The notes beneath the pieces were generated by a model. It worked only from the letters and a program-made list of their open reading frames with translations. It had not been told where the DNA came from and did no database searches. From assembly GCA_902784435.1 (NCBI GenBank), contig CACZUR010000012.1, positions 29,824 through 93,823 on the forward strand: a stretch of DNA of 64,000 bases. Direction: 5' to 3'. The position numbers and the translations under genes are program-made. How positions within the stretch are numbered: the stretch's first letter is position 1; each line of letters starts with the position of its first letter. This DNA comes from an uncultured Bacteroidia bacterium (GTDB taxonomy: Bacteria; Bacteroidota; Bacteroidia; Bacteroidales; UBA932). This document shows positions 1 to 64,000 of the stretch, piece by piece.

Positions 1-899
1 AGCCGGCCCAGGGAGTCTACCTGAACGGGCAGCGACAGGCTGTCGGCCCCGCGGGCGATGCCCACCGGCACCTCTTCTCCGGGATGCAGCCGGAGAATCT
101 TTTGTGCATCCTGCAGATAAGGCGTGCGCTCCCCCAGCACCGCCACGATGCGGTCCCCTCTCAGGAGGCCCGCCCCGGCGTTGGGACCGCCGGCCATGAC
201 GCTGTCTACCACGAAGGGAAGCGCGATGTCAAACATGCCGGGCGTATTGAGCACATCCCCGATCATGGACTGGTCTATGTAGATGTCCAGGGTGTCGGCC
301 CCGCGGAGGACGGTGGCTTTCCTGACCTGCCGTCGGGCCAGGTCGGCCTGCAGGTCCATGAAATCCTGCGGCGCCCAGCCGTCGTACAGCAAGATGCGGT
401 CTCCGGTGCGGAAACCCATGTCGTAGCCCAGCTGGTTCACGTACACGGGGCTGTCGTTGGCCATATAATTGCGTCCCCAGCCGGCCAGGATGCCGATAAA
501 CAGCAGCAGGGCCAGGAGGAAATTGTTGAGCACGCCGCCCGCCATCACAAACAGGCGCTGCCAGGCCGGCTTGGACCGGAATTCCCACGGCTGAGGCTCC
601 TGCCTGAGCTGGTCCGTATCCATGGACTCGTCAATCATCCCGGCAATCTTGCAGTAGCCGCCCAGGGGCAGCCATCCTATTCCGTATTCCGTTTCCCATT
701 TGGCGGCCGATGGCACCAGTTTCACGAACCAGGGCATCCTGGTAGAAAACAGCTTGATGCCGCGGATATCGAAAAAGAGGAAGAATTTGTCTACCCGGAT
801 GTGGAAAATGCGGGCCCACATGAAGTGTCCGGCCTCATGGATGACGATGAGGACGGACAGGGCCAGGATTACCTGCAGTATTTTGAGCAGTACCGTCAT
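1..899 (-). CDS. rseP: RseP/site-2 protease family zinc metalloprotease, 3' part cut off by the window edge
   Basis: Membrane-embedded M50 protease that cleaves transmembrane anti-sigma factors or leftover signal peptides in the inner membrane. About 299 N-terminal residues are present; the gene continues beyond base 1. The zinc motif HEAGH is at residues 21-25 inside the first hydrophobic helix, and a second helix (about 118-140) carries the GGVLNNF stretch typical of the family. Residues from about 150 onward look like PDZ material. The second zinc-ligand region would lie outside the window. The ATG is chosen because it overlaps the dxr stop as ATGA; the dxr-rseP order is usual in Bacteroidota and points to co-transcription. 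Confidence 0.9.
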   Translation of the reverse strand, partial: MTVLLKILQVILALSVLIVIHEAGHFMWARIFHIRVDKFFLFFDIRGIKLFSTRMPWFVKLVPSAAKWETEYGIGWLPLGGYCKIAGMIDESMDTDQLRQEPQPWEFRSKPAWQRLFVMAGGVLNNFLLALLLFIGILAGWGRNYMANDSPVYVNQLGYDMGFRTGDRILLYDGWAPQDFMDLQADLARRQVRKATVLRGADTLDIYIDQSMIGDVLNTPGMFDIALPFVVDSVMAGGPNAGAGLLRGDRIVAVLGERTPYLQDAQKILRLHPGEEVPVGIARGADSLSLPVQVDSLGR

Positions 900-2041
900 G
901 CAAAGCAGTTCAGGGCCAGACGATATGCCTCCTCATGGGTGGCGAAGATATCTTCCAGCGTAGGGTTCTGGACAAAGTCCGTCGTGTCCATCACGCGGGC
1001 CAGGGTGGCCGGGATGTCATAAAAACCGATCCGGTCCTGCAGATAGGCCGCCACGGCCGCTTCGTTGGCGGCATTCATGGCGCAGGGGATGTTGCCTCCT
1101 CTTTCGATGGCGTCGAAAGCCAGCTGCAGGCAAGGGAACTTCTCCTTGTCCGGTTCAAAGAAAGTCAAGTCTTTCAACTGGTTGAAATCCAAGCGTTTTC
1201 CATCCAGCGGCAGGCGGTCCGGGTAGGCCATGGCCAGAGCGATGGGGATGCGCATATCCGGCTGCCCCAGCTGGGCCAGCACGGCGCCATCCTGAAATTC
1301 CACCATGGAGTGGATCACGGATTCCGGATGCACCACCACATGGATTTTGCTAGCCGGTTCCCCGAACAGCCACTTGGCCTCGATGACCTCGAAACCCTTG
1401 TTCATCATGGTGGCCGAGTCGATGGTGATCTTGGCGCCCATATCCCAGTTGGGATGTTTCAGGGCCTGTTCTTTCCGGGCCGATGCAATCTGCTCCCGCG
1501 GCCAGGTGCGGAAAGGACCGCCGGAAGCCGTGAGATGGATCAGGTGCACGGGATTGCCCTGTGCGGCCATCAGGCACTGGAAGATGGCCGAATGCTCGGA
1601 GTCTACCGGATAGATGGGTGAGTGGAAGCGGGCGGCCTCCCCCATCACCAGTTCCCCGGCCGCCACCAGGGTCTCCTTGTTGGCCAGGGCGATGGTTTTT
1701 CCGGCGCGGATGGCCGCCAGCGTAGGTTTCAGGCCGCTGAAGCCCACCATGGCCGCCACCACCACCTGCACGCAGGTTTCCTGTACCAGGGCGCAGGCTT
1801 CGTCGATTCCCAGATGCACCTGGATGCGTTCCGGCAGCGCCTCCCGCACCGCCCGGTATTTGTCCGGGTTACAGATGACCACATGGGGGACATCGAACCG
1901 AAGCGCCTGCTGCACAAGCAGCTGCGCATTGTTGTTGGCGCTGATCATAAATACCGAAAAACGCCCGGGATGCTGCCGTACAACATCCAGCGTCTGCGTT
2001 CCGATGGATCCCGTAGATCCCAGTATGGCAATGCTTTTCAC
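896..2041 (-). CDS. dxr: 1-deoxy-D-xylulose 5-phosphate reductoisomerase
   Basis: Converts DXP to 2-C-methyl-D-erythritol 4-phosphate with NADPH, the committed step of the cytoplasmic MEP isoprenoid pathway. The 381-residue protein has the usual family length. It begins with the NADPH-binding loop GSTGSIGTQ, followed by ANKETLVAAGE (about residue 120) and the metal/substrate segment VDSEHSAIFQC (about 145-155). It lies between an M23-like gene, only 3 bases upstream, and rseP, which starts inside its stop codon, so the three are probably one transcript. Its product feeds the UppS-dependent lipid carrier pathway also encoded in this window. Nothing looks damaged. Confidence 0.97.
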   Translation of the reverse strand: MKSIAILGSTGSIGTQTLDVVRQHPGRFSVFMISANNNAQLLVQQALRFDVPHVVICNPDKYRAVREALPERIQVHLGIDEACALVQETCVQVVVAAMVGFSGLKPTLAAIRAGKTIALANKETLVAAGELVMGEAARFHSPIYPVDSEHSAIFQCLMAAQGNPVHLIHLTASGGPFRTWPREQIASARKEQALKHPNWDMGAKITIDSATMMNKGFEVIEAKWLFGEPASKIHVVVHPESVIHSMVEFQDGAVLAQLGQPDMRIPIALAMAYPDRLPLDGKRLDFNQLKDLTFFEPDKEKFPCLQLAFDAIERGGNIPCAMNAANEAAVAAYLQDRIGFYDIPATLARVMDTTDFVQNPTLEDIFATHEEAYRLALNCFA

Positions 2042-2044
2042 CGC

Positions 2045-2887
2045 TTAGAATTTTATATACTGCACAGGGTCTACCGCCTGGCCGTCGCTCCACAGTTCGA
2101 AGTGCAGGTGGTCTCCCTTGGTGAGCGAGGCCGACGATGCCAGCACCCCGACGGCCGTACCGGCTTTCACGGCATCTCCCGTCTTGCGCAGGATTTTCTG
2201 GTTGTTCTTGTAAATGGAGAGGATGTCTCCGCTGTGCTGGATGGCCAGCGTGTAGCCGCTGCCTTCTTCCCATGCGCTGTACACCACGGTGCCGTCCAGG
2301 ACGGCCATGACCATGGTTCCGGCCGGGGCCGTGATGTCTACCCAGGGATGGAGGGTGCGGTCGAAGCCTTTGGAAACCACCCCCTTGATGGGCGTGAAGA
2401 AAGACAGTGCCTCAATGGGAAGGTTCCGCCGGACGGTGGTGTTGATCTCGAACTGCTCCTCTTGCAGGACATCGGCCCGGAGGAGGGAATCCCGGACGGC
2501 GTAGAAGCGGGACCCGTCGGCCGACAAATCCCTTTCGCTGGCAGAAATGAGACCGTCCATGCGGATAGGGTCTTCCCCGGCCACGATGCGCCGGAGGTTT
2601 TCCGTGTACAGTTCCCACTGGAGGATGCGGGTTTGCAGCGAGTCTATGCGAAGGGCATTCTGCACGGCCTGCCGGCGGGTCTGTGCGTCCGGATAGCCGG
2701 GGATAAAGGTGCGCAGGGGCGTAAACGCTATGATGCTGAAAATGAGCAACAGCAGCAGGATGCCGCCCGACACGGCCGCCCAGATGAACTGGGTGCGCGT
2801 GAAGCGGACGCTCCACAGGCGGCCGTGCGTGGCGCTGTCTTGCAGCAACAGGCGGAAAGAACGGACTTTCTTATCGGGTTTCTCCAT
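2045..2887 (-). CDS. membrane-anchored LytM/M23-family protein, probably catalytically impaired
   Basis: A 280-residue protein with a cytoplasmic N-terminus, one transmembrane helix (about 35-54), a helical linker (about 75-105) and a C-terminal LytM domain (about 165-280). The expected zinc ligands are present: H180 and D184 (in LHPWVD) and H262 (in HLHFEL), as is H260. The position that holds the other catalytic histidine in related Bacteroidales proteins (YKHN, as I recall the family) reads YKNN, with N228. It may therefore act as a non-enzymatic regulator of murein hydrolases, as EnvC- and NlpD-like LytM proteins do, or as a weak enzyme. It is the first gene of the run into dxr and rseP. 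Confidence 0.85.
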   Translation of the reverse strand: MEKPDKKVRSFRLLLQDSATHGRLWSVRFTRTQFIWAAVSGGILLLLLIFSIIAFTPLRTFIPGYPDAQTRRQAVQNALRIDSLQTRILQWELYTENLRRIVAGEDPIRMDGLISASERDLSADGSRFYAVRDSLLRADVLQEEQFEINTTVRRNLPIEALSFFTPIKGVVSKGFDRTLHPWVDITAPAGTMVMAVLDGTVVYSAWEEGSGYTLAIQHSGDILSIYKNNQKILRKTGDAVKAGTAVGVLASSASLTKGDHLHFELWSDGQAVDPVQYIKF

Positions 2888-2896
2888 AAAATTCGT

Positions 2897-2904
2897 ATCT
2901 TTGC
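2897..2904 (+). promoter_or_regulatory. Bacteroidota -7 promoter box of ruvX
   Basis: TATCTTTG, followed by GCA, is an exact match to the Bacteroidota -7 element TAnnTTTG. Only 7 bases separate it from the ruvX ATG, so transcription should begin at or next to the start codon. The site lies in the short gap to the divergent M23-like gene. Confidence 0.7.
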
Positions 2905-2911
2905 AGACTGT

Positions 2912-3394
2912 ATGGACAGAATCATCGGCATAGATTACGGACGCCGTCGCACCGGCGTGGCCACCAGCGACCCGCTGGGAATCTTCGCTACCGCCCTGGA
3001 TACAGTCGATTCTACAAAGTTAATAGATTATCTCAAAAATTACGCCGAAAAGGAGACAATCGTGCATTTTGTAGTCGGTTATCCGGTGAATATGGACGGA
3101 CGGCCCTCGGAAGCGCAGGCCGATGTAGACGCCTTCCTGAAAGTGCTGAACAAGGCTTTCCCCGCGGTGCCCGTAACCCTGGAGGACGAGCGTTTCACCT
3201 CCGTCCTGGCTCACCGGGCCATGATTGACGGCGGGATGAAGGCATCGGCCCGCAAAGACAAGGCCTCGGTAGACAAGATATCGGCCGCCATCATCCTGCA
3301 GAGCTATCTGGACCGCACCGGCGGCGGCATCGGCACCATCCCCGCAGACGTCCCGGAAAGCCTGTCCCGCAACAAGACAAGAAGGAAAAAATGA
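2912..3394 (+). CDS. ruvX: Putative pre-16S rRNA nuclease / Holliday-junction resolvase-like RuvX (YqgF)
   Basis: RNase H-fold protein of 160 residues, the usual length, implicated in processing the 5' end of 16S rRNA. It opens with the hallmark GIDYGRRRTGVA (catalytic Asp), has VVGYP near residue 53 and the conserved segment LEDERFTS near residue 92. The ATG directly after the TATCTTTG box is chosen; the reading frame stays open far upstream but that part is antisense to dxr and the M23-like gene. The stop overlaps the def start (ATGA), so ruvX and def form a two-gene operon. Confidence 0.93.
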   Translation: MDRIIGIDYGRRRTGVATSDPLGIFATALDTVDSTKLIDYLKNYAEKETIVHFVVGYPVNMDGRPSEAQADVDAFLKVLNKAFPAVPVTLEDERFTSVLAHRAMIDGGMKASARKDKASVDKISAAIILQSYLDRTGGGIGTIPADVPESLSRNKTRRKK

Positions 3395-3945
3395 TAAGAC
3401 CCATCTATCTTTACGGCGCAGAAGTGCTGCGCAAGAAGGCGGAGAACGCCAATCTGGAAGACAAGGAAGGCCTGGCCGCCCTGGTCCAGGACCTCAAAGA
3501 CACCCTCGTGCGGGCCGACGGCTGCGGCCTGGCAGCGCCCCAGATCGGGGTGAGCCTCCGCGTGGTCATCGTAGACGGAGACGTCGTGGCCGACACCTAC
3601 GAATACCTGAAAGGCTTCCGCCGCACCCTCATCAACCCGGAAATCCTGGAGGAAAGCCAGGAGCAGGTCACCTATTCCGAAGGCTGCCTGAGCATTCCCG
3701 GCATCTACTGCGACGTCGTCCGCGCCAAGAAGATGACCGTGCGCTATTACAACGAAGACCTGGAGCAGGTCACGGAAACCTTCGACAATTTTGCCTGCCG
3801 CATGATCCAGCACGAACTCTCCCACCTGGAAGGAGACCTGTTCACGGACCACGCCGCCCCCATCCGCCGGAAAATGATTGCCGGCAAGCTGCAGAACATC
3901 TCCAAAGGCAAAGTCCACCCCCACTACAACAGCAAACTGAAATAG
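3391..3945 (+). CDS. def: Peptide deformylase
   Basis: Removes the formyl group from the N-terminal methionine of new proteins, using Fe2+ or Zn2+. The 184-residue sequence has all three family motifs: GCGLAAPQIG (motif 1, about residues 45-54), EGCLSIPG (motif 2, supplying the metal-binding Cys, about 97-104) and QHELSHLEG (motif 3; two metal-binding His and the catalytic Glu). HELSH in place of the commoner HEIDH is a mild variant. It is translationally coupled to ruvX. A nested-palindrome repeat begins 12 bases after its stop and probably ends the transcript. Confidence 0.97.
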   Translation: MIRPIYLYGAEVLRKKAENANLEDKEGLAALVQDLKDTLVRADGCGLAAPQIGVSLRVVIVDGDVVADTYEYLKGFRRTLINPEILEESQEQVTYSEGCLSIPGIYCDVVRAKKMTVRYYNEDLEQVTETFDNFACRMIQHELSHLEGDLFTDHAAPIRRKMIAGKLQNISKGKVHPHYNSKLK

Positions 3946-3957
3946 CCGGCCGATCGG

Positions 3958-4065
3958 CCTGGCCGGCAAGTCGCTGATAATCTGCAAATTACGCAAACTC
4001 CGGTGCAAATTAAAGTGTACCGGAGTTTACGTAAGTAGTTGGAATTCAATCAATTACCGGGCAGG
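3958..4065. repeat. Nested-palindrome intergenic element, copy C (between def and tcdA)
   Basis: Outer arms CCTGGCCGG (3958-3966) and CCGGGCAGG (4057-4065) pair with one mismatch. The inner hairpin AAACTCCGGT / ACCGGAGTTT (3995-4004 and 4019-4028) pairs perfectly around a 14-base loop. The segment 3966-3993, read on the minus strand, matches the conserved core of copies A, B and E. The right outer arm lies in the last codons of tcdA. Convergent genes on both sides make a two-way terminator role likely. Confidence 0.7.
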
Positions 4066-4800
4066 CTCAGTGAAGATGTTTTGCATGAGCAGGCCGGCAA
4101 GGGTGTTGCCGAAGATGGCGGTGATGTGAACCAGGGAACCGTTGACGCAGGCTTTGCGGACGATTTCATCGGCCGGTGCCTGGGGCTCTCCCCTGTTTTC
4201 CAACAGTTCCTCCGAATAGACGCAAAGAAAGGGCTTGGCAGTTACCCGGCCTTCCCGGCGCATCTTCTTGCGCAGGGCGCGGGCCAGCGGATCTCCGTGC
4301 ACGTCCCAGAATTCGGCCACACGAATACGCGTCGGGTCGATTTTAAGTGCGGCGCCCATAGAGGAAAAGAACACCGCATCCGTGCGGGTAGCCAGTTCTA
4401 TCAGCAGGATCTTATCCTTCAGGGAGTCTATGCAATCGATGATATAGTTGTAGTTTTCCAGGCCGAACGACGAGGCCGTTTCCTCACAGAACAATTCCTG
4501 CCGGGTCTGGATATCGGCCCTGGGATTGATCTCCAGCAGCCGTTCCTTCAGTGCCTCCGTTTTGGGCCGGCCCAGCGTACGGGTGGTTGCCATCAACTGC
4601 CGGTTCACATTGGAGGGATTCACGCAGTCGGCATCCACGATAGTCAGGTGGAAGATGCCCGAACGGACCAGGCTTTCAGCGCACCAGGAGCCCACGCCTC
4701 CCACACCGAAAAGGATTACCCGGCAGGCTGCCATGCGTTCCATCGTATCTTCACCCAGCAGCAGGCGGGCACGCTTGAATATGTCCTGCATGTTTTCCAT
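4054..4800 (-). CDS. tcdA: tRNA threonylcarbamoyladenosine dehydratase (ThiF/E1-like)
   Basis: ATP-dependent enzyme that cyclises t6A37 of ANN-decoding tRNAs to ct6A. The 248 residues carry the nucleotide loop GVGGVGSWCAESL, the IVDADCVNPSNVNRQ stretch (Asp and Arg of the E1 active site) and the IDCIDSLKDK helix, all typical of TcdA/CsdL rather than MoeB, which is fused or longer. The ATG is chosen; a TTG three codons upstream lies inside the promoter box. Leader length is nearly zero. The last codons (EPAR, stop) are made from the arm of a palindromic repeat, so the C-terminus may have been altered by that element. Confidence 0.9.
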   Translation of the reverse strand: MENMQDIFKRARLLLGEDTMERMAACRVILFGVGGVGSWCAESLVRSGIFHLTIVDADCVNPSNVNRQLMATTRTLGRPKTEALKERLLEINPRADIQTRQELFCEETASSFGLENYNYIIDCIDSLKDKILLIELATRTDAVFFSSMGAALKIDPTRIRVAEFWDVHGDPLARALRKKMRREGRVTAKPFLCVYSEELLENRGEPQAPADEIVRKACVNGSLVHITAIFGNTLAGLLMQNIFTEPAR

Positions 4801-4806
4801 CGGCTG

Positions 4807-4814
4807 CAAAGTTA
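4807..4814 (-). promoter_or_regulatory. -7 promoter box of tcdA
   Basis: On the minus strand this reads TAACTTTG followed by CA, a full Bacteroidota -7 box. Six bases separate it from the tcdA ATG, implying a leaderless or almost leaderless mRNA. Confidence 0.65.
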
Positions 4815-4888
4815 AATAATTTTTGGTAATATCCGGCAGAATTCGTAACTTGCAATGATAACGCTAAAAACCAAAAAACAGTAATACT

Positions 4889-6256
4889 ATGGGAGCATTT
4901 CACGCTTATGACATCCGGGGTATCTACAATGTAGACTTCGACAAGGACATCGCTTACAAGGTGGGTTATTTCCTGCCCGAACTGCTCAAGGCAGACAAAG
5001 TGCTGGTAGGCCGCGACTGCCGCCTCTCCGGAGGTGAAATCCACGACTATCTGATCAAAGGCATCACGGACGCCGGCGCAGACGTGGACGACATCGGCTA
5101 CAGCAGCACGCCGCTGGTGTACTTCGGCACCGCCAATTACGGTTATAAGGCATCGGTCCAAATTACCGCATCCCACAATCCGCGTGAATACAACGGCATG
5201 AAGGTCAGCCGTGAAAACGCCCTTCCCGTGGGCCTGGATACCGGTCTGGGCCAGATCAAGCAGTGGATCGACGAAGGCCGTCCCACCCCTCCCGCCGCCA
5301 AGAAAGGCGTGGTAAAGGAAATCGACATCAAGCCGGACTATATCCAGTTCCTGCGCAAATTCAAAGGAGACTACTCCAACCTGAAGATAGCCTTCGACCT
5401 GTCCAACGGCATGGCCACCCTCTTTGCCAAGGAAATCTACAACGCGGAAGACGCCACCTTCCTGTTCGATGAAATGGACGGAAGCTTCCCCAACCATGAA
5501 CCCAACCCGCTGGTAGCCAAGAATGTAGAGCCCCTCAAGAAGCTGGTGGCCTCCATCAAGGCCGATGTCGGCGTCATCTACGACGGCGACGCCGACCGCG
5601 TGATGTTCGTGGACGACAAAGCCCGCTTCGTGGCTCCGGACCTGGTCATCGCCATGATGGCCCGCTATTTCTGCGACGAGCGCGGAGAAAAGAACCCCCG
5701 TGTACTGCAGGAAATCCGCTCCAGCAAAGCCGTGGGCGAATACCTGGTCAAGAACTACAACGCCGATGTCCACACCTGGCGTGTGGGCCGCGCCTTTGCG
5801 GCACCCAAACTCCGCGAGATCGACGGCCTGTGGGGCGGCGAACTGGCCGGTCACTACTATTTCAAGGATTTCTTCTACAGCGACAGCGGCATGCTTTCCA
5901 GCATCATCGTCCTGCGCATCGTGAGCGCCCTCAAGAAGCAGGGCATCAAACTGAGCGAAGAAATCGACCGGCTCACCCGCTACGAGAACTCCGGCGAAAT
6001 CAACTATAAGGTAGAGGACAAGAAGGGCGCCATGGACGCCGTGAAGGCCTATTTCGAAACGGCCGAGCAGCCCACCAAGGTCATGGACTTCGACGGCTAC
6101 CGCCTGGAATTCCCCGAGTGGTGGTTCAACATCCGCCCCTCCAACACAGAACCCTACCTGCGCTTCATCTGCGAGGCCACTTCGCAGGAACTCCTGAAAG
6201 AAAAAATCGCCAAGGCCGACGCCATCATCGTGGGCCAGTTCGGCGGGAAACGTTAA
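4889..6256 (+). CDS. Phosphomannomutase/phosphoglucomutase (alpha-D-phosphohexomutase family)
   Basis: Interconverts hexose 1- and 6-phosphates (mannose and/or glucose) to supply nucleotide sugars for envelope glycans. The 455-residue protein has the phosphoserine loop TASHNPREYNG (about residues 92-102), the metal-binding loop DGDADRVMFVDD (about 232-243), the sugar-recognition segment GGELAGH (about 317-323) and the phosphate-binding loop RPSNTEPYLR (about 422-431). All four catalytic segments are intact. Mannose versus glucose preference cannot be told from sequence alone, so no symbol is given. An M23/LysM gene follows after 3 bases, in the same direction. Confidence 0.95.
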   Translation: MGAFHAYDIRGIYNVDFDKDIAYKVGYFLPELLKADKVLVGRDCRLSGGEIHDYLIKGITDAGADVDDIGYSSTPLVYFGTANYGYKASVQITASHNPREYNGMKVSRENALPVGLDTGLGQIKQWIDEGRPTPPAAKKGVVKEIDIKPDYIQFLRKFKGDYSNLKIAFDLSNGMATLFAKEIYNAEDATFLFDEMDGSFPNHEPNPLVAKNVEPLKKLVASIKADVGVIYDGDADRVMFVDDKARFVAPDLVIAMMARYFCDERGEKNPRVLQEIRSSKAVGEYLVKNYNADVHTWRVGRAFAAPKLREIDGLWGGELAGHYYFKDFFYSDSGMLSSIIVLRIVSALKKQGIKLSEEIDRLTRYENSGEINYKVEDKKGAMDAVKAYFETAEQPTKVMDFDGYRLEFPEWWFNIRPSNTEPYLRFICEATSQELLKEKIAKADAIIVGQFGGKR

Positions 6257-6259
6257 TGA

Positions 6260-7303
6260 ATGAAGAGATTGTTTTTATGCCTTTTGGCGCTGGGGGCAGG
6301 CACCAGCCTCTTTGCCCAGGAGGAAAGCCGTGAGGCCGATTCCCTCCGCCATGCCTTCGGGCGGCAGCAGGTAAGACCCAGCACCGGCAGGCATTCGCAG
6401 TTTGCAGACACCCTTGACACCGGCAACCCCGGTGTCAAGGTTGTTCTGTATGACAACGGCACCTACCGTTTTGTCAGAGACCTGGACCAAGTCCAGAAAG
6501 ACAGTGTATTTACGGAATTCTGGGACACCCGCGCCGTGAATCCCTACCGGGAAAAACCGGATTCCCTCCCGGATCATTTCTCGCTCTGGATCGTGGATTC
6601 GCTGGACGCCTATGTGTGCCCTTATATCACGCATCCGCGCTCGCAGTTCGGATACCGGCGCGGGCGCCGTCACCAGGGAATCGACCTTCCCTATCCCACG
6701 GGCACGCCCGTTGCCGCCGCTTTCGACGGCAAAGTGCGCATCTCCAGCTATGTGGGCGGTTACGGAAACCTGGTAGTGCTCCGCCACGCCAACGGGCTGG
6801 AAACCTTCTATGCCCACCTTTCCAAGCGTAACGTAGAACCCGGAGACTGGGTGAATGCCGGAGATATCGTGGGCCTGGGCGGCTCCACGGGTCGTTCCAC
6901 CGGTCCCCATCTGCATTTCGAAACCCGCTACAGGGGCGCCGCCTTCGACCCTTCCTGGCTCATCGACTTTGAAACGGGAACCCTGCGGCATCGGCTCCTG
7001 AAAATCCGCAGCTGGTACTTCAATCCCAACCAGCGCTATGTGCAGGACGTAGACGACGAAGACGAAATCTTCCGCACCGACGAAGAGGAACGCCTTGCCG
7101 CCGAAGAGCAGGCCCGCAAGGAAGCCGCTGCCCGCGCTGCCGCAGAAGCGGCCGCCCAGCGCTACCACACCATACGAAATGGCGACACCCTGTCGGGCAT
7201 CGCCAAAAAGTATCACACCACCGTTTCGCGCATCTGCCAGCTTAACAGCGGCCTTACGCCTTCCTCCACCCTGCGGGTAGGGAAACGGATCCGGGTGCGT
7301 TAG
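6260..7303 (+). CDS. Secreted M23 (LytM) endopeptidase with C-terminal LysM domain
   Basis: Predicted periplasmic murein endopeptidase. A cleavable signal peptide ends near residue 20 (SLFAQ). The LytM domain (about 125-245) keeps every catalytic element: HQGID (His and Asp zinc ligands), the YAHL histidine and GPHLHFE. An acidic, alanine-rich helix (about 265-300) connects it to a LysM motif (about 302-347; begins YHTIRNGDTLSGIA, ends GKRIRVR) for peptidoglycan binding. The intact active site contrasts with the LytM-like protein near the left edge. Its stop codon TAG overlaps the stop of the convergent porin gene (shared bases TTAG). Confidence 0.93.
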   Translation: MKRLFLCLLALGAGTSLFAQEESREADSLRHAFGRQQVRPSTGRHSQFADTLDTGNPGVKVVLYDNGTYRFVRDLDQVQKDSVFTEFWDTRAVNPYREKPDSLPDHFSLWIVDSLDAYVCPYITHPRSQFGYRRGRRHQGIDLPYPTGTPVAAAFDGKVRISSYVGGYGNLVVLRHANGLETFYAHLSKRNVEPGDWVNAGDIVGLGGSTGRSTGPHLHFETRYRGAAFDPSWLIDFETGTLRHRLLKIRSWYFNPNQRYVQDVDDEDEIFRTDEEERLAAEEQARKEAAARAAAEAAAQRYHTIRNGDTLSGIAKKYHTTVSRICQLNSGLTPSSTLRVGKRIRVR

Positions 7304-8592
7304 AAATTGAATTTGGTCATACAGATAAAGCGGTGGTTCAGGATCCATTCCGCGGGTCCGGTGAACATGCCGCGGGCATTGCGTGTACCGCTGCCAAACT
7401 CGGCGGCCGTAAGGTTGTATTCCAGGGAAAGCGTGAACTTGCCCAGGTTCCAGGCCACGGTAGGCGTAGCACGGAAAGCCTGCTGAATCTTGGTGTCGGC
7501 TGCGGTGTTGATCCACAGGTCTCCGGCCAGATCGGCGGTGGTTCCCAGCTGTTTCATGTAACCCAGCATACCCATTACCTGGAACTTCTTTCCGTAAGAG
7601 AAGCTTACGAAGGAAGCCCAGTCCTGCATGGGAGTATAGGTGTACTTGTAATTGACATCGTCCAGGGCAGCCACGCCATAACCGGAGAGCAGGTTCATGT
7701 GCTCTCCCGCCTGTGCCAGGATGGTCTTGGCCCGCAGCTGGAACTTGCCGTCCGTGTACTGCAGGAACAGGAACGGAGACAGGGTGGTGAGCAGGCCGTT
7801 AGCCTTGGCAACCTTGCTGTCCATGGTATAGCCACGCACCAGCTTGGTCTCATTGAGCACGCCGTTCTCCTTATTGTAACCCACATAGCCGATGGGCTTG
7901 ATATTCACCATGTCCACACCGGCTTTGGCCACGACCTTGCCATTCTTATAAGCCACGCCCAGATAGAGTTCCGGAAGGCCGTACTTGAAGTAGTTCTTCA
8001 CCTTGCCTTCGGGGCCCACGGGCAAATAATGGTTCAGGTAAAGGAGGCTGGCCGTAAGGCTCAAGCCACCGCCCAAAGAAACATCGGCGGTGAGCTGCGG
8101 GCTGCGGTTGAAGGGATTGAAGGGGGCGCCCGTTTCCAGGTTGTTCATGTGGGGCATGTCGGCTGCCATGGGATGCCAGGTCTGGCCGATGGTAAGGGCC
8201 ACAGGACTGTCCTCCCAGTTCAGTTTCATGAAGGCCTGACGCAGGCGCAGCACCGGAACGGCGCCGGAGAGATTGTAGAAATCGGCCTCCACTTTACCGG
8301 AAACGCCCATCGTGCCAAACTTGTAGCCGGAAACATCCAGGCCCAGGCGGGTGGTCAGGGAGACAAAACGCCAGTTGAAGCCGTCGTTCAAATCCGTTCC
8401 GTTCACCACATTCTTGCCCACCGGCATGTAGAAATACAGATCTTCCGTGCCGGCTTTTACTTCACGGCTGTCCACCGCCATGTAGTTCCGGAGAAAGCCG
8501 TACAGCTTGAAATGCGCCGGTTTTTCTTCCTGGGCATAGGAGGAGACGCCGCAAAGCAGCGCCACAAGGCTGATGATAAGAGTCTTTTTCAT
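7300..8592 (-). CDS. DcaP-like outer-membrane beta-barrel porin
   Basis: A 430-residue exported protein: signal peptide to about residue 20 (SSYAQ), then alternating amphipathic strands through the whole length and a terminal aromatic residue (MTKFNF), the signature read by the BAM machine. Segments such as FKLYGFLRNYM, LTTRLGLDVSG, RLRQAFMKLNW and IGQTWHPM resemble DcaP-type porins of Bacteroidota; some DcaP proteins pass dicarboxylates. It is the last gene of a same-strand run with a DASS symporter (21 bases upstream) and a degenerate M49 lipoprotein, so substrate is probably an organic anion. The family call is from remembered similarity. Confidence 0.8.
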   Translation of the reverse strand: MKKTLIISLVALLCGVSSYAQEEKPAHFKLYGFLRNYMAVDSREVKAGTEDLYFYMPVGKNVVNGTDLNDGFNWRFVSLTTRLGLDVSGYKFGTMGVSGKVEADFYNLSGAVPVLRLRQAFMKLNWEDSPVALTIGQTWHPMAADMPHMNNLETGAPFNPFNRSPQLTADVSLGGGLSLTASLLYLNHYLPVGPEGKVKNYFKYGLPELYLGVAYKNGKVVAKAGVDMVNIKPIGYVGYNKENGVLNETKLVRGYTMDSKVAKANGLLTTLSPFLFLQYTDGKFQLRAKTILAQAGEHMNLLSGYGVAALDDVNYKYTYTPMQDWASFVSFSYGKKFQVMGMLGYMKQLGTTADLAGDLWINTAADTKIQQAFRATPTVAWNLGKFTLSLEYNLTAAEFGSGTRNARGMFTGPAEWILNHRFICMTKFNF

Positions 8593-8613
8593 TTCGTATC
8601 TATCTAACGGCCA

Positions 8614-10059
8614 TTACACAAAGGGAAACAGTTTGGTGAGCCAGAAATAGCCCAGCACAAAGCCGATGAAGCCAATCACCAGGCCCACCTTGGTCATGTC
8701 TTTGGTCTCTACCATGCCGGTGGCCGATGCAATGGCATTCGGGGGCGTGGAGATGGGGAAGAGCATGGCGATGGAAGCGCAGGTGGCAATGAAGACAATC
8801 ATGGCCGAGGTGCCGCCCAGCGACAGGAATTCGGCATTGTTGGAAGCCGCGGGATCTGCCATGCCGCTGGCCACCACGATGAGGATGGGGATGAGCAGGG
8901 CCGCCGTGGCGCTGTTGGAGATGAAATTGGACAGGAAGTAGCACACCAGACCGGCCACGACCAGTACCAGCACCACAGACATGCTGCCGAACGGAATGGC
9001 CTGGATGAGAACTTTGGCCAGACCGGTATCCTGCATCAGATAGCCCAGGCAGAAGCCGCCGGCCACCAGCCACAGCACATTCCAGTTGATTTCCTTGATT
9101 TCCTCCTTGCCGAACATGCCGGTAGCCGTGAAGACGGCCAGCGGAATCCAGGCCACGATGTTGGAGTTGATCTTGGTCCAGTTCTCCGTGGCCCACAGCA
9201 GGATGGTTCCAATGAAGGTAATCCATGCCACATACAGTCTCCAGTCCTTCTTGACCTTGCTTTCGGGAATGTCCAGGACCAGTCTCTTGGTCTTGAAGGG
9301 GAACATGAGGCGAAGCAGCACCCAGGCAATCAGGATCATGATAATCACATAGGGAATCATGTGCAGGCACCATTCGCCGAAGCTCACGTCGATGCCGGCC
9401 TGCTCCAGCGCACCTTTGGCGGTAGCATTGGGGGGCGTGCCGATGGGCGTGCCGATACCGCCCAGGTTGGCGGCCACGGGGATGGAGAGGGCAAGACCCA
9501 CCTTACCCTTGTCATCGGCCGGAAGCTTGGAGAGCACCGGGGTGAGCAGGGCCAGCATCATGGCGGCGGTGGCCGTGTTGCTCATGAACATGGAGAAGAT
9601 GGAAATCATGATGAGGAAGCCCAGCAGCACAATCTCCGGCTTGGTGCCGAAGAGTTTGAGCAGCAGCCTGGCCAGGGTGACGTCCAGGCCATAATGCTCG
9701 GCCATGATGGCCAGCACGAAACCGCCCAGGAACAGCATCACCACAGGGTCTGCCATGGAGCTCATGATGCGGGCATAAGGTACCAGCGTGCCATACTGCG
9801 GGTCACAGAACAGGCCGATACCCTTGTTGGACACTGTGAGCAGGGCGATAACGATTACCAGCAGTGAAGTGGCCCAGTTGGGAATGATCTCGAAGATCCA
9901 CATCAGGGCGGCAAATACGAACAGGGCGATGACGCGCTGCTGCACGACGGTAAGGGCATCGATACCGAAGAAACTTACCGGCACGGCCCAGAGGAAAATG
10001 GTAATGGCCAGCACCAGCGGCAGGAATACCCAATACTTGAGGTTGAATTTCTTTTCCAT
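8614..10059 (-). CDS. DASS/SLC13-family anion (dicarboxylate):sodium symporter
   Basis: Inner-membrane secondary transporter of 481 residues with about 11 hydrophobic segments and two inverted repeats. Each repeat has its signature substrate/sodium loop: MSNTATAAMM (SNT at residues 160-162) and ISNSATAALL (about 383-392), plus the TPIGTPPN segment (about 204-211) and a matching STPPNAIA late in the protein. These are the hallmarks of dicarboxylate/citrate/sulfate carriers. The gap to the upstream M49-like gene is 12 bases and to the downstream porin 21 bases, so the three are likely co-transcribed and act together in organic acid uptake. Confidence 0.9.
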   Translation of the reverse strand: MEKKFNLKYWVFLPLVLAITIFLWAVPVSFFGIDALTVVQQRVIALFVFAALMWIFEIIPNWATSLLVIVIALLTVSNKGIGLFCDPQYGTLVPYARIMSSMADPVVMLFLGGFVLAIMAEHYGLDVTLARLLLKLFGTKPEIVLLGFLIMISIFSMFMSNTATAAMMLALLTPVLSKLPADDKGKVGLALSIPVAANLGGIGTPIGTPPNATAKGALEQAGIDVSFGEWCLHMIPYVIIMILIAWVLLRLMFPFKTKRLVLDIPESKVKKDWRLYVAWITFIGTILLWATENWTKINSNIVAWIPLAVFTATGMFGKEEIKEINWNVLWLVAGGFCLGYLMQDTGLAKVLIQAIPFGSMSVVLVLVVAGLVCYFLSNFISNSATAALLIPILIVVASGMADPAASNNAEFLSLGGTSAMIVFIATCASIAMLFPISTPPNAIASATGMVETKDMTKVGLVIGFIGFVLGYFWLTKLFPFV

Positions 10060-10071
10060 TATGGTATTTTT

Positions 10072-11676
10072 TTATCTTTCGTACTTCAATCTGATATCGA
10101 CCGGTATCTTCTCCAGCTCCAGGGCTACTATATCGGCCTTGATGGCAGAAGGCACCACGGCATATTTTTCCACGAAGGAAGTGGCGGCGGAGAGGTCTCC
10201 GGTGGCCTGCATCTTCAGGATGGCGGCGGTGAGGGATTCCACAGCCTCTTCCGTCTTGGCATAATCCAGGGAATACTTGCCGGAAGCCTTGCGGGAAAGG
10301 GCGCCCTGCTCTACCAGATAATTGTAGATGATCAGGTTGGCGCGGCCGGTGGCATCACCGAAACCGAAGCGGGTGGAGCGGATGATGTTGGCCACGAACG
10401 TGGCGATGACATCCTGCTTCATGATGAGGGCATCCACGCGGTGGGCGTCCACTTCCCGCATGAGCAGGAAAGTGCCCAGCACATTGGATTTGGCTTTTTC
10501 CAGGGTAAGGGCCTCGTTGCCTAGGGCCTCCGAGACGGGTCCCTTGCCATTGATGGTTTCCTTCACGCCCAGGCCCTTGGCGATTTCGCGGAACACGATG
10601 CCCCAGTAGAAGGCGTTGGCATCCAGGTGGGCCTGGTCCTCCCCTTCCAGCAGCAGCATGCCCGCCGGGAACACGGTACGGTTGAATTTTTCGCGGATGA
10701 TATTGTCGAACAGGATGGTACGGGTGCCGAATTCTTCCTGAACGCGGGCATCGTAGGGGAAATTGATGGCGATGGTCTTATAACCGGCATTGGGATAGCC
10801 GCCATAATAGATGACATCGCAGGAGAAGATGTTGGACTCCGTTCCGGGGGTAAAGCTGTGATAGGCGATCTCTCCGGGAAGGGAAGCCTGGAATTCCGGC
10901 AGACGGGCGCTGATGGCATTCAGGCTTTCCGTGCGGTCCAGGTTCTTCAGGAGCACATAGGCGCCGTAAGAAGCCTTTTTGCCGTACAGATTGTCGTCGA
11001 TGGCTTCATTGGGGCCGATTACCAGGTCCATCTTGCTGTCCGTCATCTCCAGCCAGGCGCGCTCGCTGGCGTAATAGTTGTCCGTAAGCAGGGCATCTGC
11101 CATCTGGAGCAGATACTCGCGGACACTGGCCTTGATGGTGATGTCGGCTGCGGCGCGAAGATAGTTGGCCATCTTATGCACGTGCTCTTTATAGGCATCA
11201 TGGTACCAGACGGCCTCCAGGGATCCGTCGGCCTTGCGGCGGATGAGGGTATACGGGCTGTTTTTGGCCGGATCCTTCAGGGCCTGGAATTCCGGGTCCG
11301 TCATGTCTTCCGGATAAAAACGGGCGCCGGCGGGTTTGGTGCCGAAGCCTTCTATGAACGGCCGGTTGTCAATTCTGTCCCAGGGGCCATAATTGATGAG
11401 GGCATAGGCCTGCTCTGCCGGGTCTGCGAGGGCGCTGAAAAAATCCTTGGAGCCGAAGTTCTGCTCCCAATAGATGGCGTCTGCCTCGTCTGCGGCAAAC
11501 CGGTACAGGTTCAGAACCTCCTTACCATTGTCGGTGATTCCTGAAAGGTCCGGAGCAGGAATGGTCACCTCCGCGTAGTTTTCCAGCAGCCGGGCGGCCT
11601 TGGAACGGCGCTTTTCACAGCCCGAAAGGACTACGGCCGACACTGCCAGAAACAGAGCGATTCTCTTCGTTTTCAT
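10072..11676 (-). CDS. Lipoprotein of the M49 (DPP III-like) peptidase family with a lost zinc site
   Basis: A 534-residue predicted lipoprotein: lipobox VLSGC with acylated Cys20. The body resembles the M49-like peptidases of Bacteroidota, including the downstream GLGVKETINGKG stretch. Where those have HEVAHGLG, this protein has REIAKGLG (residues 363-370), so both zinc-binding histidines are replaced; where they have EEGKAD, it has EKAKSN (393-398). The frame is otherwise intact, so a retained, non-catalytic role such as ligand binding is more likely than recent decay. First gene of a run with the symporter and porin, divergent from gdhA. The family motifs quoted for comparison are from memory. 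Confidence 0.75.
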   Translation of the reverse strand: MKTKRIALFLAVSAVVLSGCEKRRSKAARLLENYAEVTIPAPDLSGITDNGKEVLNLYRFAADEADAIYWEQNFGSKDFFSALADPAEQAYALINYGPWDRIDNRPFIEGFGTKPAGARFYPEDMTDPEFQALKDPAKNSPYTLIRRKADGSLEAVWYHDAYKEHVHKMANYLRAAADITIKASVREYLLQMADALLTDNYYASERAWLEMTDSKMDLVIGPNEAIDDNLYGKKASYGAYVLLKNLDRTESLNAISARLPEFQASLPGEIAYHSFTPGTESNIFSCDVIYYGGYPNAGYKTIAINFPYDARVQEEFGTRTILFDNIIREKFNRTVFPAGMLLLEGEDQAHLDANAFYWGIVFREIAKGLGVKETINGKGPVSEALGNEALTLEKAKSNVLGTFLLMREVDAHRVDALIMKQDVIATFVANIIRSTRFGFGDATGRANLIIYNYLVEQGALSRKASGKYSLDYAKTEEAVESLTAAILKMQATGDLSAATSFVEKYAVVPSAIKADIVALELEKIPVDIRLKYER

Positions 11677-11707
11677 TACAAGTAAGATTCAATCATTTAT
11701 AGTCTGC

Positions 11708-11802
11708 AAATTTAAGCATTTTTGCGCAGATTACCATCTGTTTTTTGCAAGAATCTTTCTTGCGATTCACTTGTGAATTCCCTTTTTATTCTTTAAATTT
11801 GT
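11708..11802. promoter_or_regulatory. Divergent promoter region between gdhA and the M49-like operon
   Basis: A minus-strand -7 box TAAATTTG (11708-11715) serves the M49-like gene and a plus-strand TAAATTTG (11795-11802) serves gdhA. Between them are two inverted repeats: GCAAGAA-tct-TTCTTGC (11748-11764) and TTCAC-tt-GTGAA (11767-11778). Their place upstream of the gdhA box suits operators for a nitrogen or carbon regulator; which one cannot be said. Confidence 0.55.
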
Positions 11803-11864
11803 AACCGTTTTAAGGATTATTCCAAAACATTATAACCATATCAACACTAATCGTCATTTCTATT

Positions 11865-13208
11865 ATGAAAACAACCGACATTATGGCACGTCTGCAGGCC
11901 AAGTATCCCCTGGAAAAGGAATACCTGCAGGCCGTTCAGGAGGTTCTGGAATCCATCGAAGAGGTGTACAACCAGCATCCGGAGTTTGAAAAAGCCAAAA
12001 TCGTGGAGCGTCTGGTAGAACCGGACCGCATTTTCACCTTCCGTGTCACCTGGGTGGACGACCGCGGCGAAGTCCAGACCAACACCGGTTACCGCATCCA
12101 GTTCAACAGTGCCATCGGCCCCTATAAGGGTGGTCTCCGTTTCCACAAGGCGGTCACTCCTTCCATGCTCAAGTTCCTGGGCTTCGAGCAAACCTTCAAG
12201 AATGCCCTCACCACCCTCCCGATGGGCGGCGCCAAGGGCGGCTCGGACTTCGACCCGGTGGGCAAGTCCAACGACGAAATCATGCGTTTCTGCCAGGCAT
12301 TCATGCTGGAGCTGTGGAACTGCATCGGCCCGGACCAGGACATCCCTGCCGGCGACGTGGGCGTAGGCGGCCGTGAAATCGGCTACCTCTATGGTATGTA
12401 CAAGAAACTGGCCCGCCAGTACAACACCGGCGTTCTCACCGGTAAGGGCGGCACCTGGGGCGGCAGTATCCTCCGTCCGGAAGCCACCGGCTTCGGTGCC
12501 CTGTACTTCACCCAGCACCTGCTGGAGAAAGCCGGCAAGAGCATCGTGGGCAAGAAGGTCGCCCTCTCCGGCTTCGGTAACGTAGCCTGGGGCGCCGCCA
12601 CCAAGGCCCGTGAACTGGGCGCCAAGGTCGTGGCCATCTCCGGCCCGGACGGCGTGTGCGAAATTCCGGACGGCATCACCCCCGAAATGATTGACTACAT
12701 GCTGGTCATGCGTGCCTCCAACCGCAACAAGGTACAGGATATGGCCGACAAATTCCCCGGCCAGACCAAGTTCACCGCCGGCAAGAAGAGCTGGTGCATT
12801 CCCGTGGACATCGCCCTTCCCTGCGCCTTCCAGAATGAACTTTCGGAAGACGATGCCAAGGAGCTGAAGGCCAATGGCTGCTGGTGCTGCTGCGAGGTCT
12901 CCAACATGGGCTGCCAGCCCGGCGCCATCCACTACTTCCAGCACAACGGCGTGCTCTTCGCCCCCGGCAAGGCCGTGAACGCAGGTGGTGTTGCCACTTC
13001 CGGCCTGGAAATGACCCAGAACGCAGAGCACATCTCCTGGAGCGGAGCAGAGGTAGACGAAAAACTGCACTTCATCATGAAGAGCATCCACGAGCAGTGC
13101 GTGAAGTACGGCACCCAGCCGGACGGCACCGTAGACTACGTGAAGGGCGCCAACATCGCCGGCTTCATGAAGGTGGCCACCGCCATGCTGGAGCAGGGCA
13201 CTATCTAA
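11865..13208 (+). CDS. gdhA: Glutamate dehydrogenase, probably NADP-specific
   Basis: Reversible amination of 2-oxoglutarate to glutamate, a main route of ammonium assimilation in Bacteroidales. The 447-residue hexameric-type enzyme shows the substrate loop GPYKGGLRFH (about 85-94), the catalytic-lysine segment MGGAKGGSDFDP (120-131), the PAGDVGVGGREIG stretch and a Rossmann fold with SGFGNVAWGA (235-244). A run of cysteines (C339, C341-C343, C350) in the usual NM-containing loop is unusual. It has its own promoter region, divergent from the M49-like operon, and a strong terminator 20 bases after the stop, so it is monocistronic. Confidence 0.96.
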   Translation: MKTTDIMARLQAKYPLEKEYLQAVQEVLESIEEVYNQHPEFEKAKIVERLVEPDRIFTFRVTWVDDRGEVQTNTGYRIQFNSAIGPYKGGLRFHKAVTPSMLKFLGFEQTFKNALTTLPMGGAKGGSDFDPVGKSNDEIMRFCQAFMLELWNCIGPDQDIPAGDVGVGGREIGYLYGMYKKLARQYNTGVLTGKGGTWGGSILRPEATGFGALYFTQHLLEKAGKSIVGKKVALSGFGNVAWGAATKARELGAKVVAISGPDGVCEIPDGITPEMIDYMLVMRASNRNKVQDMADKFPGQTKFTAGKKSWCIPVDIALPCAFQNELSEDDAKELKANGCWCCCEVSNMGCQPGAIHYFQHNGVLFAPGKAVNAGGVATSGLEMTQNAEHISWSGAEVDEKLHFIMKSIHEQCVKYGTQPDGTVDYVKGANIAGFMKVATAMLEQGTI

Positions 13209-13227
13209 GCCCTCCGGTTACAAAAAG

Positions 13228-13259
13228 AATGACCGGCCCGTTTGGGCCGGTCATTTTTT
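13228..13259. terminator. Two-way intrinsic terminator between gdhA and ompH
   Basis: A perfect 12-bp stem, AATGACCGGCCC / GGGCCGGTCATT, around the loop GTTT, with a T run (13254-13259) for the plus strand and an A-rich flank that gives T residues on the minus strand. It separates the convergent gdhA and ompH genes. Confidence 0.9.
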
Positions 13260-13274
13260 ATGGGATTCCTTACA

Positions 13275-13847
13275 TTATTTGGCGGCGGGAGCCTGAGCGG
13301 CCTGCGCCTGGGCCTGCAGTTCTGCCTGGAGGGATTCCAGGGTGCGGCCGTCGGGGATGTTCAGGGCTTTGCGGGCATCGGCCGTGATGTCGATGACCTT
13401 GCTCTCGTCAAAGAAAATGGCCTGGGACACATCGAACAGGGCTGTGAGGCCCTTTGCCTTGGCAATTTCCGTTACGGTCTTGTTGGCTTTCTCCTGGATG
13501 GGGGCGGTGAGCTGGTTCTGCTGCTGCTGCAGTTCCTGGCTGATGCTGTTCTGGAACTCCTGGATGCGGTTCTGGATTTCGTACAGTTCCTTTTCCTTGG
13601 ATTCCTTGATGGCGGCAGTCCAGGAAGCGCTCTTCTGCTGGTACTGCGTGGCTTTGCCCTGATATTCCTCTACCATGGCGGCATAGGTTTCCTCTGCCTC
13701 TTTCTGGGAAGCGGCGATGGTTTCGCGGGCGGCGTCCATCTCCGGCATCAGCATAACGAGTTCATTGAAGTTCACCTTTCCGATGGTCTGGGCGGAGACG
13801 GTTAAGCTGGCAAATGCCGCAAGGGCGATAACAAAGATTTTTTTCAT
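13275..13847 (-). CDS. OmpH/Skp-family periplasmic chaperone
   Basis: Exported chaperone for unfolded outer-membrane proteins. The 190-residue product has a signal peptide (MKKIFVIALAAFASLTVSAQ), an IGKVNF strand, then a long Gln/Glu/Lys-rich coiled coil (about 45-130) as in Skp, closing with the KGLTALFDVS and DITADARKAL segments and an Ala/Gln-rich tail. The ATG at MKKIF is chosen because it starts a proper signal peptide; the open frame upstream is not translated sense. It follows bamA by 63 bases in the same direction, matching the known bamA-ompH arrangement. Confidence 0.9.
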   Translation of the reverse strand: MKKIFVIALAAFASLTVSAQTIGKVNFNELVMLMPEMDAARETIAASQKEAEETYAAMVEEYQGKATQYQQKSASWTAAIKESKEKELYEIQNRIQEFQNSISQELQQQQNQLTAPIQEKANKTVTEIAKAKGLTALFDVSQAIFFDESKVIDITADARKALNIPDGRTLESLQAELQAQAQAAQAPAAK

Positions 13848-13910
13848 ATTACTAATAGTTTTTTTGTTTTCAATTTTGACTGGACGTATACTATCAAATA
13901 CCATACCTTT

Positions 13911-16511
13911 TTAGAACTGCTGTCCCAGGACGAAGTGGAAATGGCTTCCGCCGTTGGCCGTATCGTCGAAGCCATAGCCCCAGTCGATACCCAGCAGGCC
14001 GATCATCGGGAGGAACACACGCACGCCCACACCGGCACTGCGCTTGATCTGGAACGGATTGAACTCGCGGATGTCGCTCCAGCAGTTACCGCCCTCCAGG
14101 AAGGCCAGGGCATAGATGGTGGACTGCGGCTGCAGGATGACGGGATAGCGGAGTTCTACGGTGAACTTGTCGTAAACGTTACCCGCATAGCTCTCCAGGT
14201 TGCGGCTGTAGGGAGTCATCTTGCGGGGCGTGAGGGAATAGTCCTCGTAGCCGCGCAGGGAGATGATTTCTGCGCCGTAAGTCATATAGCCCGACATACC
14301 GTCGCCGCCCACCTGGAAGTTCTCGAACGGAGAATAGCCCCAGTTGCGGTTGTAGTAGCCCAGATAGCCGAATTGGGCACGGGTCATGAGCACCAGGTCT
14401 CCGGCCAGTTTGGTATATACGGTGCCGTTGAACTTCCACTTGTGATACTCGATCCACTTATAGCGCTGGGCCGATGTCCAGTTGTCGTAGTCTACATCCT
14501 TATAGCTGTTTACGGGCACCTTGACGGGTTTGTCCGGATCCGAGTTGTCCCAGGTATACTTGCGGAAGAGCGAATACGGCGGCGTGAGCTGCAGCGAGAA
14601 GGCAAACTCAGAGCCCGTACGGGGATAGATCTGCTGGTCCGAGGAGTTACGGGTCAGGGACAGCGTATAGCTCAGGTTGTGGGAAATACCGTCGTTGAAG
14701 GCGAAATAGCTGTTGGTCCAGTTGGTGAGCTTGTACGTCTGCCAACTCAGGTTGTTATACAGCACGAAGTAGCTGTCCGGCCACTTGAGCCGCGTACCCA
14801 GGCCGGCGTTGAAGCCGAACACCTCGAACATCTTGTCCGTGGACAGGATGCCGATGGCCAGGTACGAGTCCGTCATCCTGGAATAATAGCCGGAGATGCT
14901 CAGGGACGTAGGTTTCTTGCCGAAGAGCCAGGGCTCCGTGAAACTGGCGTTCAGGGAAGTGTAATAACGGCCGTTGGTCTGGAAACGGAACGCGAGGTTC
15001 TGGGCGTCTCCCAGCGGCACGGGCCGCCAGGCGCCTTTTTCGAACATGCGGCGCGTAGAGAAGTTGTTGAAACTGACGCCGGCCGTGAGCACGAAGGTGT
15101 TGCCGCCCCAACCGCCGGACAGTTCCAGCTGGGAAGACGGTTTCTCCGTTACGTTATACACGATGTCCACCGTGTTGTTGAGCTGGTTGGGGATGATGGA
15201 ATATCCGCCGGCGCTCATGATGGCTTCCGGGTCGAACTGGCCCATGGAAGCAATTTCACGGATGGAACGCTCGAAGTCGGTCTGGCTGAACAGGTAGCCG
15301 GGACGGGTGGTGAGCTGGCGGCGGACCACCTTTTCGTTGGTGAGGTCGTTGCCGTTGATCACAATCTCGTTCAGGATGGCCGGTTTGCCTTCGGAGATAC
15401 GCATCTCCACATCCACCGAGTCGTTCTGGATGTTCACCTCCACGGGCGTGATGTTGAAGAAGAGGTAACCATTGTCCCTGTACAGCTTGGAAACGTCGTA
15501 TTCGTTGTCCTTTCCGCCGCCGTGCAGGCGCTTCTGCATGGTAACCATGTCGTATACATCGCCCTTCTTGATCTGGAGAATGTCGTTCAGGACCTCTGAG
15601 GGATACACGGAATTGCCCGTCCAGGTGATGTTGCGGAAATAGTATTTCCGGCCCTGGTCGAACACCATGTCAATGTTCATGTGTTTGCCGTCCTCCGTGA
15701 AATAGAGGGAGTCCCGCACCAGGCGGGCGTCGCGGTAACCGGCCTCGTTGAAGGCATCCAGCACGGTTTTGCGGTCTGTCTGGTATTCCTTTTCCTTGAA
15801 CTTCTTGGATTTGAAGAAATTGTACCAGGTGGCCGCGTGGGTGTCCTTCATGTTCTTGGCCAGCTTGCGGGGCTTTACGTCCTCGTTGTTGCCGGTATAG
15901 TTGATGTCCTTGATGCGGATCTTCTTACCCTTGTCCACGTTGAAATTCACGCGGATGGCGCTGCGGATGATGGTATCCAGGATTACCTCCGTCTGTACGT
16001 CCACTTTCAGGTAGCCCTTTTCCTTATAATAGCGCTTGATAATGTCGATGGAAGTGTTCTTGACATATTCCGAATACTCGCGGCCGGGGCGCAGGTTCAG
16101 GCGCTCCTGCAGGTCTTTCTTCTCGCCGGATTTGACGCCGGTGTAGGACCAGCGGCTCACGCGGGGACGCTCCCGGACGCAGATTTTGAACCAGGCTGTA
16201 TCGGCCTTGACAGACAGGGAGTCCACCACCACGGCCACGTCTTCGAAGTAGCGCTGGGCCACCAGGCGTTTCACAATGCCGGTCACGTCCTCTCCGGGGA
16301 CAGTGAGCTCCTGGCCTTCCCGCAGGCCGGTGAGCTGGAGGATCTGGTGCTCGTTAAAGTACTGGTTTCCTTCTACGCCCACACCGCCCACGATGTATTT
16401 CCTGGGGTTGTTATAGTCGATTTCTATGCTGCTGCGGGAAGACTGCGCCCGGAGGGAAAAGCCCGCCAGAAGCAGCATCGCAGTGCAAAGAAGCAGTTTT
16501 CGTACAGTCAT
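13911..16511 (-). CDS. bamA: Outer-membrane protein assembly factor BamA
   Basis: Central Omp85 insertase of the BAM complex. The 866 residues comprise a signal peptide (to about 22, ending SLRAQ), five POTRA domains (about 25-430) and a 16-strand barrel (about 480-866) ending HFHFVLGQQF with terminal Phe. The lid-loop motif VGGDGMSGY and a following ISLRGYEDYS segment are seen in the barrel half (about 750-780). The gene lies between uppS and ompH. A strong -7 box in the 33-base gap to uppS suggests extra transcription of bamA-ompH. BamD is encoded elsewhere in this window. Confidence 0.95.
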   Translation of the reverse strand: MTVRKLLLCTAMLLLAGFSLRAQSSRSSIEIDYNNPRKYIVGGVGVEGNQYFNEHQILQLTGLREGQELTVPGEDVTGIVKRLVAQRYFEDVAVVVDSLSVKADTAWFKICVRERPRVSRWSYTGVKSGEKKDLQERLNLRPGREYSEYVKNTSIDIIKRYYKEKGYLKVDVQTEVILDTIIRSAIRVNFNVDKGKKIRIKDINYTGNNEDVKPRKLAKNMKDTHAATWYNFFKSKKFKEKEYQTDRKTVLDAFNEAGYRDARLVRDSLYFTEDGKHMNIDMVFDQGRKYYFRNITWTGNSVYPSEVLNDILQIKKGDVYDMVTMQKRLHGGGKDNEYDVSKLYRDNGYLFFNITPVEVNIQNDSVDVEMRISEGKPAILNEIVINGNDLTNEKVVRRQLTTRPGYLFSQTDFERSIREIASMGQFDPEAIMSAGGYSIIPNQLNNTVDIVYNVTEKPSSQLELSGGWGGNTFVLTAGVSFNNFSTRRMFEKGAWRPVPLGDAQNLAFRFQTNGRYYTSLNASFTEPWLFGKKPTSLSISGYYSRMTDSYLAIGILSTDKMFEVFGFNAGLGTRLKWPDSYFVLYNNLSWQTYKLTNWTNSYFAFNDGISHNLSYTLSLTRNSSDQQIYPRTGSEFAFSLQLTPPYSLFRKYTWDNSDPDKPVKVPVNSYKDVDYDNWTSAQRYKWIEYHKWKFNGTVYTKLAGDLVLMTRAQFGYLGYYNRNWGYSPFENFQVGGDGMSGYMTYGAEIISLRGYEDYSLTPRKMTPYSRNLESYAGNVYDKFTVELRYPVILQPQSTIYALAFLEGGNCWSDIREFNPFQIKRSAGVGVRVFLPMIGLLGIDWGYGFDDTANGGSHFHFVLGQQF

Positions 16512-16522
16512 TCGTCGTATAG

Positions 16523-16539
16523 TTATCTTGCAAAGATAA
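16523..16539 (-). promoter_or_regulatory. Promoter of bamA, within an inverted repeat
   Basis: The minus strand carries TATCTTTG (16531-16538) followed by CA, an exact -7 box, 19 bases before the bamA ATG. It overlaps a 7-bp inverted repeat, TTATCTT-gca-AAGATAA, which could let a regulator cover the box or may be chance. Confidence 0.6.
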
Positions 16540-16544
16540 GCATT

Positions 16545-17243
16545 TTATTTCACTTTACCATAACGGCGGTCCCGCCGGGCATATTCTGCGAGGGCTTCGC
16601 GGAACTGCGGCTTGCGGAAATCCGGCCACAGGATGTCCGTGAAATAGAACTCCGTATAGGCCGTCTGCCACAGCAGGTAATTGGAGATGCGGAGCTCTCC
16701 GGAAGTGCGGATCAGCAGGTCCGGGTCCGGGATGCCGGCCGTCACCAGATACTGGTCGAAATCCGGCAGTTCCAGGGCCTGGAACGCCTCCGGAGAAAGC
16801 TGGGCCTGCGCCTTTTTCATGGCCTGGAGGATATCCCACTTACCGCTGTAGCTCAAGAAAACGATGAACGTAGTGCGCGTATTGCCGGCCGTCTCCTCCA
16901 TCATGTGGTCGATGGCGGCGTTGAGTTCCTCGCTCAGGCGGGCCCTGTTGCCCAGGACCATAAAACGGATGTTGTTTTGCATGAAGGAGCGGAACTCGTT
17001 CAGCATGGACTTCATCATGAGTTCCATCAGGGTCATGACTTCCTCCTGCGGCCGGTTCCAGTTCTCTTCGGAAAAAGCATAGACAGACAGGTACTTGAGG
17101 CCGTCCTCGACGGCGGCTTCCAGGCAGGCGCGGACGCTTTCCACACCCTCGATATGCCCTTTTACCCGCTCCAGGCCCCGGGCCTTTGCCCAGCGGCCGT
17201 TGCCGTCCATGATAATGGATACGTGCTGCGGTATTCTCTCCAT
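16545..17243 (-). CDS. uppS: Undecaprenyl diphosphate synthase (cis-prenyltransferase)
   Basis: Builds C55 undecaprenyl diphosphate from farnesyl diphosphate and IPP, the lipid carrier for peptidoglycan and O-glycans. The 232-residue protein has the catalytic start IMDGNGRWAK (Asp in DGNGRW), the helix SEENWNRP, the conserved Gly/Tyr segment LSYSGKWDI and the IPP-binding end RTSGELRISNYLLWQ. All family regions are present. It sits 4 bases downstream of nadK and 33 bases upstream of bamA on the same strand, so lipid carrier supply and outer-membrane assembly share a locus. Confidence 0.96.
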   Translation of the reverse strand: MERIPQHVSIIMDGNGRWAKARGLERVKGHIEGVESVRACLEAAVEDGLKYLSVYAFSEENWNRPQEEVMTLMELMMKSMLNEFRSFMQNNIRFMVLGNRARLSEELNAAIDHMMEETAGNTRTTFIVFLSYSGKWDILQAMKKAQAQLSPEAFQALELPDFDQYLVTAGIPDPDLLIRTSGELRISNYLLWQTAYTEFYFTDILWPDFRKPQFREALAEYARRDRRYGKVK

Positions 17244-17247
17244 AGAA

Positions 17248-18072
17248 TTATTCGTTGTTTCGCATGTCCTCTCCCCAGAACAGACGCGAAGTCAGGGCCT
17301 TCACGAAACCGGATTCCGGGAGCCGGACACGTTTGAGCGAAAATTGTGCCATCTCAATGTGAATGGCCCAGTCCGGCTGAATCTCCACCACGCGGTTGTC
17401 CATGGACATGGTGGCCCTTCCGTCGCGGGACTCGAAACTGATGTCCACCTTGGCCGATTCGGGAATGACGATGGGGCGTACGTTCAGGTTGTGCGGGGCC
17501 ACGGGGGCCAGCACCAGCACCTTCGTATCCGGCATGCAGATGGGACCGCCCACACTCAGGGAATAGGCGGTGGAACCGGAAGAGGTTGCCACCAGGATGC
17601 CGTCGGCCCAATAGGTGGGCAGGGGCTCCCCATCGATGCTCACGTGGATGCCCAGGACCGAGGAGCCGCTGCGGTGCAGGGCCACTTCGTTCACCGAATA
17701 AGGCAGCATGCCGATGGTACGGCGTGCCTCCGGTCCCTTGAGCGTGGCATTGAGCACCGTGCGGTACTCGATGCGGAAATTCCCCTCCAGAAGAGCGTCC
17801 CGTACGGCCTCCGGCCGGTTTTCGCAGAGGAAACCGATGCGGCCGAAGTTCACGCCCAGGATGGGCAGGCCGATATCCGCCACCACATGCGCGGCACTCA
17901 GGAAAGTGCCGTCCCCGCCCATGGAAAGGACCAGGTCCGTTTCCGGCCTTACGTCGGCCTTGGTGCGGATTTCGTATACCTCGAAGGTGGCGCCCTCCAG
18001 GTCTTTCAGGAGCGAAGCCATCCGGGGGTCTTCCCTGAGCTCGTCCTTGAGGATGAAATAGCCAATTTTCAT
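17248..18072 (-). CDS. nadK: NAD kinase
   Basis: Phosphorylates NAD to NADP in the cytoplasm. The 274-residue protein has the ATP/NAD motif [10 protein letters not shown], the [11 protein letters not shown] segment, the Asn/Glu-rich YSVNEVALH strand and the conserved Gly-rich loop [12 protein letters not shown]. The ATG gives the usual N-terminus (MKIGYF). It is the first gene of the nadK-uppS-bamA-ompH run and is transcribed away from pdxJ, from a minus-strand -7 box about 22 bases upstream of the start. Confidence 0.95.
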
Positions 18073-18094
18073 TGCGTCCGATTAAATCAACCGA

Positions 18095-18132
18095 CAAAAT
18101 TAACACAATTCCGGGATTTTTCCTTACTTTTG
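18095..18132. promoter_or_regulatory. Back-to-back promoters of nadK and pdxJ
   Basis: TAATTTTG on the minus strand (18095-18102) and TACTTTTG on the plus strand (18125-18132) are close matches to the Bacteroidota -7 box. The two boxes sit 22 bases apart in an 80-bp AT-rich gap, so transcription of the two genes may compete. Confidence 0.55.
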
Positions 18133-18152
18133 TACAATATAATATATCAACT

Positions 18153-18875
18153 ATGACAAGATTAAGCGTAAATATCAACAAAATAGCTACTATCCGTAAT
18201 GCCCGGGGCGGGAACGTGCCCAACGTGACCCGGGCGGCAGTAGCCTGCGAAGACTTCGGTGCCCAGGGCATCACCGTGCATCCCCGGCCGGACGAGCGCC
18301 ACATCCGTTATTCCGACGTAAGGGAAATCCGGCCGCTCATCCGCACGGAATTCAATATCGAGGGCAATCCTACGGTACAGAGTTTCGTAGACCTGGTGCT
18401 GGAAGTGGTCCCGGACCAGGTTACGCTGGTGCCGGACGGCCACAATGCCATTACCTCCAACGCCGGCTGGGACACCCTCCGGAACAAGGACCTGCTCACA
18501 GACCTTTGCCAGACCTTCCACGCCAAGGGTATCCGCACGTCCATCTTCATAGACCCGGATCCGGCCATGGCAGCGGGCGCCGCCGCCTGCGGAGCAGACC
18601 GCGTAGAGCTCTACACGGCCGCCTATGCCGAAGGATACCCGCTGGACCCGGCCGCTGCCGTAGCCCCCTACCTGGCAGCCGCCCGGCAGGCCCAAGCCTG
18701 CGGGCTGGGCCTGAACGCCGGCCACGACCTTTCCCTGGAGAATCTGGCGTACTTTTTGAAAGCCATCCCCTGGGTTGACGAAGTTTCCATCGGCCATGCA
18801 CTCATCTCAGACGCCCTGTACATGGGTCTTGAGAAAACTATTCAGGCCTATCTCTCGCAAATCCGCAAAAAATAG
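18153..18875 (+). CDS. pdxJ: Pyridoxine 5'-phosphate synthase
   Basis: Condenses deoxyxylulose 5-phosphate with 3-amino-2-oxopropyl phosphate to form pyridoxine 5'-phosphate, in the DXP-dependent vitamin B6 pathway. The 240-residue TIM barrel begins [18 protein letters not shown] and has the phosphate-binding and catalytic segments [19 protein letters not shown] and NAGHDLS. The ATG at MTRLSV is chosen because it follows the -7 box by 20 bases; the open frame reaches further upstream but crosses the promoter. Its substrate DXP is also the substrate of Dxr at the left edge of the window. Confidence 0.95.
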
Positions 18876-18876
18876 T

Positions 18877-18884
18877 TACCTTTG
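18877..18884 (+). promoter_or_regulatory. -7 promoter box of the OmpH-like lipoprotein gene
   Basis: TACCTTTG followed by CA lies just after the pdxJ stop and 34 bases before the next ATG, giving the downstream gene run its own start. Confidence 0.6.
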
Positions 18885-18918
18885 CAACTTTGACGAATTA
18901 ATTTTAACAAACATATTA

Positions 18919-19527
18919 ATGAAAAAGATCCTTCTTATTTTCGGCGCCGCTGCGATGACGGTCATCGCAGCCTCCTGCAACCAGACCCAGAACGTCACCC
19001 CTGCCCAGACCGCAGCCCAGGACAGCATTGCCGTAGCCGGCAGCATCGTCTACTTCAACATGGACAAAGTCATGGAAGGTTACGATATGGCCAACGACCT
19101 CAACTCCGTCTTCGAGACCAAGACTTCCGGTATCCAGGCAGAGATTGACCGCCGTGGCAAAAAGCTGGAGAAAGACGCCGCCGACTTCCAGAACAAGGTA
19201 GACAAGAACCTGCTCACCTCTTCCGTAGCCCAGGTCCAGTACCAGAAGCTCCAGGAGCAGCAGCAGTCCTATCAGCAGTATGTAGTGGCCAAGCAGCAGG
19301 AAATGGCAGAGGAGCAGCAGGTAATGATGAACCAGATTGCCAACGCCATCTCCGAATTTGTCCAGGAATACAACGCAGAGCACCAGTACGCCCTCATCCT
19401 GGCCACCGCCGGCAACATCCTCTCCACCCCCGTGGTCACCGGAGACCCTAAACTGGACATCACGGACCAGCTCCTGGAAGGCCTCAACGCCGCCTATATC
19501 AAAACCAAGGAGAGCAGCAAGAAATAA
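18919..19527 (+). CDS. OmpH/Skp-like lipoprotein
   Basis: A second Skp-fold protein, this time a lipoprotein: lipobox VIAASC (Cys19) ends the signal sequence. A low-complexity Thr/Gln/Ala linker (about 20-38) leads to the IVYFNMDKVMEGYDMAND strand and a long coiled coil rich in Gln (about 65-140; QEQQQSYQQYVVAKQQEM). It ends with the strand pair typical of OmpH (ALILATAGNILS). Membrane anchoring suggests a task at the membrane surface rather than free periplasmic chaperoning. It is followed by a glycosyltransferase gene after 6 bases. Confidence 0.85.
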   Translation: MKKILLIFGAAAMTVIAASCNQTQNVTPAQTAAQDSIAVAGSIVYFNMDKVMEGYDMANDLNSVFETKTSGIQAEIDRRGKKLEKDAADFQNKVDKNLLTSSVAQVQYQKLQEQQQSYQQYVVAKQQEMAEEQQVMMNQIANAISEFVQEYNAEHQYALILATAGNILSTPVVTGDPKLDITDQLLEGLNAAYIKTKESSKK

Positions 19528-19533
19528 TTCCGC

Positions 19534-20649
19534 ATGAGGATTGCCCTCCTGTCCAGTTTCTACCCCTTGCGGGGTGGCATTTCCCAGTTCAACGCCAGCT
19601 TGCTGGAAGGACTGGGAAAATGCAATGATACCAGGGCCTATAGCTTTTCCCGACAGTACCCGGACTTCCTGTTTCCCGGCAAAACGCAGTACGTTACCCC
19701 GGAGGACGAAGCCATCCCGGTAAAGGCCCAGGCCATCCTGGACACGGTCAATCCCCTGAGCTGGATCAAAACCGCCCGGACCATCCGCGCCTGGAAACCG
19801 GACCTGCTGGTCATGAAGTACTGGATGTCCTGGTTTGCCCCGTCCCTGGGCTATGTAGCCCGTCACGCCGGCTGCAAAAGCGTAGTGGTGCTGGACAACG
19901 TCATCCCGCACGAAGCCCACTGGTTTGACAAGCCCCTCACCCGCTATTTCCTGAAGGGCTGTACCGGTTTCGTGAGCATGTCGGAGCATGTGGAGCAGGA
20001 TCTCCTGAGCCTGCGGCCCGGTGCCCCGCACATCCTCCTTCCCCACCCGCTGTACACCCATTTCGGCCCGCGGATGTCCCGCGAGGAAGCCGCGGCGCTG
20101 CTGGGAACGGATCCGGACAAAAAGACCCTCCTTTTCTTCGGCCTCATCCGGGAATACAAGGGCCTGGACATCCTCCTGGAAGCCTTCCGGGACTTGCCCG
20201 GGGAGTATCAGCTCATCGTGGCCGGAGAGCCCTACGGTTCCTTTGACAAGTACCAGGACATCATCGACTCCCTGCCCGGGAAAGACCGCGTGCACGTATT
20301 CCCGGACTACATCCGCGACTCGGAGGTAAAGAAGTTCTTCTCGGCCGCAGACCTGGCCGTCCTCCCCTACCGGAGCGCCACCCAGAGCGGCATCAGTGCC
20401 ATCGCCTATCACTTTGACCTCCCCATGGTGGTCACGGACGTGGGCGGCCTCAAGGGCACCATCGGAGACCGTGGCACGGGAATTGTCGCTCCGGAACCCA
20501 GTCCCCGGGCCATCCGGGAGGAAATCCTGCGTTATTTCGCAGACCCGACCCTCCGGGAAAGCTGCCTGGAAGCTATCGGCAAGGAAAAGCAAAGGCTGGG
20601 CTGGGACCGCTTCTGCAGCCTCCTCACAGACTTTGCCGCCACCTTATAA
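19534..20649 (+). CDS. GT4-type glycosyltransferase
   Basis: A 371-residue GT-B-fold glycosyltransferase family 4 protein. The N-terminal half begins IALLSSFYPLRGGISQF (acceptor-side Gly-rich loop); the C-terminal half has FFGLIREYKGLDILLEAF, the nucleotide-sugar site (about 205-222), and the late segment ADLAVLPYRSATQSG, in place of the usual E-x7-E region, followed by PMVVTDVGGL. No membrane helix is seen, so it is cytoplasmic or peripheral. Acceptor and sugar are unknown; neighbours (OmpH-like lipoprotein, LysM protein) hint at an envelope glycan. Confidence 0.85.
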   Translation: MRIALLSSFYPLRGGISQFNASLLEGLGKCNDTRAYSFSRQYPDFLFPGKTQYVTPEDEAIPVKAQAILDTVNPLSWIKTARTIRAWKPDLLVMKYWMSWFAPSLGYVARHAGCKSVVVLDNVIPHEAHWFDKPLTRYFLKGCTGFVSMSEHVEQDLLSLRPGAPHILLPHPLYTHFGPRMSREEAAALLGTDPDKKTLLFFGLIREYKGLDILLEAFRDLPGEYQLIVAGEPYGSFDKYQDIIDSLPGKDRVHVFPDYIRDSEVKKFFSAADLAVLPYRSATQSGISAIAYHFDLPMVVTDVGGLKGTIGDRGTGIVAPEPSPRAIREEILRYFADPTLRESCLEAIGKEKQRLGWDRFCSLLTDFAATL

Positions 20650-20659
20650 ACGAAAAGTT

Positions 20660-22321
20660 ATGAAAAGAATCGTCACACTCCTGGCCGCCCTCGCACTCTT
20701 CTGCTGCGGGCAGGCCTTCGCACAGGAATACGTTGCCACGCCGGTCACCGTCTCCAAGGAAAAGGTAAAACTGAACGGCAAGGTATACCTGTCCCACGTA
20801 GTGCTGGAAAAACAGACGGTTTACGGCATCACCAAGGCCTATGGCATCTCGGAAGATGAGCTGTACGAAGCCAACCCCACCCTCCGGGAAACCGGCCTGC
20901 AGAAAAACGCCATCATCCTCATTCCTTATAAAGAGAATGCAGGGGCGCAGAAGGCCGATGAAAATGCTGCCGCCCCGCAGTCGCAGGAGTTCATCGAGCA
21001 CACCGTGCGCTGGTACGAAGACATCGACGACATTGCCCGCCGCTACGACGTAACCGTCAAGGACATCCTGGAAGCCAACGGCCTCAAGAGCCGCAAGCTC
21101 CAGACCCGTCAGGTCCTGAAGATTCCCGTAAAGGGTGCAGAAACCCCGGTGGCTCCTGTAGCGGAAACGCCCCAGGAAACAGAAACGGAAGAAACTCAAA
21201 CAGAGACGATTACCGTTACTCCCATCGTGGATGATACCCCGGTGCAGGAAGTGACGGACAGCACCCTCCTGGTGCTCCGCTCCCGCGACCGGGTAGACTT
21301 CTCGCTGGTACTTCCGCTGCGGGCCGGCTCCGGTGGCAGCGAAATCAACATGGACTTCTACTCCGGCGTACTCATGGCCCTGAAAGACCTGGAAGCAGAG
21401 GGCCTCAAGGTCCACATGAATGTGTATGACCTGAACGCCGGCCTGCCGCCCACCGATGTCCTGACCAAAGGGGATTTCGTGCTGGGTCCCATGGCCACCC
21501 GCGACCTCACCGCCATCCTGCAGCGGGTAAACGGGCAGGTACCCGTCATCTCTCCCCTGGACCAGAAGGCCGCCTCCCTGAGCACGGAATACCGGAATTT
21601 CATCCAGGCGCCCTCGGCCGCCGAACATCAGTACGAAGACCTGGCCCAGTGGGTGAAGGAAGACAGCCAGGAGACGGACAAGATCATCCTTGTCACGGAA
21701 AAAGGCGCCGGCAATGTTACCGCGCCGGTGGCCATCCGCAGTGCCCTGGCCCGGAGGGAAATGACCTATGAAATCCTGAACTACGCCATCGTGGAAGGGC
21801 GTGGCATCCCTGCCAGCCTCATGGAAATGATGGTCAAGGGCAGCGTGAACCGTGTCATCGTGGCCTCCGAGAGCGAGGCTTTCGTGGGCGATGTCATCCG
21901 CAACCTGGGTATCATGCTGGGACGCGGCTACGACATTGTCATGTATGCGCCGTCCAAGGTGCGCACCTTCGACACCATCGAGGGCAGCGCCTACCACGAT
22001 GCCTTCCTGCATATCAGCAGCCCTTATTTCGTAGACTATTCAGACCCGAAGGTGGCGCAGTTCGTACAGGCCTACCGGGCGCTCTTCCAGACCGAGCCTT
22101 CCCAGTTCGCCTTCCAGGGCTACGACACCGCCCGCTACTTTATCCTGCGCTGCGCCCGCTACGGAAACCACTGGACGCGCTTCCTTTCCCAGGAAAGGAG
22201 CAGTGGCCTGCACACGGATTTCCTGTTCCTTCAGGACGAATCCGGCAACAGCCACAACCGCGCCGTGCGCCGCATCGTCTTTAACAAAGATTACACTACG
22301 AACCTGTATGGAAACCGTTAA
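20660..22321 (+). CDS. Periplasmic protein with two LysM-like domains and a type-1 periplasmic-binding-protein fold
   Basis: A 553-residue exported protein. The signal peptide ends near residue 22 (GQAFAQ). Two LysM-like motifs follow (about 32-85 and 112-153), then a Thr/Glu-rich linker (about 155-200) and a receptor-type ligand-binding region (about 215-553) with the FSLVLPLRAG start and FYSGVLMALKD helix of the LivJ/LpoA-like fold. This resembles LpoA-type activators of penicillin-binding proteins as well as amino-acid receptors; no transporter genes are nearby, so a murein-linked role is favoured. ATG at MKRIVT chosen for the signal peptide. Its end overlaps trxB by 14 bases. Confidence 0.75.
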   Translation: MKRIVTLLAALALFCCGQAFAQEYVATPVTVSKEKVKLNGKVYLSHVVLEKQTVYGITKAYGISEDELYEANPTLRETGLQKNAIILIPYKENAGAQKADENAAAPQSQEFIEHTVRWYEDIDDIARRYDVTVKDILEANGLKSRKLQTRQVLKIPVKGAETPVAPVAETPQETETEETQTETITVTPIVDDTPVQEVTDSTLLVLRSRDRVDFSLVLPLRAGSGGSEINMDFYSGVLMALKDLEAEGLKVHMNVYDLNAGLPPTDVLTKGDFVLGPMATRDLTAILQRVNGQVPVISPLDQKAASLSTEYRNFIQAPSAAEHQYEDLAQWVKEDSQETDKIILVTEKGAGNVTAPVAIRSALARREMTYEILNYAIVEGRGIPASLMEMMVKGSVNRVIVASESEAFVGDVIRNLGIMLGRGYDIVMYAPSKVRTFDTIEGSAYHDAFLHISSPYFVDYSDPKVAQFVQAYRALFQTEPSQFAFQGYDTARYFILRCARYGNHWTRFLSQERSSGLHTDFLFLQDESGNSHNRAVRRIVFNKDYTTNLYGNR

Positions 22322-23240
22322 AACCCTTATTCTGGGCGGTGGTCCCGCCGGATTCACCGCGGCCATCTATGCAGCCCGGGCCAACCTTTCCCCCGTAGTA
22401 TACGAAGGCATCCAGCCCGGCGGCCAGCTCACTACCACCACCGTGGTAGAGAATTTTCCCGGCTTCCCGGGTGGCGTGGATGCCAATACGCTCATGGACC
22501 AGATGCGGGAACAGGCCCGCAGTTTCGGGGCCGATGTAAGGCAGGGTACGGCAACGGCCGTAGACCTGGGACAGCGTCCGTTCCTCGTCACCATCGACGG
22601 GGAAAAACAGATAGCCGCCCATACCCTCATCATCGCCACCGGCGCCCAGGCCCGCTATCTGGGCCTTCCGTCGGAAGAAAAATACCGCGGCTCGGGCGTG
22701 AGCGCCTGCGCCACCTGTGACGGCTTTTTCTTCCGCAAACGCACCGTAGCGGTGGTCGGCGGCGGAGACACCGCCTGCGAAGAGGCGTTGTACCTGGCCA
22801 CCCTGGCCAAAAAAGTGTACATGATTGTGCGCCGGGACGTTTTCCGCGCTTCCAATATCATGCAGGAAAAGGTGTTCCGCACCCCGAATATCGAAGTTCT
22901 GTGGAACTGCAACACACAGGAAGTGCTGGGTGACGGTTTCGGTGTCACCGGCACCCGTCTGCTCCGCAAGGACGGGAAGGTGTTTGACATCGACATCGAC
23001 GGCTTCTTCCTGGCCATCGGCCATACGCCGCAGTCGGCCCTGTTCGCTCCCTGGTTAAAGCTGGACGCCAACGGCTACATTGTCACGGAAGGCAAGAGCG
23101 CTGAGACTTCCGTCCCCGGCGTGTTTGCCGCCGGAGACGTTCAGGATCCCCGCTACAGGCAGGCTGTCACGGCCGCCGCTTCCGGTTGCATGGCTGCCCG
23201 CGATGCGGAAAAATATCTGCTCGAGAATGAGATCAAATAG
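22308..23240 (+). CDS. trxB: Thioredoxin reductase
   Basis: FAD/NADPH enzyme that reduces thioredoxin. The 310-residue protein has the FAD loop GGGPAGFTAAIYAAR, the redox pair CATC within SACATCDGFF, the NADPH loop VVGGGDTACEEALYL and the closing FAD motif GVFAAGDVQDPRYRQ. Length and order are standard. The ATG overlaps the end of the preceding gene, indicating translational coupling; bamD starts one base after its stop. Part of the pdxJ-to-lipoprotein gene run. Confidence 0.95.
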   Translation: METVKTLILGGGPAGFTAAIYAARANLSPVVYEGIQPGGQLTTTTVVENFPGFPGGVDANTLMDQMREQARSFGADVRQGTATAVDLGQRPFLVTIDGEKQIAAHTLIIATGAQARYLGLPSEEKYRGSGVSACATCDGFFFRKRTVAVVGGGDTACEEALYLATLAKKVYMIVRRDVFRASNIMQEKVFRTPNIEVLWNCNTQEVLGDGFGVTGTRLLRKDGKVFDIDIDGFFLAIGHTPQSALFAPWLKLDANGYIVTEGKSAETSVPGVFAAGDVQDPRYRQAVTAAASGCMAARDAEKYLLENEIK

Positions 23241-23241
23241 T

Positions 23242-24078
23242 ATGAGAAAGATCAAACTGGCCGTTGCCGCCGTGCTGTGCGTCGCCGCCGCCTTTGCCTG
23301 CAAGAGCCAATACGAGGTTCTGCTGGCCTCCAATGACGTAGACGCCAAGTACAACGCCGCAATGGAGTATTTCAACAACAAGCGTTACCAGAAGGCCGCC
23401 CAGCTGTTCGAATCCATGGCCGTACTCACCAGCGGAACCGCCCGCGACGACACGGTCCAGTACTACTGGGGTCTGTCCAACTATCGTTACAAAGATTATT
23501 ATACGGCCGAATCCAACTTTGCCCGTTTTGTCCAGAACTTCCCGATGAGTCCCTTTGCATCCGATGCCCAGTTCTACCGGCTGGACTGCCTGTACCGGGC
23601 CACTTACCGCTGGGAGCTGGACCAGCAGCCCACCCGCGTGTGCATGGCCGCCATCGCGGAGTATATGCGGGAGCATTCCGACGACCGTCCGCACATGGAG
23701 GCCTGTGACCTCATGATGCGGGACCTGCAGGCCCGCCTGGACCGCAAGGACTTCGAAGCCGGAAAACAATACTACGTCATGGAGGACTACCCCGCCGCCC
23801 GCATCAAGCTGCACAATGTCCTCAAGACCAACGCCGACAATGTGTACCGCGAGGATGTCCTGTACTACACCGCCATGGCCTCTTACCATTACGCCCGCCT
23901 GAGCGTGCGTGCGAAACAGCAGGAACGTTACCTCACCTTCGTGGACGACTACCTGAACTTCATCGGAGAGTATCCCGAATCCCATTATCGCGGGGAACTG
24001 GACGGTCACTACCGCCAGGTGCAGAAGCTCCTGGGACGCGGCGGCGAGAACACGGAATCCGAAGTGAAAAATAATTGA
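23242..24078 (+). CDS. bamD: Outer-membrane assembly lipoprotein BamD (YfiO family)
   Basis: Essential lipoprotein partner of BamA. The 278-residue product has the lipobox AAAFAC (acylated Cys20) and five TPR-like helix pairs: KYNAAMEYFNNKRYQKAAQLFE, YYWGLSNYRYKDYYTAESNF and later LYYTAMASYHYARLS are clear. The FPMSPFASDAQFYRLDC stretch is typical of the family. One base separates it from trxB. It is separated by 53 bases from rpoZ. Family assignment rests on the lipobox plus TPR pattern. Confidence 0.88.
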   Translation: MRKIKLAVAAVLCVAAAFACKSQYEVLLASNDVDAKYNAAMEYFNNKRYQKAAQLFESMAVLTSGTARDDTVQYYWGLSNYRYKDYYTAESNFARFVQNFPMSPFASDAQFYRLDCLYRATYRWELDQQPTRVCMAAIAEYMREHSDDRPHMEACDLMMRDLQARLDRKDFEAGKQYYVMEDYPAARIKLHNVLKTNADNVYREDVLYYTAMASYHYARLSVRAKQQERYLTFVDDYLNFIGEYPESHYRGELDGHYRQVQKLLGRGGENTESEVKNN

Positions 24079-24131
24079 AACTTCGCGCAGGATACCGCAG
24101 TACAATATATATAGATCAGATATTGTAAGAA

Positions 24132-24473
24132 ATGGAAAGCAAGAAGAAAATCCCTACCAACACCATTACGCGTGACATTAAAGACCTGGCCGCTCCCACC
24201 GGAAACATCTACGAATCCGTAGTCATCCTGTACAAGCGCGCCAACCAGATAGCCGTAGCGGAAAAGAAAGAGCTCATGAAAAAGCTGGACGAGTTCCGCG
24301 GAGACCGCGACACCATGGAAGAAGTGTTCGAGAACAAGGAGCAGATCGAAATCTCCAAGTACTACGAACGCCAGCCCAAACCGGACCTGGTGGCCATCTC
24401 CGAGTTCGAGAACGGAGACCTCTATTACCGCAAGGCTCAGAACGACAACCCTATCGACATCAACGGAGAATAG
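24132..24473 (+). CDS. rpoZ: RNA polymerase omega subunit, Bacteroidota type
   Basis: A 113-residue protein with the Rpb6/omega core: a start NTITRDIKDLAAPTGNIYES, then VVILYKRANQIAVAEKKEL, which matches the conserved helix that clamps beta-prime. The acidic C-terminus (FENKEQIEISKYYERQPKP) is the lineage-specific extension seen in Bacteroidota omegas, which are usually annotated as domain-of-unknown-function or omega. It lies between bamD and recN, 3 bases before the recN start. No further features. Confidence 0.85.
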   Translation: MESKKKIPTNTITRDIKDLAAPTGNIYESVVILYKRANQIAVAEKKELMKKLDEFRGDRDTMEEVFENKEQIEISKYYERQPKPDLVAISEFENGDLYYRKAQNDNPIDINGE

Positions 24474-24476
24474 GCT

Positions 24477-26123
24477 ATGCTGTACAGCCTCAGCGTCTCC
24501 AACTACATTTTAATAGGCTCTCTGGAAACTACGTTTCCGGAGGGTCTCGTTATTATAAGCGGAGAAACCGGTGCCGGCAAGTCCATCCTGCTGGGCGCTC
24601 TGTCCCTGGTGCTGGGCGCCAAGGCCGATGCCGCCATGGTGGGTCCGCTGGGAGACAAATGCATCGTAGAGGCTGTTTTCAGTGCCGATGACGCCGTCCG
24701 CGCCATCCTGGAGCGGGAAGACCTTCCCTGTGAGGACGGACGATTGGTGCTGCGCCGCACGGTGAGTGCCGCCGGCCGGTCCAGAAGCTTCGCCAACGAC
24801 GAGCCCGTCACCCTTCCCGTGCTGCAGGAACTGCAGGCCTGCCTGGTAGACATCCACTCGCAGCACCAGACCCTGAAACTGCAGGACGCCCGCTTCTGCC
24901 TGGAAGCGCTGGACCTCCGGGCAGGCTGCACGGAGCTCAGGCAGCAGTGCACCGGTGCCTGGCAGCAGGTCCTGGACGGGGAAAAACGGCTCCGGGAGCT
25001 TCAGGAACGCCTTTCACAGGCCAAGCAGCAGCAGGAATATAACCAAAGCCGCTGGCAGCGTCTGGAAGAGGCCCGTCTGGTTCCCGGAGAACTCGAAGAC
25101 CTGGAAGCAGAACAGAAACAGCTGGCCCACGCAGAGGAAATCCGGGAAATGCTGGGCAGTGCGCGGGAATGCCTGTCCCCCGAGACCGACGACACCCTCT
25201 CCCCTTCCCGGCAGCTGCGGGAAAGCGCCCGCCTGCTGGAAAAGGCCGGGCAGTACATCCCTGCCATGGAGCCGCTGGCCCAACGGCTCACATCGGCCCG
25301 GCTGGAGGTGGAAGACATTGCCGCGGAAGTGGATGAGGCCTGCAGCCGGATAGAGGTTTCGCCCCAGCGGCTGGAACAGGTGGAAGAGCGCCTGTCGCTG
25401 CTGTATACGCTGTTTCAGAAATACGGTGCCACCTCCGTAGAAGAACTCATGGCCCAGCGCGAACGGCTGCAAAGCCTGGTCATGGACGCCACGCAGCTAG
25501 ACCAGGATGTGGCCGATGCGGAAAAAGCGCTGCAGACCGCCCGGGAGCTTCACTCATCGCTTTGTGACCGCCTGCATCAGCAGCGTCAGAAGGCCGCTGA
25601 ACCCTTCGGCCAGGCCATCGAAAGCCTGCTGCACGGACTGGATCTGGAACGGTCGGCCTTCCGCGTACAGCTGGAGGAATCGGCCCCCGGCGCCAGCGGA
25701 CGGGATACGGTGCATTTTCTGTTCTCCTCTACCGGAGAGCGCCTGGCAGACGTATCCAAGGCGGCTTCCGGCGGCGAACTCTCCCGCATCATGCTCAGCA
25801 TCAAGGCCGACATGGCCCGTTTCAAGCACATGCCCACGCTTGTGTTCGACGAAATCGATTCCGGAGTTTCCGGTTCTACGGCCGACAAAATGGGCTCCCT
25901 GGTGTGCCGGATGGGCGAAAACATGCAGGTCTTCGCCATTACGCACCTGCCCCAGGTAGCGGCCAAAGGCAACGCACATTACCTGGTGGCCAAGACCGGC
26001 GGCCAGAGCTCCATCCGTTTGCTGGACCAGGAAGGACGCGTGCAGGAAGTAGCCCGCATGCTCTCCGGCAGTACCATCACGGAGGCGGCCGTCGCCAACG
26101 CCAAAGCCCTGCTGAACCTATGA
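24477..26123 (+). CDS. recN: DNA repair protein RecN
   Basis: SMC-like ATPase acting early in double-strand break repair. The 548-residue protein has the Walker A loop GETGAGKS (29-36), the QHQ-containing region (SQHQTLKLQD), a long coiled coil (about 150-370), the ABC signature ASGGELSRIML and Walker B LVFDEIDSGVSG, then the ITHLPQVAAK switch histidine. Fully intact. Its TGA overlaps the start of the Fur-like gene (ATGA). Together with the next gene it could be under shared stress control, although no SOS-type operator was recognised upstream. Confidence 0.96.
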   Translation: MLYSLSVSNYILIGSLETTFPEGLVIISGETGAGKSILLGALSLVLGAKADAAMVGPLGDKCIVEAVFSADDAVRAILEREDLPCEDGRLVLRRTVSAAGRSRSFANDEPVTLPVLQELQACLVDIHSQHQTLKLQDARFCLEALDLRAGCTELRQQCTGAWQQVLDGEKRLRELQERLSQAKQQQEYNQSRWQRLEEARLVPGELEDLEAEQKQLAHAEEIREMLGSARECLSPETDDTLSPSRQLRESARLLEKAGQYIPAMEPLAQRLTSARLEVEDIAAEVDEACSRIEVSPQRLEQVEERLSLLYTLFQKYGATSVEELMAQRERLQSLVMDATQLDQDVADAEKALQTARELHSSLCDRLHQQRQKAAEPFGQAIESLLHGLDLERSAFRVQLEESAPGASGRDTVHFLFSSTGERLADVSKAASGGELSRIMLSIKADMARFKHMPTLVFDEIDSGVSGSTADKMGSLVCRMGENMQVFAITHLPQVAAKGNAHYLVAKTGGQSSIRLLDQEGRVQEVARMLSGSTITEAAVANAKALLNL

Positions 26124-26563
26124 TCCGCAAACAACGGCCCATACCCACCCTGGAGGAATTCCAGACCCAGCTGCATCGGCACAAGCTAAAAGCTACCCGG
26201 CAGCGGCTGGCCGTGCACGAGGTCATGATGGAACTGGTGCACGCTTCCGGCGACATGGTATGCGAAAAACTGCGGGAAAGGGGCGCCGTCATCAGCGACA
26301 CCTCCGTGTACAACATCCTGTCCCAGCTGGCCGATGCCCACATTTACGCCCATCGCGTATCGGCCACGGGAAAGATGTTCTTTGATGTGGATCCCACCCG
26401 GCACCTGCACCTGTACGACCGCGTGCACCATGAGTACCGCAACGTGGAAGACGAGGAACTGGACGCCCTGATTACCGCCCGTCTGAAACGCCGCAAATTC
26501 AAAGGATATTCCGTAGAAGACATAGAAATACAGTTTATTGCCAAACCAACCCGAAAAAAATAA
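26120..26563 (+). CDS. Fur-family transcriptional regulator without cysteine zinc sites
   Basis: A 147-residue protein with the Fur winged-helix layout: KLKATRQRLAVHEVMM (helices 1-2), AVISDTSVYNILSQLADA (recognition helix; usual form is ISxATVYRxL) and a dimer domain with the metal-type HLHLYD segment. The structural Cys-x2-Cys pairs of Fur/Zur/PerR are absent. Which metal or signal it senses is unclear. It is coupled to recN by an ATGA overlap, which is an uncommon neighbour for Fur and might indicate oxidative-damage control. Confidence 0.8.
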   Translation: MIRKQRPIPTLEEFQTQLHRHKLKATRQRLAVHEVMMELVHASGDMVCEKLRERGAVISDTSVYNILSQLADAHIYAHRVSATGKMFFDVDPTRHLHLYDRVHHEYRNVEDEELDALITARLKRRKFKGYSVEDIEIQFIAKPTRKK

Positions 26564-26569
26564 TTCCCC

Positions 26570-27211
26570 ATGAAAAAATTATTGCTCATACTTGCCCTGT
26601 TCCCTTTGCTCATGACCTCCTGCATCAAAGAGGACACTTACTATGTAGAGAATTATCCGGATGTAGTCACTGTTTATGAAGGAAAGTTCATCAACGACAG
26701 CGGCGCCAGCTTCACCGTGAAGGAAAACAATACGCATGTCACCTCTTTCACCGAGAAACAGCGCTACTATATGGTCTGCGACATCCTGGACCGCGATCTT
26801 AACATCCGGCTCAAGGAGATAGACCCCATGCTGGCCCTGGCTCCCCTGCCGGCTACTCCCGATGAACAGTTGCCGCAAGACCCCGTCATCTTCAAAGGCA
26901 ACCGCCTTACGCCCTATACCCTGGACCTGATCTTTGACATCTACAAGGCCAAAGGCAGCACCTACGAGCACAAAATCCTGTGCCGCTATGAAAAAGGCAA
27001 GGACAACATCCTCAGAATCACCCTCTACCACGACGGCAACAACGAGCACCTGGGCACCATGACCGCCGACCTCCTGGAAACCGAACACCGTTTCTACACC
27101 ATCGACATCCGGGATTTCGCCTGCGACGGCCTCACCCTCACCTATAACGTCCTGGTCAAGAATGCCAAGGGCGAATACGAAATAGAGACCCACACGGCCT
27201 CCTCATACTAG
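26570..27211 (+). CDS. NigD-like lipoprotein of unknown function
   Basis: A 213-residue lipoprotein with lipobox LLMTSC (acylated Cys18) followed by beta-rich sequence. The YPDVVTVYEG and YYMVCDILDRDLNIRLKEIDP strands recall the NigD-like two-domain lipoproteins of Bacteroidales, but the match is by general appearance only. No enzyme motif is visible. It is the last gene of the long plus-strand run and is closed by a strong terminator 29 bases after the stop. Confidence 0.6.
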   Translation: MKKLLLILALFPLLMTSCIKEDTYYVENYPDVVTVYEGKFINDSGASFTVKENNTHVTSFTEKQRYYMVCDILDRDLNIRLKEIDPMLALAPLPATPDEQLPQDPVIFKGNRLTPYTLDLIFDIYKAKGSTYEHKILCRYEKGKDNILRITLYHDGNNEHLGTMTADLLETEHRFYTIDIRDFACDGLTLTYNVLVKNAKGEYEIETHTASSY

Positions 27212-27240
27212 TGTCGGGAAGCTGGAATCCTCTGAAAACG

Positions 27241-27271
27241 CGCTCACGGGTTTTTCCGTGAGCGTTTTTTT
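27241..27271 (+). terminator. Intrinsic terminator after the NigD-like gene
   Basis: A perfect 9-bp stem CGCTCACGG / CCGTGAGCG with the loop GTTTTT and seven T residues (27265-27271). The radC -7 box TATCTTTG (27274-27281) follows almost directly, so one transcript ends where the next begins. Confidence 0.92.
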
Positions 27272-27273
27272 CT

Positions 27274-27281
27274 TATCTTTG
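27274..27281 (+). promoter_or_regulatory. -7 promoter box of radC
   Basis: TATCTTTG followed by CA, directly after the terminator T run. The -33 region would fall inside the terminator hairpin, so the two signals overlap physically. Confidence 0.65.
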
Positions 27282-27317
27282 CAGTGGCGGTTCAGGATGA
27301 GAGACACCTGTCACGCT

Positions 27318-28007
27318 ATGAAAATCAAAGAATTGTGCCCGGACGAACGGCCCCGGGAGAAAATGCGCCTGAGAGGCGTCAAGGCCTTGTCCAATGCAGA
27401 ATTGCTGGCCATCCTGCTGGGAGGCGGAATCGTCGGCAAAAACGTTACCGAAATTGCCCAGGAACTGCTGGTCAGCGCAGACGGACGCCTGTCGCTGCTG
27501 GGAGCCATGCCCCTGGAGCGGCTCATTGGCATCAAGGGCATCGGCGAGGCCCGTGCCATCACCATCGTCACCGCCCTGGAACTGGGCCGGCGCAGCTTTG
27601 AGGAAGCCGCCGTTCGGGAGAAAATCGCCATCACTTCCCCGGAACTGGTCTATCAGGTCATGTTTCCCACCCTCAAGGGCCTGGACCACGAGGAATGCTG
27701 GGTGCTGTATATGAACCGTGCCAACTATGTAATCGGCAAGGAGAAAATCACGTCCGGCAGCCTGGAAAGCACGCTCATCGACACCGGCCGCATCCTGAAA
27801 AAAGCCATCGAGAAGCAAACCACCTACATCATCCTGGTGCACAACCACCCCTCCGGTTCTCCGCATCCGGGCATGGCCGATATCGAGCAGACCCAACGCC
27901 TCAAGCGGGCCCTCAACGCCGTGGGCATTGCCCTGATGGACCACGTGGTCATTGCCGAAGGGTCCTTCTACTCCTTTTCAGAAGAGCGGAGCGGCAAGAT
28001 GCTGTAA
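27318..28007 (+). CDS. radC: RadC/JAB-domain protein
   Basis: A 229-residue RadC family protein: N-terminal helix-hairpin-helix region (LIGIKGIGEARAITIVTALEL, about 60-80) and a C-terminal JAMM metalloprotease-like domain with HNHPSGSPHPGMADIEQT and an upstream Glu. Despite the name, a role in DNA repair is not established. The ATG giving MKIKELCPDERPREK fits the family N-terminus (usual start MKIKxxPxxxRPREK); an in-frame ATG seven codons upstream is possible. Its own promoter lies in the preceding terminator gap. Two hairpin repeats follow the gene. Confidence 0.92.
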   Translation: MKIKELCPDERPREKMRLRGVKALSNAELLAILLGGGIVGKNVTEIAQELLVSADGRLSLLGAMPLERLIGIKGIGEARAITIVTALELGRRSFEEAAVREKIAITSPELVYQVMFPTLKGLDHEECWVLYMNRANYVIGKEKITSGSLESTLIDTGRILKKAIEKQTTYIILVHNHPSGSPHPGMADIEQTQRLKRALNAVGIALMDHVVIAEGSFYSFSEERSGKML

Positions 28008-28050
28008 CGGGGCCCGGCGGGGGCCGAACTGGGCCGAGGGCGGCTTGTCC

Positions 28051-28169
28051 GGCGCAGGTGTAGCGCCGTTTGGCGCAGGCCTCATTTTGAAGCCGATGCC
28101 TGCGCCATGAATCCGCATTCTACACACTTTGGTGGCGCAGGCATACCCCCTGAAATCCGGCCTGCGCCA
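28051..28169. repeat. Cluster of GGCGCAGGC hairpins between radC and the carboxyltransferase gene
   Basis: Two hairpins have identical perfect 10-bp stems, TGGCGCAGGC / GCCTGCGCCA, at 28071-28107 and 28133-28169, each with a 17-base loop, but the loop sequences differ. A smaller stem, GGCGC / GCGCC (28051-28067), precedes them. They fill the gap between convergent genes and could stop transcription from both sides, or be a REP-type repeat. Confidence 0.75.
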
Positions 28170-28206
28170 AATGTAGCGAGGCCGGCGCCAGTTCCTTCAG
28201 GGAACC

Positions 28207-29991
28207 TTACTGGATGAACGCCACGATTTCGCCTTTGGCGACCGAAGCGCCCTGCTTGCCCAGGACGGCGACCAGGATGCCGTCTACGGCGGCGGTGATG
28301 TCCTCGATGCCATAGAAAGTCTGTACATGGCCGATGGTTTCCCCGGCCTTGACTTTCCGGCCTGTGGCGGGGGCCCGGGAGGCATCGTCCACATCCACTT
28401 CCCAGAGCAGCTGACCCTTCACGGGGCTCTGTACCGGGGTAGCCTTGGGATAGCGGGCTGTATACTCTTCGATGGAGAATTTGGGCATCTCCAGGACGGG
28501 ACGCTCCACGATGATGGGGGCGCCGGCCTTGGCCTTGAGTTCCGCCAATTCCTTGTTGAAGCGTTCTTTGGCGACGCCGCTGCGGTAATCCCGGTACTGG
28601 CGCTCGTGCATGGCCATTTCGAAGAGTTCCTCGTCGTCCTGTCCGTAGTCCCAGCCCTCCTGGTCCATCATTTCGCGGAACTTGGGCAGTTCGTCGGGAT
28701 AGTTGTCCTGCGGATTGCCCGTAGTGAATTCCATGCCTTTTTCCTGGGCCAGGGCCACGATCTCGGGGGCGAGTTCCCCGGGCAGTTTGCCCATGTGGCC
28801 CAGGATCATGCCCCAGGTATCCTTGTCGATGGTGGTCCAGCGGGGCTTGTCCTGCAGCATGTTGAAGAGGTTCATCAGGGCCGTGTTTTTCACGTACTGG
28901 CTGAAGGGGGTGACCAGCGGCGGGTAACCCAGGCGGGGCCATACGTATTCCACTTCCTCGAACAGTTTGACCATGAGGGTGTCCAGGCTCATCTCCGGAC
29001 GGCCATGCGCACGCTGGGTGGCGTTGATGGCGCCCTGGAAGCCTTTCAGATCGGCCATCATGGAGCCCATCATGCCGCCGGGCAGGCCGCAGCCTACCAG
29101 GAGGGAGGTCATGCGGGCATTGGACGGGTTGATCCAATAGCCCAGGAAGTCGTCCATGAACTTCTGGGTAAGGCGGCGCACCTCCATGTAGGCGTCCATA
29201 TTCAGGTCTTTGACCAGGAAACCGTCGCAGCGGAGCATTTCCCTTATGGTGATGACGTCCGGATGCACCTTGCCCCAGGAAAGGGGTTCGACGGCTACGT
29301 CCAGATAATCGGCCCCGGCGCGGGCCACTTCCAGCATGGAGGCCGTGGAGAACCCGGGACCGGTGTGCCCGTGATACTGCACTTTGATGTGCGGGTATTT
29401 CTTCTTGATATCGGCCACCAGCTGTCCCAGCACATTGGGACGGCCGATGCCGGCCATATCCTTGAGGCAGATTTCGTCGGCCCCGTATTCCACCACTTTG
29501 TCCACGATGTCCATATAATAGGCCACGGTGTGGACAGGGCTGTGGGTGATGGAAAGGGCCACCTGTGAAATCATCCCGCCTTTTTTGGCGCCGATGACCG
29601 AGCCTTTCAGATTGCGGTGATCGTTGAGGCCGCAGAAGCTGCGGGCAATGTCCGTCCCCTGCTTTTTCTTGACCTTGAACATGAGTTCCCGTACATCCAG
29701 GGGCACGGGATTCATCCGGAGGGCATTGAGACCGCGCTCCAGCATGTGGGTCTGGATGCCGGCCTTGTGGAAAGGCGCCGTCCAGGCGCGTACCGCCTTG
29801 TTGGGATTCTCCCCGAACAGGAGGTTCACCTGCTCGAAGGCACCGCCATTGGTTTCCACACGGTCGAAACACCCCATGTCGATGATAGCGGGCGCTACTT
29901 CCACCAGTTGGTCTACCCGGGGAACATATTTTCCCGAACTCTGCCACATATCCCTGTATACCAGGGAGAACTTGATTTCACGTTTTGCCAT
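28207..29991 (-). CDS. Pyruvate/oxaloacetate carboxyltransferase (OadA/PycB-like) with lysine-less biotinyl-type domain
   Basis: A 594-residue protein. The catalytic TIM barrel starts SLVYRDMWQSSGKY (metal Asp and Gln of the RDxxQS motif) and has LKDMAGIGRP (carboxylated-lysine region) and HGHTGPGFSTA (metal His pair). A conserved carboxyltransferase tail follows, then a C-terminal biotinyl/lipoyl-like domain (about 515-594). The attachment motif, normally EAMKM, reads QTFYGIED (about 557-564), so no biotin lysine is present; I recall the same in other Bacteroidales proteins. A separate carrier protein would then be needed. ATG at MAKREIK chosen; a TATCTTTG box (30020-30027, minus) lies 28 bases upstream. 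Confidence 0.85.
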   Translation of the reverse strand: MAKREIKFSLVYRDMWQSSGKYVPRVDQLVEVAPAIIDMGCFDRVETNGGAFEQVNLLFGENPNKAVRAWTAPFHKAGIQTHMLERGLNALRMNPVPLDVRELMFKVKKKQGTDIARSFCGLNDHRNLKGSVIGAKKGGMISQVALSITHSPVHTVAYYMDIVDKVVEYGADEICLKDMAGIGRPNVLGQLVADIKKKYPHIKVQYHGHTGPGFSTASMLEVARAGADYLDVAVEPLSWGKVHPDVITIREMLRCDGFLVKDLNMDAYMEVRRLTQKFMDDFLGYWINPSNARMTSLLVGCGLPGGMMGSMMADLKGFQGAINATQRAHGRPEMSLDTLMVKLFEEVEYVWPRLGYPPLVTPFSQYVKNTALMNLFNMLQDKPRWTTIDKDTWGMILGHMGKLPGELAPEIVALAQEKGMEFTTGNPQDNYPDELPKFREMMDQEGWDYGQDDEELFEMAMHERQYRDYRSGVAKERFNKELAELKAKAGAPIIVERPVLEMPKFSIEEYTARYPKATPVQSPVKGQLLWEVDVDDASRAPATGRKVKAGETIGHVQTFYGIEDITAAVDGILVAVLGKQGASVAKGEIVAFIQ

Positions 29992-30019
29992 ATTAGGAAC
30001 ACTCGTTTTTCCAAGAATA

Positions 30020-30027
30020 CAAAGATA
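30020..30027 (-). promoter_or_regulatory. -7 promoter box of the carboxyltransferase gene
   Basis: The minus strand reads TATCTTTG followed by TA. It sits 28 bases before the ATG at 29991, in the gap to the tRNA-His gene. Confidence 0.6.
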
Positions 30028-30098
30028 CGAATTCTTGGCCGCTCCGTCAAAAAAAACGCCGGACATGCAAATAATTTTGTAAACTCGGAAATTATCCG

Positions 30099-30106
30099 TA
30101 AATTTG
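30099..30106 (+). promoter_or_regulatory. -7 promoter box of tRNA-His
   Basis: TAAATTTG followed by CA lies 12 bases before the mature tRNA 5' end, the expected spacing for a transcript with a very short leader. Confidence 0.65.
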
Positions 30107-30118
30107 CAGTCCCAATAT

Positions 30119-30192
30119 GGTGGATGTAGTTCAGCTGGTAGAGCATCGGATTGTGGTTCCGAGTGTCGTGGGTTCGAGCCCCATCATCCACC
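30119..30192 (+). tRNA. tRNA-His (anticodon GTG)
   Basis: Folds as a standard cloverleaf: acceptor GTGGATG / CATCCAC, D arm GTTCAGCTGGTAGAGC, anticodon stem TCGGA / TCCGA with loop TTGTGGT, and T arm GTGGG-TTCGAGC-CCCAT. The extra G at -1 (30119) faces the discriminator C (30192), the identity mark of tRNA-His. CCA is not encoded. A terminator follows. Confidence 0.97.
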
Positions 30193-30199
30193 CCCTTCG

Positions 30200-30228
30200 A
30201 AAAAGGTTCTCTGCGGAGAACCTTTTTT
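30200..30228 (+). terminator. Intrinsic terminator after tRNA-His
   Basis: Stem AAAAGGTTCTC / GAGAACCTTTT with the loop TGCG and a T run. It ends the tRNA transcript before the upp promoter, whose -7 box TAAATTTG is at 30271-30278. Confidence 0.88.
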
Positions 30229-30300
30229 GTATTTAGCCCAGGCCGGATTTTGGTTTTCCGGGAAAAGTCTTAAATTTGTAAATCTAAAAACGAACGTAAG

Positions 30301-30954
30301 ATGAAAGTCGTCCACATTGGCCAGCACAATTCCGTGCTCAACAGCTTCATCGCGGAAATCCGCGATGTCCGCATTCAGAAAGACAGTCTCCGTTTCCGGA
30401 CCAATCTGGAACGTGTCGGGGCCGTTTTCGCCTACGAGATCTCCCAGACCCTGGAATACTCGGACAAGGATGTGACCACGCCGCTGGGCATTGCCAAGGT
30501 GGCCACCTTCGACACCCGGCTGGTCATTGCCGCCATCCTCAGGGCCGGCCTTCCGCTGCAAAACGGCATGCTTTCGTTCTTTGACCACGCAGAAAGCGCG
30601 TTCCTGTCCACCTTCCGCAAATACGGGAAAGGGGACTATTTCAAGGTGCACGCAGACTACTGCACCTGCCCGCCGCTGGAGGACAAGACGCTCATCATCG
30701 TAGACCCCATGCTGGCCACCGGCGCCTCCATGGAAAGCGCCCTGCGCAAGCTGGAGGAAGAAGGCGGAAAGGCAGCCCACATCCACATGGTATGCCCGGT
30801 AGCCAGCCGCTATGCCGTGGACCAGCTGCTCCAGAAACTGGACGACCATTATACGCTGTGGGTAGCGGCCATCGACGAGGAGCTTACCAGCCACAACTAC
30901 ATCATTCCCGGCCTGGGAGACGCTGGAGACCTGGCCTTCGGAGAAAAAATATGA
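30301..30954 (+). CDS. upp: Uracil phosphoribosyltransferase
   Basis: Pyrimidine salvage enzyme making UMP from uracil and PRPP. The 217-residue protein has the PRPP loop IVDPMLATGASMESAL, the AAILRAGLPLQNG flexible region and the uracil-binding end NYIIPGLGDAGDLAFG. The length is close to the usual 209-216. It is expressed from its own -7 box, TAAATTTG, 22 bases before the ATG, and its stop overlaps the start of miaB (ATGA), so a housekeeping salvage enzyme and a tRNA modification enzyme are co-translated. Confidence 0.95.
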   Translation: MKVVHIGQHNSVLNSFIAEIRDVRIQKDSLRFRTNLERVGAVFAYEISQTLEYSDKDVTTPLGIAKVATFDTRLVIAAILRAGLPLQNGMLSFFDHAESAFLSTFRKYGKGDYFKVHADYCTCPPLEDKTLIIVDPMLATGASMESALRKLEEEGGKAAHIHMVCPVASRYAVDQLLQKLDDHYTLWVAAIDEELTSHNYIIPGLGDAGDLAFGEKI

Positions 30955-32261
30955 AAAAAGCCTATTTAGAGACCTACGGGTGTCAGATGAATGTCAACGA
31001 CACCGAAGTCATCTTTTCCATCTTACAAGGCGCGGGGTACGCCCGCACGGAAAATATAGAGGAGGCCGACCTGATCATGGCCAACACCTGTTCTGTGCGG
31101 GACAATGCCGAACAGCGCATCTGGGGCCGCCTGGAAGTGTTCAACCGGCAGCGGAAACTGCGTCCGGGAACGCTGGTGGGCATCGTGGGCTGCATGGCCG
31201 AGCGCCTGAAGGACAAACTGCTGGACACCCGCAAAGTAGACCTGGTGGCCGGTCCGGACGCTTACCGCTCCCTCCCCCGTCTGCTGGAAGCCATCGCCCC
31301 GGAGAGTCCCCAGATAGACGTCCTCCTTTCCCGGGAGGAGACCTATGCCGACATTACCCCCGTACGCACGGACAAGAACGGGATATCGGCCTTCATCTCC
31401 ATCATGCGCGGCTGCAACAACGTGTGTTCCTACTGCGTGGTTCCCTATACCCGCGGGGCCGAACGCTCACGGGACGCCCATTCCATCGTCCGGGAGGCCT
31501 GCGATGTGTATCAGAAAGGCTATAAGGAAGTTACGCTGCTGGGACAGAACGTGGACTCCTACCTGTGGAAAAGCGGGACGGAGTGTGTGAACTTTGCCCG
31601 CCTGCTGGAAATGGTGGCGGCCGTGGCACCAGACCTCCGCGTCCGCTTTGCCACCTCCCACCCCAAAGACATCTCCGACGAAGTGATTGCCGTCATGGCT
31701 TCTCATCCCAATATCTGCCGGCACATCCACCTGCCCGTCCAGTCCGGCAGTTCCCGTATGCTGGCCCTGATGCGCCGCAAATACGACCGGGAATGGTACC
31801 TGGAACGCGTGGCGGCCATCCGCAAAGCCATGCCTGACTGCGGCCTTACCACGGATGTGATCGCGGGATTCTGCTCGGAAACGGAGCAGGACCACCAGGA
31901 CACCCTGAGCCTGATGGAGGAAGTGGGCTTCGACTGGGCCTTCATGTTCGCTTACTCGGACCGGCCGGGCACCCTGGCCAACCGGACCATGCAGGACGAT
32001 GTTCCCGCCGATGTGAAGAACCGGCGGCTGAACGAAATCATCGGCCTGCAGAACCGCAAGAGCCTGGAACGCTACCGGTCGCAGATAGGCAAGGAGCTGG
32101 AGGTGCTGGTGGAAGGCCCTTCCAAACGGGACCCGGCCCAGCTGTGCGGCCGCGCCTCCAACAACATGATGTGCGTTTTCCCCGCCCGGGGGCGGCAGGC
32201 GGGCACTTACGCCCACGTCCGCGTGACCGATTGCACATCGGCCACCCTCATCTGTGAATAG
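30951..32261 (+). CDS. miaB: tRNA-2-methylthio-N6-dimethylallyladenosine synthase MiaB
   Basis: Radical-SAM methylthiotransferase that adds a methylthio group to i6A37 of tRNAs. The 436-residue protein has the N-terminal cluster cysteines (ETYGCQMN, MANTCSVRDNAE, VGCMAE), the radical SAM motif RGCNNVCSYCVVPYTRG (Cys-x3-Cys-x2-Cys) and a C-terminal TRAM domain (about 370-436). ATG overlaps the upp stop. MiaB rather than MtaB or RimO is indicated by VVPYTRGAERSR and by the N-terminal segment. All cysteines are intact. Confidence 0.95.
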   Translation: MKKAYLETYGCQMNVNDTEVIFSILQGAGYARTENIEEADLIMANTCSVRDNAEQRIWGRLEVFNRQRKLRPGTLVGIVGCMAERLKDKLLDTRKVDLVAGPDAYRSLPRLLEAIAPESPQIDVLLSREETYADITPVRTDKNGISAFISIMRGCNNVCSYCVVPYTRGAERSRDAHSIVREACDVYQKGYKEVTLLGQNVDSYLWKSGTECVNFARLLEMVAAVAPDLRVRFATSHPKDISDEVIAVMASHPNICRHIHLPVQSGSSRMLALMRRKYDREWYLERVAAIRKAMPDCGLTTDVIAGFCSETEQDHQDTLSLMEEVGFDWAFMFAYSDRPGTLANRTMQDDVPADVKNRRLNEIIGLQNRKSLERYRSQIGKELEVLVEGPSKRDPAQLCGRASNNMMCVFPARGRQAGTYAHVRVTDCTSATLICE

Positions 32262-32299
32262 CCTGGCACAAAAACTGCAATACATCCGGAAAAAATCAC

Positions 32300-32307
32300 T
32301 AACTTTG
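32300..32307 (+). promoter_or_regulatory. -7 promoter box of the LEA-like lipoprotein gene
   Basis: TAACTTTG lies five bases before the preferred GTG start at 32313. If transcription starts at the usual distance the mRNA begins at or inside the start codon. Confidence 0.55.
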
Positions 32308-32312
32308 TGCTT

Positions 32313-32795
32313 GTGAAAGCGCCAAGACATATTGTTATGCTTATTCTGCTGGTGGCCCTCATCAGCAGTTGCGGGGTTTCCAAGGTGAAGGACATCTCCC
32401 TCTCCTCGGTAGATATCGCCTATGCGGTACCTACTTCTACGCGTTCGATGGACGCCAAACTGCTGCTGGGCATCAACAATCCCTCCATCAGTTTCACCGT
32501 GCAGGAAATTACCGGAACCATCCGCTACGAAAACAAGCCCATCGCGCACTTCCGCACCGGCAGCGTCCAGCTCATGGGCAAGACAGACCAGGTGTACGAA
32601 CTGCCCTGCACGGTTACCCTGGCAGAAGGCGCCTCCCTGCTGGACATCCTGGTCATCGCCTCCCGGCGCACGCTGCAGGGGCTGAAGGCCGACATAGACC
32701 TTCAGGCCGCCCTCAAGAAAAACGGGGTGCTCCGGGCCCCCTATTCGTTCAGGGACCTGGACGTAGCCACCTTCCGACAAAACATCACATTATGA
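32313..32795 (+). CDS. Lipoprotein with LEA-type-2-like domain
   Basis: A 160-residue predicted lipoprotein: lipobox ALISSC, then a beta-sandwich like the water-stress LEA2 fold (strands DISLSSVDIAYAVPT, MDAKLLLGINNPS, and ISFTVQEITGTIRYENKP). The NNP in strand 2 is typical of LEA2 proteins. GTG at 32313 is chosen because it gives a positively charged N-terminus (MKAPRHIV) before the hydrophobic core; GTG at 32307 and ATG at 32337 are alternatives, the last leaving no positive charge. Function unknown. Its stop overlaps the next gene (ATGA). Confidence 0.75.
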   Translation: MKAPRHIVMLILLVALISSCGVSKVKDISLSSVDIAYAVPTSTRSMDAKLLLGINNPSISFTVQEITGTIRYENKPIAHFRTGSVQLMGKTDQVYELPCTVTLAEGASLLDILVIASRRTLQGLKADIDLQAALKKNGVLRAPYSFRDLDVATFRQNITL

Positions 32796-33247
32796 AAAGA
32801 ATTCTCCTGATATTCCTTCTGGTTTCCGCTTCCTGGGCGCTGCACGCGCAGGAGGTGCAAACCGTCTCTGCCACCGTAGATTCCACCCTGCTGGGCAAAA
32901 GCATCCTGTCGGTCATGGGCTCCGGCGTGGAAATCCGCCAGAGCGAGGCAGTCAAAACCGCCCTCAACCGCTATGTGCAGGAAAATGCCGGCAAAGCCAT
33001 CAGCGGGTACCGCATCCGTGTGTTCTACGACAATTCTCCCCAGGCCCGCGTCCAGTCGGAAAGCATAGAGAAACTGCTTAGGCAGCAGCTGAGCGTTGCC
33101 GTTTACCGCAGTTTCGAAAGCCCCAACTACAAGGTTACCGTAGGAGATTTCCGCTCCAAGGACGAGGCCCTGCGCGTGTACAACGCACTCAAGGGCACGT
33201 ATCCCACGGCCTACATTATCAAGGAAACCATCAATTATCCCAGATAG
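32792..33247 (+). CDS. Small exported SPOR-domain-like protein
   Basis: A 151-residue protein with a signal peptide (ending LHAQ, about residue 20) and a C-terminal region (about 70-151) that fits a SPOR repeat: ISGYRIRVFYDNSPQAR, then YKVTVGDFRSKDEALRVYNAL. SPOR domains bind denuded septal glycan, so a septal or cell-wall role is likely. It is coupled to the LEA-like gene by an ATGA overlap and is 3 bases from rpoN. The downstream dcw cluster fits a division-related job. Confidence 0.7.
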   Translation: MKRILLIFLLVSASWALHAQEVQTVSATVDSTLLGKSILSVMGSGVEIRQSEAVKTALNRYVQENAGKAISGYRIRVFYDNSPQARVQSESIEKLLRQQLSVAVYRSFESPNYKVTVGDFRSKDEALRVYNALKGTYPTAYIIKETINYPR

Positions 33248-33250
33248 GCA

Positions 33251-34702
33251 ATGGCTTCCATCAAACAGGGACTGGAACAAAAGCTTCAGCAAAAGCTTTC
33301 ACCGCTTCAGATTCAGACCATCAAACTGATCGAGATGCCGGTGCAGGCCCTGGAGCAGCATGTCCGCGAAGTGCTGAATGACAATCCCGTCCTGGATGAC
33401 TCCCCCCAGAAAGGAGAGGACGAACCCCGGGATGTCTCCATCTCCGAGGTGGAAGAGAAAGAGCAGAGCGGCGGTTCCCTCGAGGAGAATTACGGCCCGC
33501 AAGATGACGACATCCCTTCCTATAACCTGCATGTAAACAACTGGGGCAAGGACGAAAGGCCGGAATACAACACCTTCTCCGTCAAGCAAAGCTTCACCCA
33601 GAGCCTGCTGGAACAGCTGGGCTACCGGAACCTGACGGAGCATCAGCGCACCGTTGCCAGTTTTATCATCGGCTCGCTGGATGAAGACGGCTACCTGCGG
33701 CGGGACATAGAGTCGCTGGTAGACGACCTGGCCTTCCGGGCAGGCGTGGAGTCATCGGCCCAGGAAGTGGAGCAGATGCTCCGGGTTATCCAGGAATTCG
33801 AACCTTCCGGCGTAGGGGCCAGAGACCTTCGGGAATGCCTCCTTCTCCAGCTGGAGGACAAAAAACGCACGCCGTCCGTGGCCGATGCCATCCGCGTGGT
33901 GGACGAACAGTTCGACGCCTTCAAGAACCGCCATTTCCAGAAGATCATGACCCGTCTGCACCTGACGGAAGAGCAGATGAAAGCCGTGCTGGACGAAATC
34001 CGGCGGCTGAATCCCTCTCCCGGCGGCCAGATTGACGATTCCTACAACGACCAGGCGCAACAGGTCGTGCCGGACTTCCGGCTGGAATACGAGAACGGAC
34101 AGTTCCTCCTGAGCATGCCGCGATTCAGCATTCCGGAACTGCGCATCAACCGGAAATACTCGGAAATCATGGAGGCCGGGCGCACCTCCTCTTCCCGGGC
34201 CGACAAAGAAGCCGCCACCTTCGTGAAGCAGAAGATCGATTCGGCCAAGTGGTTCATCGAGGCCCTTCGCCAGCGGCAGAACACCCTGGAAAGCACCATG
34301 CGCGCCATCGTAGAGTACCAGCACGACTATTTCGTGGACGGGGATGAAAGTTCGCTCAAGCCCATGGTACTCAAGGACATCGCAGAGAAAACCGGCTTCG
34401 ACATCTCTACCATATCCCGCGTGGTCAACAGCAAGTGGATAGAGACGCACTTCGGCATTTTCCCGCTCAAATACTTTTTCTCCGAAGGCCTGGAAAACAG
34501 CGACGGAGAGGAAGTCTCTACCCGCGAAATCAAGAAAGCCCTCCGCGAAATGGTGGACGGCGAAGACAAGCACAATCCCCTCACGGACGACGAACTGGTA
34601 GACGGCCTGGCCGCTAAGGGCTACAAGGTGGCCCGCCGCACCATTGCCAAGTATCGCGCGCAGCTGGACATTCCCAAAGCCCGCCTCCGCCGGGAGCTAT
34701 AG
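33251..34702 (+). CDS. rpoN: RNA polymerase sigma-54 factor
   Basis: Alternative sigma factor that needs an AAA+ activator. The 483-residue protein has the Gln/Leu-rich region I (KQGLEQKLQQKLSPLQIQT), an acidic region II, a core-binding region III and the RpoN box ARRTIAKYRAQLDIPKARL near the C-terminus (usual form ARRTVAKYR). All parts are present. No enhancer-binding activator gene was recognised in this window. A nested-palindrome element starts 3 bases after the stop. Confidence 0.95.
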   Translation: MASIKQGLEQKLQQKLSPLQIQTIKLIEMPVQALEQHVREVLNDNPVLDDSPQKGEDEPRDVSISEVEEKEQSGGSLEENYGPQDDDIPSYNLHVNNWGKDERPEYNTFSVKQSFTQSLLEQLGYRNLTEHQRTVASFIIGSLDEDGYLRRDIESLVDDLAFRAGVESSAQEVEQMLRVIQEFEPSGVGARDLRECLLLQLEDKKRTPSVADAIRVVDEQFDAFKNRHFQKIMTRLHLTEEQMKAVLDEIRRLNPSPGGQIDDSYNDQAQQVVPDFRLEYENGQFLLSMPRFSIPELRINRKYSEIMEAGRTSSSRADKEAATFVKQKIDSAKWFIEALRQRQNTLESTMRAIVEYQHDYFVDGDESSLKPMVLKDIAEKTGFDISTISRVVNSKWIETHFGIFPLKYFFSEGLENSDGEEVSTREIKKALREMVDGEDKHNPLTDDELVDGLAAKGYKVARRTIAKYRAQLDIPKARLRREL

Positions 34703-34705
34703 ACA

Positions 34706-34815
34706 GCCTGGCGCGTAACTTACAATCCCTGAGCCAGTTGTAGGAAAATGGGTGCACCGCACGGTGCACCCATTTTCCTGTAATTCACTGATATTCCGCT
34801 ATTTGCGCGCCAGGC
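34706..34815. repeat. Nested-palindrome intergenic element, copy A (between rpoN and mraZ)
   Basis: Outer arms GCCTGGCGCG (34706-34715) and CGCGCCAGGC (34806-34815) pair perfectly. The inner hairpin is an 18-bp perfect stem AGGAAAATGGGTGCACCG (34742-34759) with its complement (34762-34779) and a 2-base loop. The conserved core, beginning TGTAATTCACTGATATTC, is 34779-34806. The best-formed copy of the family seen here. Confidence 0.85.
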
Positions 34816-34849
34816 AAAAAAGGGCCGAAAAACCATGTTAATTTTTTTG

Positions 34850-34889
34850 TGGAAAATTTTGGAAGAAAATGGAAGAAAATGGAAAGTTT
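34850..34889 (+). promoter_or_regulatory. Probable MraZ operator: four TGGAA direct repeats with 10-bp period
   Basis: TGGAAAATTT, TGGAAGAAAA, TGGAAGAAAA and TGGAAAGTTT begin at 34850, 34860, 34870 and 34880. MraZ of E. coli binds TGGGN repeats spaced by 5 bases, also a 10-bp period, so these fit as sites for the MraZ encoded directly downstream. They lie just upstream of the -7 box TAACTTTG (34894-34901) and would cover the -33 region. Confidence 0.8.
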
Positions 34890-34893
34890 TTCG

Positions 34894-34901
34894 TAACTTT
34901 G
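34894..34901 (+). promoter_or_regulatory. -7 promoter box of the dcw cluster
   Basis: TAACTTTG followed by CCA, about 40 bases before the mraZ ATG and 4 bases after the last TGGAA repeat unit. It should drive transcription of the whole 13-gene cluster. Confidence 0.7.
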
Positions 34902-34941
34902 CCACCAAGCGTGAAAGTAGAAAGTTTAACTGCAGAGAACA

Positions 34942-35403
34942 ATGGTCAAATTCTTCGGAAATGCCAGTGGCAAAGTGGATGACAAGGGGCGCCTGGTGCT
35001 CCCTGCCATCTTCCGCGACGCCATGCTGCGTGGCGGGGCCGAAGATATGACCTTTGTCGTGAAAAGAAATGTCCAGCAGCGTTGTCTGGACCTGTTTGCC
35101 TACGAAGAGTGGGAACGCAGGAGCGACATCGTCCTGGCTGGACTGGACCCTGAACTCAATACGGAAGACGCTGCTTTTTGGACCAAGTACAATGACGGTG
35201 TCTTCACGCTGGTTGCAGACGGCAAACTGGGAAGGCTGAACATCCCGTCAGAACTGCTTGCAAGTGCAGGTATTACCAAAGAGGTAGTATTCGGCGGTGT
35301 TGGCTACAAACTCCAGATCTGGGCCCCCGAGACCCGGAATGCCCATCTGATGAGCGACGAAGAGTTCAAAAACACCGCATCGAGACTATCCGCCAGGAAA
35401 TAA
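34942..35403 (+). CDS. mraZ: Transcriptional regulator MraZ
   Basis: Highly conserved first gene of the dcw cluster; a ring-forming DNA-binding protein that represses its own operon in E. coli. The 153 residues hold two SpoVT/AbrB-like halves: GNASGKVDDKGRLVLPAIFRD and DGKLGRLNIPSELLASAGI, each with the DxxGR motif (the second reads DGKLGR). Four TGGAA repeats upstream are its probable binding sites. rsmH starts 14 bases after its stop. Confidence 0.95.
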   Translation: MVKFFGNASGKVDDKGRLVLPAIFRDAMLRGGAEDMTFVVKRNVQQRCLDLFAYEEWERRSDIVLAGLDPELNTEDAAFWTKYNDGVFTLVADGKLGRLNIPSELLASAGITKEVVFGGVGYKLQIWAPETRNAHLMSDEEFKNTASRLSARK

Positions 35404-35417
35404 AGGAGGTCTCGAAA

Positions 35418-36329
35418 ATGTCTGATTATCATATTCCCGTGTTACTGGAGGAGAGTATCTCCGCTCTGGTCACAAACCCCGATGGAACATACGCAGATGC
35501 CACTTTCGGAGGCGGTGGACACACCGCCGTCCTACTTTCACGCTTATCTGACGGCGGGCACGTCATCGCCTTCGATCGTGACATCGATGCCATCCGCGGC
35601 GCCCTGAAAGACCCGCGCCTCACCCTGGTCCACCACAACTTCCGCTTCATTGAGAATTATGCCCGGCACGAAGGTGTCTCTTTCGACGGCATCCTCGCCG
35701 ACCTGGGCGTATCCAGCCACCAGTTTGACACGGCCGACCGCGGGTTCAGCTTCCGCTTTGAGGAAGCACCGCTGGACATGCGGATGAACCGCGGGGCCCA
35801 GCTCACGGCGGAAGAGGTGGTCAACACCTACTCTGAGGCCAGCCTGGAGCGTATCCTGATGCTGTACGGCGAAGTGGACGGAGCCCGCAATATGGCCCGT
35901 CTCATTGCCGAAGCCAGGAGCCTCAAGCCCATCCATACCACCGGAGACCTGGACCGCGCCATCGCCCGCATGCTCCCCAGGAATGCGGAGCACAAAGTGC
36001 TGGCCAAAGTGTACCAGGCCCTGCGCATCGAAGTGAACCAGGAGATGCGCTCGCTGGAGAAGTTCCTGGACGGAGCCGCCCGCAGCCTGAAACCGAAAGG
36101 GCGCCTGGTGGTCATCACCTACCACAGCCTGGAAGACCGCATGGTGAAGAACTTCATCCGGACCGGAAATGTGGAAGGTATTCAGCAGAAAGATGTTTAC
36201 GGACAGGTGGAAGCCCCGCTGGAAGCCGTGAACCGCAAGCCCATCCTCCCGGAGGAAAGGGAAATTGCCGGAAACACCCGCGCCCGCAGCGCGAAGCTCC
36301 GGATAGCGGAAAGGAGGGCCGGACTATGA
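35418..36329 (+). CDS. rsmH: 16S rRNA (cytosine-1402-N4)-methyltransferase
   Basis: Methylates N4 of C1402 in the 30S decoding centre using SAM. The 303-residue protein has the SAM loop YADATFGGGGHTAVLL, DGILADLGVSSHQFD, the DMRMNRGAQLTAEEV stretch and the catalytic-region RLVVITYHSLEDRMVK near the C-terminus. The order of motifs and the length are standard. Its stop overlaps the ftsL start (ATGA). Confidence 0.97.
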   Translation: MSDYHIPVLLEESISALVTNPDGTYADATFGGGGHTAVLLSRLSDGGHVIAFDRDIDAIRGALKDPRLTLVHHNFRFIENYARHEGVSFDGILADLGVSSHQFDTADRGFSFRFEEAPLDMRMNRGAQLTAEEVVNTYSEASLERILMLYGEVDGARNMARLIAEARSLKPIHTTGDLDRAIARMLPRNAEHKVLAKVYQALRIEVNQEMRSLEKFLDGAARSLKPKGRLVVITYHSLEDRMVKNFIRTGNVEGIQQKDVYGQVEAPLEAVNRKPILPEEREIAGNTRARSAKLRIAERRAGL

Positions 36330-36667
36330 GTGTAAAAAGTGTGTGGAAAGCCTTCCGGAACAGCCTCAGGGCACTGCGCAACGGTGAATTCCTCCTGAGC
36401 ATCCGTGCCGACAAATACTACATGCACATCATGTACCTGTTCCTGCTCATGTGGGCCACCATCCTCCTGAGCCTGCAGGTAGACAAGACGCTCACCCGCG
36501 TGAGCGACAACAAAGTGGCCATCGAGCGCCTGCGCATCCACCACGCGGAAAAAGAAGCCGCCCTGGTAAAACTGCACAGTGCCTCCTCGGCCGATGCCAG
36601 ACTGAAAGAACTGGGTTCCAAGGCCACCCTGCCCTCCGAACCCGCCACCCTGATCAAACGGAAATGA
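36326..36667 (+). CDS. ftsL: FtsL-like cell-division protein
   Basis: Small bitopic divisome protein in the usual place between rsmH and ftsI. The 113 residues have a cytoplasmic N-terminus, one transmembrane helix (about 33-52; IMYLFLLMWATILLSL) and a periplasmic coiled coil (about 55-90) with the leucine-zipper-like spacing of FtsL. Sequence identity in this family is low, so the call rests on topology, size and position. ATGA overlaps at both ends. Confidence 0.82.
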   Translation: MSVKSVWKAFRNSLRALRNGEFLLSIRADKYYMHIMYLFLLMWATILLSLQVDKTLTRVSDNKVAIERLRIHHAEKEAALVKLHSASSADARLKELGSKATLPSEPATLIKRK

Positions 36668-38598
36668 GCCAGCAGCAGAGTGAAATAAAGGACCAGATCG
36701 AAAACCGCGACAGAATCCACGTGGTCATGTTCTTCCTGTCCATGCTGTTCATGCTGCTGGGCATCCTGATCCTGGTGTGGATTGTGAAGATCCAGGCCAC
36801 CTACACCGTGGACGCAAGGGTCATCGACCTGTTCCGTCCCCGCGAGGTGAAGTACGTGGAAGCGCCGGTGCGCGGCCGCATCCTGGCCACGGACGGGAGA
36901 CCCATGGCCATTTCGGCCCCGCTGTACGATATTTACATGGACTGCACAGTTCGCAAGCAGGATTACATCGACATGTCCCAGAAGGACCAGCGCAAAGCCG
37001 ACAGCCTGGAGCGCTCCTGGCAGGCCAAGGCCCGCGAACTGTCCACCTACCTTAGCAACGAATTCCGCGACAAGAGTGCCGATGCCTACGCCAAAGCCAT
37101 CCTGGACGGCCGTGCCAAAGGGTCCAAATACCTGCGCCTGCAACGCAACATAGACCTAAACACCCTCCAGCGGGTGAAGACTTTCCCCCTGTTCAAGGAA
37201 GGGCCCTACACCGGCGGCATCATCGTGGAAGAGCACCAGGAGCGCATCTATCCCTACGATTCCCTGGCCCGCCGCGTCATCGGCTACGTGAAAGAGCAGA
37301 ACCGCATTGGCCTGGAATCCAGCTTCGACAGCGAACTGCACGGCAAGGAAGGCTACGAATGGCGCCGCGTAACGGACAACAACCGCTGGATCCGCGACCT
37401 GGATTCGGCCGTGGTGAAGGTCCAGGACGGCAACGACATCCGCACCACCCTGAACGTAGACTTCCAGGACATTGCCGACAAAGCCCTGCGGGCCCAGATC
37501 CAGGCCGACGATGAAGTCCGCGCCGGCATCTGCATCATCATGGAGGCCAAGACCGGCGCCATCCGCGCCATGGTGAACCTCTCGCGCGGCGACACCCCGC
37601 AGACCACCCTCTGGGAGCGGGAGAACCTGTGCCTGCGCGAAGTGGGAGAACAAGGCTCCGTGATGAAGACCGTCACCCTGGTGTCCCTGGTGGAAGACGG
37701 GTATGTGCAGACGCTGGAGCAGACGCTGCCCACCAACAACGGCTTCGTCCCCGGCGGATACAACCAGGATGTCCACATCCTGGACTACCAGCGGGAAACC
37801 GGTCGCCGGGACATCACCGTGATGCACGGCTTCGAGATTTCCTCCAACTACGTATTCACCTGGCTGGCAGAGAATTACTACGGTAAAAAGCCGCAGGAGA
37901 TGTTCGACCACATCTATTCCTACCGCTTTGGCGAGGCCTTCGATTTTGACATCACCGGCATGGGAACGCCCGTAGTGAACCGGCCCGGAACCGCGAGCTG
38001 GTCCAAGACCACCCTGGGCACCACGGCCTACGGATACAGCATCAGCATCACGCCTCTGCACGTAGCCACCTTCTACAACGGCATTGCCAACAAGGGCCGG
38101 ATGATGAAGCCTTACCTGGTAGAAAGCGTAGAGAAGGACGGGAAGGTGCTCCGGCAGTTCGTACCGTCGGCCCTCAACGAGAGCATTTGCTCCGTCGCCA
38201 CGGCCGATACCGTCACCCGGGCCCTCCGCGCCGTGGTGAACGAAGGAACCGCCACCCGCCTGAAGACGGCCAAACTGCCGGTGGGCGGAAAGACCGGAAC
38301 GGCCCGCGTCGTGCTCTCTTCCAAGGAAAGGGGCGGCAGCACAGACCCGTACAGCGACGCTTCCGGCCGGAAGAAGTTCCAGGGTACCTTCGTCGGTTTC
38401 TTCCCGGTGGATGACCCCAAATACACCATCCTGGTCACCGTCTACTCCTATCCCTCGCACCGGAACTTCTACGGCGGCACCAAGCCGGCCCTGGCCGTCC
38501 GCGAGATTGTGGACAAGATTTACGCCCTGGACGGCGACTGGACCCCGGAGCTGCGGCGCACCGCCAGCGTACCCGATATGAAAGCACAGCAGAAATGA
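36664..38598 (+). CDS. ftsI: Penicillin-binding protein, FtsI/PBP3 type, no C-terminal PASTA
   Basis: Septal transpeptidase. The 644 residues have a short cytoplasmic tail, one membrane helix (about 19-42), a pedestal domain with RGRILATDGRPMA (residues 75-87) and a transpeptidase domain with the active-site SVMK (in EQGSVMKTVTL), the SSN triad (in FEISSNYVF) and KTGT (in GGKTGTARV). All three motifs are intact. Bacteroidota FtsI often continues into a PASTA domain; here the protein stops at ASVPDMKAQQK, just where that domain would begin with VPD. Coupled to ftsL and murE by ATGA overlaps. Confidence 0.93.
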   Translation: MSQQQSEIKDQIENRDRIHVVMFFLSMLFMLLGILILVWIVKIQATYTVDARVIDLFRPREVKYVEAPVRGRILATDGRPMAISAPLYDIYMDCTVRKQDYIDMSQKDQRKADSLERSWQAKARELSTYLSNEFRDKSADAYAKAILDGRAKGSKYLRLQRNIDLNTLQRVKTFPLFKEGPYTGGIIVEEHQERIYPYDSLARRVIGYVKEQNRIGLESSFDSELHGKEGYEWRRVTDNNRWIRDLDSAVVKVQDGNDIRTTLNVDFQDIADKALRAQIQADDEVRAGICIIMEAKTGAIRAMVNLSRGDTPQTTLWERENLCLREVGEQGSVMKTVTLVSLVEDGYVQTLEQTLPTNNGFVPGGYNQDVHILDYQRETGRRDITVMHGFEISSNYVFTWLAENYYGKKPQEMFDHIYSYRFGEAFDFDITGMGTPVVNRPGTASWSKTTLGTTAYGYSISITPLHVATFYNGIANKGRMMKPYLVESVEKDGKVLRQFVPSALNESICSVATADTVTRALRAVVNEGTATRLKTAKLPVGGKTGTARVVLSSKERGGSTDPYSDASGRKKFQGTFVGFFPVDDPKYTILVTVYSYPSHRNFYGGTKPALAVREIVDKIYALDGDWTPELRRTASVPDMKAQQK

Positions 38599-40058
38599 AC
38601 TATAAGGATTTCACACTGATTACCGCCGACTCCAGGAAAGTGATTCCCGGAGCGCTGTTCGTTGCCGTGAAAGGCTTTGCCAGCGACGGCCATGACTACA
38701 TAGCCTCCGCCATCGAAAAAGGTGCCGCCGGCATCATCTGTGAACATATTCCTGCGGCGGTGACAGGTGTTATTTCGGTCGCTGAAAAGAAGGCCGATGC
38801 TCCCTCAACAACACCTGTCACCGCAGCGGTGGAGTTCGAGGTGGTGGAGAACAGCCGCCGGGCGCTGGCGCTGGCGGCCGACGAATTCTACGGCCATCCG
38901 TCCCGGAAACTCACGCTGGTGGGCATCACCGGAACCAACGGAAAAACCACCACGGTGACGCTCCTGTACCACCTGTTCATGCGGCTGGGCTACAACTGCG
39001 GCCTGCTGTCCACCATTGCCAATTACGTGGGCACCCAGCGGCTGGAGACGGAGAATACCACCGTAGACCCCGTTACGCTGAACAGCCTGCTGGCCCGGAT
39101 GGTAGATGAGGGATGCGAATACTGCTTCATGGAGGTAAGTTCCATCGGCGTGGAACAGGACCGCGTGACGGGCCTGGAATTCGCGATGGGCATCTTCTCC
39201 AACCTCACGCACGACCACCTGGACTACCACAAGACCTTTGCCGAATACCTGCGCTGCAAGAAACTCTTCTTTGACAACCTGAGCGAGAAGGCCGTCGCCC
39301 TGATCAATACCGACGACAAGAACGGCCCCGTGATGGTACAGAACTGCAAGGCCAGGGTGGTTACCTACTCGGTGAAGGGACTGGCCGACCACACAGCCCG
39401 CATCCTGGAACAGAGCTTCGAAGGCATGCTCCTGAAGATAGACGGCACCGAGACCTGGTGCCGGCTCATCGGCACGCACAATGCCTACAACCTCCTCACC
39501 ATCTACAGCGCAGCCGTGTGCCTGGGAGCACAGCCGGAAGAGACGCTGGTGGCCTTGTCGGCCCTGGAGCCCGCTCCGGGACGGCTGGAGAATCTCCGCG
39601 GTCCCAGAGACCTGAGCGTCATCATCGACTACGCACATACGCCGGACGCCCTGGAGAATGTCCTGAAGACGCTGCGGGAAATCTGCCGGGATCGCACGCT
39701 CATCTGCCTGTTCGGCTGCGGCGGAGACCGCGACAAGACCAAACGGCCGGAGATGGCCGCCATTGCAGAAAAACTGTCGGACCGCCTGATCATCACCTCG
39801 GACAATCCCCGCACGGAACAGCCGGAAGCCATCATCGAGGAGATCAAGGCCGGTCTCTCCCCTGCCGGAATGGCCAAGACGCTGGTCATCACCAACCGCC
39901 GGGAAGCCATCCGCACCGCCATCCTCACGGCCCCGGAAGGGAGCGCCATCCTGCTGGCGGGCAAAGGCCATGAAACCTACCAGGTCATCGGCCACGAAAA
40001 AACACACTTCGACGAAAAAGAGATTGTACTGGAAACCTTTAAACTGCTAGAGAAATGA
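38595..40058 (+). CDS. murE: UDP-MurNAc-L-Ala-D-Glu:meso-diaminopimelate ligase
   Basis: Adds the third stem-peptide residue in the cytoplasm. The 487-residue Mur ligase has the P-loop GITGTNGKTTT (about 113-123), a lysine region for carboxylation and the DNPRTEQP motif (about 406-413). The Arg of DNPR is the marker for meso-diaminopimelate rather than lysine. The UDP-binding N-terminal domain contains a Thr/Ala/Pro-rich insertion (about 65-80). ATGA overlaps join it to ftsI and mraY. Confidence 0.95.
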   Translation: MNYKDFTLITADSRKVIPGALFVAVKGFASDGHDYIASAIEKGAAGIICEHIPAAVTGVISVAEKKADAPSTTPVTAAVEFEVVENSRRALALAADEFYGHPSRKLTLVGITGTNGKTTTVTLLYHLFMRLGYNCGLLSTIANYVGTQRLETENTTVDPVTLNSLLARMVDEGCEYCFMEVSSIGVEQDRVTGLEFAMGIFSNLTHDHLDYHKTFAEYLRCKKLFFDNLSEKAVALINTDDKNGPVMVQNCKARVVTYSVKGLADHTARILEQSFEGMLLKIDGTETWCRLIGTHNAYNLLTIYSAAVCLGAQPEETLVALSALEPAPGRLENLRGPRDLSVIIDYAHTPDALENVLKTLREICRDRTLICLFGCGGDRDKTKRPEMAAIAEKLSDRLIITSDNPRTEQPEAIIEEIKAGLSPAGMAKTLVITNRREAIRTAILTAPEGSAILLAGKGHETYQVIGHEKTHFDEKEIVLETFKLLEK

Positions 40059-41347
40059 TTTACCACCTGTTCCGATATCTGGAATCCATCGGTGCCGACT
40101 TCCCCGGTATCGGCCTCATGCACTACCTGAGTTTCCGCGCCATGATGGCGGCGGTGACGGCGGTAGTCATGGCCATGATCGCCGGCAAGCGCATCATCCG
40201 CCTGCTGCAGAAAAAACAGATCGGGGAAACGGTGCGCGACCTGGGACTGGAAGGCCAGATCCAGAAAAAAGGAACCCCCACGATGGGCGGTGTCATCATC
40301 ATCCTGTCCATCCTGAGCGGCGTGCTGCTGTTCTGCGACCTCACCAACATCTATGTGATCCTGCTGCTGGTAAGCACCCTGTGGTGCGGCGCCCTGGGTT
40401 TTGCCGACGACTACATCAAGGTGTTCCGCCACAACAAGGAAGGCATGAGTGAGAAAGGCAAGCTCCTGGGACAGATTGTCCTGGGCTTTATCATCGGCCT
40501 CACCGTGTGGATGAGCCCCGACATCGTGGTCCGCGAGAAAGTGGAGGTGAAAGAGAGCGTGGAACGCACCCTGGAAACGGAAACCACCGTCACCAGCGGA
40601 CGCTACAAGCAGGAAGACGTGGTCAAGAGCACCAAGACCACCATTCCCTTCGTGAAAAACCACGAGTTCGACTACCGCTGGCTCTCCCCCGTCAAGGGTG
40701 CCTGGGGCTGGTATGCCAAATGGGCCATCTACGTGCTCATGATCGTCCTGGTCATCACCGCCTGCTCCAACGGCACCAACCTCACCGACGGCCTGGACGG
40801 CCTGGCGGCGGGAACATCGGCCATCGTGGGCGTAGTACTGGGTATCATCGCCTGGCTGGGCGGCAACCTCATCGACTCCAACTTCCTGAATATCATGTAT
40901 ATTCCGGGATCCGGCGAGATTGCCATCTTCATGAGTGCCTTCGTGGGCGCCCTCATCGGCTTCCTGTGGTACAATTCCTTCCCGGCCCAGGTATTCATGG
41001 GTGACACGGGCAGCCTGACCATCGGCGGCATCATCGGCGTGAGCGCGGTGCTCATGCGCAAGGAGCTGCTGCTCCCGCTGCTGTGCGGCATCTTCTTCAC
41101 GGAAAGCGTATCGGTGCTGGCCCAGCGCTTCTGGTTCCGCTATACCAAGAAAAAGACGGGCGTAGGCCACCGCATCTGGAGCATGACGCCCCTCCATCAT
41201 CACTATCAGGACAAGAAGGCCCCGGAAGGCCCCGTCCTGTTCCCCAAGCCCGTGCCTCCGCAGCACGAGGCCAAAATCACGGTTCGCTTCTGGATTGTAG
41301 GTATTATCCTGGCAGTCAGCACATTGGCATTATTGAAGATTCGGTAA
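40055..41347 (+). CDS. mraY: Phospho-MurNAc-pentapeptide transferase MraY
   Basis: Integral membrane enzyme that makes lipid I from UDP-MurNAc-pentapeptide and undecaprenyl phosphate. The 430 residues hold about ten membrane helices and the catalytic segments FADDYIKV, GLDGLAAG and FMGDTGSLTIGG, plus the HHHYQ-type loop (TPLHHHYQ). It is longer than the roughly 360-residue E. coli protein through a charged loop (about 150-205; rich in Glu, Lys and Thr), a feature common in Bacteroidota MraY. ATGA overlap with murE. Confidence 0.96.
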   Translation: MIYHLFRYLESIGADFPGIGLMHYLSFRAMMAAVTAVVMAMIAGKRIIRLLQKKQIGETVRDLGLEGQIQKKGTPTMGGVIIILSILSGVLLFCDLTNIYVILLLVSTLWCGALGFADDYIKVFRHNKEGMSEKGKLLGQIVLGFIIGLTVWMSPDIVVREKVEVKESVERTLETETTVTSGRYKQEDVVKSTKTTIPFVKNHEFDYRWLSPVKGAWGWYAKWAIYVLMIVLVITACSNGTNLTDGLDGLAAGTSAIVGVVLGIIAWLGGNLIDSNFLNIMYIPGSGEIAIFMSAFVGALIGFLWYNSFPAQVFMGDTGSLTIGGIIGVSAVLMRKELLLPLLCGIFFTESVSVLAQRFWFRYTKKKTGVGHRIWSMTPLHHHYQDKKAPEGPVLFPKPVPPQHEAKITVRFWIVGIILAVSTLALLKIR

Positions 41348-41351
41348 AGAT

Positions 41352-42686
41352 ATGGCAAGAGTAGTAGTATTGGGCGGTGCAGAAAGTGGTGTAGGCGCCG
41401 CCGTATTGGCAAAAGTAAAAGGATTTGATGTGTTCCTGAGCGACAAGGGACAGATCAAGGAGCACTATGTGGAAACCCTGAAGAAGTGGGACATCCCCTT
41501 CGAGCAGGGGCAGCACACGGAAGAACTGATCCTCAGTGCCGACGAGGTGGTGAAAAGCCCCGGCATTCCCGGCACCGTACCCATGGTGCAGAAAATCCGC
41601 GAAAAAGGCATCCGCGTGGTGTCGGAGATCGAATTCGCCAGCCGCTACGATTCGGCCAAGAAGATTTGCATCACCGGCTCCAACGGAAAGACCACCACTA
41701 CTTCCCTCATCTACTATCTGCTGCAGAACGCCGGCCTGAACGTGGGCCTGGGCGGCAACATCGGCAAGAGCTACGCCTACCAGGTAGCCACCGAGCATTT
41801 TGACTATTACGTCCTGGAAATCAGCAGTTTCCAGCTGGACGATATTTACGATTTCCGTCCGGACATCGCCATTATCACCAACATCACGCCGGACCACCTG
41901 GACCGCTACGACCACAAGATGGAAAACTACGTGGCGGCCAAATTCAACATCACCCGGAATCTCCGTCAGGACGACTGTTTTATTTTTGACTCCGACGACG
42001 CCATAACCGTAGGACACTTGTCCAAGATTGTTCTTAGATGCAAGATGCTTCCCTTCTCTCAGGAGGAGGAAGTGCAGCAGGGTGCCTTCTTGAAGGATGA
42101 CAAGATGGTCCTCCGGTATGAAAACGAGGAGACGGATCTTTTCCTGGAGGAACTGGCCCTGGGCGGCAAGCACAACATTTACAATTCTATGGCTGCCGCC
42201 CTTGCCGCCAAGGCCACGGGCATCCAGAACGAGGTAATCCGGAAATCCCTTGCCACGTTCCAACCCATCGAACACCGGCTGGAGCCTGTCTTGAGCATCC
42301 GCGACGTCCTGTACATCAACGACTCCAAGGCCACCAACGTGGACAGCGCCTGGTATGCCCTGGAATGCCAGAAAAAGCCCGTGGTATGGATCGTGGGCGG
42401 AACCGACAAGGGAAACGATTACTCCGTCCTGAACGACCTGGTGAAGGAGAAAGTGAAGGCCATCGTGTGCCTGGGCGTAGACAACAGCAAGATCCATGCG
42501 GCCTTTGAAGGGATGGTCCCGGCCATGGAAGACGCCTCCTCTGCGGAAGAAGCCGTCCAGAAGGCTTCCAGGCTGGCCCAGGCCGGCGACGTGGTGCTTC
42601 TCAGCCCCTGCTGCGCCAGTTTCGACCTGTTCAAGAATTACGAAGACCGGGGCGAGCAGTTCAAGGCTGCCGTCCGCAAACTGTAG
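41352..42686 (+). CDS. murD: UDP-MurNAc-L-alanine:D-glutamate ligase
   Basis: Adds D-glutamate in the second ligase step. The 444-residue protein begins with a dinucleotide-like loop VVLGGAESGVGAAVL, has the P-loop ITGSNGKTTTTS (about 110-121), NITPDHLDRYD in the central domain and INDSKATNVDS in the C-terminal ATP-binding region. All MurD hallmarks are present. It sits 4 bases after mraY and 3 bases before ftsW. Confidence 0.96.
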   Translation: MARVVVLGGAESGVGAAVLAKVKGFDVFLSDKGQIKEHYVETLKKWDIPFEQGQHTEELILSADEVVKSPGIPGTVPMVQKIREKGIRVVSEIEFASRYDSAKKICITGSNGKTTTTSLIYYLLQNAGLNVGLGGNIGKSYAYQVATEHFDYYVLEISSFQLDDIYDFRPDIAIITNITPDHLDRYDHKMENYVAAKFNITRNLRQDDCFIFDSDDAITVGHLSKIVLRCKMLPFSQEEEVQQGAFLKDDKMVLRYENEETDLFLEELALGGKHNIYNSMAAALAAKATGIQNEVIRKSLATFQPIEHRLEPVLSIRDVLYINDSKATNVDSAWYALECQKKPVVWIVGGTDKGNDYSVLNDLVKEKVKAIVCLGVDNSKIHAAFEGMVPAMEDASSAEEAVQKASRLAQAGDVVLLSPCCASFDLFKNYEDRGEQFKAAVRKL

Positions 42687-42689
42687 AAA

Positions 42690-44057
42690 ATGAGCGAAGA
42701 GAAGAAGAATACCAGCTTCCTCGGCCACCTGGCCAACATCCTGGACAGCTTCACCGGCGACAAGGTCATCTTCCTGATTGCCTTGTTCCTGATGCTCATC
42801 TCCGTGGTGTCGGTGTTCTCCAGCACCCCGCGTCTGGCCAACGACACGGGCAGCGACCGCGTCACCATCATGGTGAACCAGTTAAAGGTGGTGGCCCTGG
42901 GCTTCGTACTCATCTTCTCCCTGTACTACTTCGGGAAACGCGAATGGTACCGCAAACTGTCCATGCTGGGTTACCTGGCCAGTTTCGGGGTCCTGGCCAT
43001 CCTGGTCCTGAACCTGAACCTGGGGGTCCTCAGGGCCGGTGAGATCAACGGCGCCCGCCGTATCCTCATCGTGGCCGGCAAGCAGATCCACATTTACGAG
43101 TTCGTGAAACTGTTCATGATCATGTACCTGGGCTGGGCCCTGGACACGTTCAAGAACCACGGATTCAAATGGGCACCCCGCCTGGCTTCGCTTTTCCCGC
43201 GCCTGGCCTTCCTGGAGAAGGACCTGTGGCAGAAAATCCTGTACATCTACTTCCCCATCCTCTCTGTGACCCTGATGGTCATGATGGGTTCCAACTCCTC
43301 GGCCCTGTTCATCGGAGCCATCATGGTACTGATGGTGCTGGTGGGCGGCATCGATTTCCGGGATGTGGGTTACGTAGTAGCCGTGGGCATCCTGGGCATC
43401 GGCGTCATGTTCGGCGCCTACAAGGCAGGCTGGCTCAAGGACAGCCGCATAGGCACCGCCATCGGCCGTATCACGCAGGACGACGACGCCACCATGCAGC
43501 AGCTCATCACGAGCAAGCGCGAGTCGCTGGAATGGCGGCAGGCGCGCGGCAAGCTGGATCAGCCGGTGGGCGCGCTCCTGGCCATCAAGGAAGGCGGCGT
43601 CTTCGGGAAAGGGATTGGCAACAGCACGCAGAAGTATCAGGTGCCCGTCATCTTCGGGGACTATATGTTCAGTTTCATCGTGGAAGAGACCGGCATCCTG
43701 GGTGCCCTGGTGCTCATCATCCTGTATTTCAGCCTGCTTGCGCGCGGGACGATGGTGGCCAAGGAATGCGACAGCTACTACGACAAAGTAATTGTGACCG
43801 GCCTCATTATCCTGGTAACGGGACAGGCCTTCATGCATATGGCGGTGAATGTACACCTGCCCATGGTACCCCAGACGGGCCAGACACTGCCGCTGGTGAG
43901 CCACGGAACCAATTCGTTCCTGGTGTTCAGCCTGGTGTTCGGAATCCTGCTTTCCATCTCAAAGGATGCCCGGGAGAACATGGCCCGGCGGGAGGCGGAA
44001 GCCAAGCCCATCCTGGAGCACGGCGAAGACGAATGGACGCAAAATACAACAGCATAA
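42690..44057 (+). CDS. ftsW: FtsW/RodA/SpoVE-family lipid II polymerase, FtsW
   Basis: Septal SEDS glycosyltransferase. The 455 residues contain about ten hydrophobic segments, a RILIVAGKQIHIYEFVKLF region (conserved around the catalytic acid), and the late family motif MAVNVHLPMVPQTGQTLPLVSHG. The C-terminal cytoplasmic tail is rich in Glu and Arg. Position between murD and murG identifies it as FtsW rather than RodA. Its stop TAA shares its last base with the murG ATG. Confidence 0.95.
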   Translation: MSEEKKNTSFLGHLANILDSFTGDKVIFLIALFLMLISVVSVFSSTPRLANDTGSDRVTIMVNQLKVVALGFVLIFSLYYFGKREWYRKLSMLGYLASFGVLAILVLNLNLGVLRAGEINGARRILIVAGKQIHIYEFVKLFMIMYLGWALDTFKNHGFKWAPRLASLFPRLAFLEKDLWQKILYIYFPILSVTLMVMMGSNSSALFIGAIMVLMVLVGGIDFRDVGYVVAVGILGIGVMFGAYKAGWLKDSRIGTAIGRITQDDDATMQQLITSKRESLEWRQARGKLDQPVGALLAIKEGGVFGKGIGNSTQKYQVPVIFGDYMFSFIVEETGILGALVLIILYFSLLARGTMVAKECDSYYDKVIVTGLIILVTGQAFMHMAVNVHLPMVPQTGQTLPLVSHGTNSFLVFSLVFGILLSISKDARENMARREAEAKPILEHGEDEWTQNTTA

Positions 44058-45187
44058 TGGAATACAAAGCAATCAGAGCCATCATCAGCGGAGGAGGCAC
44101 GGGAGGACACATCTTCCCGGCCGTTTCCATCGGCCATAAACTGAAGCAGCTGAATCCCGATACGGAAATCCTGTTCGTGGGCGCCGAGGGCAAGATGGAG
44201 ATGGAAAAGGTTCCGGCCGAAGGCTTCAGAATCGTGGGTCTTCCCATCGTGGGCATGCAGCGCAGGCTTAGCATGAAAAACCTGATGAACAACCTTACAG
44301 TGCCCTTCCGGGTGCTGGGAAGCGTCCGGCGCGCCCGTTCCATTGTGAAGGAATTCAAGCCCGACGTGGTGGTGGGCGTAGGCGGATATGCCAGCGCTCC
44401 CCTGCTGTGGGCGGCCACCGGCATGAAGATTCCCGCCGTCATCCAGGAACAGAACGGCTTTGCCGGCCTGACCAACAAGATGCTGGGAAGCCGCGTGCAG
44501 TCCATCTGCGTGGCTTACGAGGGCATGGAGAAATTCTTCCCCGCCGGTAAGATTGTCATGTCCGGCAATCCCATCCGCGAAGCCGTCTCCCGTCCGGCGA
44601 CAGAGGCCATGAAGGCCGAAGCCATGGCCTTTTACGGCCTGGACCCGGACAAGAAGCACCTGTTCGTGGTGGGCGGCAGCCTGGGCAGCGGCACGCTGAA
44701 CAACGCCATGAAACACTGGATCCAGGACGGCTGCCCGGAAGGACAGGACGTCCAGGTGATCTGGCAGTGCGGAAAATATTACAAGAAGGACGTGGATGCC
44801 TTCATGGACGCCCATCCGGACATCCAGGGCGTCACGGCCTACGATTTCATTGCGCGCATGGACCTGGCCTATGCCGCGGCCGATGTCGTCATCAGCCGCA
44901 GCGGCGCCAGTACTGTGAGCGAACTCTGCGCCATGGGCAAGGCTACGGTATTCGTGCCTTCCCCCAATGTGGCCGAAGACCACCAGACGCACAACGCCAT
45001 GGCGCTGGTGCGCAAAGAGGCGGCCCTGCTGGTGAAGGACAGCGAAGCCATCGACGAGCTCATGCCCACCGCCATCGGCCTGCTGCACAGCCCGCAGACC
45101 CTGGCCAAACTGGAGAAAAACGCCGAATCCATGGCCCTCAGGGACGCCGCGCAGGTTATTTGTGACGAAATTTACAAGTTGGTATGA
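44057..45187 (+). CDS. murG: Undecaprenyldiphospho-muramoylpentapeptide GlcNAc transferase
   Basis: Peripheral membrane GT-B enzyme converting lipid I to lipid II. The 376 residues have the lipid-I loop GGGTGGHIFPA, the GVGGYASAPLLWA stretch, IQEQNGFAGLTNK and the UDP-GlcNAc site region SRSGASTVSELCAMGK followed by VAEDHQTHNA. ATG at MEYKAIRA is preferred; an in-frame ATG eight codons upstream (MDAKYNSI) overlaps ftsW and is possible. The stop overlaps murC (ATGA). Confidence 0.96.
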   Translation: MEYKAIRAIISGGGTGGHIFPAVSIGHKLKQLNPDTEILFVGAEGKMEMEKVPAEGFRIVGLPIVGMQRRLSMKNLMNNLTVPFRVLGSVRRARSIVKEFKPDVVVGVGGYASAPLLWAATGMKIPAVIQEQNGFAGLTNKMLGSRVQSICVAYEGMEKFFPAGKIVMSGNPIREAVSRPATEAMKAEAMAFYGLDPDKKHLFVVGGSLGSGTLNNAMKHWIQDGCPEGQDVQVIWQCGKYYKKDVDAFMDAHPDIQGVTAYDFIARMDLAYAAADVVISRSGASTVSELCAMGKATVFVPSPNVAEDHQTHNAMALVRKEAALLVKDSEAIDELMPTAIGLLHSPQTLAKLEKNAESMALRDAAQVICDEIYKLV

Positions 45188-46536
45188 AAAACGTATACTT
45201 CATAGGAATCGGCGGAATCGGAATGAGCGCCCTGGCCCGCTACTACAAGTTCAAGGGCTATGAGGTGGCGGGATACGACCGTACAAGGTCGGAGCTCACC
45301 GCCCAGCTGGAGCGGGAGGGCATCAGCGTGCATTACGAAGACCGCCCGGACCTGATTCCCGCCGACAAAGACGATACGCTGGTAGTTTACACCCCCGCCA
45401 TTCCCGCCGACCTGGGCGAACTCAGGAAGGTGATGGACGAGGGCTACGCCGTGCTCAAACGCTCCCGGACCCTGGGGCAGATTACCCAGGGGCAGCGCTG
45501 CCTGGCCGTGGCCGGCACCCACGGGAAAACCACCACCTCTACCCTCACCGCCCATATCTTCACCGAAAGCGGAGAAGGCTGCAGCGCCTTCCTGGGCGGC
45601 ATTTCCCGCAACTATGGCACCAACCTCCTGATGTCCCGCAACGAGACCGTGGTGGTGGAAGCCGATGAATTCGACCGCTCTTTCCTGCAGCTCTTCCCGG
45701 AGATCGCCGTAATCACGGCCGTGGATCCGGACCATCTGGACATCTACGGGGACTACGCCCACGTGGTAGAGGCGTTCAAGGCCTTCGCCGCTCAGGTATC
45801 GGGGACCGTCATCGCCAAGCTGAGAACGCCCATCGGCCCGGAAGATACGAAAGCGAAAGTTCTGAGCTACCATTATACCGACCCGCAGGCCGATTTCTGC
45901 GCGCTGAACCCTCACCCCGACGACTGTGGCTATTTTCACTACGACCTCAAACACCCCGGCGGCATCCTCCGCGGCATCCGCGTAGGCGCACCCGGCTGGG
46001 TGAATGCGGAGAACAGCGTGGCAGCCGCCGCCATCGCCCTCACCTACGGGCTGGAGCCGGAGAAGGTGAAAGCGGCCATCGGCACGTTCCAGGGGGTGAA
46101 ACGCCGCCTGGAGGTGCACGTGAACACGCCCGCACTAAGCTACATCGACGACTATGCCCACCATCCGGCCGAGCTGTCGTCGGCCATCACCTCCATGCGG
46201 GAAATCTTCCCCGGACGCAAGCTCACGGCCATTTTCCAGCCGCACCTGTACACCCGTACGCGGGACTTTGCACCGGAATTCGCCCAGGCGTTGTCGGCCG
46301 TGGACAAGCTCATCCTGCTGGACATTTACCCGGCCCGCGAAGAGCCCATCCCGGGCGTTACCTCCGAGATGATTTTCAAGGATGTGACCGCCCCCGAGAA
46401 AGTGCTCCTGAAAAAGGAAGAACTCATGGATTATCTCGCCGATGAACCGCTGGACGTACTGGCCAGCTTCGGCGCCGGCAACATCGACCGCTTCATCGAG
46501 CCCATCACGGAATTGTTGAATAACCGCCTGAAATAA
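45184..46536 (+). CDS. murC: UDP-N-acetylmuramate:L-alanine ligase
   Basis: First amino-acid ligase of the stem peptide. The 450-residue Mur ligase has the N-terminal loop IGIGGIGMSALAR, the P-loop AGTHGKTTTST, DEFDRSFLQL, a central VDPDHLDIYGDY and DDYAHHPAEL (the DYAHHP motif of MurC). Intact and of typical length. It is joined to murG by ATGA overlap, with ftsQ 5 bases after its stop. Confidence 0.96.
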   Translation: MKNVYFIGIGGIGMSALARYYKFKGYEVAGYDRTRSELTAQLEREGISVHYEDRPDLIPADKDDTLVVYTPAIPADLGELRKVMDEGYAVLKRSRTLGQITQGQRCLAVAGTHGKTTTSTLTAHIFTESGEGCSAFLGGISRNYGTNLLMSRNETVVVEADEFDRSFLQLFPEIAVITAVDPDHLDIYGDYAHVVEAFKAFAAQVSGTVIAKLRTPIGPEDTKAKVLSYHYTDPQADFCALNPHPDDCGYFHYDLKHPGGILRGIRVGAPGWVNAENSVAAAAIALTYGLEPEKVKAAIGTFQGVKRRLEVHVNTPALSYIDDYAHHPAELSSAITSMREIFPGRKLTAIFQPHLYTRTRDFAPEFAQALSAVDKLILLDIYPAREEPIPGVTSEMIFKDVTAPEKVLLKKEELMDYLADEPLDVLASFGAGNIDRFIEPITELLNNRLK

Positions 46537-46541
46537 CGCCC

Positions 46542-47330
46542 ATGAAACCCATTGTCCGCCGGGGGCTCGGCCTCCTTCTCATCCTTCTCTGTGCGCTTGT
46601 CTGGAGCCTCACTTCCGGCATGAGTGCATGGAAGCTGCGCGGACGTACGTGTCAGGGCGGCGGCCAGCTGGATGTCGTGGTCACCGATTCGCTGGAGCGG
46701 AATTTCGTCCGGCGGGCCGACGTGGAAAAGTGGCTGGAGGCGGAATACCGGGCCTATGCCGGCCTGCCGCTGGACAGCGTGGACCTGTACCGGATAGAGC
46801 ACATCATCCAGCATCACAGCGTGGTACGGGACTGCCAGGCTTGGCTCACCGATGACGGCATCCTGCACGTGGAGCTGAGCCAGCGGGAACCCGTGGTGCT
46901 CTTTGACAACGGAACCAACGGCTTTTATGCCGACGCCACCGGTTTCATCTTCCCCCTGCAGGCCCGGGATATGGTAGAGGTACCCGTCGTGGACGGCGCC
47001 ATCCCGCTGAAGGTGGAACGCGGATTCAAGGGTTTCCTGGAAGACAAGGAGCAGCGGGCCTGGCTGGAAAGGATCATCGGCCTGGTAGGGCACATGCGCG
47101 GGACCATCTGGGAAAGGAACATCGTGCAGTTAACGGTGGACAGGGACGGGAACCTGGTCCTGACACCGGCACAGGGGAAAGAGCGCTTCATCTTCGGGGC
47201 GCCCGTACGGGTGGAAGAGAAATTCGGCCTCATGCAGGCTTACTATGAAAGTGTGGTGCCGGCGAAGGAAAAAGGCTGGTACAAGACGGTAGACCTCCGT
47301 TACAGGGGGCAATTGGTTTGCAGAAAATAA
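46542..47330 (+). CDS. ftsQ: Cell-division protein FtsQ
   Basis: Bitopic divisome scaffold. The 262 residues have a short positively charged N-terminus, one transmembrane helix (about 8-28), then a POTRA-like segment (about 40-115; VVTDSLERNFVRRADVEKW and a DSVDLYRIEHIIQHHSVVRD strand-helix) and a beta domain. Identification is by topology and place between murC and ftsA, since sequence identity in the family is low. ftsA follows after 11 bases. Confidence 0.88.
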   Translation: MKPIVRRGLGLLLILLCALVWSLTSGMSAWKLRGRTCQGGGQLDVVVTDSLERNFVRRADVEKWLEAEYRAYAGLPLDSVDLYRIEHIIQHHSVVRDCQAWLTDDGILHVELSQREPVVLFDNGTNGFYADATGFIFPLQARDMVEVPVVDGAIPLKVERGFKGFLEDKEQRAWLERIIGLVGHMRGTIWERNIVQLTVDRDGNLVLTPAQGKERFIFGAPVRVEEKFGLMQAYYESVVPAKEKGWYKTVDLRYRGQLVCRK

Positions 47331-47341
47331 ACAATCGCCAT

Positions 47342-48793
47342 ATGGAAGAAAAATACATTGCATCAATCGACCTGGGAAGCGCCAAGTTCGGGCTGTGCGT
47401 AGCCCGCGTCAACGGGGATGACGTCCAGATCGTGTACTACAAAGAATTTCCCTCCGAGGGCATCCGGGCCAGCATGATTTCCAACCCCATGAAGGCATCG
47501 GCCTGCCTGAAGGATGCCATTGCCGACGCAGAGAACGAGCTCATGATCAAGATCCTGCAGGTGGTGGTGGGCATGCCCCGCAACGAGGTTACGCAGGTAA
47601 CGGCATCGGCCCGCATAGACCGCACCAATCCGGACGAATACATTACGTCCGAGGAAGTGGACGCCCTCAAATCCATGGCCGTGGAGACCTATCCCCTCTC
47701 CAATCCGGAACAGCAGATCATGTACGGCGCCGTGGCGCAGTCCTTCTCCATCGACGACGAAATCCAGCTGGTGGAAAGCGAGGTGGTTGGCACCCTCTCC
47801 AGCACGCTGGAAGGCAATTTCAAAGTGTTTGTGGGCAGCCGCCGGGCCACGACGGCCCTGGACAAGATTTTCAACAGCCTGAACATTGCCGTGGCCAAGA
47901 AATACTTCCTGCCGGACGTAGTGGCCCGCACCGTACTGGGTGCCGAAGAAATGGCCGGCGGCGTAGCCCTGGTAGACGTGGGGGCCGGCGTCACTTCCGT
48001 AGCGGTATACCACGGCGGCATCATGCGTTATTACGCGGCCATCCCCTTCGGCGGCAAATCCGTCACCAACGACATCCGCACGGAATGCTCCATCTCCGAG
48101 GATTTGGCAGAGAAAATCAAGAAGCGCTTCGGTGCCTGCCTGCCTTCCAAACTGGCCAATCTGAGCGAAAAGGTGCTGCAGATCCGCCTCACGGAACCTT
48201 ACAAGGAAGTGCCCGTGCGCTACATTTCCGAGGTCATCGACTGCCGTTGCCGGGAAATCGTGGAAGCCGTCCTGTACTACATCCAGGAAAGCGGCCTGCA
48301 GAACTCCCTGCGCAGCGGTATCGTGGTTACCGGCGGCGGGGCCGAACTCACCAATTTTGTCCCGCTGGTGAAAGAGATGTCCGGCTACGAGGTCCGCAAG
48401 GGCTATCCGCGTTTCATGTTCTCCTCTTCGGTGGGGAGCGGGGTCTATTCCACCTCGGCAACCTCGGCCATCGGCATGGTGCTGTCGGCCAAGGACGACG
48501 GTCTGCCGGACTGCGTGAGCATGCCGGAAGTGCCGGCCAAGGACGAAGAAGAGGTGGTGGAAGTGGAAGTGACCAACGAGACCCCCGTGGTGCAGGACAC
48601 CCTGTTCGAGCAAAAGGTGATGGACGACCTGGTGCAGCCCGTGGAGAAACCCAAGCAGCCGGCCACGACCAAAGTCAAAGTTTCCAAGCCCAAGAATACC
48701 GAGAAGACCGGTATCTTCTCCATCTTCTGGAAGAAAGTGGGCAACACTGCATTGGACATTTACGACAGAGCAAATAAGGAGGACAACGAATGA
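47342..48793 (+). CDS. ftsA: Cell-division protein FtsA
   Basis: Actin-like membrane tether for FtsZ. The 483-residue protein has phosphate-1 ASIDLGSAKFG, phosphate-2 VDVGAGVTSVAV and the adenosine region VVTGGGAELTNF, with a 1C subdomain between. A long acidic, Pro/Val-rich linker (about 395-455) leads to a C-terminal amphipathic helix (TGIFSIFWKKVGNTALDIY) that binds the inner membrane. The ATG at MEEKYIA is used; a TTG eight codons upstream is inside ftsQ. ATGA overlap with ftsZ. Confidence 0.95.
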   Translation: MEEKYIASIDLGSAKFGLCVARVNGDDVQIVYYKEFPSEGIRASMISNPMKASACLKDAIADAENELMIKILQVVVGMPRNEVTQVTASARIDRTNPDEYITSEEVDALKSMAVETYPLSNPEQQIMYGAVAQSFSIDDEIQLVESEVVGTLSSTLEGNFKVFVGSRRATTALDKIFNSLNIAVAKKYFLPDVVARTVLGAEEMAGGVALVDVGAGVTSVAVYHGGIMRYYAAIPFGGKSVTNDIRTECSISEDLAEKIKKRFGACLPSKLANLSEKVLQIRLTEPYKEVPVRYISEVIDCRCREIVEAVLYYIQESGLQNSLRSGIVVTGGGAELTNFVPLVKEMSGYEVRKGYPRFMFSSSVGSGVYSTSATSAIGMVLSAKDDGLPDCVSMPEVPAKDEEEVVEVEVTNETPVVQDTLFEQKVMDDLVQPVEKPKQPATTKVKVSKPKNTEKTGIFSIFWKKVGNTALDIYDRANKEDNE

Positions 48794-50028
48794 ATATGGA
48801 AGAAAACATCACCCCCCGGGACTGGAACCAGGAGAACGCCATCATCAAGGTGGTGGGCGTAGGGGGCGGCGGCTGCAACGCCGTGAACTACATGTACAAG
48901 CAGAACATCCAGGGCTGCAGTTTCATTGTGTGCAATACCGATGCGCAGGCCCTCCAGAGCAGTGAGGTCCCGGTAAAAATCCAGATGGGTCAGAACGGCC
49001 TGGGCGCAGGGACAGACCCCACCGCCGGCCGCAACGCCGCCCTGGAAAGCCAGGACGAGATTGCCCGCAAGGTGCTGGACTGCGGTACGCAGATGCTCTT
49101 CATCACCGCCGGCATGGGCGGCGGCACCGGAACCGGAGCCTCCCCCGTCATTGCCAAGATGGCCAAGGAACGGGGTATCCTTACCGTGGCCGTCGTTACC
49201 ATCCCATTCAAGAACGAAGGCAACGAAAGCCAGTCCAAGGCTGTGGACGGCATCCACGAATTGGAAAAGAACGTAGACGCCCTCCTGATCATCAACAACG
49301 AGAAGCTGTATCAGTTCTTCGGGGACACCCTGATCCAGGAAGCCTTCCCCAAGGCCGATGAAGTGCTGGCCACCGCCGTGCGCGGCATCATCGAGGTCAT
49401 CAGCTGCCCCGGCTACATCAATGTCGACTTCCAGGATGTGTGCAAGATGATGCGCAATTCCGGCATGGCCCTCATGGGCAGCGGCGTAGGTTCCGGAGAA
49501 GACCGCCTGGAAATTGCCGTGAAAGGTGCCTTCGAGAGTCCGCTCCTGAACGACTTCGACATGAAGACCGCCAAGAACGTCCTGGTGAACATCACCACCG
49601 GCAACAACGAGAAAGGTGCCAAGATGAGCGACCTGGAGAAGATCGACGACATGATTACCCATTACACGGGCAACGCCAACCATTTCAAGAAAGGCATCAT
49701 CTGGGACGATGACCCCGAATTCGGCGACAAGATCCGCATCACCGCCATCGTCACCGGCTTCCAGATGGACCTGGGCGGCCTGGGCCTGAACAAGGACCTG
49801 GGCAACCTGGTCATCATCGACGAAACCTTCCAGTGGGAGTACAAGGAGCACAGCGGCGAGATGTCTCTGCCCTCCGTGGCCGAAACCATCAAAATCGGCT
49901 ACAACAACTCCGACAACGCCCGTCACGTCACCTTCGCCACCGACCGGCGCCCCGCCCTTTGCATCGCCCCCGGCGAGAAAAAGGCCGACCTGGAGAACAT
50001 TCCCGCCATCCGCCGCGCCCACTCCTAG
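48790..50028 (+). CDS. ftsZ: Cell-division protein FtsZ
   Basis: Tubulin-like GTPase forming the Z ring. The 412 residues hold the N-terminal nucleotide loop VVGVGGGGCNAVN, the tubulin signature GGGTGTGASP and the T7-loop region (about 205-225). The C-terminal peptide DLENIPAIRRAHS follows a short linker and fits the FtsA-binding tail. This is the last of 13 same-direction genes (mraZ to ftsZ), the gene order usual in Bacteroidota; murF, murB and ddl are not in the cluster. A half-element of the palindrome family follows. Confidence 0.97.
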   Translation: MNMEENITPRDWNQENAIIKVVGVGGGGCNAVNYMYKQNIQGCSFIVCNTDAQALQSSEVPVKIQMGQNGLGAGTDPTAGRNAALESQDEIARKVLDCGTQMLFITAGMGGGTGTGASPVIAKMAKERGILTVAVVTIPFKNEGNESQSKAVDGIHELEKNVDALLIINNEKLYQFFGDTLIQEAFPKADEVLATAVRGIIEVISCPGYINVDFQDVCKMMRNSGMALMGSGVGSGEDRLEIAVKGAFESPLLNDFDMKTAKNVLVNITTGNNEKGAKMSDLEKIDDMITHYTGNANHFKKGIIWDDDPEFGDKIRITAIVTGFQMDLGGLGLNKDLGNLVIIDETFQWEYKEHSGEMSLPSVAETIKIGYNNSDNARHVTFATDRRPALCIAPGEKKADLENIPAIRRAHS

Positions 50029-50043
50029 TGCCGCGTGGCCCCA

Positions 50044-50088
50044 GCCTGCCCGGGAAGTGCCTGATATTCAGCCAATTCCCGGGCAGGC
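50044..50088. repeat. Half-length nested-palindrome element, copy D (between ftsZ and gltX)
   Basis: Perfect 13-bp arms GCCTGCCCGGGAA (50044-50056) and TTCCCGGGCAGGC (50076-50088) close a 19-base loop that holds part of the family core (CTGATATTCAGCCAATT). Segment 50052-50079 aligns with copy C 3966-3993. The inner hairpin of the full elements is missing. It starts 15 bases after the ftsZ stop. Confidence 0.65.
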
Positions 50089-50130
50089 AGCGTCCACCGA
50101 ACGGCGGTTGCAAATCTGCAGGGAATCCGC

Positions 50131-50138
50131 TAACTTTG
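50131..50138 (+). promoter_or_regulatory. -7 promoter box of gltX
   Basis: TAACTTTG followed by CA, 21 bases before the gltX ATG, giving gltX a transcript separate from the dcw cluster. Confidence 0.65.
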
Positions 50139-50159
50139 CACGTTCAAGAAACAACAGTC

Positions 50160-51941
50160 ATGGAAAGAAGAACCCGCGTAAGATTTGCCCCTTCTCCCAC
50201 CGGCCCGCTGCATATGGGCGGTGTGCGGACGGCACTTTATAACTACCTGTATGCCAAACAGAAAGGAGGAGATTTCATCATCCGCATCGAGGATACGGAT
50301 TCCCACCGGTTCGTGCCGGGGGCCGAACAGTACATCATCGAGGCCCTGAACTGGTGCGGCATCGTCCCGGACGAAGGCGTGCAGGATGGAAAGATCGTGG
50401 AGGAGGCCAGCGAGCGGCATCCGCACGCGCCTTATCGGCAAAGCCAGCGCAAGCCGCTGTACCGGAAGTATGCGGAACAGCTCGTGGCCGATGGCTGGGC
50501 CTACTACGCGTTTGACAGTGCCGACGAACTGAATGCCCGCCGGACAGAGGCCGAGGCCCGCAAAGAAACCTTCATGTACAACGCCGCCACGCGCGGGGAA
50601 CTGCGTAACTCCCTGACGCTGTCATCGGCCGAAGTCCAAAAACTGCTGGCCGAAACCACCGACTGGACCATCCGCTTCAAGATGCCCCTGAACCGCGTGG
50701 TGAAGATGGACGACCTCATCCGCGGCCACGTGGAGGTGAACACCGACACCCTGGACGACAAAGTGCTTTGGAAACGGGCCGATGAACTGCCTACCTACCA
50801 CCTGGCCAACATCGTGGACGACCACCTGATGGAAATCACGGAGGTCATCCGCGGCGAGGAATGGCTTCCTTCGCTTCCGCTGCATTACCTTCTGTATGAG
50901 GCATTCGGCTGGACCGATACCATGCCCCGTTTCGCCCACCTGTCCCTGCTCCTGAAGCCGGACGGCAAGGGCAAGCTTAGCAAGCGGGACGGAGACCGCC
51001 TGGGCTTTCCGGTGTTCCCGCTGCGTTGGCAGAACCCCGAAACCGGCGAAGTCTCCCGCGGCTACCGCGAAGACGGCTACTTCCCGGAGGCATTTGTGAA
51101 CCTGCTGGCCTTCCTGGGCTGGAACCCCGGAGGAGAGCGTGAGCTTTACACCATTGACGAATTGGTTCCCGTTTTCTCCCTGGACCGCGTGATCAAATCC
51201 GGCGCCCGCTTCAACGTGGAAAAGGCCAAGTGGTACAACAAGGAATACCTGCGGGCCAAGACAACGGAGCAGCTCACGGACCTGTTCATCCCCGTGCTGG
51301 AGAGCCACGGCCTCCAGGTGGTGGACTGCCCCTGCAACGCCCTCACCGCCGGTGCGTCCTTCGAAGGCTTCGGGGCCGATTTCACCAACCACATCTTCAC
51401 GCGTGAGTACGTGCAGGCCGTGGTGGAGCTGGTGAAAGAGCGCGCTACTTTCGTGGCCGATATGTGGGATATCGCCGCCTATCTGTTTGTGAGTCCGGAG
51501 CAGTTCCAGGCCTTCGGCGTCAAAGCCGGCGCAGGCTTGCCTTCCAAGCCGGTGGACCCCAATCGGCCCGTCGACCCCAGAGCCAAGGTGTATGACGATA
51601 CCCTCACGGCACCTTTTCTGGCCAAGGATGTGGACAAATTCTGGAATCCGGACCACTACGAGCACTGCTTCGAGGTATGCCAGTACATCAGCGGCGCCAA
51701 CTTCGGCTTCGACGACTTGGATCCTTACCGGGGTGCTATGTCTGCCGACGCCCTGGAGCATGCGCTGGAAGACTACATCAAAATGCGCGAATACCCCATG
51801 GGCAAAGTGATGAACAGTCTGCGCCTGGCCCTCACCGGCGCCGCCAGCGGCCTGGGTATCGCCGCCATCCTGGGCTTCATCGGCCGAAAGGAATTCGCCC
51901 GCCGCATGACCTACGTGGCCGGGCGCCTGGGACGACTCTAG
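50160..51941 (+). CDS. gltX: Glutamate:tRNA ligase, unusually long
   Basis: Class I aminoacyl-tRNA synthetase charging tRNA-Glu. The HIGH-type motif is PTGPLHMGG (residues about 12-20) and the KMSKS-type motif is KLSKRDGDRLGF. The 593-residue length exceeds the usual roughly 500; the excess is chiefly in the C-terminal anticodon-binding half, where a Cys/Ala-rich segment and a Pro-rich stretch (SKPVDPNRPVDPRAK) are inserted around residues 385-480. The catalytic half is conserved. ATG follows the promoter by 21 bases. A palindromic element begins 8 bases after the stop. Confidence 0.93.
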   Translation: MERRTRVRFAPSPTGPLHMGGVRTALYNYLYAKQKGGDFIIRIEDTDSHRFVPGAEQYIIEALNWCGIVPDEGVQDGKIVEEASERHPHAPYRQSQRKPLYRKYAEQLVADGWAYYAFDSADELNARRTEAEARKETFMYNAATRGELRNSLTLSSAEVQKLLAETTDWTIRFKMPLNRVVKMDDLIRGHVEVNTDTLDDKVLWKRADELPTYHLANIVDDHLMEITEVIRGEEWLPSLPLHYLLYEAFGWTDTMPRFAHLSLLLKPDGKGKLSKRDGDRLGFPVFPLRWQNPETGEVSRGYREDGYFPEAFVNLLAFLGWNPGGERELYTIDELVPVFSLDRVIKSGARFNVEKAKWYNKEYLRAKTTEQLTDLFIPVLESHGLQVVDCPCNALTAGASFEGFGADFTNHIFTREYVQAVVELVKERATFVADMWDIAAYLFVSPEQFQAFGVKAGAGLPSKPVDPNRPVDPRAKVYDDTLTAPFLAKDVDKFWNPDHYEHCFEVCQYISGANFGFDDLDPYRGAMSADALEHALEDYIKMREYPMGKVMNSLRLALTGAASGLGIAAILGFIGRKEFARRMTYVAGRLGRL

Positions 51942-51949
51942 GTTTCGTG

Positions 51950-52054
51950 CCTGGCGCCCAACCAATTGACACACAGCAAATTACAGACTATCCGGTGCAC
52001 TTTTTTGTGCACCGGATTTGTTGTAAATCAGTGACTGTCAGCTACTTGCCAGGC
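51950..52054. repeat. Nested-palindrome intergenic element, copy B (between gltX and truB)
   Basis: Outer arms GCCTGGC (51950-51956) and GCCAGGC (52048-52054). The inner hairpin is ATCCGGTGCAC / GTGCACCGGAT (51990-52000 and 52007-52017), 11 bp perfect, loop TTTTTT. Core segment 52022-52049 matches copies A, C and E. The right arm lies in the final codons of truB (LPGK, stop). Convergent genes flank it. Confidence 0.8.
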
Positions 52055-52959
52055 AGGCTGTCGAACAACGACAGCGCCTGCTCCAGGGAAAGGGCGTCCT
52101 GAACGCAGAAATCCCCGCTGCGGGAACGGATGAGGCCGGAAAGATGAGCGCCGGAGCCCAGGGACTCGCCCAGGTCGCGGGCGAAAGCGCGGATGTAAGT
52201 GCCTTTGGAACACGCGATGCGGATCACGGCTTCCGGCAGTCCCAGGGCCGATGTATCGGCCACATGGATACGCGCCGATGCATGGGAAACCTCCGAAGAA
52301 GGAGAGGAAGCGACACGGGGATCAACGGTGCCTGGGACCGGGCCCACGGAACCCGCGGGATAAAACGCCAGGAGTTCCAGCTCCGAAATCACAATCCGGC
52401 TGCGGTGAAGGGTTTCCAGGGCGGCGGCATCAAACCGGGATTCCCGGTCGGAGCCGGGGTGGGCCAGGTGCGCCTTGTAGAGTTTCCGGGCCAGTTCGTA
52501 GGCCCGGACCCCGTCTACGCTTTTGGCGCTGAAAAGCGGCGCCACCTGCTCCTGGTCGCCCAGGAAGGCAGGGAGGGCAGTGCGCACGGCATCGGCCGAA
52601 ATATGCTCATAGGGGAAGCGCCGGTCCACCTCCTTCTCCAGGTCGTAAGACGGCGTAGTGGCCCCGAAACGGATGCGCGCGATATATTCCTTGTCGTGGT
52701 CCTGCAGCTCCTGGGCCCGTTTGCAGGCATTGCCGATGCAAACCAGCAGCACCCCCGTCGCCAGCGGATCCAGCGTGCCGGCGTGACCCACCTTCAGGTT
52801 TTTCTTGCCGAAGTGCCGGATGGCTTTCCATTTGATTTTGCGGATGACATCGGCCGATGTCCAGCGATACGGCTTGTCTACCGGCAGGACGATGCCTTCC
52901 GGATAGTCGTCGATGTCGTGAGACAGAAGCGTTCCGGGCTGCGGAATCAGGAAACTCAT
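52042..52959 (-). CDS. truB: tRNA pseudouridine-55 synthase TruB
   Basis: Makes pseudouridine 55 in the T loop of tRNAs. The 305-residue protein has the catalytic motif VGHAGTLDPLATG (nucleophile D64), the YEL-containing SVDGVRAYELAR segment and the CSKGTYIRAFARDLGE helix. It is longer than most Bacteroidota TruB (about 240): a Ser/Pro/Ala-rich insertion (about 205-245; VGPVPGTVDPRVASSPSSEV) is placed before the last conserved block. ATG at MSFLIPQ chosen; it overlaps the rpiB stop (ATGA). The C-terminus is formed by the arm of a palindromic repeat. Confidence 0.93.
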   Translation of the reverse strand: MSFLIPQPGTLLSHDIDDYPEGIVLPVDKPYRWTSADVIRKIKWKAIRHFGKKNLKVGHAGTLDPLATGVLLVCIGNACKRAQELQDHDKEYIARIRFGATTPSYDLEKEVDRRFPYEHISADAVRTALPAFLGDQEQVAPLFSAKSVDGVRAYELARKLYKAHLAHPGSDRESRFDAAALETLHRSRIVISELELLAFYPAGSVGPVPGTVDPRVASSPSSEVSHASARIHVADTSALGLPEAVIRIACSKGTYIRAFARDLGESLGSGAHLSGLIRSRSGDFCVQDALSLEQALSLFDSLPGK

Positions 52960-53387
52960 TTGCAGGGCATTTTGTCGATGCGCTTCTGGTGCCGGCCGCC
53001 CTCGAAGGGGGTGTCCAGCCACTCGCGCACGATGGCCGCTGCCAGGCGGTAGCTGATGAAGCGTGCCGGCAGCACCAGCACATTGGCGTTGTTATGCTGC
53101 GCCACCAGGTGGCCGATGGCCGTGCCCCAGGCCAGCCCGGCACGGATGCCCTGGTGCTTGTTCAGGGTGATGGCCATGCCGTTACCGGTGCCGCACAGGG
53201 CGATGCCCAGGTCCACTTCCCCGCCCTCGACGGCCTGTGCCAGCCGATGGGCATAGTCCGGATAGTCTACGCTAGCCTCCGTGTCCGTGCCGAAATTCAC
53301 CACTTCGATGCCACGCTTCTGAAGCATCTTCACCAGTTTAAACTTGTACTCCACGCCTGCGTGGTCGTTGCAAATACCGATTTTCAT
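52956..53387 (-). CDS. rpiB: Ribose 5-phosphate isomerase B (RpiB/LacAB family)
   Basis: Interconverts ribose 5-phosphate and ribulose 5-phosphate. The 143 residues fit the RpiB family: GICNDHAGVEYK at the N-terminus (Asp/His of the sugar site), VDYPDYAH, LCGTGNGMAITLNK (catalytic Cys and the anion-hole loop) and CRRKIDK-like end region (HQKRIDKM). ATG at MKIGICN is chosen, 20 bases after a minus-strand TATCTTTG box (53408-53415). Operon with truB. Confidence 0.93.
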   Translation of the reverse strand: MKIGICNDHAGVEYKFKLVKMLQKRGIEVVNFGTDTEASVDYPDYAHRLAQAVEGGEVDLGIALCGTGNGMAITLNKHQGIRAGLAWGTAIGHLVAQHNNANVLVLPARFISYRLAAAIVREWLDTPFEGGRHQKRIDKMPCK

Positions 53388-53407
53388 ATAACCTTGCTTT
53401 AGACATA

Positions 53408-53415
53408 CAAAGATA
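53408..53415 (-). promoter_or_regulatory. -7 promoter box of rpiB-truB
   Basis: The minus strand reads TATCTTTG followed by TA, 20 bases before the rpiB ATG. The 142-bp gap to the divergent DUF3990 gene also has a weaker plus-strand box, CATCTTTG (53529-53536), 21 bases before that ATG. Confidence 0.6.
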
Positions 53416-53557
53416 ATGAAAATGACGCACCCCGGCAAGGGCATGTTCCGCAAGATAGCTTATACCGTCGCAAGGCTTTTTCTTGCCAGGACGACGGAAA
53501 AGATTTGGTATTACGGAAATAATTCCCCATCTTTGTGGTGACACTACAGTGTTACTT

Positions 53558-54241
53558 ATGATAGTTTATCACGGGTCTCCACAGTTAGTGAGCGTGCCGC
53601 TATATGGAGAAGGAAAGGCTTGGAACGACTATGGTTTGGGCTTTTACTGCACGCAGGACCTGGAATTGGCAAAGGAGTGGGCGTGTCCTGAAGAGCGCGA
53701 CGGCTTTGCCAATCAATACCGTTTTGACACGGAAGGGCTGTCGTGTCTGGACCTTGGAGGAAAGGACCACCATATTTTGAACTGGCTGGCAATCCTACTT
53801 GAAAACCGCGTATTCGACATCACCTATCCTATCGTAAAACAGGGGAGGCAGTATATTCTTGAGCACTTTCTGCCAGCTTACAAAGACTATGACTACATAA
53901 TCGGCTACAGGGCAGACGACTCCTATTTCTCATTTGCAAAGGCTTTCCTTTCAAATACCATCAGCCTGGAGCAGTTGAACAGTGCGATGCGTCTGGGGAA
54001 ACTGGGCACACAGGTTGTCCTGCGCAGCCAAAGGGCCTTCGATTCCATCTGCAAGGAAAAAACCTACATTGCCCCGGCATCAGTCTATTACGCAAGAAGA
54101 ATGGCCAGGGACCGCAAAGCCAGGGAAGACTACTTTGACATCCTTGCCCAAGCTCCTCCCACGGAGGGGGTTCATCTGATTGACATAATGAAAGAAAACT
54201 GGACTAACGATGACAAGCGCCTTCAATCAGTTATATCTTGA
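53558..54241 (+). CDS. DUF3990-like protein, probable ADP-ribosyltransferase-fold toxin
   Basis: A 227-residue protein whose start IVYHGSPQLV and following NDYGLGFYCTQDLELAKEWA fit the DUF3990 family, a predicted ADP-ribosyltransferase fold. Here H5 and Y30 would be the NAD-binding His and Tyr; the third catalytic position, often Glu, falls near GTQVVLRSQ, so a Gln may replace it. The gene overlaps the following HTH gene by 32 bases, the layout of a toxin-antitoxin pair with the toxin first. Base composition is more AT-rich than in the neighbours, suggesting recent acquisition. ATG chosen from homology of the YHGS start. Confidence 0.7.
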   Translation: MIVYHGSPQLVSVPLYGEGKAWNDYGLGFYCTQDLELAKEWACPEERDGFANQYRFDTEGLSCLDLGGKDHHILNWLAILLENRVFDITYPIVKQGRQYILEHFLPAYKDYDYIIGYRADDSYFSFAKAFLSNTISLEQLNSAMRLGKLGTQVVLRSQRAFDSICKEKTYIAPASVYYARRMARDRKAREDYFDILAQAPPTEGVHLIDIMKENWTNDDKRLQSVIS

Positions 54242-54842
54242 TGATGCCCAATATGCCCTGGGTGCCATGCTGGATTATGCCGTAAACACCTGCGGCCAGG
54301 ACCTGTCTGTCTTTTATGCCCGGTTCCTTTCCAGCGGCATAGCCGGCCCCTTCTCCCGTGCCAACCCCAAGTACACGGGGCTTTCCGGAATAGAATTGGC
54401 TCTTCTGGTAGCCCAGCGGACGGGAGATCCCCTGCCGCTTGGGGACGCTTTTGTGGATGTAGGCAGTCCGGAATTCTGGACAGGCTGGACGCTGGCATAT
54501 CTCTGCTGGAATCTGAATGTGGGCCTGGAGACGCTCCAGCAAAGGGGCGTCACTGTAGAAATGCTATGTAGCCGCTTTGGCACATTGCATGAGGCTCCTG
54601 TTTCCACCACTGTAGAGCTTGCGAAAAAGCGCCTGCGGGACAGCCTCCAAAAGGACAATCCGCTCAAAAGACAGCGTGCTGCAGCCTCACTTACACAGCA
54701 AAACCTGGCCCGTCTTTCCGGCCATTCACTAAGGGCAATCCGCGCCTGGGAGCAAGGGCAGCGGTCGCTCTCCTGCGCCAGCGCCGACGGCATACGCCGC
54801 CTTTGCCTTGTGCTGGGATGCAGGATGGAAGATTTGATTTAA
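54210..54842 (+). CDS. HTH (XRE-like) protein paired with the DUF3990 gene, probable antitoxin
   Basis: A 210-residue protein. The C-terminal 60 residues form a Cro/CI-type helix-turn-helix (LTQQNLARLSGHSLRAIRAW, then EQGQRSLSCASADGIRRL) with about residues 155-210 covering it. The N-terminal 110 residues are mainly helical, with the aromatic strip GSPEFWTGWTLAYLCWNL; this half has no recognised function and may bind the toxin. It begins 32 bases before the end of the DUF3990 gene, so the two are translated together. Part of a likely accessory insertion between rpiB and rpsO. Confidence 0.72.
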   Translation: MTSAFNQLYLDDAQYALGAMLDYAVNTCGQDLSVFYARFLSSGIAGPFSRANPKYTGLSGIELALLVAQRTGDPLPLGDAFVDVGSPEFWTGWTLAYLCWNLNVGLETLQQRGVTVEMLCSRFGTLHEAPVSTTVELAKKRLRDSLQKDNPLKRQRAAASLTQQNLARLSGHSLRAIRAWEQGQRSLSCASADGIRRLCLVLGCRMEDLI

Positions 54843-54876
54843 ATCAGGTTCATTTGGTAATTCAGAAAAAAATCCC

Positions 54877-54909
54877 TATCTTTGCACGCTTTTTACGGGA
54901 CGGTCCCGT
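54877..54909 (+). promoter_or_regulatory. Promoter and leader hairpin of rpsO
   Basis: The -7 box TATCTTTG (54877-54884) is followed in the presumed leader by a perfect 7-bp hairpin ACGGGAC-G-GTCCCGT (54895-54909). About 38 bases remain to the rpsO ATG. Ribosomal protein S15 controls its own mRNA in many bacteria by binding the leader, so this could be such a site, though no three-way junction could be confirmed by eye. Confidence 0.5.
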
Positions 54910-54947
54910 AGGGAGCAAAGTAACACCAAACCAAAACTCATTGCACA

Positions 54948-55166
54948 ATGGCAGAATATTTACAGCCTGAGAAAAAGCAAGAGATTTTCGCGAAGTACGG
55001 GAAGTCCAATAAGGACACCGGCTCTCCTGAGAGTCAGGTTGCTTTAGTAACGCGCCGCAGCCTTCTTCGCCTGGTCAGCAAGCGCCGTCAGCTTCTGAAC
55101 TATCTTCAGAAAGTGGACATCGAGAGATACAGGGCTATCGTGAAGGAGCTGGGTCTCCGCCGATAA
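54948..55166 (+). CDS. rpsO: Ribosomal protein S15, internally shortened
   Basis: Small-subunit protein that binds the 16S rRNA central domain. The product has 72 residues where S15 normally has 88-89. The N-terminus ([20 protein letters not shown]) and the C-terminal half ([20 protein letters not shown]) are typical, but QVALVT is joined directly to RRSLLRLV; the intervening roughly 19 residues, which include the conserved INHLTEHL-type helix and the KKD loop (e.g. in E. coli INHLQGHFAEHKKDHHS), are missing without a frameshift. Junction at about 55,050-55,056. The gene order rpsO-pnp is conserved. Either a real variant or an assembly/cloning artefact. Confidence 0.85.
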
Positions 55167-55186
55167 GCACAAGGATAGGAAAGTTT

Positions 55187-55221
55187 GGGGGTACGGATGC
55201 AAGGCATCCTGCCCCTTTTTT
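55187..55221 (+). terminator. Intrinsic terminator between rpsO and pnp
   Basis: Stem GGGG...GGATGC / GCATCC...CCCC (55187-55215, with small internal bulge) followed by six T residues (55216-55221). It would end the rpsO transcript, or in an rpsO-pnp operon reduce read-through into pnp. Confidence 0.8.
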
Positions 55222-55246
55222 CGAAAAAAAGATCCCCGATCGGGTC

Positions 55247-55310
55247 GGGGATGACAGATACCCCGAAAGGGGATGACAAATACCCCGAAAGGGGATGACA
55301 GATACCCCGG
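55247..55310. repeat. Three tandem 22-bp repeats upstream of pnp
   Basis: Units begin at 55247, 55269 and 55291, each reading GGGGATGACAGATACCCC or with one change (AAATA for GATA-type centre), and each contains the palindromic ends GGGG and CCCC. An upstream copy of the same theme, ATCCCCGATCGGGTCGGGGAT, lies at 55232-55252. They fall in the 5' leader of pnp, whose mRNA is often processed and autoregulated. Confidence 0.8.
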
Positions 55311-55349
55311 ACGGTCCGGGACCAGACGAAAGACGTAACAAAAGTACAA

Positions 55350-57719
55350 ATGAACATTATCAAAAAGACCATTGAATTACCCGACGGACGGGTAATCGAG
55401 ATCGAAACCGGCAAGTTGGCCAAACAGGCCGCCGGTTCTGCCGTTGTGAAAATGGGTGGCACCATGCTGCTGGCCACCGTCACCTGCGCCACGGAGGTGA
55501 AAGAGGGAACGGACTTCATGCCCCTCACCTACCGCGAGAAATACTATGCCGCCGGCCGTTTCCCCGGTGGTTTCCTGAAAAGGGAGAGCCGCCCCTCGGA
55601 CTACGAGGTGCTCATCGCCCGCCTGGTGGACCGTCCCATCCGTCCGCTGTGGCCCTCCGACTTCCACCTGGAGGTTTTCGTTAACGTGATGCTTATCTCG
55701 GCCGAAAAAGACATCCAGCCGGATGCCCTGGCCGGTCTGGCCGCATCGGCCGCCCTGGCCTCCAGCGACCTGCCCTTCGGCGGTCCCGTGAGCGAGGTGC
55801 GCGTTTCCCGCATCGACGGACAGTTCGTGATCAACCCCGGCTTCGAGGCCAACAAGCGGGCCGACCTGGACCTGATGGTGGCCGCCACCGAGGAAAACAT
55901 CATGATGGTGGAAGGCGAAATGAACGAGGTTTCCGAGCATGACATGCTGGAGGCCATCAAGTTCGCCCACGAAGAAATCAAGAAGCACTGCCGCGTGCAG
56001 AAGGAACTGATGCACGAGCTGGGCACCGACGTCCAGAAGCGTGACTACCCGCACGACGAGGAAGACGAGGCCCTGAAGACCGCCGTCCACGAGGCCTGCT
56101 ATGCCAAGTGCTACGAGCTGGCAAAGAGCGCCAAGCCCAAGCACGAGCGCGAAGACGGCTTCAACGCCATCCGCGACGAATTCAAGGCCCAGTTCAGCGA
56201 GGAAGACCTGGAGCTCAAGGGTGCCATGATCGACCGCTACTACCACGATGTGGAGAAAGAAGCCATGCGCAACCTGGTACTGGACGAAGGCAAACGCCTG
56301 GACGGCCGCGCCACCTCCGAGGTGCGCCCCATCTGGTGCGAGGTAGACTACCTGCCCTGCGCCCACGGCAGCGCCATCTTCACCCGCGGCGAAACCCAGT
56401 CCCTGGCCACCGTCACCCTGGGCACCAAGATGGACATGAAGGAAATGGACGAGGTCCTTATCCAGGACGACCAGCAGTTTGTCCTGCACTACAACTTCCC
56501 TCCTTTCGCCACCGGTGAAGCCAAGCCGCAGCGCAGCACCGGCCGCCGCGAAATCGGCCATGGCAACCTGGCCATGCGCGCCCTCAAGCCCGTCATCCCC
56601 ACCGCTCCGGAATTCCCCTACGCCGTACGCGTAGTGTCCGATATCCTGGAATCCAACGGTTCCTCTTCCATGGCTTCCGTCTGTGGCGGCTGCCTGGCCC
56701 TGATGGATGCCGGCGTGAAGATCAAGAAGCCCGTCGCAGGTGTTGCCATGGGCCTGATCACCGACGCCGAGCGCCCCAACGACCGTTACGCCATCCTCAC
56801 CGACATCCTGGGCGACGAAGACCACCTGGGAGACATGGACTTCAAGGTAACCGGCACCAAGGACGGTATCACCGCCACCCAGATGGACATCAAGGTGGAC
56901 GGCCTGTCCTATGAGGTTCTGGAGAAAGCCCTGGAGCAGGCCCGTCAGGGACGTCTGCACATCATGGGCGAAATGCTCAAGACCCTCCCCGAGCCGCGCG
57001 AGGACTACAAGCCCTTCGTGCCTCGCATGGTCCAGATCGAAGTGGCTTCCGAATTCATCGGCGCCATCATCGGCAAGGGTGGAGAAACCATCCAGGGCAT
57101 GCAGAAGGAATTCGGCACCGTCATCACCATCGAAGAGGTGGACAACGGCGACGGCACCACCAAGGGTGTGGTGGACATCTTCGGCACCGACAAGGCTGCC
57201 ATGGACGCCACCCTGGAGAAGATCAAAGGAATCTGCGCCGTACCCGAGCCCGGTACCGTATACCACGGCAAGGTGGTGAGCATCCTGGAATTCGGCGCCT
57301 TCATCGAAATCCTGCCCGGTAAGGAAGGCCTGCTGCACGTGAGCGAAATTGCCTGGGGTAAGACCGACAAAGTGGAAGACGTCCTGAAGGTGGGCGACGA
57401 AGTGGATGTCAAGCTCCTGGAGATTGACGCCAAGACCGGCAAGATGCGCCTTTCCATGCGCGCCCTGCAGGAGAAACCCGAAGGCTACGTAGAGCCCAAG
57501 CGCGAAGGTCGTGGCCCGCGCCGTGAAGGCGACCGGGGTCCCCGCCGCGAGGGTGACCGCAAGGATGGAGACCGCCGCGAAGGCCGTGGCCCGCGCCGCG
57601 AAGGCGACCGGGGTCCCCGCCGTGAGGGTGACCGCCGCGAGGAACGCCGCTCCGAAGGCCCCCGCAAGCCCCGCTTCTCCGACGAAGAACCCAAAGGCAA
57701 CGAGCCCGACGTGTTCTAG
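55350..57719 (+). CDS. pnp: Polyribonucleotide nucleotidyltransferase (PNPase) with Arg/Gly-rich tail
   Basis: Phosphorolytic 3'-5' exoribonuclease. The 789 residues hold RNase PH domain 1 (about 10-145), a helical spacer, RNase PH domain 2 (about 320-455; the catalytic [12 protein letters not shown] region at about 445), KH (about 555-615; [15 protein letters not shown]) and S1 (about 625-695; [19 protein letters not shown]). The last 75 residues or so are a repeat of [13 protein letters not shown] type, with net positive charge, absent in the E. coli enzyme. The tail may bind RNA or partner proteins. It follows rpsO, as in many bacteria. Confidence 0.95.
57501..57635 (+). repeat. Two 60-bp near-identical units coding the Arg/Gly-rich PNPase tail
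   Basis: Units 57501-57560 and 57576-57635, separated by 15 bases, differ at a few third-codon positions and encode the same RREGD/GPRREGD peptide twice. This is an in-frame duplication within pnp. Confidence 0.8.
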
Positions 57720-57738
57720 GATCGGCCTTGTACCCGCT

Positions 57739-57848
57739 GCGTTTTCGCTAAATAGCTAGCAATCAGCGATTTGCAACTTTTCCTCCTGGCAAAAACGCCG
57801 GGAGGAAATTTTATATTCGGCTCACAATCAACTGCTTAGCAAAAACGC
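57739..57848. repeat. Nested-palindrome intergenic element, copy E (after pnp)
   Basis: Outer arms GCGTTTTCGCTAA (57739-57751) and TTAGCAAAAACGC (57836-57848) pair with one mismatch. The inner hairpin TTTCCTCCTGGC / GCCGGGAGGAAA (57779-57790 and 57797-57808) has loop AAAAAC. Segment 57747-57775 read on the minus strand matches the family core. It starts 19 bases after the pnp stop. Confidence 0.75.
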
Positions 57849-57881
57849 TTGCAAGAATAAAGAACGCTTGCAAGAATAAAG
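57844..57881 (+). repeat. Two tandem 19-bp repeats just upstream of the NlpC gene promoter
   Basis: AACGCTTGCAAGAATAAAG is present twice in perfect tandem (57844-57862, 57863-57881). Each unit holds the palindrome CTTGCAAG. The -7 box TATCTTTG (57891-57898) follows after 9 bases, so this may be a paired operator for the two genes downstream. Confidence 0.75.
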
Positions 57882-57890
57882 AATTGTGGA

Positions 57891-57898
57891 TATCTTTG
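57891..57898 (+). promoter_or_regulatory. -7 promoter box of the NlpC/epimerase pair
   Basis: TATCTTTG lies only 4 bases before the ATG, so the mRNA is expected to be leaderless. Confidence 0.65.
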
Positions 57899-57902
57899 AA
57901 AC

Positions 57903-58856
57903 ATGAAAAGACTTTGGATTCTGTTGCTGGTACTGCTTGGCAGCACGGGCGCCTGGGCGCAGGAATACGGCGTGGTGAACATCTCCGTGTGTAATTTAAG
58001 GCGAACGGCCGATTTCGATGCCGAAATGGTCAGCCAGGCGCTGCTGGGCACGCCGGTGCACATTATCGGCGAGGGGCAGAATACGCCCGTTCCCTGGCCG
58101 CAGGTGCAAACCCCGGACACCTACACCGGCTGGGTGCACTACGCCGCCGTCAAAAGGATGAGCCATGAAGAGTATCACGCCTGGAACGCCGCCCCCAAAG
58201 TGGTGGTGACAGCCCTTGGCGGGGTGGTGTATGCAAAAGCATCGGAGCGGAGCGCCACCGTTTCCGACGTAGTGGCCGGTGACCGTCTCAAGTTCCTGGG
58301 CAAGAAGGGCGCCTGGCTCAAGGTGGGCTTCCCGGACGGCCGGGAGGGCTTCGTGCACAAGCGTGTGGCCTGCACGGAGGCCGATTGGCGCAAACACCTG
58401 GACCGGAGCCCGGAAGCCATCCTGCAAACCGCGCAGAGCATGCTGGGCTACCCGTACATCTGGGCGGGAATGTCGCCCAAAGGTATGGACTGCAGCGGCT
58501 TCGTACGCACGGTGCTGTTTATGCACGACATCATTATCCCGCGGGATGCCGGTCCGCAGTCCCGGGTGGGTGTACGCCTGTACGAGAAAGGTGCGCTGGC
58601 CCCCGGAGACTTGGTTTTTTTCGGCCGATGGAACGAAGACGGTTCGCCGCGGGTCTCGCACGTGGGCTTTTACCTGGGCAACGGCCGTTTCATCCACTCC
58701 CTGGGACTGGTGAAAATTGGCAGTTTCAATCCCCAGGACCCCGACTACGACGCCTTCAATACGGGCCGATACCTCTTCGGCACCTGCTTCCTCCCCTACA
58801 TCGACATGCATGAAGGCATGAATACCACCCTGAGCAATCCTTACTATGCAGAATAG
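57903..58856 (+). CDS. Secreted NlpC/P60 endopeptidase with SH3-like domains
   Basis: A 317-residue exported cysteine peptidase. Signal peptide to about residue 20 (GAWAQ), two SH3b-like regions (about 22-85 and 97-155), then the NlpC/P60 domain (about 170-300) with C197 (in MDCSGFV), H253 (in VSHVGFYLG) and a third polar residue H265. Such enzymes cut the D-Glu-diaminopimelate bond of murein peptides. The downstream epimerase gene begins 11 bases before its stop. Together the two recycle L-Ala-D-Glu, the product of this hydrolysis. Confidence 0.92.
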   Translation: MKRLWILLLVLLGSTGAWAQEYGVVNISVCNLRRTADFDAEMVSQALLGTPVHIIGEGQNTPVPWPQVQTPDTYTGWVHYAAVKRMSHEEYHAWNAAPKVVVTALGGVVYAKASERSATVSDVVAGDRLKFLGKKGAWLKVGFPDGREGFVHKRVACTEADWRKHLDRSPEAILQTAQSMLGYPYIWAGMSPKGMDCSGFVRTVLFMHDIIIPRDAGPQSRVGVRLYEKGALAPGDLVFFGRWNEDGSPRVSHVGFYLGNGRFIHSLGLVKIGSFNPQDPDYDAFNTGRYLFGTCFLPYIDMHEGMNTTLSNPYYAE

Positions 58857-59976
58857 AAGAGACTTCCTGAAAACCACGGCCCTGGCCGCCGCCGGCGTAG
58901 CCCTGGCTGCCTCCTGCAAAGGGCCGCAGCGTTTTAACATCGGCAAGGGAGACGGCCGGATGCACCTTCGCTTCTTCCCCTACGAACTGCAGCTCCGGCA
59001 TACCTTCACGGTAGCCTCCTACAGCCGCACCACCACCCCGGACGTACAGGTAGAGATTGAATACGAAGGGCTTACCGGGTATGGGGAAGCTTCCATGCCC
59101 CCCTATCTGGGTCAGAGCACGGAAACGGTGACCGCCTTCCTGCAGAGAGTAAACCTGGAGCAGTTTCCGGACCCGTTCCAGTTGGAAGAGATTCTCACTT
59201 ACGTAGATAGCCTCTCCCCCGCCGACTCCGCCGCCAAGGCTGCCGTAGACATCGCCCTGCACGATTTGGTAGGGAAACTCATGGGCCAGCCCTGGTACCG
59301 CATCTGGGGCCTGGACCCCGGGAAGGCGCCTTCTACCACCTTCACCATCGGCATCGATACCCCGGAAGTGGTGAAGCAGAAGACGCTGGAAGCCGCGGGC
59401 AAATTCAACATCCTGAAGGTAAAAGTGGGCCTGGACAGCGACGAAGCCATGATCCGGGCCATCCGTTCAGTCACCCAGGTCCCGCTGGCGGTAGACGCCA
59501 ATCAGGGCTGGAAAGACCGGAACAAGGCCCTGGAAGAGATTTTCTGGCTCAAGGAGCAGGGCGTGGTCATGGTGGAACAGCCCATGGCCAAGGAGCGGAT
59601 AGACGACAACGCCTGGCTCACGGAGCACAGCCCCCTCCCCATCTTTGCCGATGAAAGCATCCAGCGCCTGGCCGATGTCCCCGCCATCAAAGGCGTGTAC
59701 TCCGGCATCAACATCAAGCTTATGAAGTGCACCGGCATGCGCGAGGGTTGGAAGATGGCCCAGCTGGGCCGCGCCCTGGGCATGAAAGTGATGGTGGGCT
59801 GCATGACGGAAACCTCCTGCGCCGTAAGCGCCGCCGCCCAGTTCTCTCCTTACGTAGACTTCGCAGACCTGGACGGAAACCTGCTCATCGCCAACGACCG
59901 CTTCGACGGCGTGAAGGTTGTGGAAGGGCGGCTGTCCCTGCCGGACAGGCCGGGAATCGGCCTCCTCCCGCTATAA
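58846..59976 (+). CDS. L-Ala-D/L-Glu epimerase, exported lipoprotein form
   Basis: Enolase-superfamily enzyme that epimerises L-Ala-D-Glu from murein. The 376-residue protein has a twin-arginine-like start (NRRDFLKTTALAAAG) and a lipobox (LAASC, Cys24). Catalytic residues of the dipeptide-epimerase branch are visible: K191/K193 (in KVKVG), metal ligands D217 (VDAN), E244 (VEQP) and D269 (FADES), and K291 (INIKLMK). The Tat/lipoprotein export is the known form in Bacteroides. The 11-base overlap with the NlpC gene indicates a two-gene murein-peptide salvage unit. Confidence 0.9.
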   Translation: MQNRRDFLKTTALAAAGVALAASCKGPQRFNIGKGDGRMHLRFFPYELQLRHTFTVASYSRTTTPDVQVEIEYEGLTGYGEASMPPYLGQSTETVTAFLQRVNLEQFPDPFQLEEILTYVDSLSPADSAAKAAVDIALHDLVGKLMGQPWYRIWGLDPGKAPSTTFTIGIDTPEVVKQKTLEAAGKFNILKVKVGLDSDEAMIRAIRSVTQVPLAVDANQGWKDRNKALEEIFWLKEQGVVMVEQPMAKERIDDNAWLTEHSPLPIFADESIQRLADVPAIKGVYSGINIKLMKCTGMREGWKMAQLGRALGMKVMVGCMTETSCAVSAAAQFSPYVDFADLDGNLLIANDRFDGVKVVEGRLSLPDRPGIGLLPL

Positions 59977-60009
59977 TACGGTCCATTTTGTATTTTATGA
60001 AGAAATGCT

Positions 60010-60017
60010 TACCTTTG
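60010..60017 (+). promoter_or_regulatory. -7 promoter box of the small membrane-protein gene
   Basis: TACCTTTG, 22 bases before the ATG at 60040. Confidence 0.55.
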
Positions 60018-60039
60018 AAATCATTAAAAAACAATTGAT

Positions 60040-60225
60040 ATGGGAACAATTATCTACATTGCAGGCATCGTCCTCTCCATCCTGGCCGTTCTTGACATCC
60101 TCAAGAAACCCATTTCTGCCCTTGGCAAAGTAATTACTATCGTCCTGGTCCTCATCACCAGCTGGATTGGTCTGGCAGTTTACTACCTCTACGCCAAAGA
60201 TCACCTCACCGAGTGGTTCAAATAA
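60040..60225 (+). CDS. Small membrane protein, PLDc_N-like
   Basis: A 61-residue protein with two hydrophobic segments (about 3-21 and 29-51) and a short charged turn with the LKKP motif; ends HLTEWFK. It resembles the short membrane segment found at the N-terminus of some phospholipase-D-like proteins and in stand-alone small proteins. No catalytic residues. Monocistronic, between the epimerase gene and tRNA-Ser. Confidence 0.75.
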   Translation: MGTIIYIAGIVLSILAVLDILKKPISALGKVITIVLVLITSWIGLAVYYLYAKDHLTEWFK

Positions 60226-60258
60226 ATCCCTAACGGTTGTAAAGTCCGGATTTTTTCG

Positions 60259-60266
60259 TAACTTTG
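60259..60266 (+). promoter_or_regulatory. -7 promoter box of tRNA-Ser
   Basis: TAACTTTG followed by CA, 12 bases before the tRNA 5' end, the same spacing as at tRNA-His. Confidence 0.65.
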
Positions 60267-60278
60267 CAACCCCCAACC

Positions 60279-60365
60279 GGTGAGTTGTCCGAGTGGTTGA
60301 AGGAGCCTGCCTCGAAAACAGGTTTGCGTGCGAGCGCAACGGGGGTTCGAATCCCTCACTCACCG
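60279..60365 (+). tRNA. tRNA-Ser (anticodon CGA)
   Basis: An 87-base tRNA with acceptor GGTGAGT / ACTCACC, discriminator G, the D arm, anticodon loop CTCGAAA (anticodon CGA reading UCG), a long variable arm (TTGCGTGCGAGCGCAA) and T arm GGGGG-TTCGAAT-CCCTC. CCA is not encoded. Pair 31-39 in the anticodon stem is C-A, a slight irregularity. The sequence composition changes just after this gene. Confidence 0.95.
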
Positions 60366-60369
60366 CAAA

Positions 60370-60399
60370 AAAGCCTTACAGGAGCCCCTGTAAGGCTTT
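60370..60399 (+). terminator. Intrinsic terminator after tRNA-Ser
   Basis: A perfect 13-bp stem AAAGCCTTACAGG / CCTGTAAGGCTTT with loop AGCC. The T run is short (the stem itself ends in TTT), so it may be modest in strength. Confidence 0.8.
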
Positions 60400-60712
60400 A
60401 ATCATTCAAAATGTGACAATTTATGTGACAATTTGGAGCTTAATCCTCCATTTGACTATTCTTAGCTGTAATGGACACGGGTGCAAAGAATCCAGGCGCT
60501 CTTCTGATATGCCTAAAAGAAAGCACCTTCCGGGTACAGATGAACCTGTCCCGGATTAGTGTCTTCTATCTTGCATATTTCCAGTTTTGTCATCACGCAA
60601 AAATTTCGACGGCCTTCGGCCGTAAAGAGGGTTTCGCCCAAGATTAAATGTTTTAATGCTGATCGCATCCGCAATCAGCTGGACGGCTGGGCCTAATGGC
60701 CCTGGCCGTCCT
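60400..60712. other. Intergenic stretch without a credible gene; 12-bp tandem repeat and hairpins
   Basis: ATGTGACAATTT occurs twice in perfect tandem (60411-60422 and 60423-60434), next to the tRNA-Ser gene, where integration sites often lie. A hairpin GACGGCC-ttc-GGCCGT (about 60609-60624) and a long stem GGACGGCTGGGCC / GGCCCTGGCCGTCC (60681-60711) sit before the end of the minus-strand gene. Short open frames here show no recognisable protein. No integrase gene was found. Confidence 0.6.
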
Positions 60713-61801
60713 TTATTCTGAGACGGGACGGACTGATTGCCCGACGAAACGGTAGTAGTAGCCCCTGCCGACTTCTCCGAAATAGAAGCACACGTAACAT
60801 GCGCGGTACGGGGAGTCCGTATCGAGAGATGAAGACCAGTAGTAGCCGCTGATACCCACAATGTAGGGGTCGCTATTCAACCGGAAACCAGCGACGGGAA
60901 GGAATATACTGTTGCCGTTTATTTTACTGGTTACCCTGTAACCGTTCACGCCACTCTGGGTTGTCCATGTCCAAGTGCATTTGGTCCTTAGTTCCGTCCA
61001 TTCCGTATCACTAGGCATCCGCCAACTGCCGCCGAGCTTGACTTTAGCAACATCATCTGCCGGATCAAGAACCGTCTTGTGGTCCACCCTGCCTAGAGAA
61101 CTGTTTGTATTATATTTGGTTAAGGAACTGGAAGAACCATTGCTCCATTTATAAACAGACCAATCATAGGTCATTTTGATTTCGGTTTCACCCCAGGCGT
61201 AGTAATCTCCATACTCTTCCGGCTGATGTGCACCAAGGTTGCAAGTCGCCCATTTGACAGAAAGCCCCAAATCAACATACCCAACCTTAGAACTGCCCAT
61301 TTGAGACGACTGGGAACTGGAACTAATATCTGCCTTGGAATCAGCCAAGTCGTAGTTGCCCAACTTCTCAGCAAGATTGTCGGCGAGAGTCTCCATGGCC
61401 GTACGATACTCGTTCTTTACAAACGTGGCTCCCTCCGTGGCGCAAGTAAGGCCTGTTGAGACATCCAGGGCGTTTACTTCAACGGTATACTCGTCCATTA
61501 ATTTATTAATGGTCCCAACCACAACCAACTTGGCTGCTAATTCACGACCCAATCTAAGCATCTGCTGCCTGGTCATGTCGGAGCGATTGAAGCCAAAAGA
61601 CTCTATTGTACTGTTGATTTGGGCAGAAGGAATGTCCCTATAGCCATCAATGAAGAAGTTGGCGCGAAAATTATAACCAAGTGCATCCACCTCTTCGGCT
61701 GTCACGTTTGTACCTAGCTGGAAGTCTAGCAGGGCAAAGCGTTGAGCATGCAACGTCAGAGAGATCAGCCACAAAATACAAAAGATAAACAGTCTTTTCA
61801 T
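60713..61801 (-). CDS. Exported CsgG/LpoB-like protein fused to a Fibrobacter-type major paralogous domain
   Basis: A 362-residue exported protein. Signal peptide (to about residue 20, SLTLHAQ), then a domain (about 22-150) with FALLDFQLGTNVTAEEVDAL, LGRELAAKLVVVGTINKLMD and a VEVNALDVSTG strand, which resembles the CsgG/FlgO/LpoB fold. A Ser-rich linker (about 158-172; SSSSQSSQMGSS) leads to a C-terminal domain (about 173-362) with VDLGLSVKWATCNLG, DYYAWGETE and the late GYYWSSSLDTDS, the marks of the Fibrobacter succinogenes major paralogous (FISUMP) domain. The N-terminal part is a clear paralogue of the two genes upstream. Function unknown. Confidence 0.7.
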   Translation of the reverse strand: MKRLFIFCILWLISLTLHAQRFALLDFQLGTNVTAEEVDALGYNFRANFFIDGYRDIPSAQINSTIESFGFNRSDMTRQQMLRLGRELAAKLVVVGTINKLMDEYTVEVNALDVSTGLTCATEGATFVKNEYRTAMETLADNLAEKLGNYDLADSKADISSSSQSSQMGSSKVGYVDLGLSVKWATCNLGAHQPEEYGDYYAWGETEIKMTYDWSVYKWSNGSSSSLTKYNTNSSLGRVDHKTVLDPADDVAKVKLGGSWRMPSDTEWTELRTKCTWTWTTQSGVNGYRVTSKINGNSIFLPVAGFRLNSDPYIVGISGYYWSSSLDTDSPYRACYVCFYFGEVGRGYYYRFVGQSVRPVSE

Positions 61802-61846
61802 TTGCAGATAATAGTTTTATTATCCTCCAAAAAGAGAGATTAAAGA

Positions 61847-62335
61847 TTATTCAATTTTAGAGGCGATTTTCCGCGCCAAAGCATCCATCTCCCTGCTGTA
61901 CTCCGATTGTGGAAAAGCTTTACCCTCAAAAGCCTTCGTTGTCTCTTTCACAGAATCGATAACCTGAACATCAACACTATATTCATCCATCAACTTATTG
62001 ATGCTGCCAATCACTACATATTTGACCCCAAGCCTGCGACCCAACTCGCACGCCTGCTGTTTCGTCATTTTGGCAGGTCGATAGCCACTTTTATTAAACT
62101 CATTGTTAATGCGGTCTGCTTCTGTCAATTTATAGTTAGACGGATGGAAACTTACCGCAAAGATTTCGGCGATATCTTTCGCTTCCTCCGCAGTCACATT
62201 CTTCCCATATTGAAAGTCCAGCACAGCGCATTCCTCGGTCGGGACAGAAGATGTTGCAATTGTTTTCTGACTGCCGCAAGAAGAGAAACACATGGCAGCA
62301 AGAGCAAGCGTAACGATAATTATGCTATTTTTCAT
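61847..62335 (-). CDS. CsgG/LpoB-like lipoprotein
   Basis: A 162-residue predicted lipoprotein (lipobox CFSSC, Cys20) with the same core as its neighbours: CAVLDFQYGKNVTAEEAKDI, MTKQQACELGRRLGVKYVVI, GSINKLMDEYSVDVQVID. ATG at MKNSIII is used; a TTG nine codons upstream lacks a proper signal. The array's other members have ordinary signal peptides, so this one alone is membrane-anchored. It lies 31 bases downstream of one paralogue and 45 bases upstream of the other. Function unknown. Confidence 0.72.
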   Translation of the reverse strand: MKNSIIIVTLALAAMCFSSCGSQKTIATSSVPTEECAVLDFQYGKNVTAEEAKDIAEIFAVSFHPSNYKLTEADRINNEFNKSGYRPAKMTKQQACELGRRLGVKYVVIGSINKLMDEYSVDVQVIDSVKETTKAFEGKAFPQSEYSREMDALARKIASKIE

Positions 62336-62366
62336 TATGTTGAGATTTCTCTTCAAGAACAACTGA

Positions 62367-62813
62367 TTACTCTATCTTGTGGACAAGCGACTGGGCAATG
62401 TATTTTACTTCTCTGCGGTATTCGGACTTTTGGAAGGTATTCCCCTCGGAGGCAATCGTGGTCCCTGTCGAAACATCTATAACCTGCACATCGACACTAT
62501 ACTCGTCCATCAGTTTATTAAGGGTGCCCACAACCATAACCTTGGCTTCAAGCTTGCGCCCCACTTCGAGCAATTGCTGTTTCGTCATACCAGTTTTATC
62601 ATAACCAAGTGTCTTGATTAAACTGTTGACACGATCCACATCTATTACATTGTAATTGTCGGGATAAAAATTCGTACGAAAGTTGTAGGAAATGGCATCG
62701 ACCTCTTCCGCTGTAACGTTTGTACCTAGTTGGAAATCCAAAACTGCACACTTCTGCGCGCGTAAAGTCAGCACCATCAGGCACATCGCGCAAATCAAAA
62801 TTACTTTTTTCAT
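62367..62813 (-). CDS. CsgG/LpoB-like exported protein, first gene of the array
   Basis: A 148-residue exported protein with signal peptide (MVLTLRAQ, cut near residue 20) and one CsgG-like domain: CAVLDFQLGTNVTAEEVDAI, MTKQQLLEVGRKLEAKVMV and a VGTLNKLMDEYSVDVQVID block, then STGTTIASEG and the KSEYRRE end. It is the closest paralogue of the first half of the FISUMP fusion. ATG at MKKVILI chosen for the signal peptide. A promoter (TTTG-N20-TACTTTTG on the minus strand) lies about 150 bases upstream. Confidence 0.75.
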   Translation of the reverse strand: MKKVILICAMCLMVLTLRAQKCAVLDFQLGTNVTAEEVDAISYNFRTNFYPDNYNVIDVDRVNSLIKTLGYDKTGMTKQQLLEVGRKLEAKVMVVGTLNKLMDEYSVDVQVIDVSTGTTIASEGNTFQKSEYRREVKYIAQSLVHKIE

Positions 62814-63209
62814 AATAATACGGTTATTGCGCACTAATCCGGGGACAATGCGCCTTTGATATTGATTAAATGATTGTGTACTAAAGAATAGCCCCTCCTT
62901 GTTAGGAAGAAAAAATCATCAATATGACTGTAAATTGTCATCTGGAACTATATCACTTTTCAAAAGTAGCAAATATTGACAAAAAAAACAAAAAGCGGAT
63001 AATAATTCTTCGACGCAATCAAATCTAAGAGCCCCAAAAGATGGAGCTTTCAAACTCAGAATTGAATCAAACCGTGATAATAGTTATTAAAATGCCAGCC
63101 GTCCCAGTAGTTGTTCGGAATGATACGTGTTGTGGTGATATTTCTCCGAACCGCAGTGTATAGCAATTATATTTGAAGTACATACATAAGCATTTTCAGA
63201 ATTCCCGAA
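62814..63209. promoter_or_regulatory. AT-rich gap with the promoter of the CsgG-like array
   Basis: No gene is visible in this 396-bp stretch. On the minus strand TTTG (62989-62992), 20 bases, and TACTTTTG (62961-62968) form a full Bacteroidota promoter directed at the three-gene array, leaving a long untranslated leader of roughly 140 bases. The rest is AT-rich and unstructured as far as can be seen. Confidence 0.55.
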
Positions 63210-63938
63210 TCAATCCTTCTCGTTGAGGATATACTTCGCAGCCTCCTCAGCTTTCTTAGCTGCCCAGACAATCATCCTGTTGTCATTCTTCAACGCTTTC
63301 ATCCAGGACTGAATATAAGCGGCTGAATTGTTGAAGGCACGTTCGTTCTCGATACCGATACGGTTACAGAGCATAGCCGAGCCGATCTCGGCTACAAGCT
63401 CCTCGCGGGAGTAGTCCTTATCTCCAAAACGTGTGATGGGACTCTCGGGCTTCCGGTTGCAGCGGGATTCGTGCATTGTTGAGTGAGTGAATTCATGGAA
63501 GGCGGTGGAGTAGTACTCCTCGGCCAGTTGGTACTGGGCGAGCCTGGGAACAACCACCTCGTCCCGGGCTGGAGAGTAATAGGCCGATGCGGATTCTTCC
63601 TCATTGAAGAATTTGAGGGTGCTTTCTCGCTGAAGGTAAGCGGAGATTACATCTTCAGCCCGCTGGATAGGGGAGAGGTTGGAACCAGGCTCAACCGCCT
63701 GGCACTTACTCTCAATGCCGACAGTGTCGTCGATATGGAAGACGCGGTACCACTTGAGAATCAGATAGCCGTCACGCTTCTTGTCTTCCTCTTCAGTGAC
63801 TTCGTTTTTTTCAACGAATTGACAGTAGACGCAGAAGCGGGACTTGGCGCCAGGTTTCACTTGGCCATTCTTTGCCTGGATCTGATTCCATGTGAGCCAT
63901 ATCGGCTCACCTGCAATCTTCCGTGTCCCACTACCCAA
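63210..63938 (-). CDS. ArdC-like antirestriction zinc metallopeptidase, 5' part missing or frameshifted
   Basis: About 242 residues resembling the C-terminal two-thirds of ArdC proteins: an EPIWLTWNQIQ strand from the ssDNA-binding half, then the zincin motif HEFTH (148-152) and the EELVAEIGSAMLC glutamate helix. The frame opens at a TTG (63938) with no ATG, and an in-frame stop lies about 50 bases further upstream (63987-63989). Another frame from the window edge (RAQLRGVSDLPFFMFRL, stop at 63931-63933) looks like the missing N-terminal part, so a one-base frameshift is likely. ArdC genes are carried by conjugative and mobile elements, marking this flank as such. Confidence 0.65.
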   Translation of the reverse strand: MGSGTRKIAGEPIWLTWNQIQAKNGQVKPGAKSRFCVYCQFVEKNEVTEEEDKKRDGYLILKWYRVFHIDDTVGIESKCQAVEPGSNLSPIQRAEDVISAYLQRESTLKFFNEEESASAYYSPARDEVVVPRLAQYQLAEEYYSTAFHEFTHSTMHESRCNRKPESPITRFGDKDYSREELVAEIGSAMLCNRIGIENERAFNNSAAYIQSWMKALKNDNRMIVWAAKKAEEAAKYILNEKD

Positions 63939-64000
63939 AGATCCTGCACAACCTGAACATGAAGAACGGCAGATCGGACACCCCTCTCAGCTGAGCCCGG

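Follow-up and report, generated by a model that had tools for sequence, protein, structure and literature searches.

The stretch of DNA analysed here (the window, 64,000 nt) comes from an uncultured Bacteroidia bacterium (Bacteroidales; UBA932; assembly GCA_902784435.1, contig CACZUR010000012.1, positions 29,824-93,823). Between rpoN and mraZ it carries a full nested palindrome of 110 nt, hereafter element A. Three other full copies lie between the convergent genes gltX and truB (element B, overlapping the truB stop codon), downstream of a peptide deformylase gene (element C) and between pnp and an NlpC/P60 gene (element D, a member of subfamily II with outer arm GCGTTTTTGC and inner arm TTTCCTCCCGG). 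A collapsed half-copy of 45 nt has one 19-nt core enclosed by the 13-nt outer arms, the inner hairpin and the other core being absent. Coordinates are given in Table 1. All five elements and their common layout had been described in the original prediction, and all were recovered, with a slight shift in the ends of elements B and C.

Table 1. Positions of the elements in the window and of the elements found at the truB 3' end in relatives
Feature	Position	Strand	E value	Remark
Element A	34706..34815	+	1.3e-15	full copy
Element A, outer arms	34706-34718/34803-34815
Element A, cores	34719-34737, 34784-34802
Element A, inner hairpin	34738-34783
Element B	51949..52058	+	2.3e-16	full copy
Element C	3957..4066	-	1.3e-17	full copy
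Element D	57739..57848	-	7.3e-19	full copy
Half-copy	50044..50088	+	1.1e-4	collapsed
truB 3'-end element, relative	L204:174-283			arms differ
truB 3'-end element, relative	L205:1386-1492			arms differ
truB 3'-end element, relative	L209:2404-2513			arms differ

A core of 28 bases had been proposed to be alike in four of the elements. Their membership in a single family held for all four, but at no more than 3 mismatches the core pattern itself matched elements A and B only (2 matches in the window vs 0 in 100 shuffles), elements C and D being more divergent. These 28 bases correspond to the right-hand core plus its edges, which is the better conserved of two cores; a second one of like type exists on the left-hand side. 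Upon folding, the four full copies and one further copy of the same genome each beat all 200 dinucleotide shuffles (z -3.1 to -7.9).

Comparison of the window with Rfam at gathering score yielded two tRNAs only and nothing at the elements, in agreement with the earlier remark that no named family of this pattern was known in Bacteroidales. The best sub-threshold Rfam match at element A was istR (E 4e-4, 28.3 bits vs a cut-off of 45), which was judged to be a hairpin effect and rejected. Blastn searches of phage records with element A gave no match, no relative of the transposase described below was confirmed on viral contigs, and no description of this hairpin family was found in the open-access literature.

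Element layout and covariation

The 110-nt unit is made of an outer arm (positions 1-13), a core (14-32), an inner arm-loop-arm segment (33-78), a second core (79-97) and a second outer arm (98-110), that is, a 13-bp outer stem and two 19-nt cores separated by an inner stem-loop of about 20 bp. The core consensus, based on 264 half-sites, was AA.t..(C/T)TGA..ATCAG....TTA, and the outer end carried a cCGT tip. Cores were conserved as letters and were general across arm subfamilies.

Covariation was assessed on several sets of copies. Six copies (the four full copies of the window, one from a core-pattern search and one beside a transposase gene) provided the cleanest test, because the covariance model used to collect the larger sets (R2, see below) rewards stem pairing and covariation in the copies it finds is partly built in. 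These six aligned almost gap-free on one hairpin diagonal. Pairing was observed in 88.6% of their stem cells vs 65.6% after shuffling, it fell to 28-46% when partners were slid by 1-3 columns, and 23 of the 31 stem pairs displayed changes on both sides. Among 63 copies from the same genome, 82.9% of the stem cells were paired vs 63.9% in shuffled data and 36.9-46.5% with slid partners. The number of pairs changed on both sides (27) was not unusual in this set (83 of 500 shuffles reached it); the number of cells with two-sided changes (407 vs 161 shuffled) and the covariation score both were. Two sets of copies of exactly 110 nt, with a few own copies in common, gave the same picture: covariation was confined to the outer and inner stems in 39 copies of the own genome, and the outer and inner stems reached z 26 and z 37, respectively, in 104 non-redundant copies from transposase loci. 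No covariation between cores exceeded chance in either set (z -0.7 for the 104 copies). The proposal that arms differ between copies while each pairs with its partner was confirmed, with strong covariation in both stems and none in the cores.

The cores are near-palindromic (CTGA..TCAG) and a cloverleaf fold was also considered. It was rejected as conserved pairing, mini-hairpins within cores being devoid of covariation in the 39 own and the 104 other copies (left z 1.2, right z -2.7), though the fixed core letters could still pair.

Arms differed mainly by the subfamily membership of the copies. Within subfamilies, where own-genome copies of modal length were compared, Watson-Crick double changes exceeded shuffled values in subfamilies II (41 vs 17.5, 23 copies) and I (17 vs 9.8, 10 copies), and showed no excess in subfamily III (7 vs 9.3, 12 copies). 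Pair-breaking single changes were commoner than compensated ones in all three (87, 40 and 45 in II, I and III). Owing to this partial excess of double changes and to the many pair-breaking ones, selection for structure, as originally suggested, was upheld as pairing kept by lineage, and only in part as selection on each copy after insertion.

Conserved letters enclosed by covarying stems are a classic RNA-like pattern, and one strand outscored the other in the window copies; both features would suit a structured RNA (riboswitch-like or sRNA) with a conserved internal loop and covarying helices. Such an RNA is nevertheless extremely improbable here. The elements are near-palindromic and the second strand also scored strongly in all four full copies of the window (92.9/73.6, 87.5/80.0, 82.2/67.7 and 79.0/65.3 bits with the covariance model), the best-scoring strands beside transposase genes occurred in either orientation, and the outcome of the Rfam comparison points the same way.

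Copy number and distribution

A covariance model built from the six copies (R1) detected at least 60 distinct places in the own genome (2,232,861 bases, 82.6% complete) at E<=0.01, the six seed copies and the half-copy included, in line with the original prediction, for which many copies in a whole-genome search were to count as support. This number is a lower bound since 150 of 286 first-look candidates were scored. One copy had been found on another contig by the core-pattern search, and another on contig C5, immediately 5' of a gene for a Y1 transposase. After joining strands, 67 distinct rows were obtained at E<=10, 7 of them weaker than E 0.01. The 63 rows with a length of 104-111 nt were aligned to build model R2 and the other 4 were dropped for length. 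On the basis of their inner arms, these 63 copies were distributed among subfamilies II (25 copies), III (20), I (11) and IV (4), with 3 others.

Copies were placed mostly at gene 3' ends. According to a rough codon score trained on ten ORFs of the window (seven with Pfam support), 24 of 64 own-genome copies lay between codirectional genes, 12 between convergent and 1 between divergent genes, 25 contexts being unclear and 2 located at edges.

Among 198 genomes drawn across the order, only the own genome was matched at E<=1e-5. This absence is weakly tested because scoring covered only 19 candidates in each genome and the draw contained few close relatives: the rows listed include a single congeneric genome and a single one from the same family, neither of which matched. 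Within the genus, 42 of 61 genomes had both elements and Y1_Tnp matches, 5 had elements only, 4 had Y1_Tnp only and 10 had neither (p 2e-5, a value that ignores relatedness). Three of the 5 element-bearing genomes (among 47) without a Y1_Tnp match are 70-78% complete; the other two, G013 and G030, are 96-97% complete. G013 had 2 element matches. G030 (97% complete) had at least 63 strand-counted element matches and no Y1_Tnp match at E<=0.001, its transposase being either lost or diverged.

Orthologous junctions in relatives

Element A had no counterpart detected by R2 in G038, G037, G005, G060 and G016, the five relatives with mraZ next to rpoN among 29 loci read, and the sequence upstream of mraZ was recognisably alike in these five. 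Other short palindromes were observed between rpoN and mraZ at L176, L179 and L180, where element A is missing, for instance a hairpin of the TTCGTCCTTG...GAGGACGAA type; they perhaps represent a second repeat family. After pnp, an element with a different inner arm was present in one of six relatives (G057, in which the NlpC/P60 gene is inverted), and R2 matches were absent from G019 and G028, which have the gene order of the window, and from G037, G038 and G051. After truB, elements with other arms were found in 3 of 10 relatives (G028, G034 and G019; Table 1), of which the one in G034 flanks a transposase gene on its 5' side. The remaining 7, including G054 and G051 with the same convergent gltX, had no element. 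Either insertion has recurred at the truB 3' end, or a single old element has persisted there with its arms altered in place. Neither insertion events nor target duplications were observed, the sites of the relatives being too diverged for exact junctions; these comparisons document turnover of elements at shared gene ends and not insertion itself.

The gene contexts reported above, the strong inner hairpin, the compensatory changes within subfamilies II and I and the other-arm elements at the truB 3' end of relatives could all be accommodated if the elements were intrinsic terminators, or bidirectional terminator and mRNA-stabilising hairpins, selected at gene 3' ends, with the link to a transposase being secondary. 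We regard this as quite improbable. A terminator scan for GC-rich hairpins directly preceding a T run detected 0 sites around element A and 1 at element B vs a shuffle mean of 0.4, termination would make the conserved core and the outer stem of a 110-nt unit superfluous, and several orthologous junctions do without an element. The bracketing of one transposase clade, on the 5' side too, would also be unexpected.

Association with one clade of Y1 transposases

Three Y1_Tnp proteins are encoded in the own genome, on contigs C4, C5 and C24. With Pfam Y1_Tnp (gathering cut-off 23 bits), scores were 28.8 for the C4 gene, 26 for the C24 gene and, in two separate searches, 21.4 and 23.4 for the C5 gene, and the three proteins matched NCBIfam NF047646 (REP_Tyr_transpos) at 52.2, 48.9 and 33.6 bits, below its cut-off of 80. 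A profile match was obtained with solved chains titled TRANSPOSASE (2xm3, 2xma and 2xo6, E 2e-4), which we take to be TnpA of the IS200/IS605 type.

The 61 genomes of the genus gave 138 Y1_Tnp matches, of which 75 were examined: 3 own, 12 delivered by the search and 60 chosen, mostly from element-rich genomes, together with the remaining matches of the four genomes with Y1_Tnp and no element. In a tree of 73 proteins (two of fewer than 240 aa were left out; the midpoint root serves for drawing only), a branch with a support of 100/100 and a length of 2.31 separated 38 proteins, designated clade 1, from 35 others. The C4 and C5 genes belong to clade 1 and the C24 gene to the other clade. Clade-1 transposases are about 310 aa long and mostly display [DN]HxH and YxxNNP motifs, with F at the place of W according to our reading of the alignment. 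Both HUH histidines and the motif tyrosine were invariant in 32 aligned proteins; a pattern retrieved the Y motif in 31 of the 38, 30 of them of the YxxNNP type.

A search for a RAYT or IS200-like transposase had been recommended along with the original prediction, and it linked the elements to this RAYT-type clade. With R2 at E<=0.1 and a distance limit of 350 nt, elements flanked 24 of the 75 Y1 genes on both sides and 9 on a single side, and 42 genes had none. All of these elements were beside clade-1 genes (33/38 vs 0/35; Fisher p 1e-15, ignoring relatedness), for a chance expectation of about 0.013 elements per ORF end at the density of the own genome. The own C4 gene was among the 5 clade-1 genes without an element at this distance, its nearest one lying 748 nt away. 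The C5 gene was bracketed by two copies, one 86 nt 5' and one overlapping the stop codon, with similar arms (GTGGAG outer, TCCCCC inner). No transposase flanked by arms of the own subfamilies I and II was seen in the 82.6%-complete assembly. In three of the genomes with Y1_Tnp and no element (G029, G035 and G053), all matches were examined and only other-clade proteins were found; the fourth, G036, encodes one clade-1 protein, beside which no element was detected.

A second sample, overlapping in part with the first, came from named metagenome-assembled genomes and comprised the 80 best loci among 198 relatives of an alignment of nine proteins. All were titled Bacteroidales or Bacteroidia, many with names referring to the rumen or another ruminant gut. 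Elements were present within 400 nt on both sides in 51 of them, on one side in 27 (3 at contig edges) and on neither in 2, at median distances from the ends of the protein match of 91 nt (5') and 8 nt (3').

Several variants were observed beside transposase genes. Immediately downstream of one gene, three consecutive copies were separated by about 25 nt each (L114:2339-2715). Shorter elements of about 80-100 nt flanked their own transposase lineage at L159, L162, L258 and L285; at L159 and L162 the short outer arm abuts a TGATnnTCAG core directly. On contig C24, a different nested palindrome (L009:4083-4176) with 17-nt perfect outer arms, an inner hairpin and a core unrelated to that of the family lies 3' of the other-clade Y1 gene. 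A crude scan for nested palindromes gave 2/32 (3') and 0/32 (5') for other-clade genes, and was insensitive because it detected only 7/37 (5') and 8/37 (3') for clade 1.

Flanking copies as close to the gene as those of the 80 loci would also be expected if the elements were the terminal inverted repeats of a conventional composite or IS-like transposon (TIRtron), the solitary copies then being remnants of excision or deletion of the gene, not independently mobile. Long terminal inverted repeats around RAYT-like genes have been described, as have dispersed families of TIRs (PMC3733652). We hold this explanation to be unlikely since about 60 places vs 2 clade-1 genes in the own genome would require many clean deletions.

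Similarity of arms between elements and to resident transposases

Arms and cores behaved differently in the 66 loci that had a full element on either side of the gene (57 once proteins >90% identical were removed). Arm identity between the 5' and 3' elements of one gene was 0.72 (outer) and 0.74 (inner) vs 0.43 and 0.37 between genes, nearly matching the identity between the two arms of a single element (0.75 outer, 0.78 inner). Core identity was 0.46 within and 0.42 between genes, and ranged from 0.41 to 0.46 in every comparison. Likewise, transposase similarity was correlated with arm similarity (Mantel r 0.31 outer and 0.40 inner, 0/2000 permutations), the value for the cores being 0.14 (129/2000 permutations). 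The simplest reading of the identity, Mantel and covariation results would be that arms act as an address and the core as a general contact, but arms would follow the gene as well if a gene and its flanks simply shared their descent.

Dispersed copies were read in two genomes, among the top-scoring ones (16 in G028 and 23 in G037, flanking copies included). Away from transposase genes, 10 of 11 copies in G028 had arms closest to the flanks of a resident gene at 17 or more of 24 letters, a threshold set by eye and also reached by scores to a wrong gene (up to 17); the same applied to 18 of 22 in G037, many with scores of 17-19. This sharing of arms between dispersed copies and resident transposase flanks is suggestive only.

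Proposed mechanism

Taken together, our data suggest, with a probability that we put at roughly 85%, that these are non-autonomous elements of a new structural type, similar to the REPIN/REPtron system and dispersed by a RAYT-type Y1 clade, transposition itself being inferred. Each element would represent two inverted half-sites (outer arm, core, inner arm) folding into one long hairpin, in which the 19x19-nt core zone displays no conserved pairing. The clade-1 Y1/HUH transposase would recognise the folded single strand; binding, cleavage and a single-strand intermediate are all presumed. Contact common to the family may be made through the general core, whereas the specificity of each transposase would reside in the paired outer and inner arms. 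A surface that reads the arms may lie in the C-terminal half of the enzyme. A transposase gene between two such elements would constitute the REPtron, from which solitary 110-nt copies may have been dispersed to intergenic places, mostly gene 3' ends.

A more far-reaching possibility, to which we are inclined to give somewhat less than even credence, is that these elements form a distinct class. Their address would be the paired arms, in which letters are free as long as pairing is kept, and the core would be a common contact or cleavage site. Several transposase/arm pairs might then coexist in one genome without cross-talk, and new specificities might arise by arm change alone.

The way in which RAYTs discriminate between their own repeats and foreign ones has been examined in only a few REPtrons (three pairs; PMC8266576). 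One genus here offers dozens of natural transposase/arm pairs with a constant core and a near-fixed geometry, and such a series is suited to testing how structure and sequence share recognition. These results also extend abundant REPIN-like repeats to uncultured gut Bacteroidales and supply a covariance model for finding them. A scan for GT[AG]G feet would probably miss these elements.

Comparison with known systems

The closest likeness is to REPINs and REPtrons with their RAYT (TnpA_REP). According to PMC8049555 and PMC6006769, these systems have, like the present one, a Y1/HUH gene placed between palindromic elements, numerous copies scattered over intergenic regions with two inverted half-sites per hairpin, and an own element family for each transposase. 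Co-evolution of TnpA_REP groups with their own REPs has been shown in vitro for the three pairs of PMC8266576. A REPIN is described as two REPs in inverted orientation, separated by a short spacer of high diversity (PMC8049555). By contrast, the elements described here have no GT[AG]G foot, their half-sites starting with cCGT and having AA.t at the core edge (264 half-sites); a conserved core lies between two variable paired arms and the transposase is about 310 aa long.

The IS200/IS605 family shares the HUH Y1 catalytic domain and differs in Y motif and length; moreover, many solitary elements accompany few, diverse transposase genes here, instead of identical IS copies. TIRtrons resemble the present loci by a RAYT-like gene between long inverted repeats, some of them self-complementary and some dispersed (PMC3733652). 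However, some of their TIRs share a GGGGWSAS motif, and a common core with variable arms is not described in the relevant section of that source.

Within TnpA_Y1, subclass 2.6 (Bacteroidetes) is reported to be flanked by 'atypical secondary structures' found by hand (PMC6006769). The present system shares with it a Bacteroidetes host, unusual flanking structures and copies elsewhere in the genome. Its signature (NH[LIV]H, WQ, YIH[QN]NP and a median of 179 aa; PMC6006769, Table 1) disagrees in motifs and length with clade-1 proteins (38 listed, 32 aligned), the comparison being made with the published signature. Because the GT[AG]G foot is absent and the signature and length of subclass 2.6 do not fit, the elements and their transposase were ranked as a variant of the RAYT/REPIN kind. 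RAYT/REPIN systems being already known, what would be new here is a structural variant, the transposase of which differs from subclass 2.6 in motifs and length.
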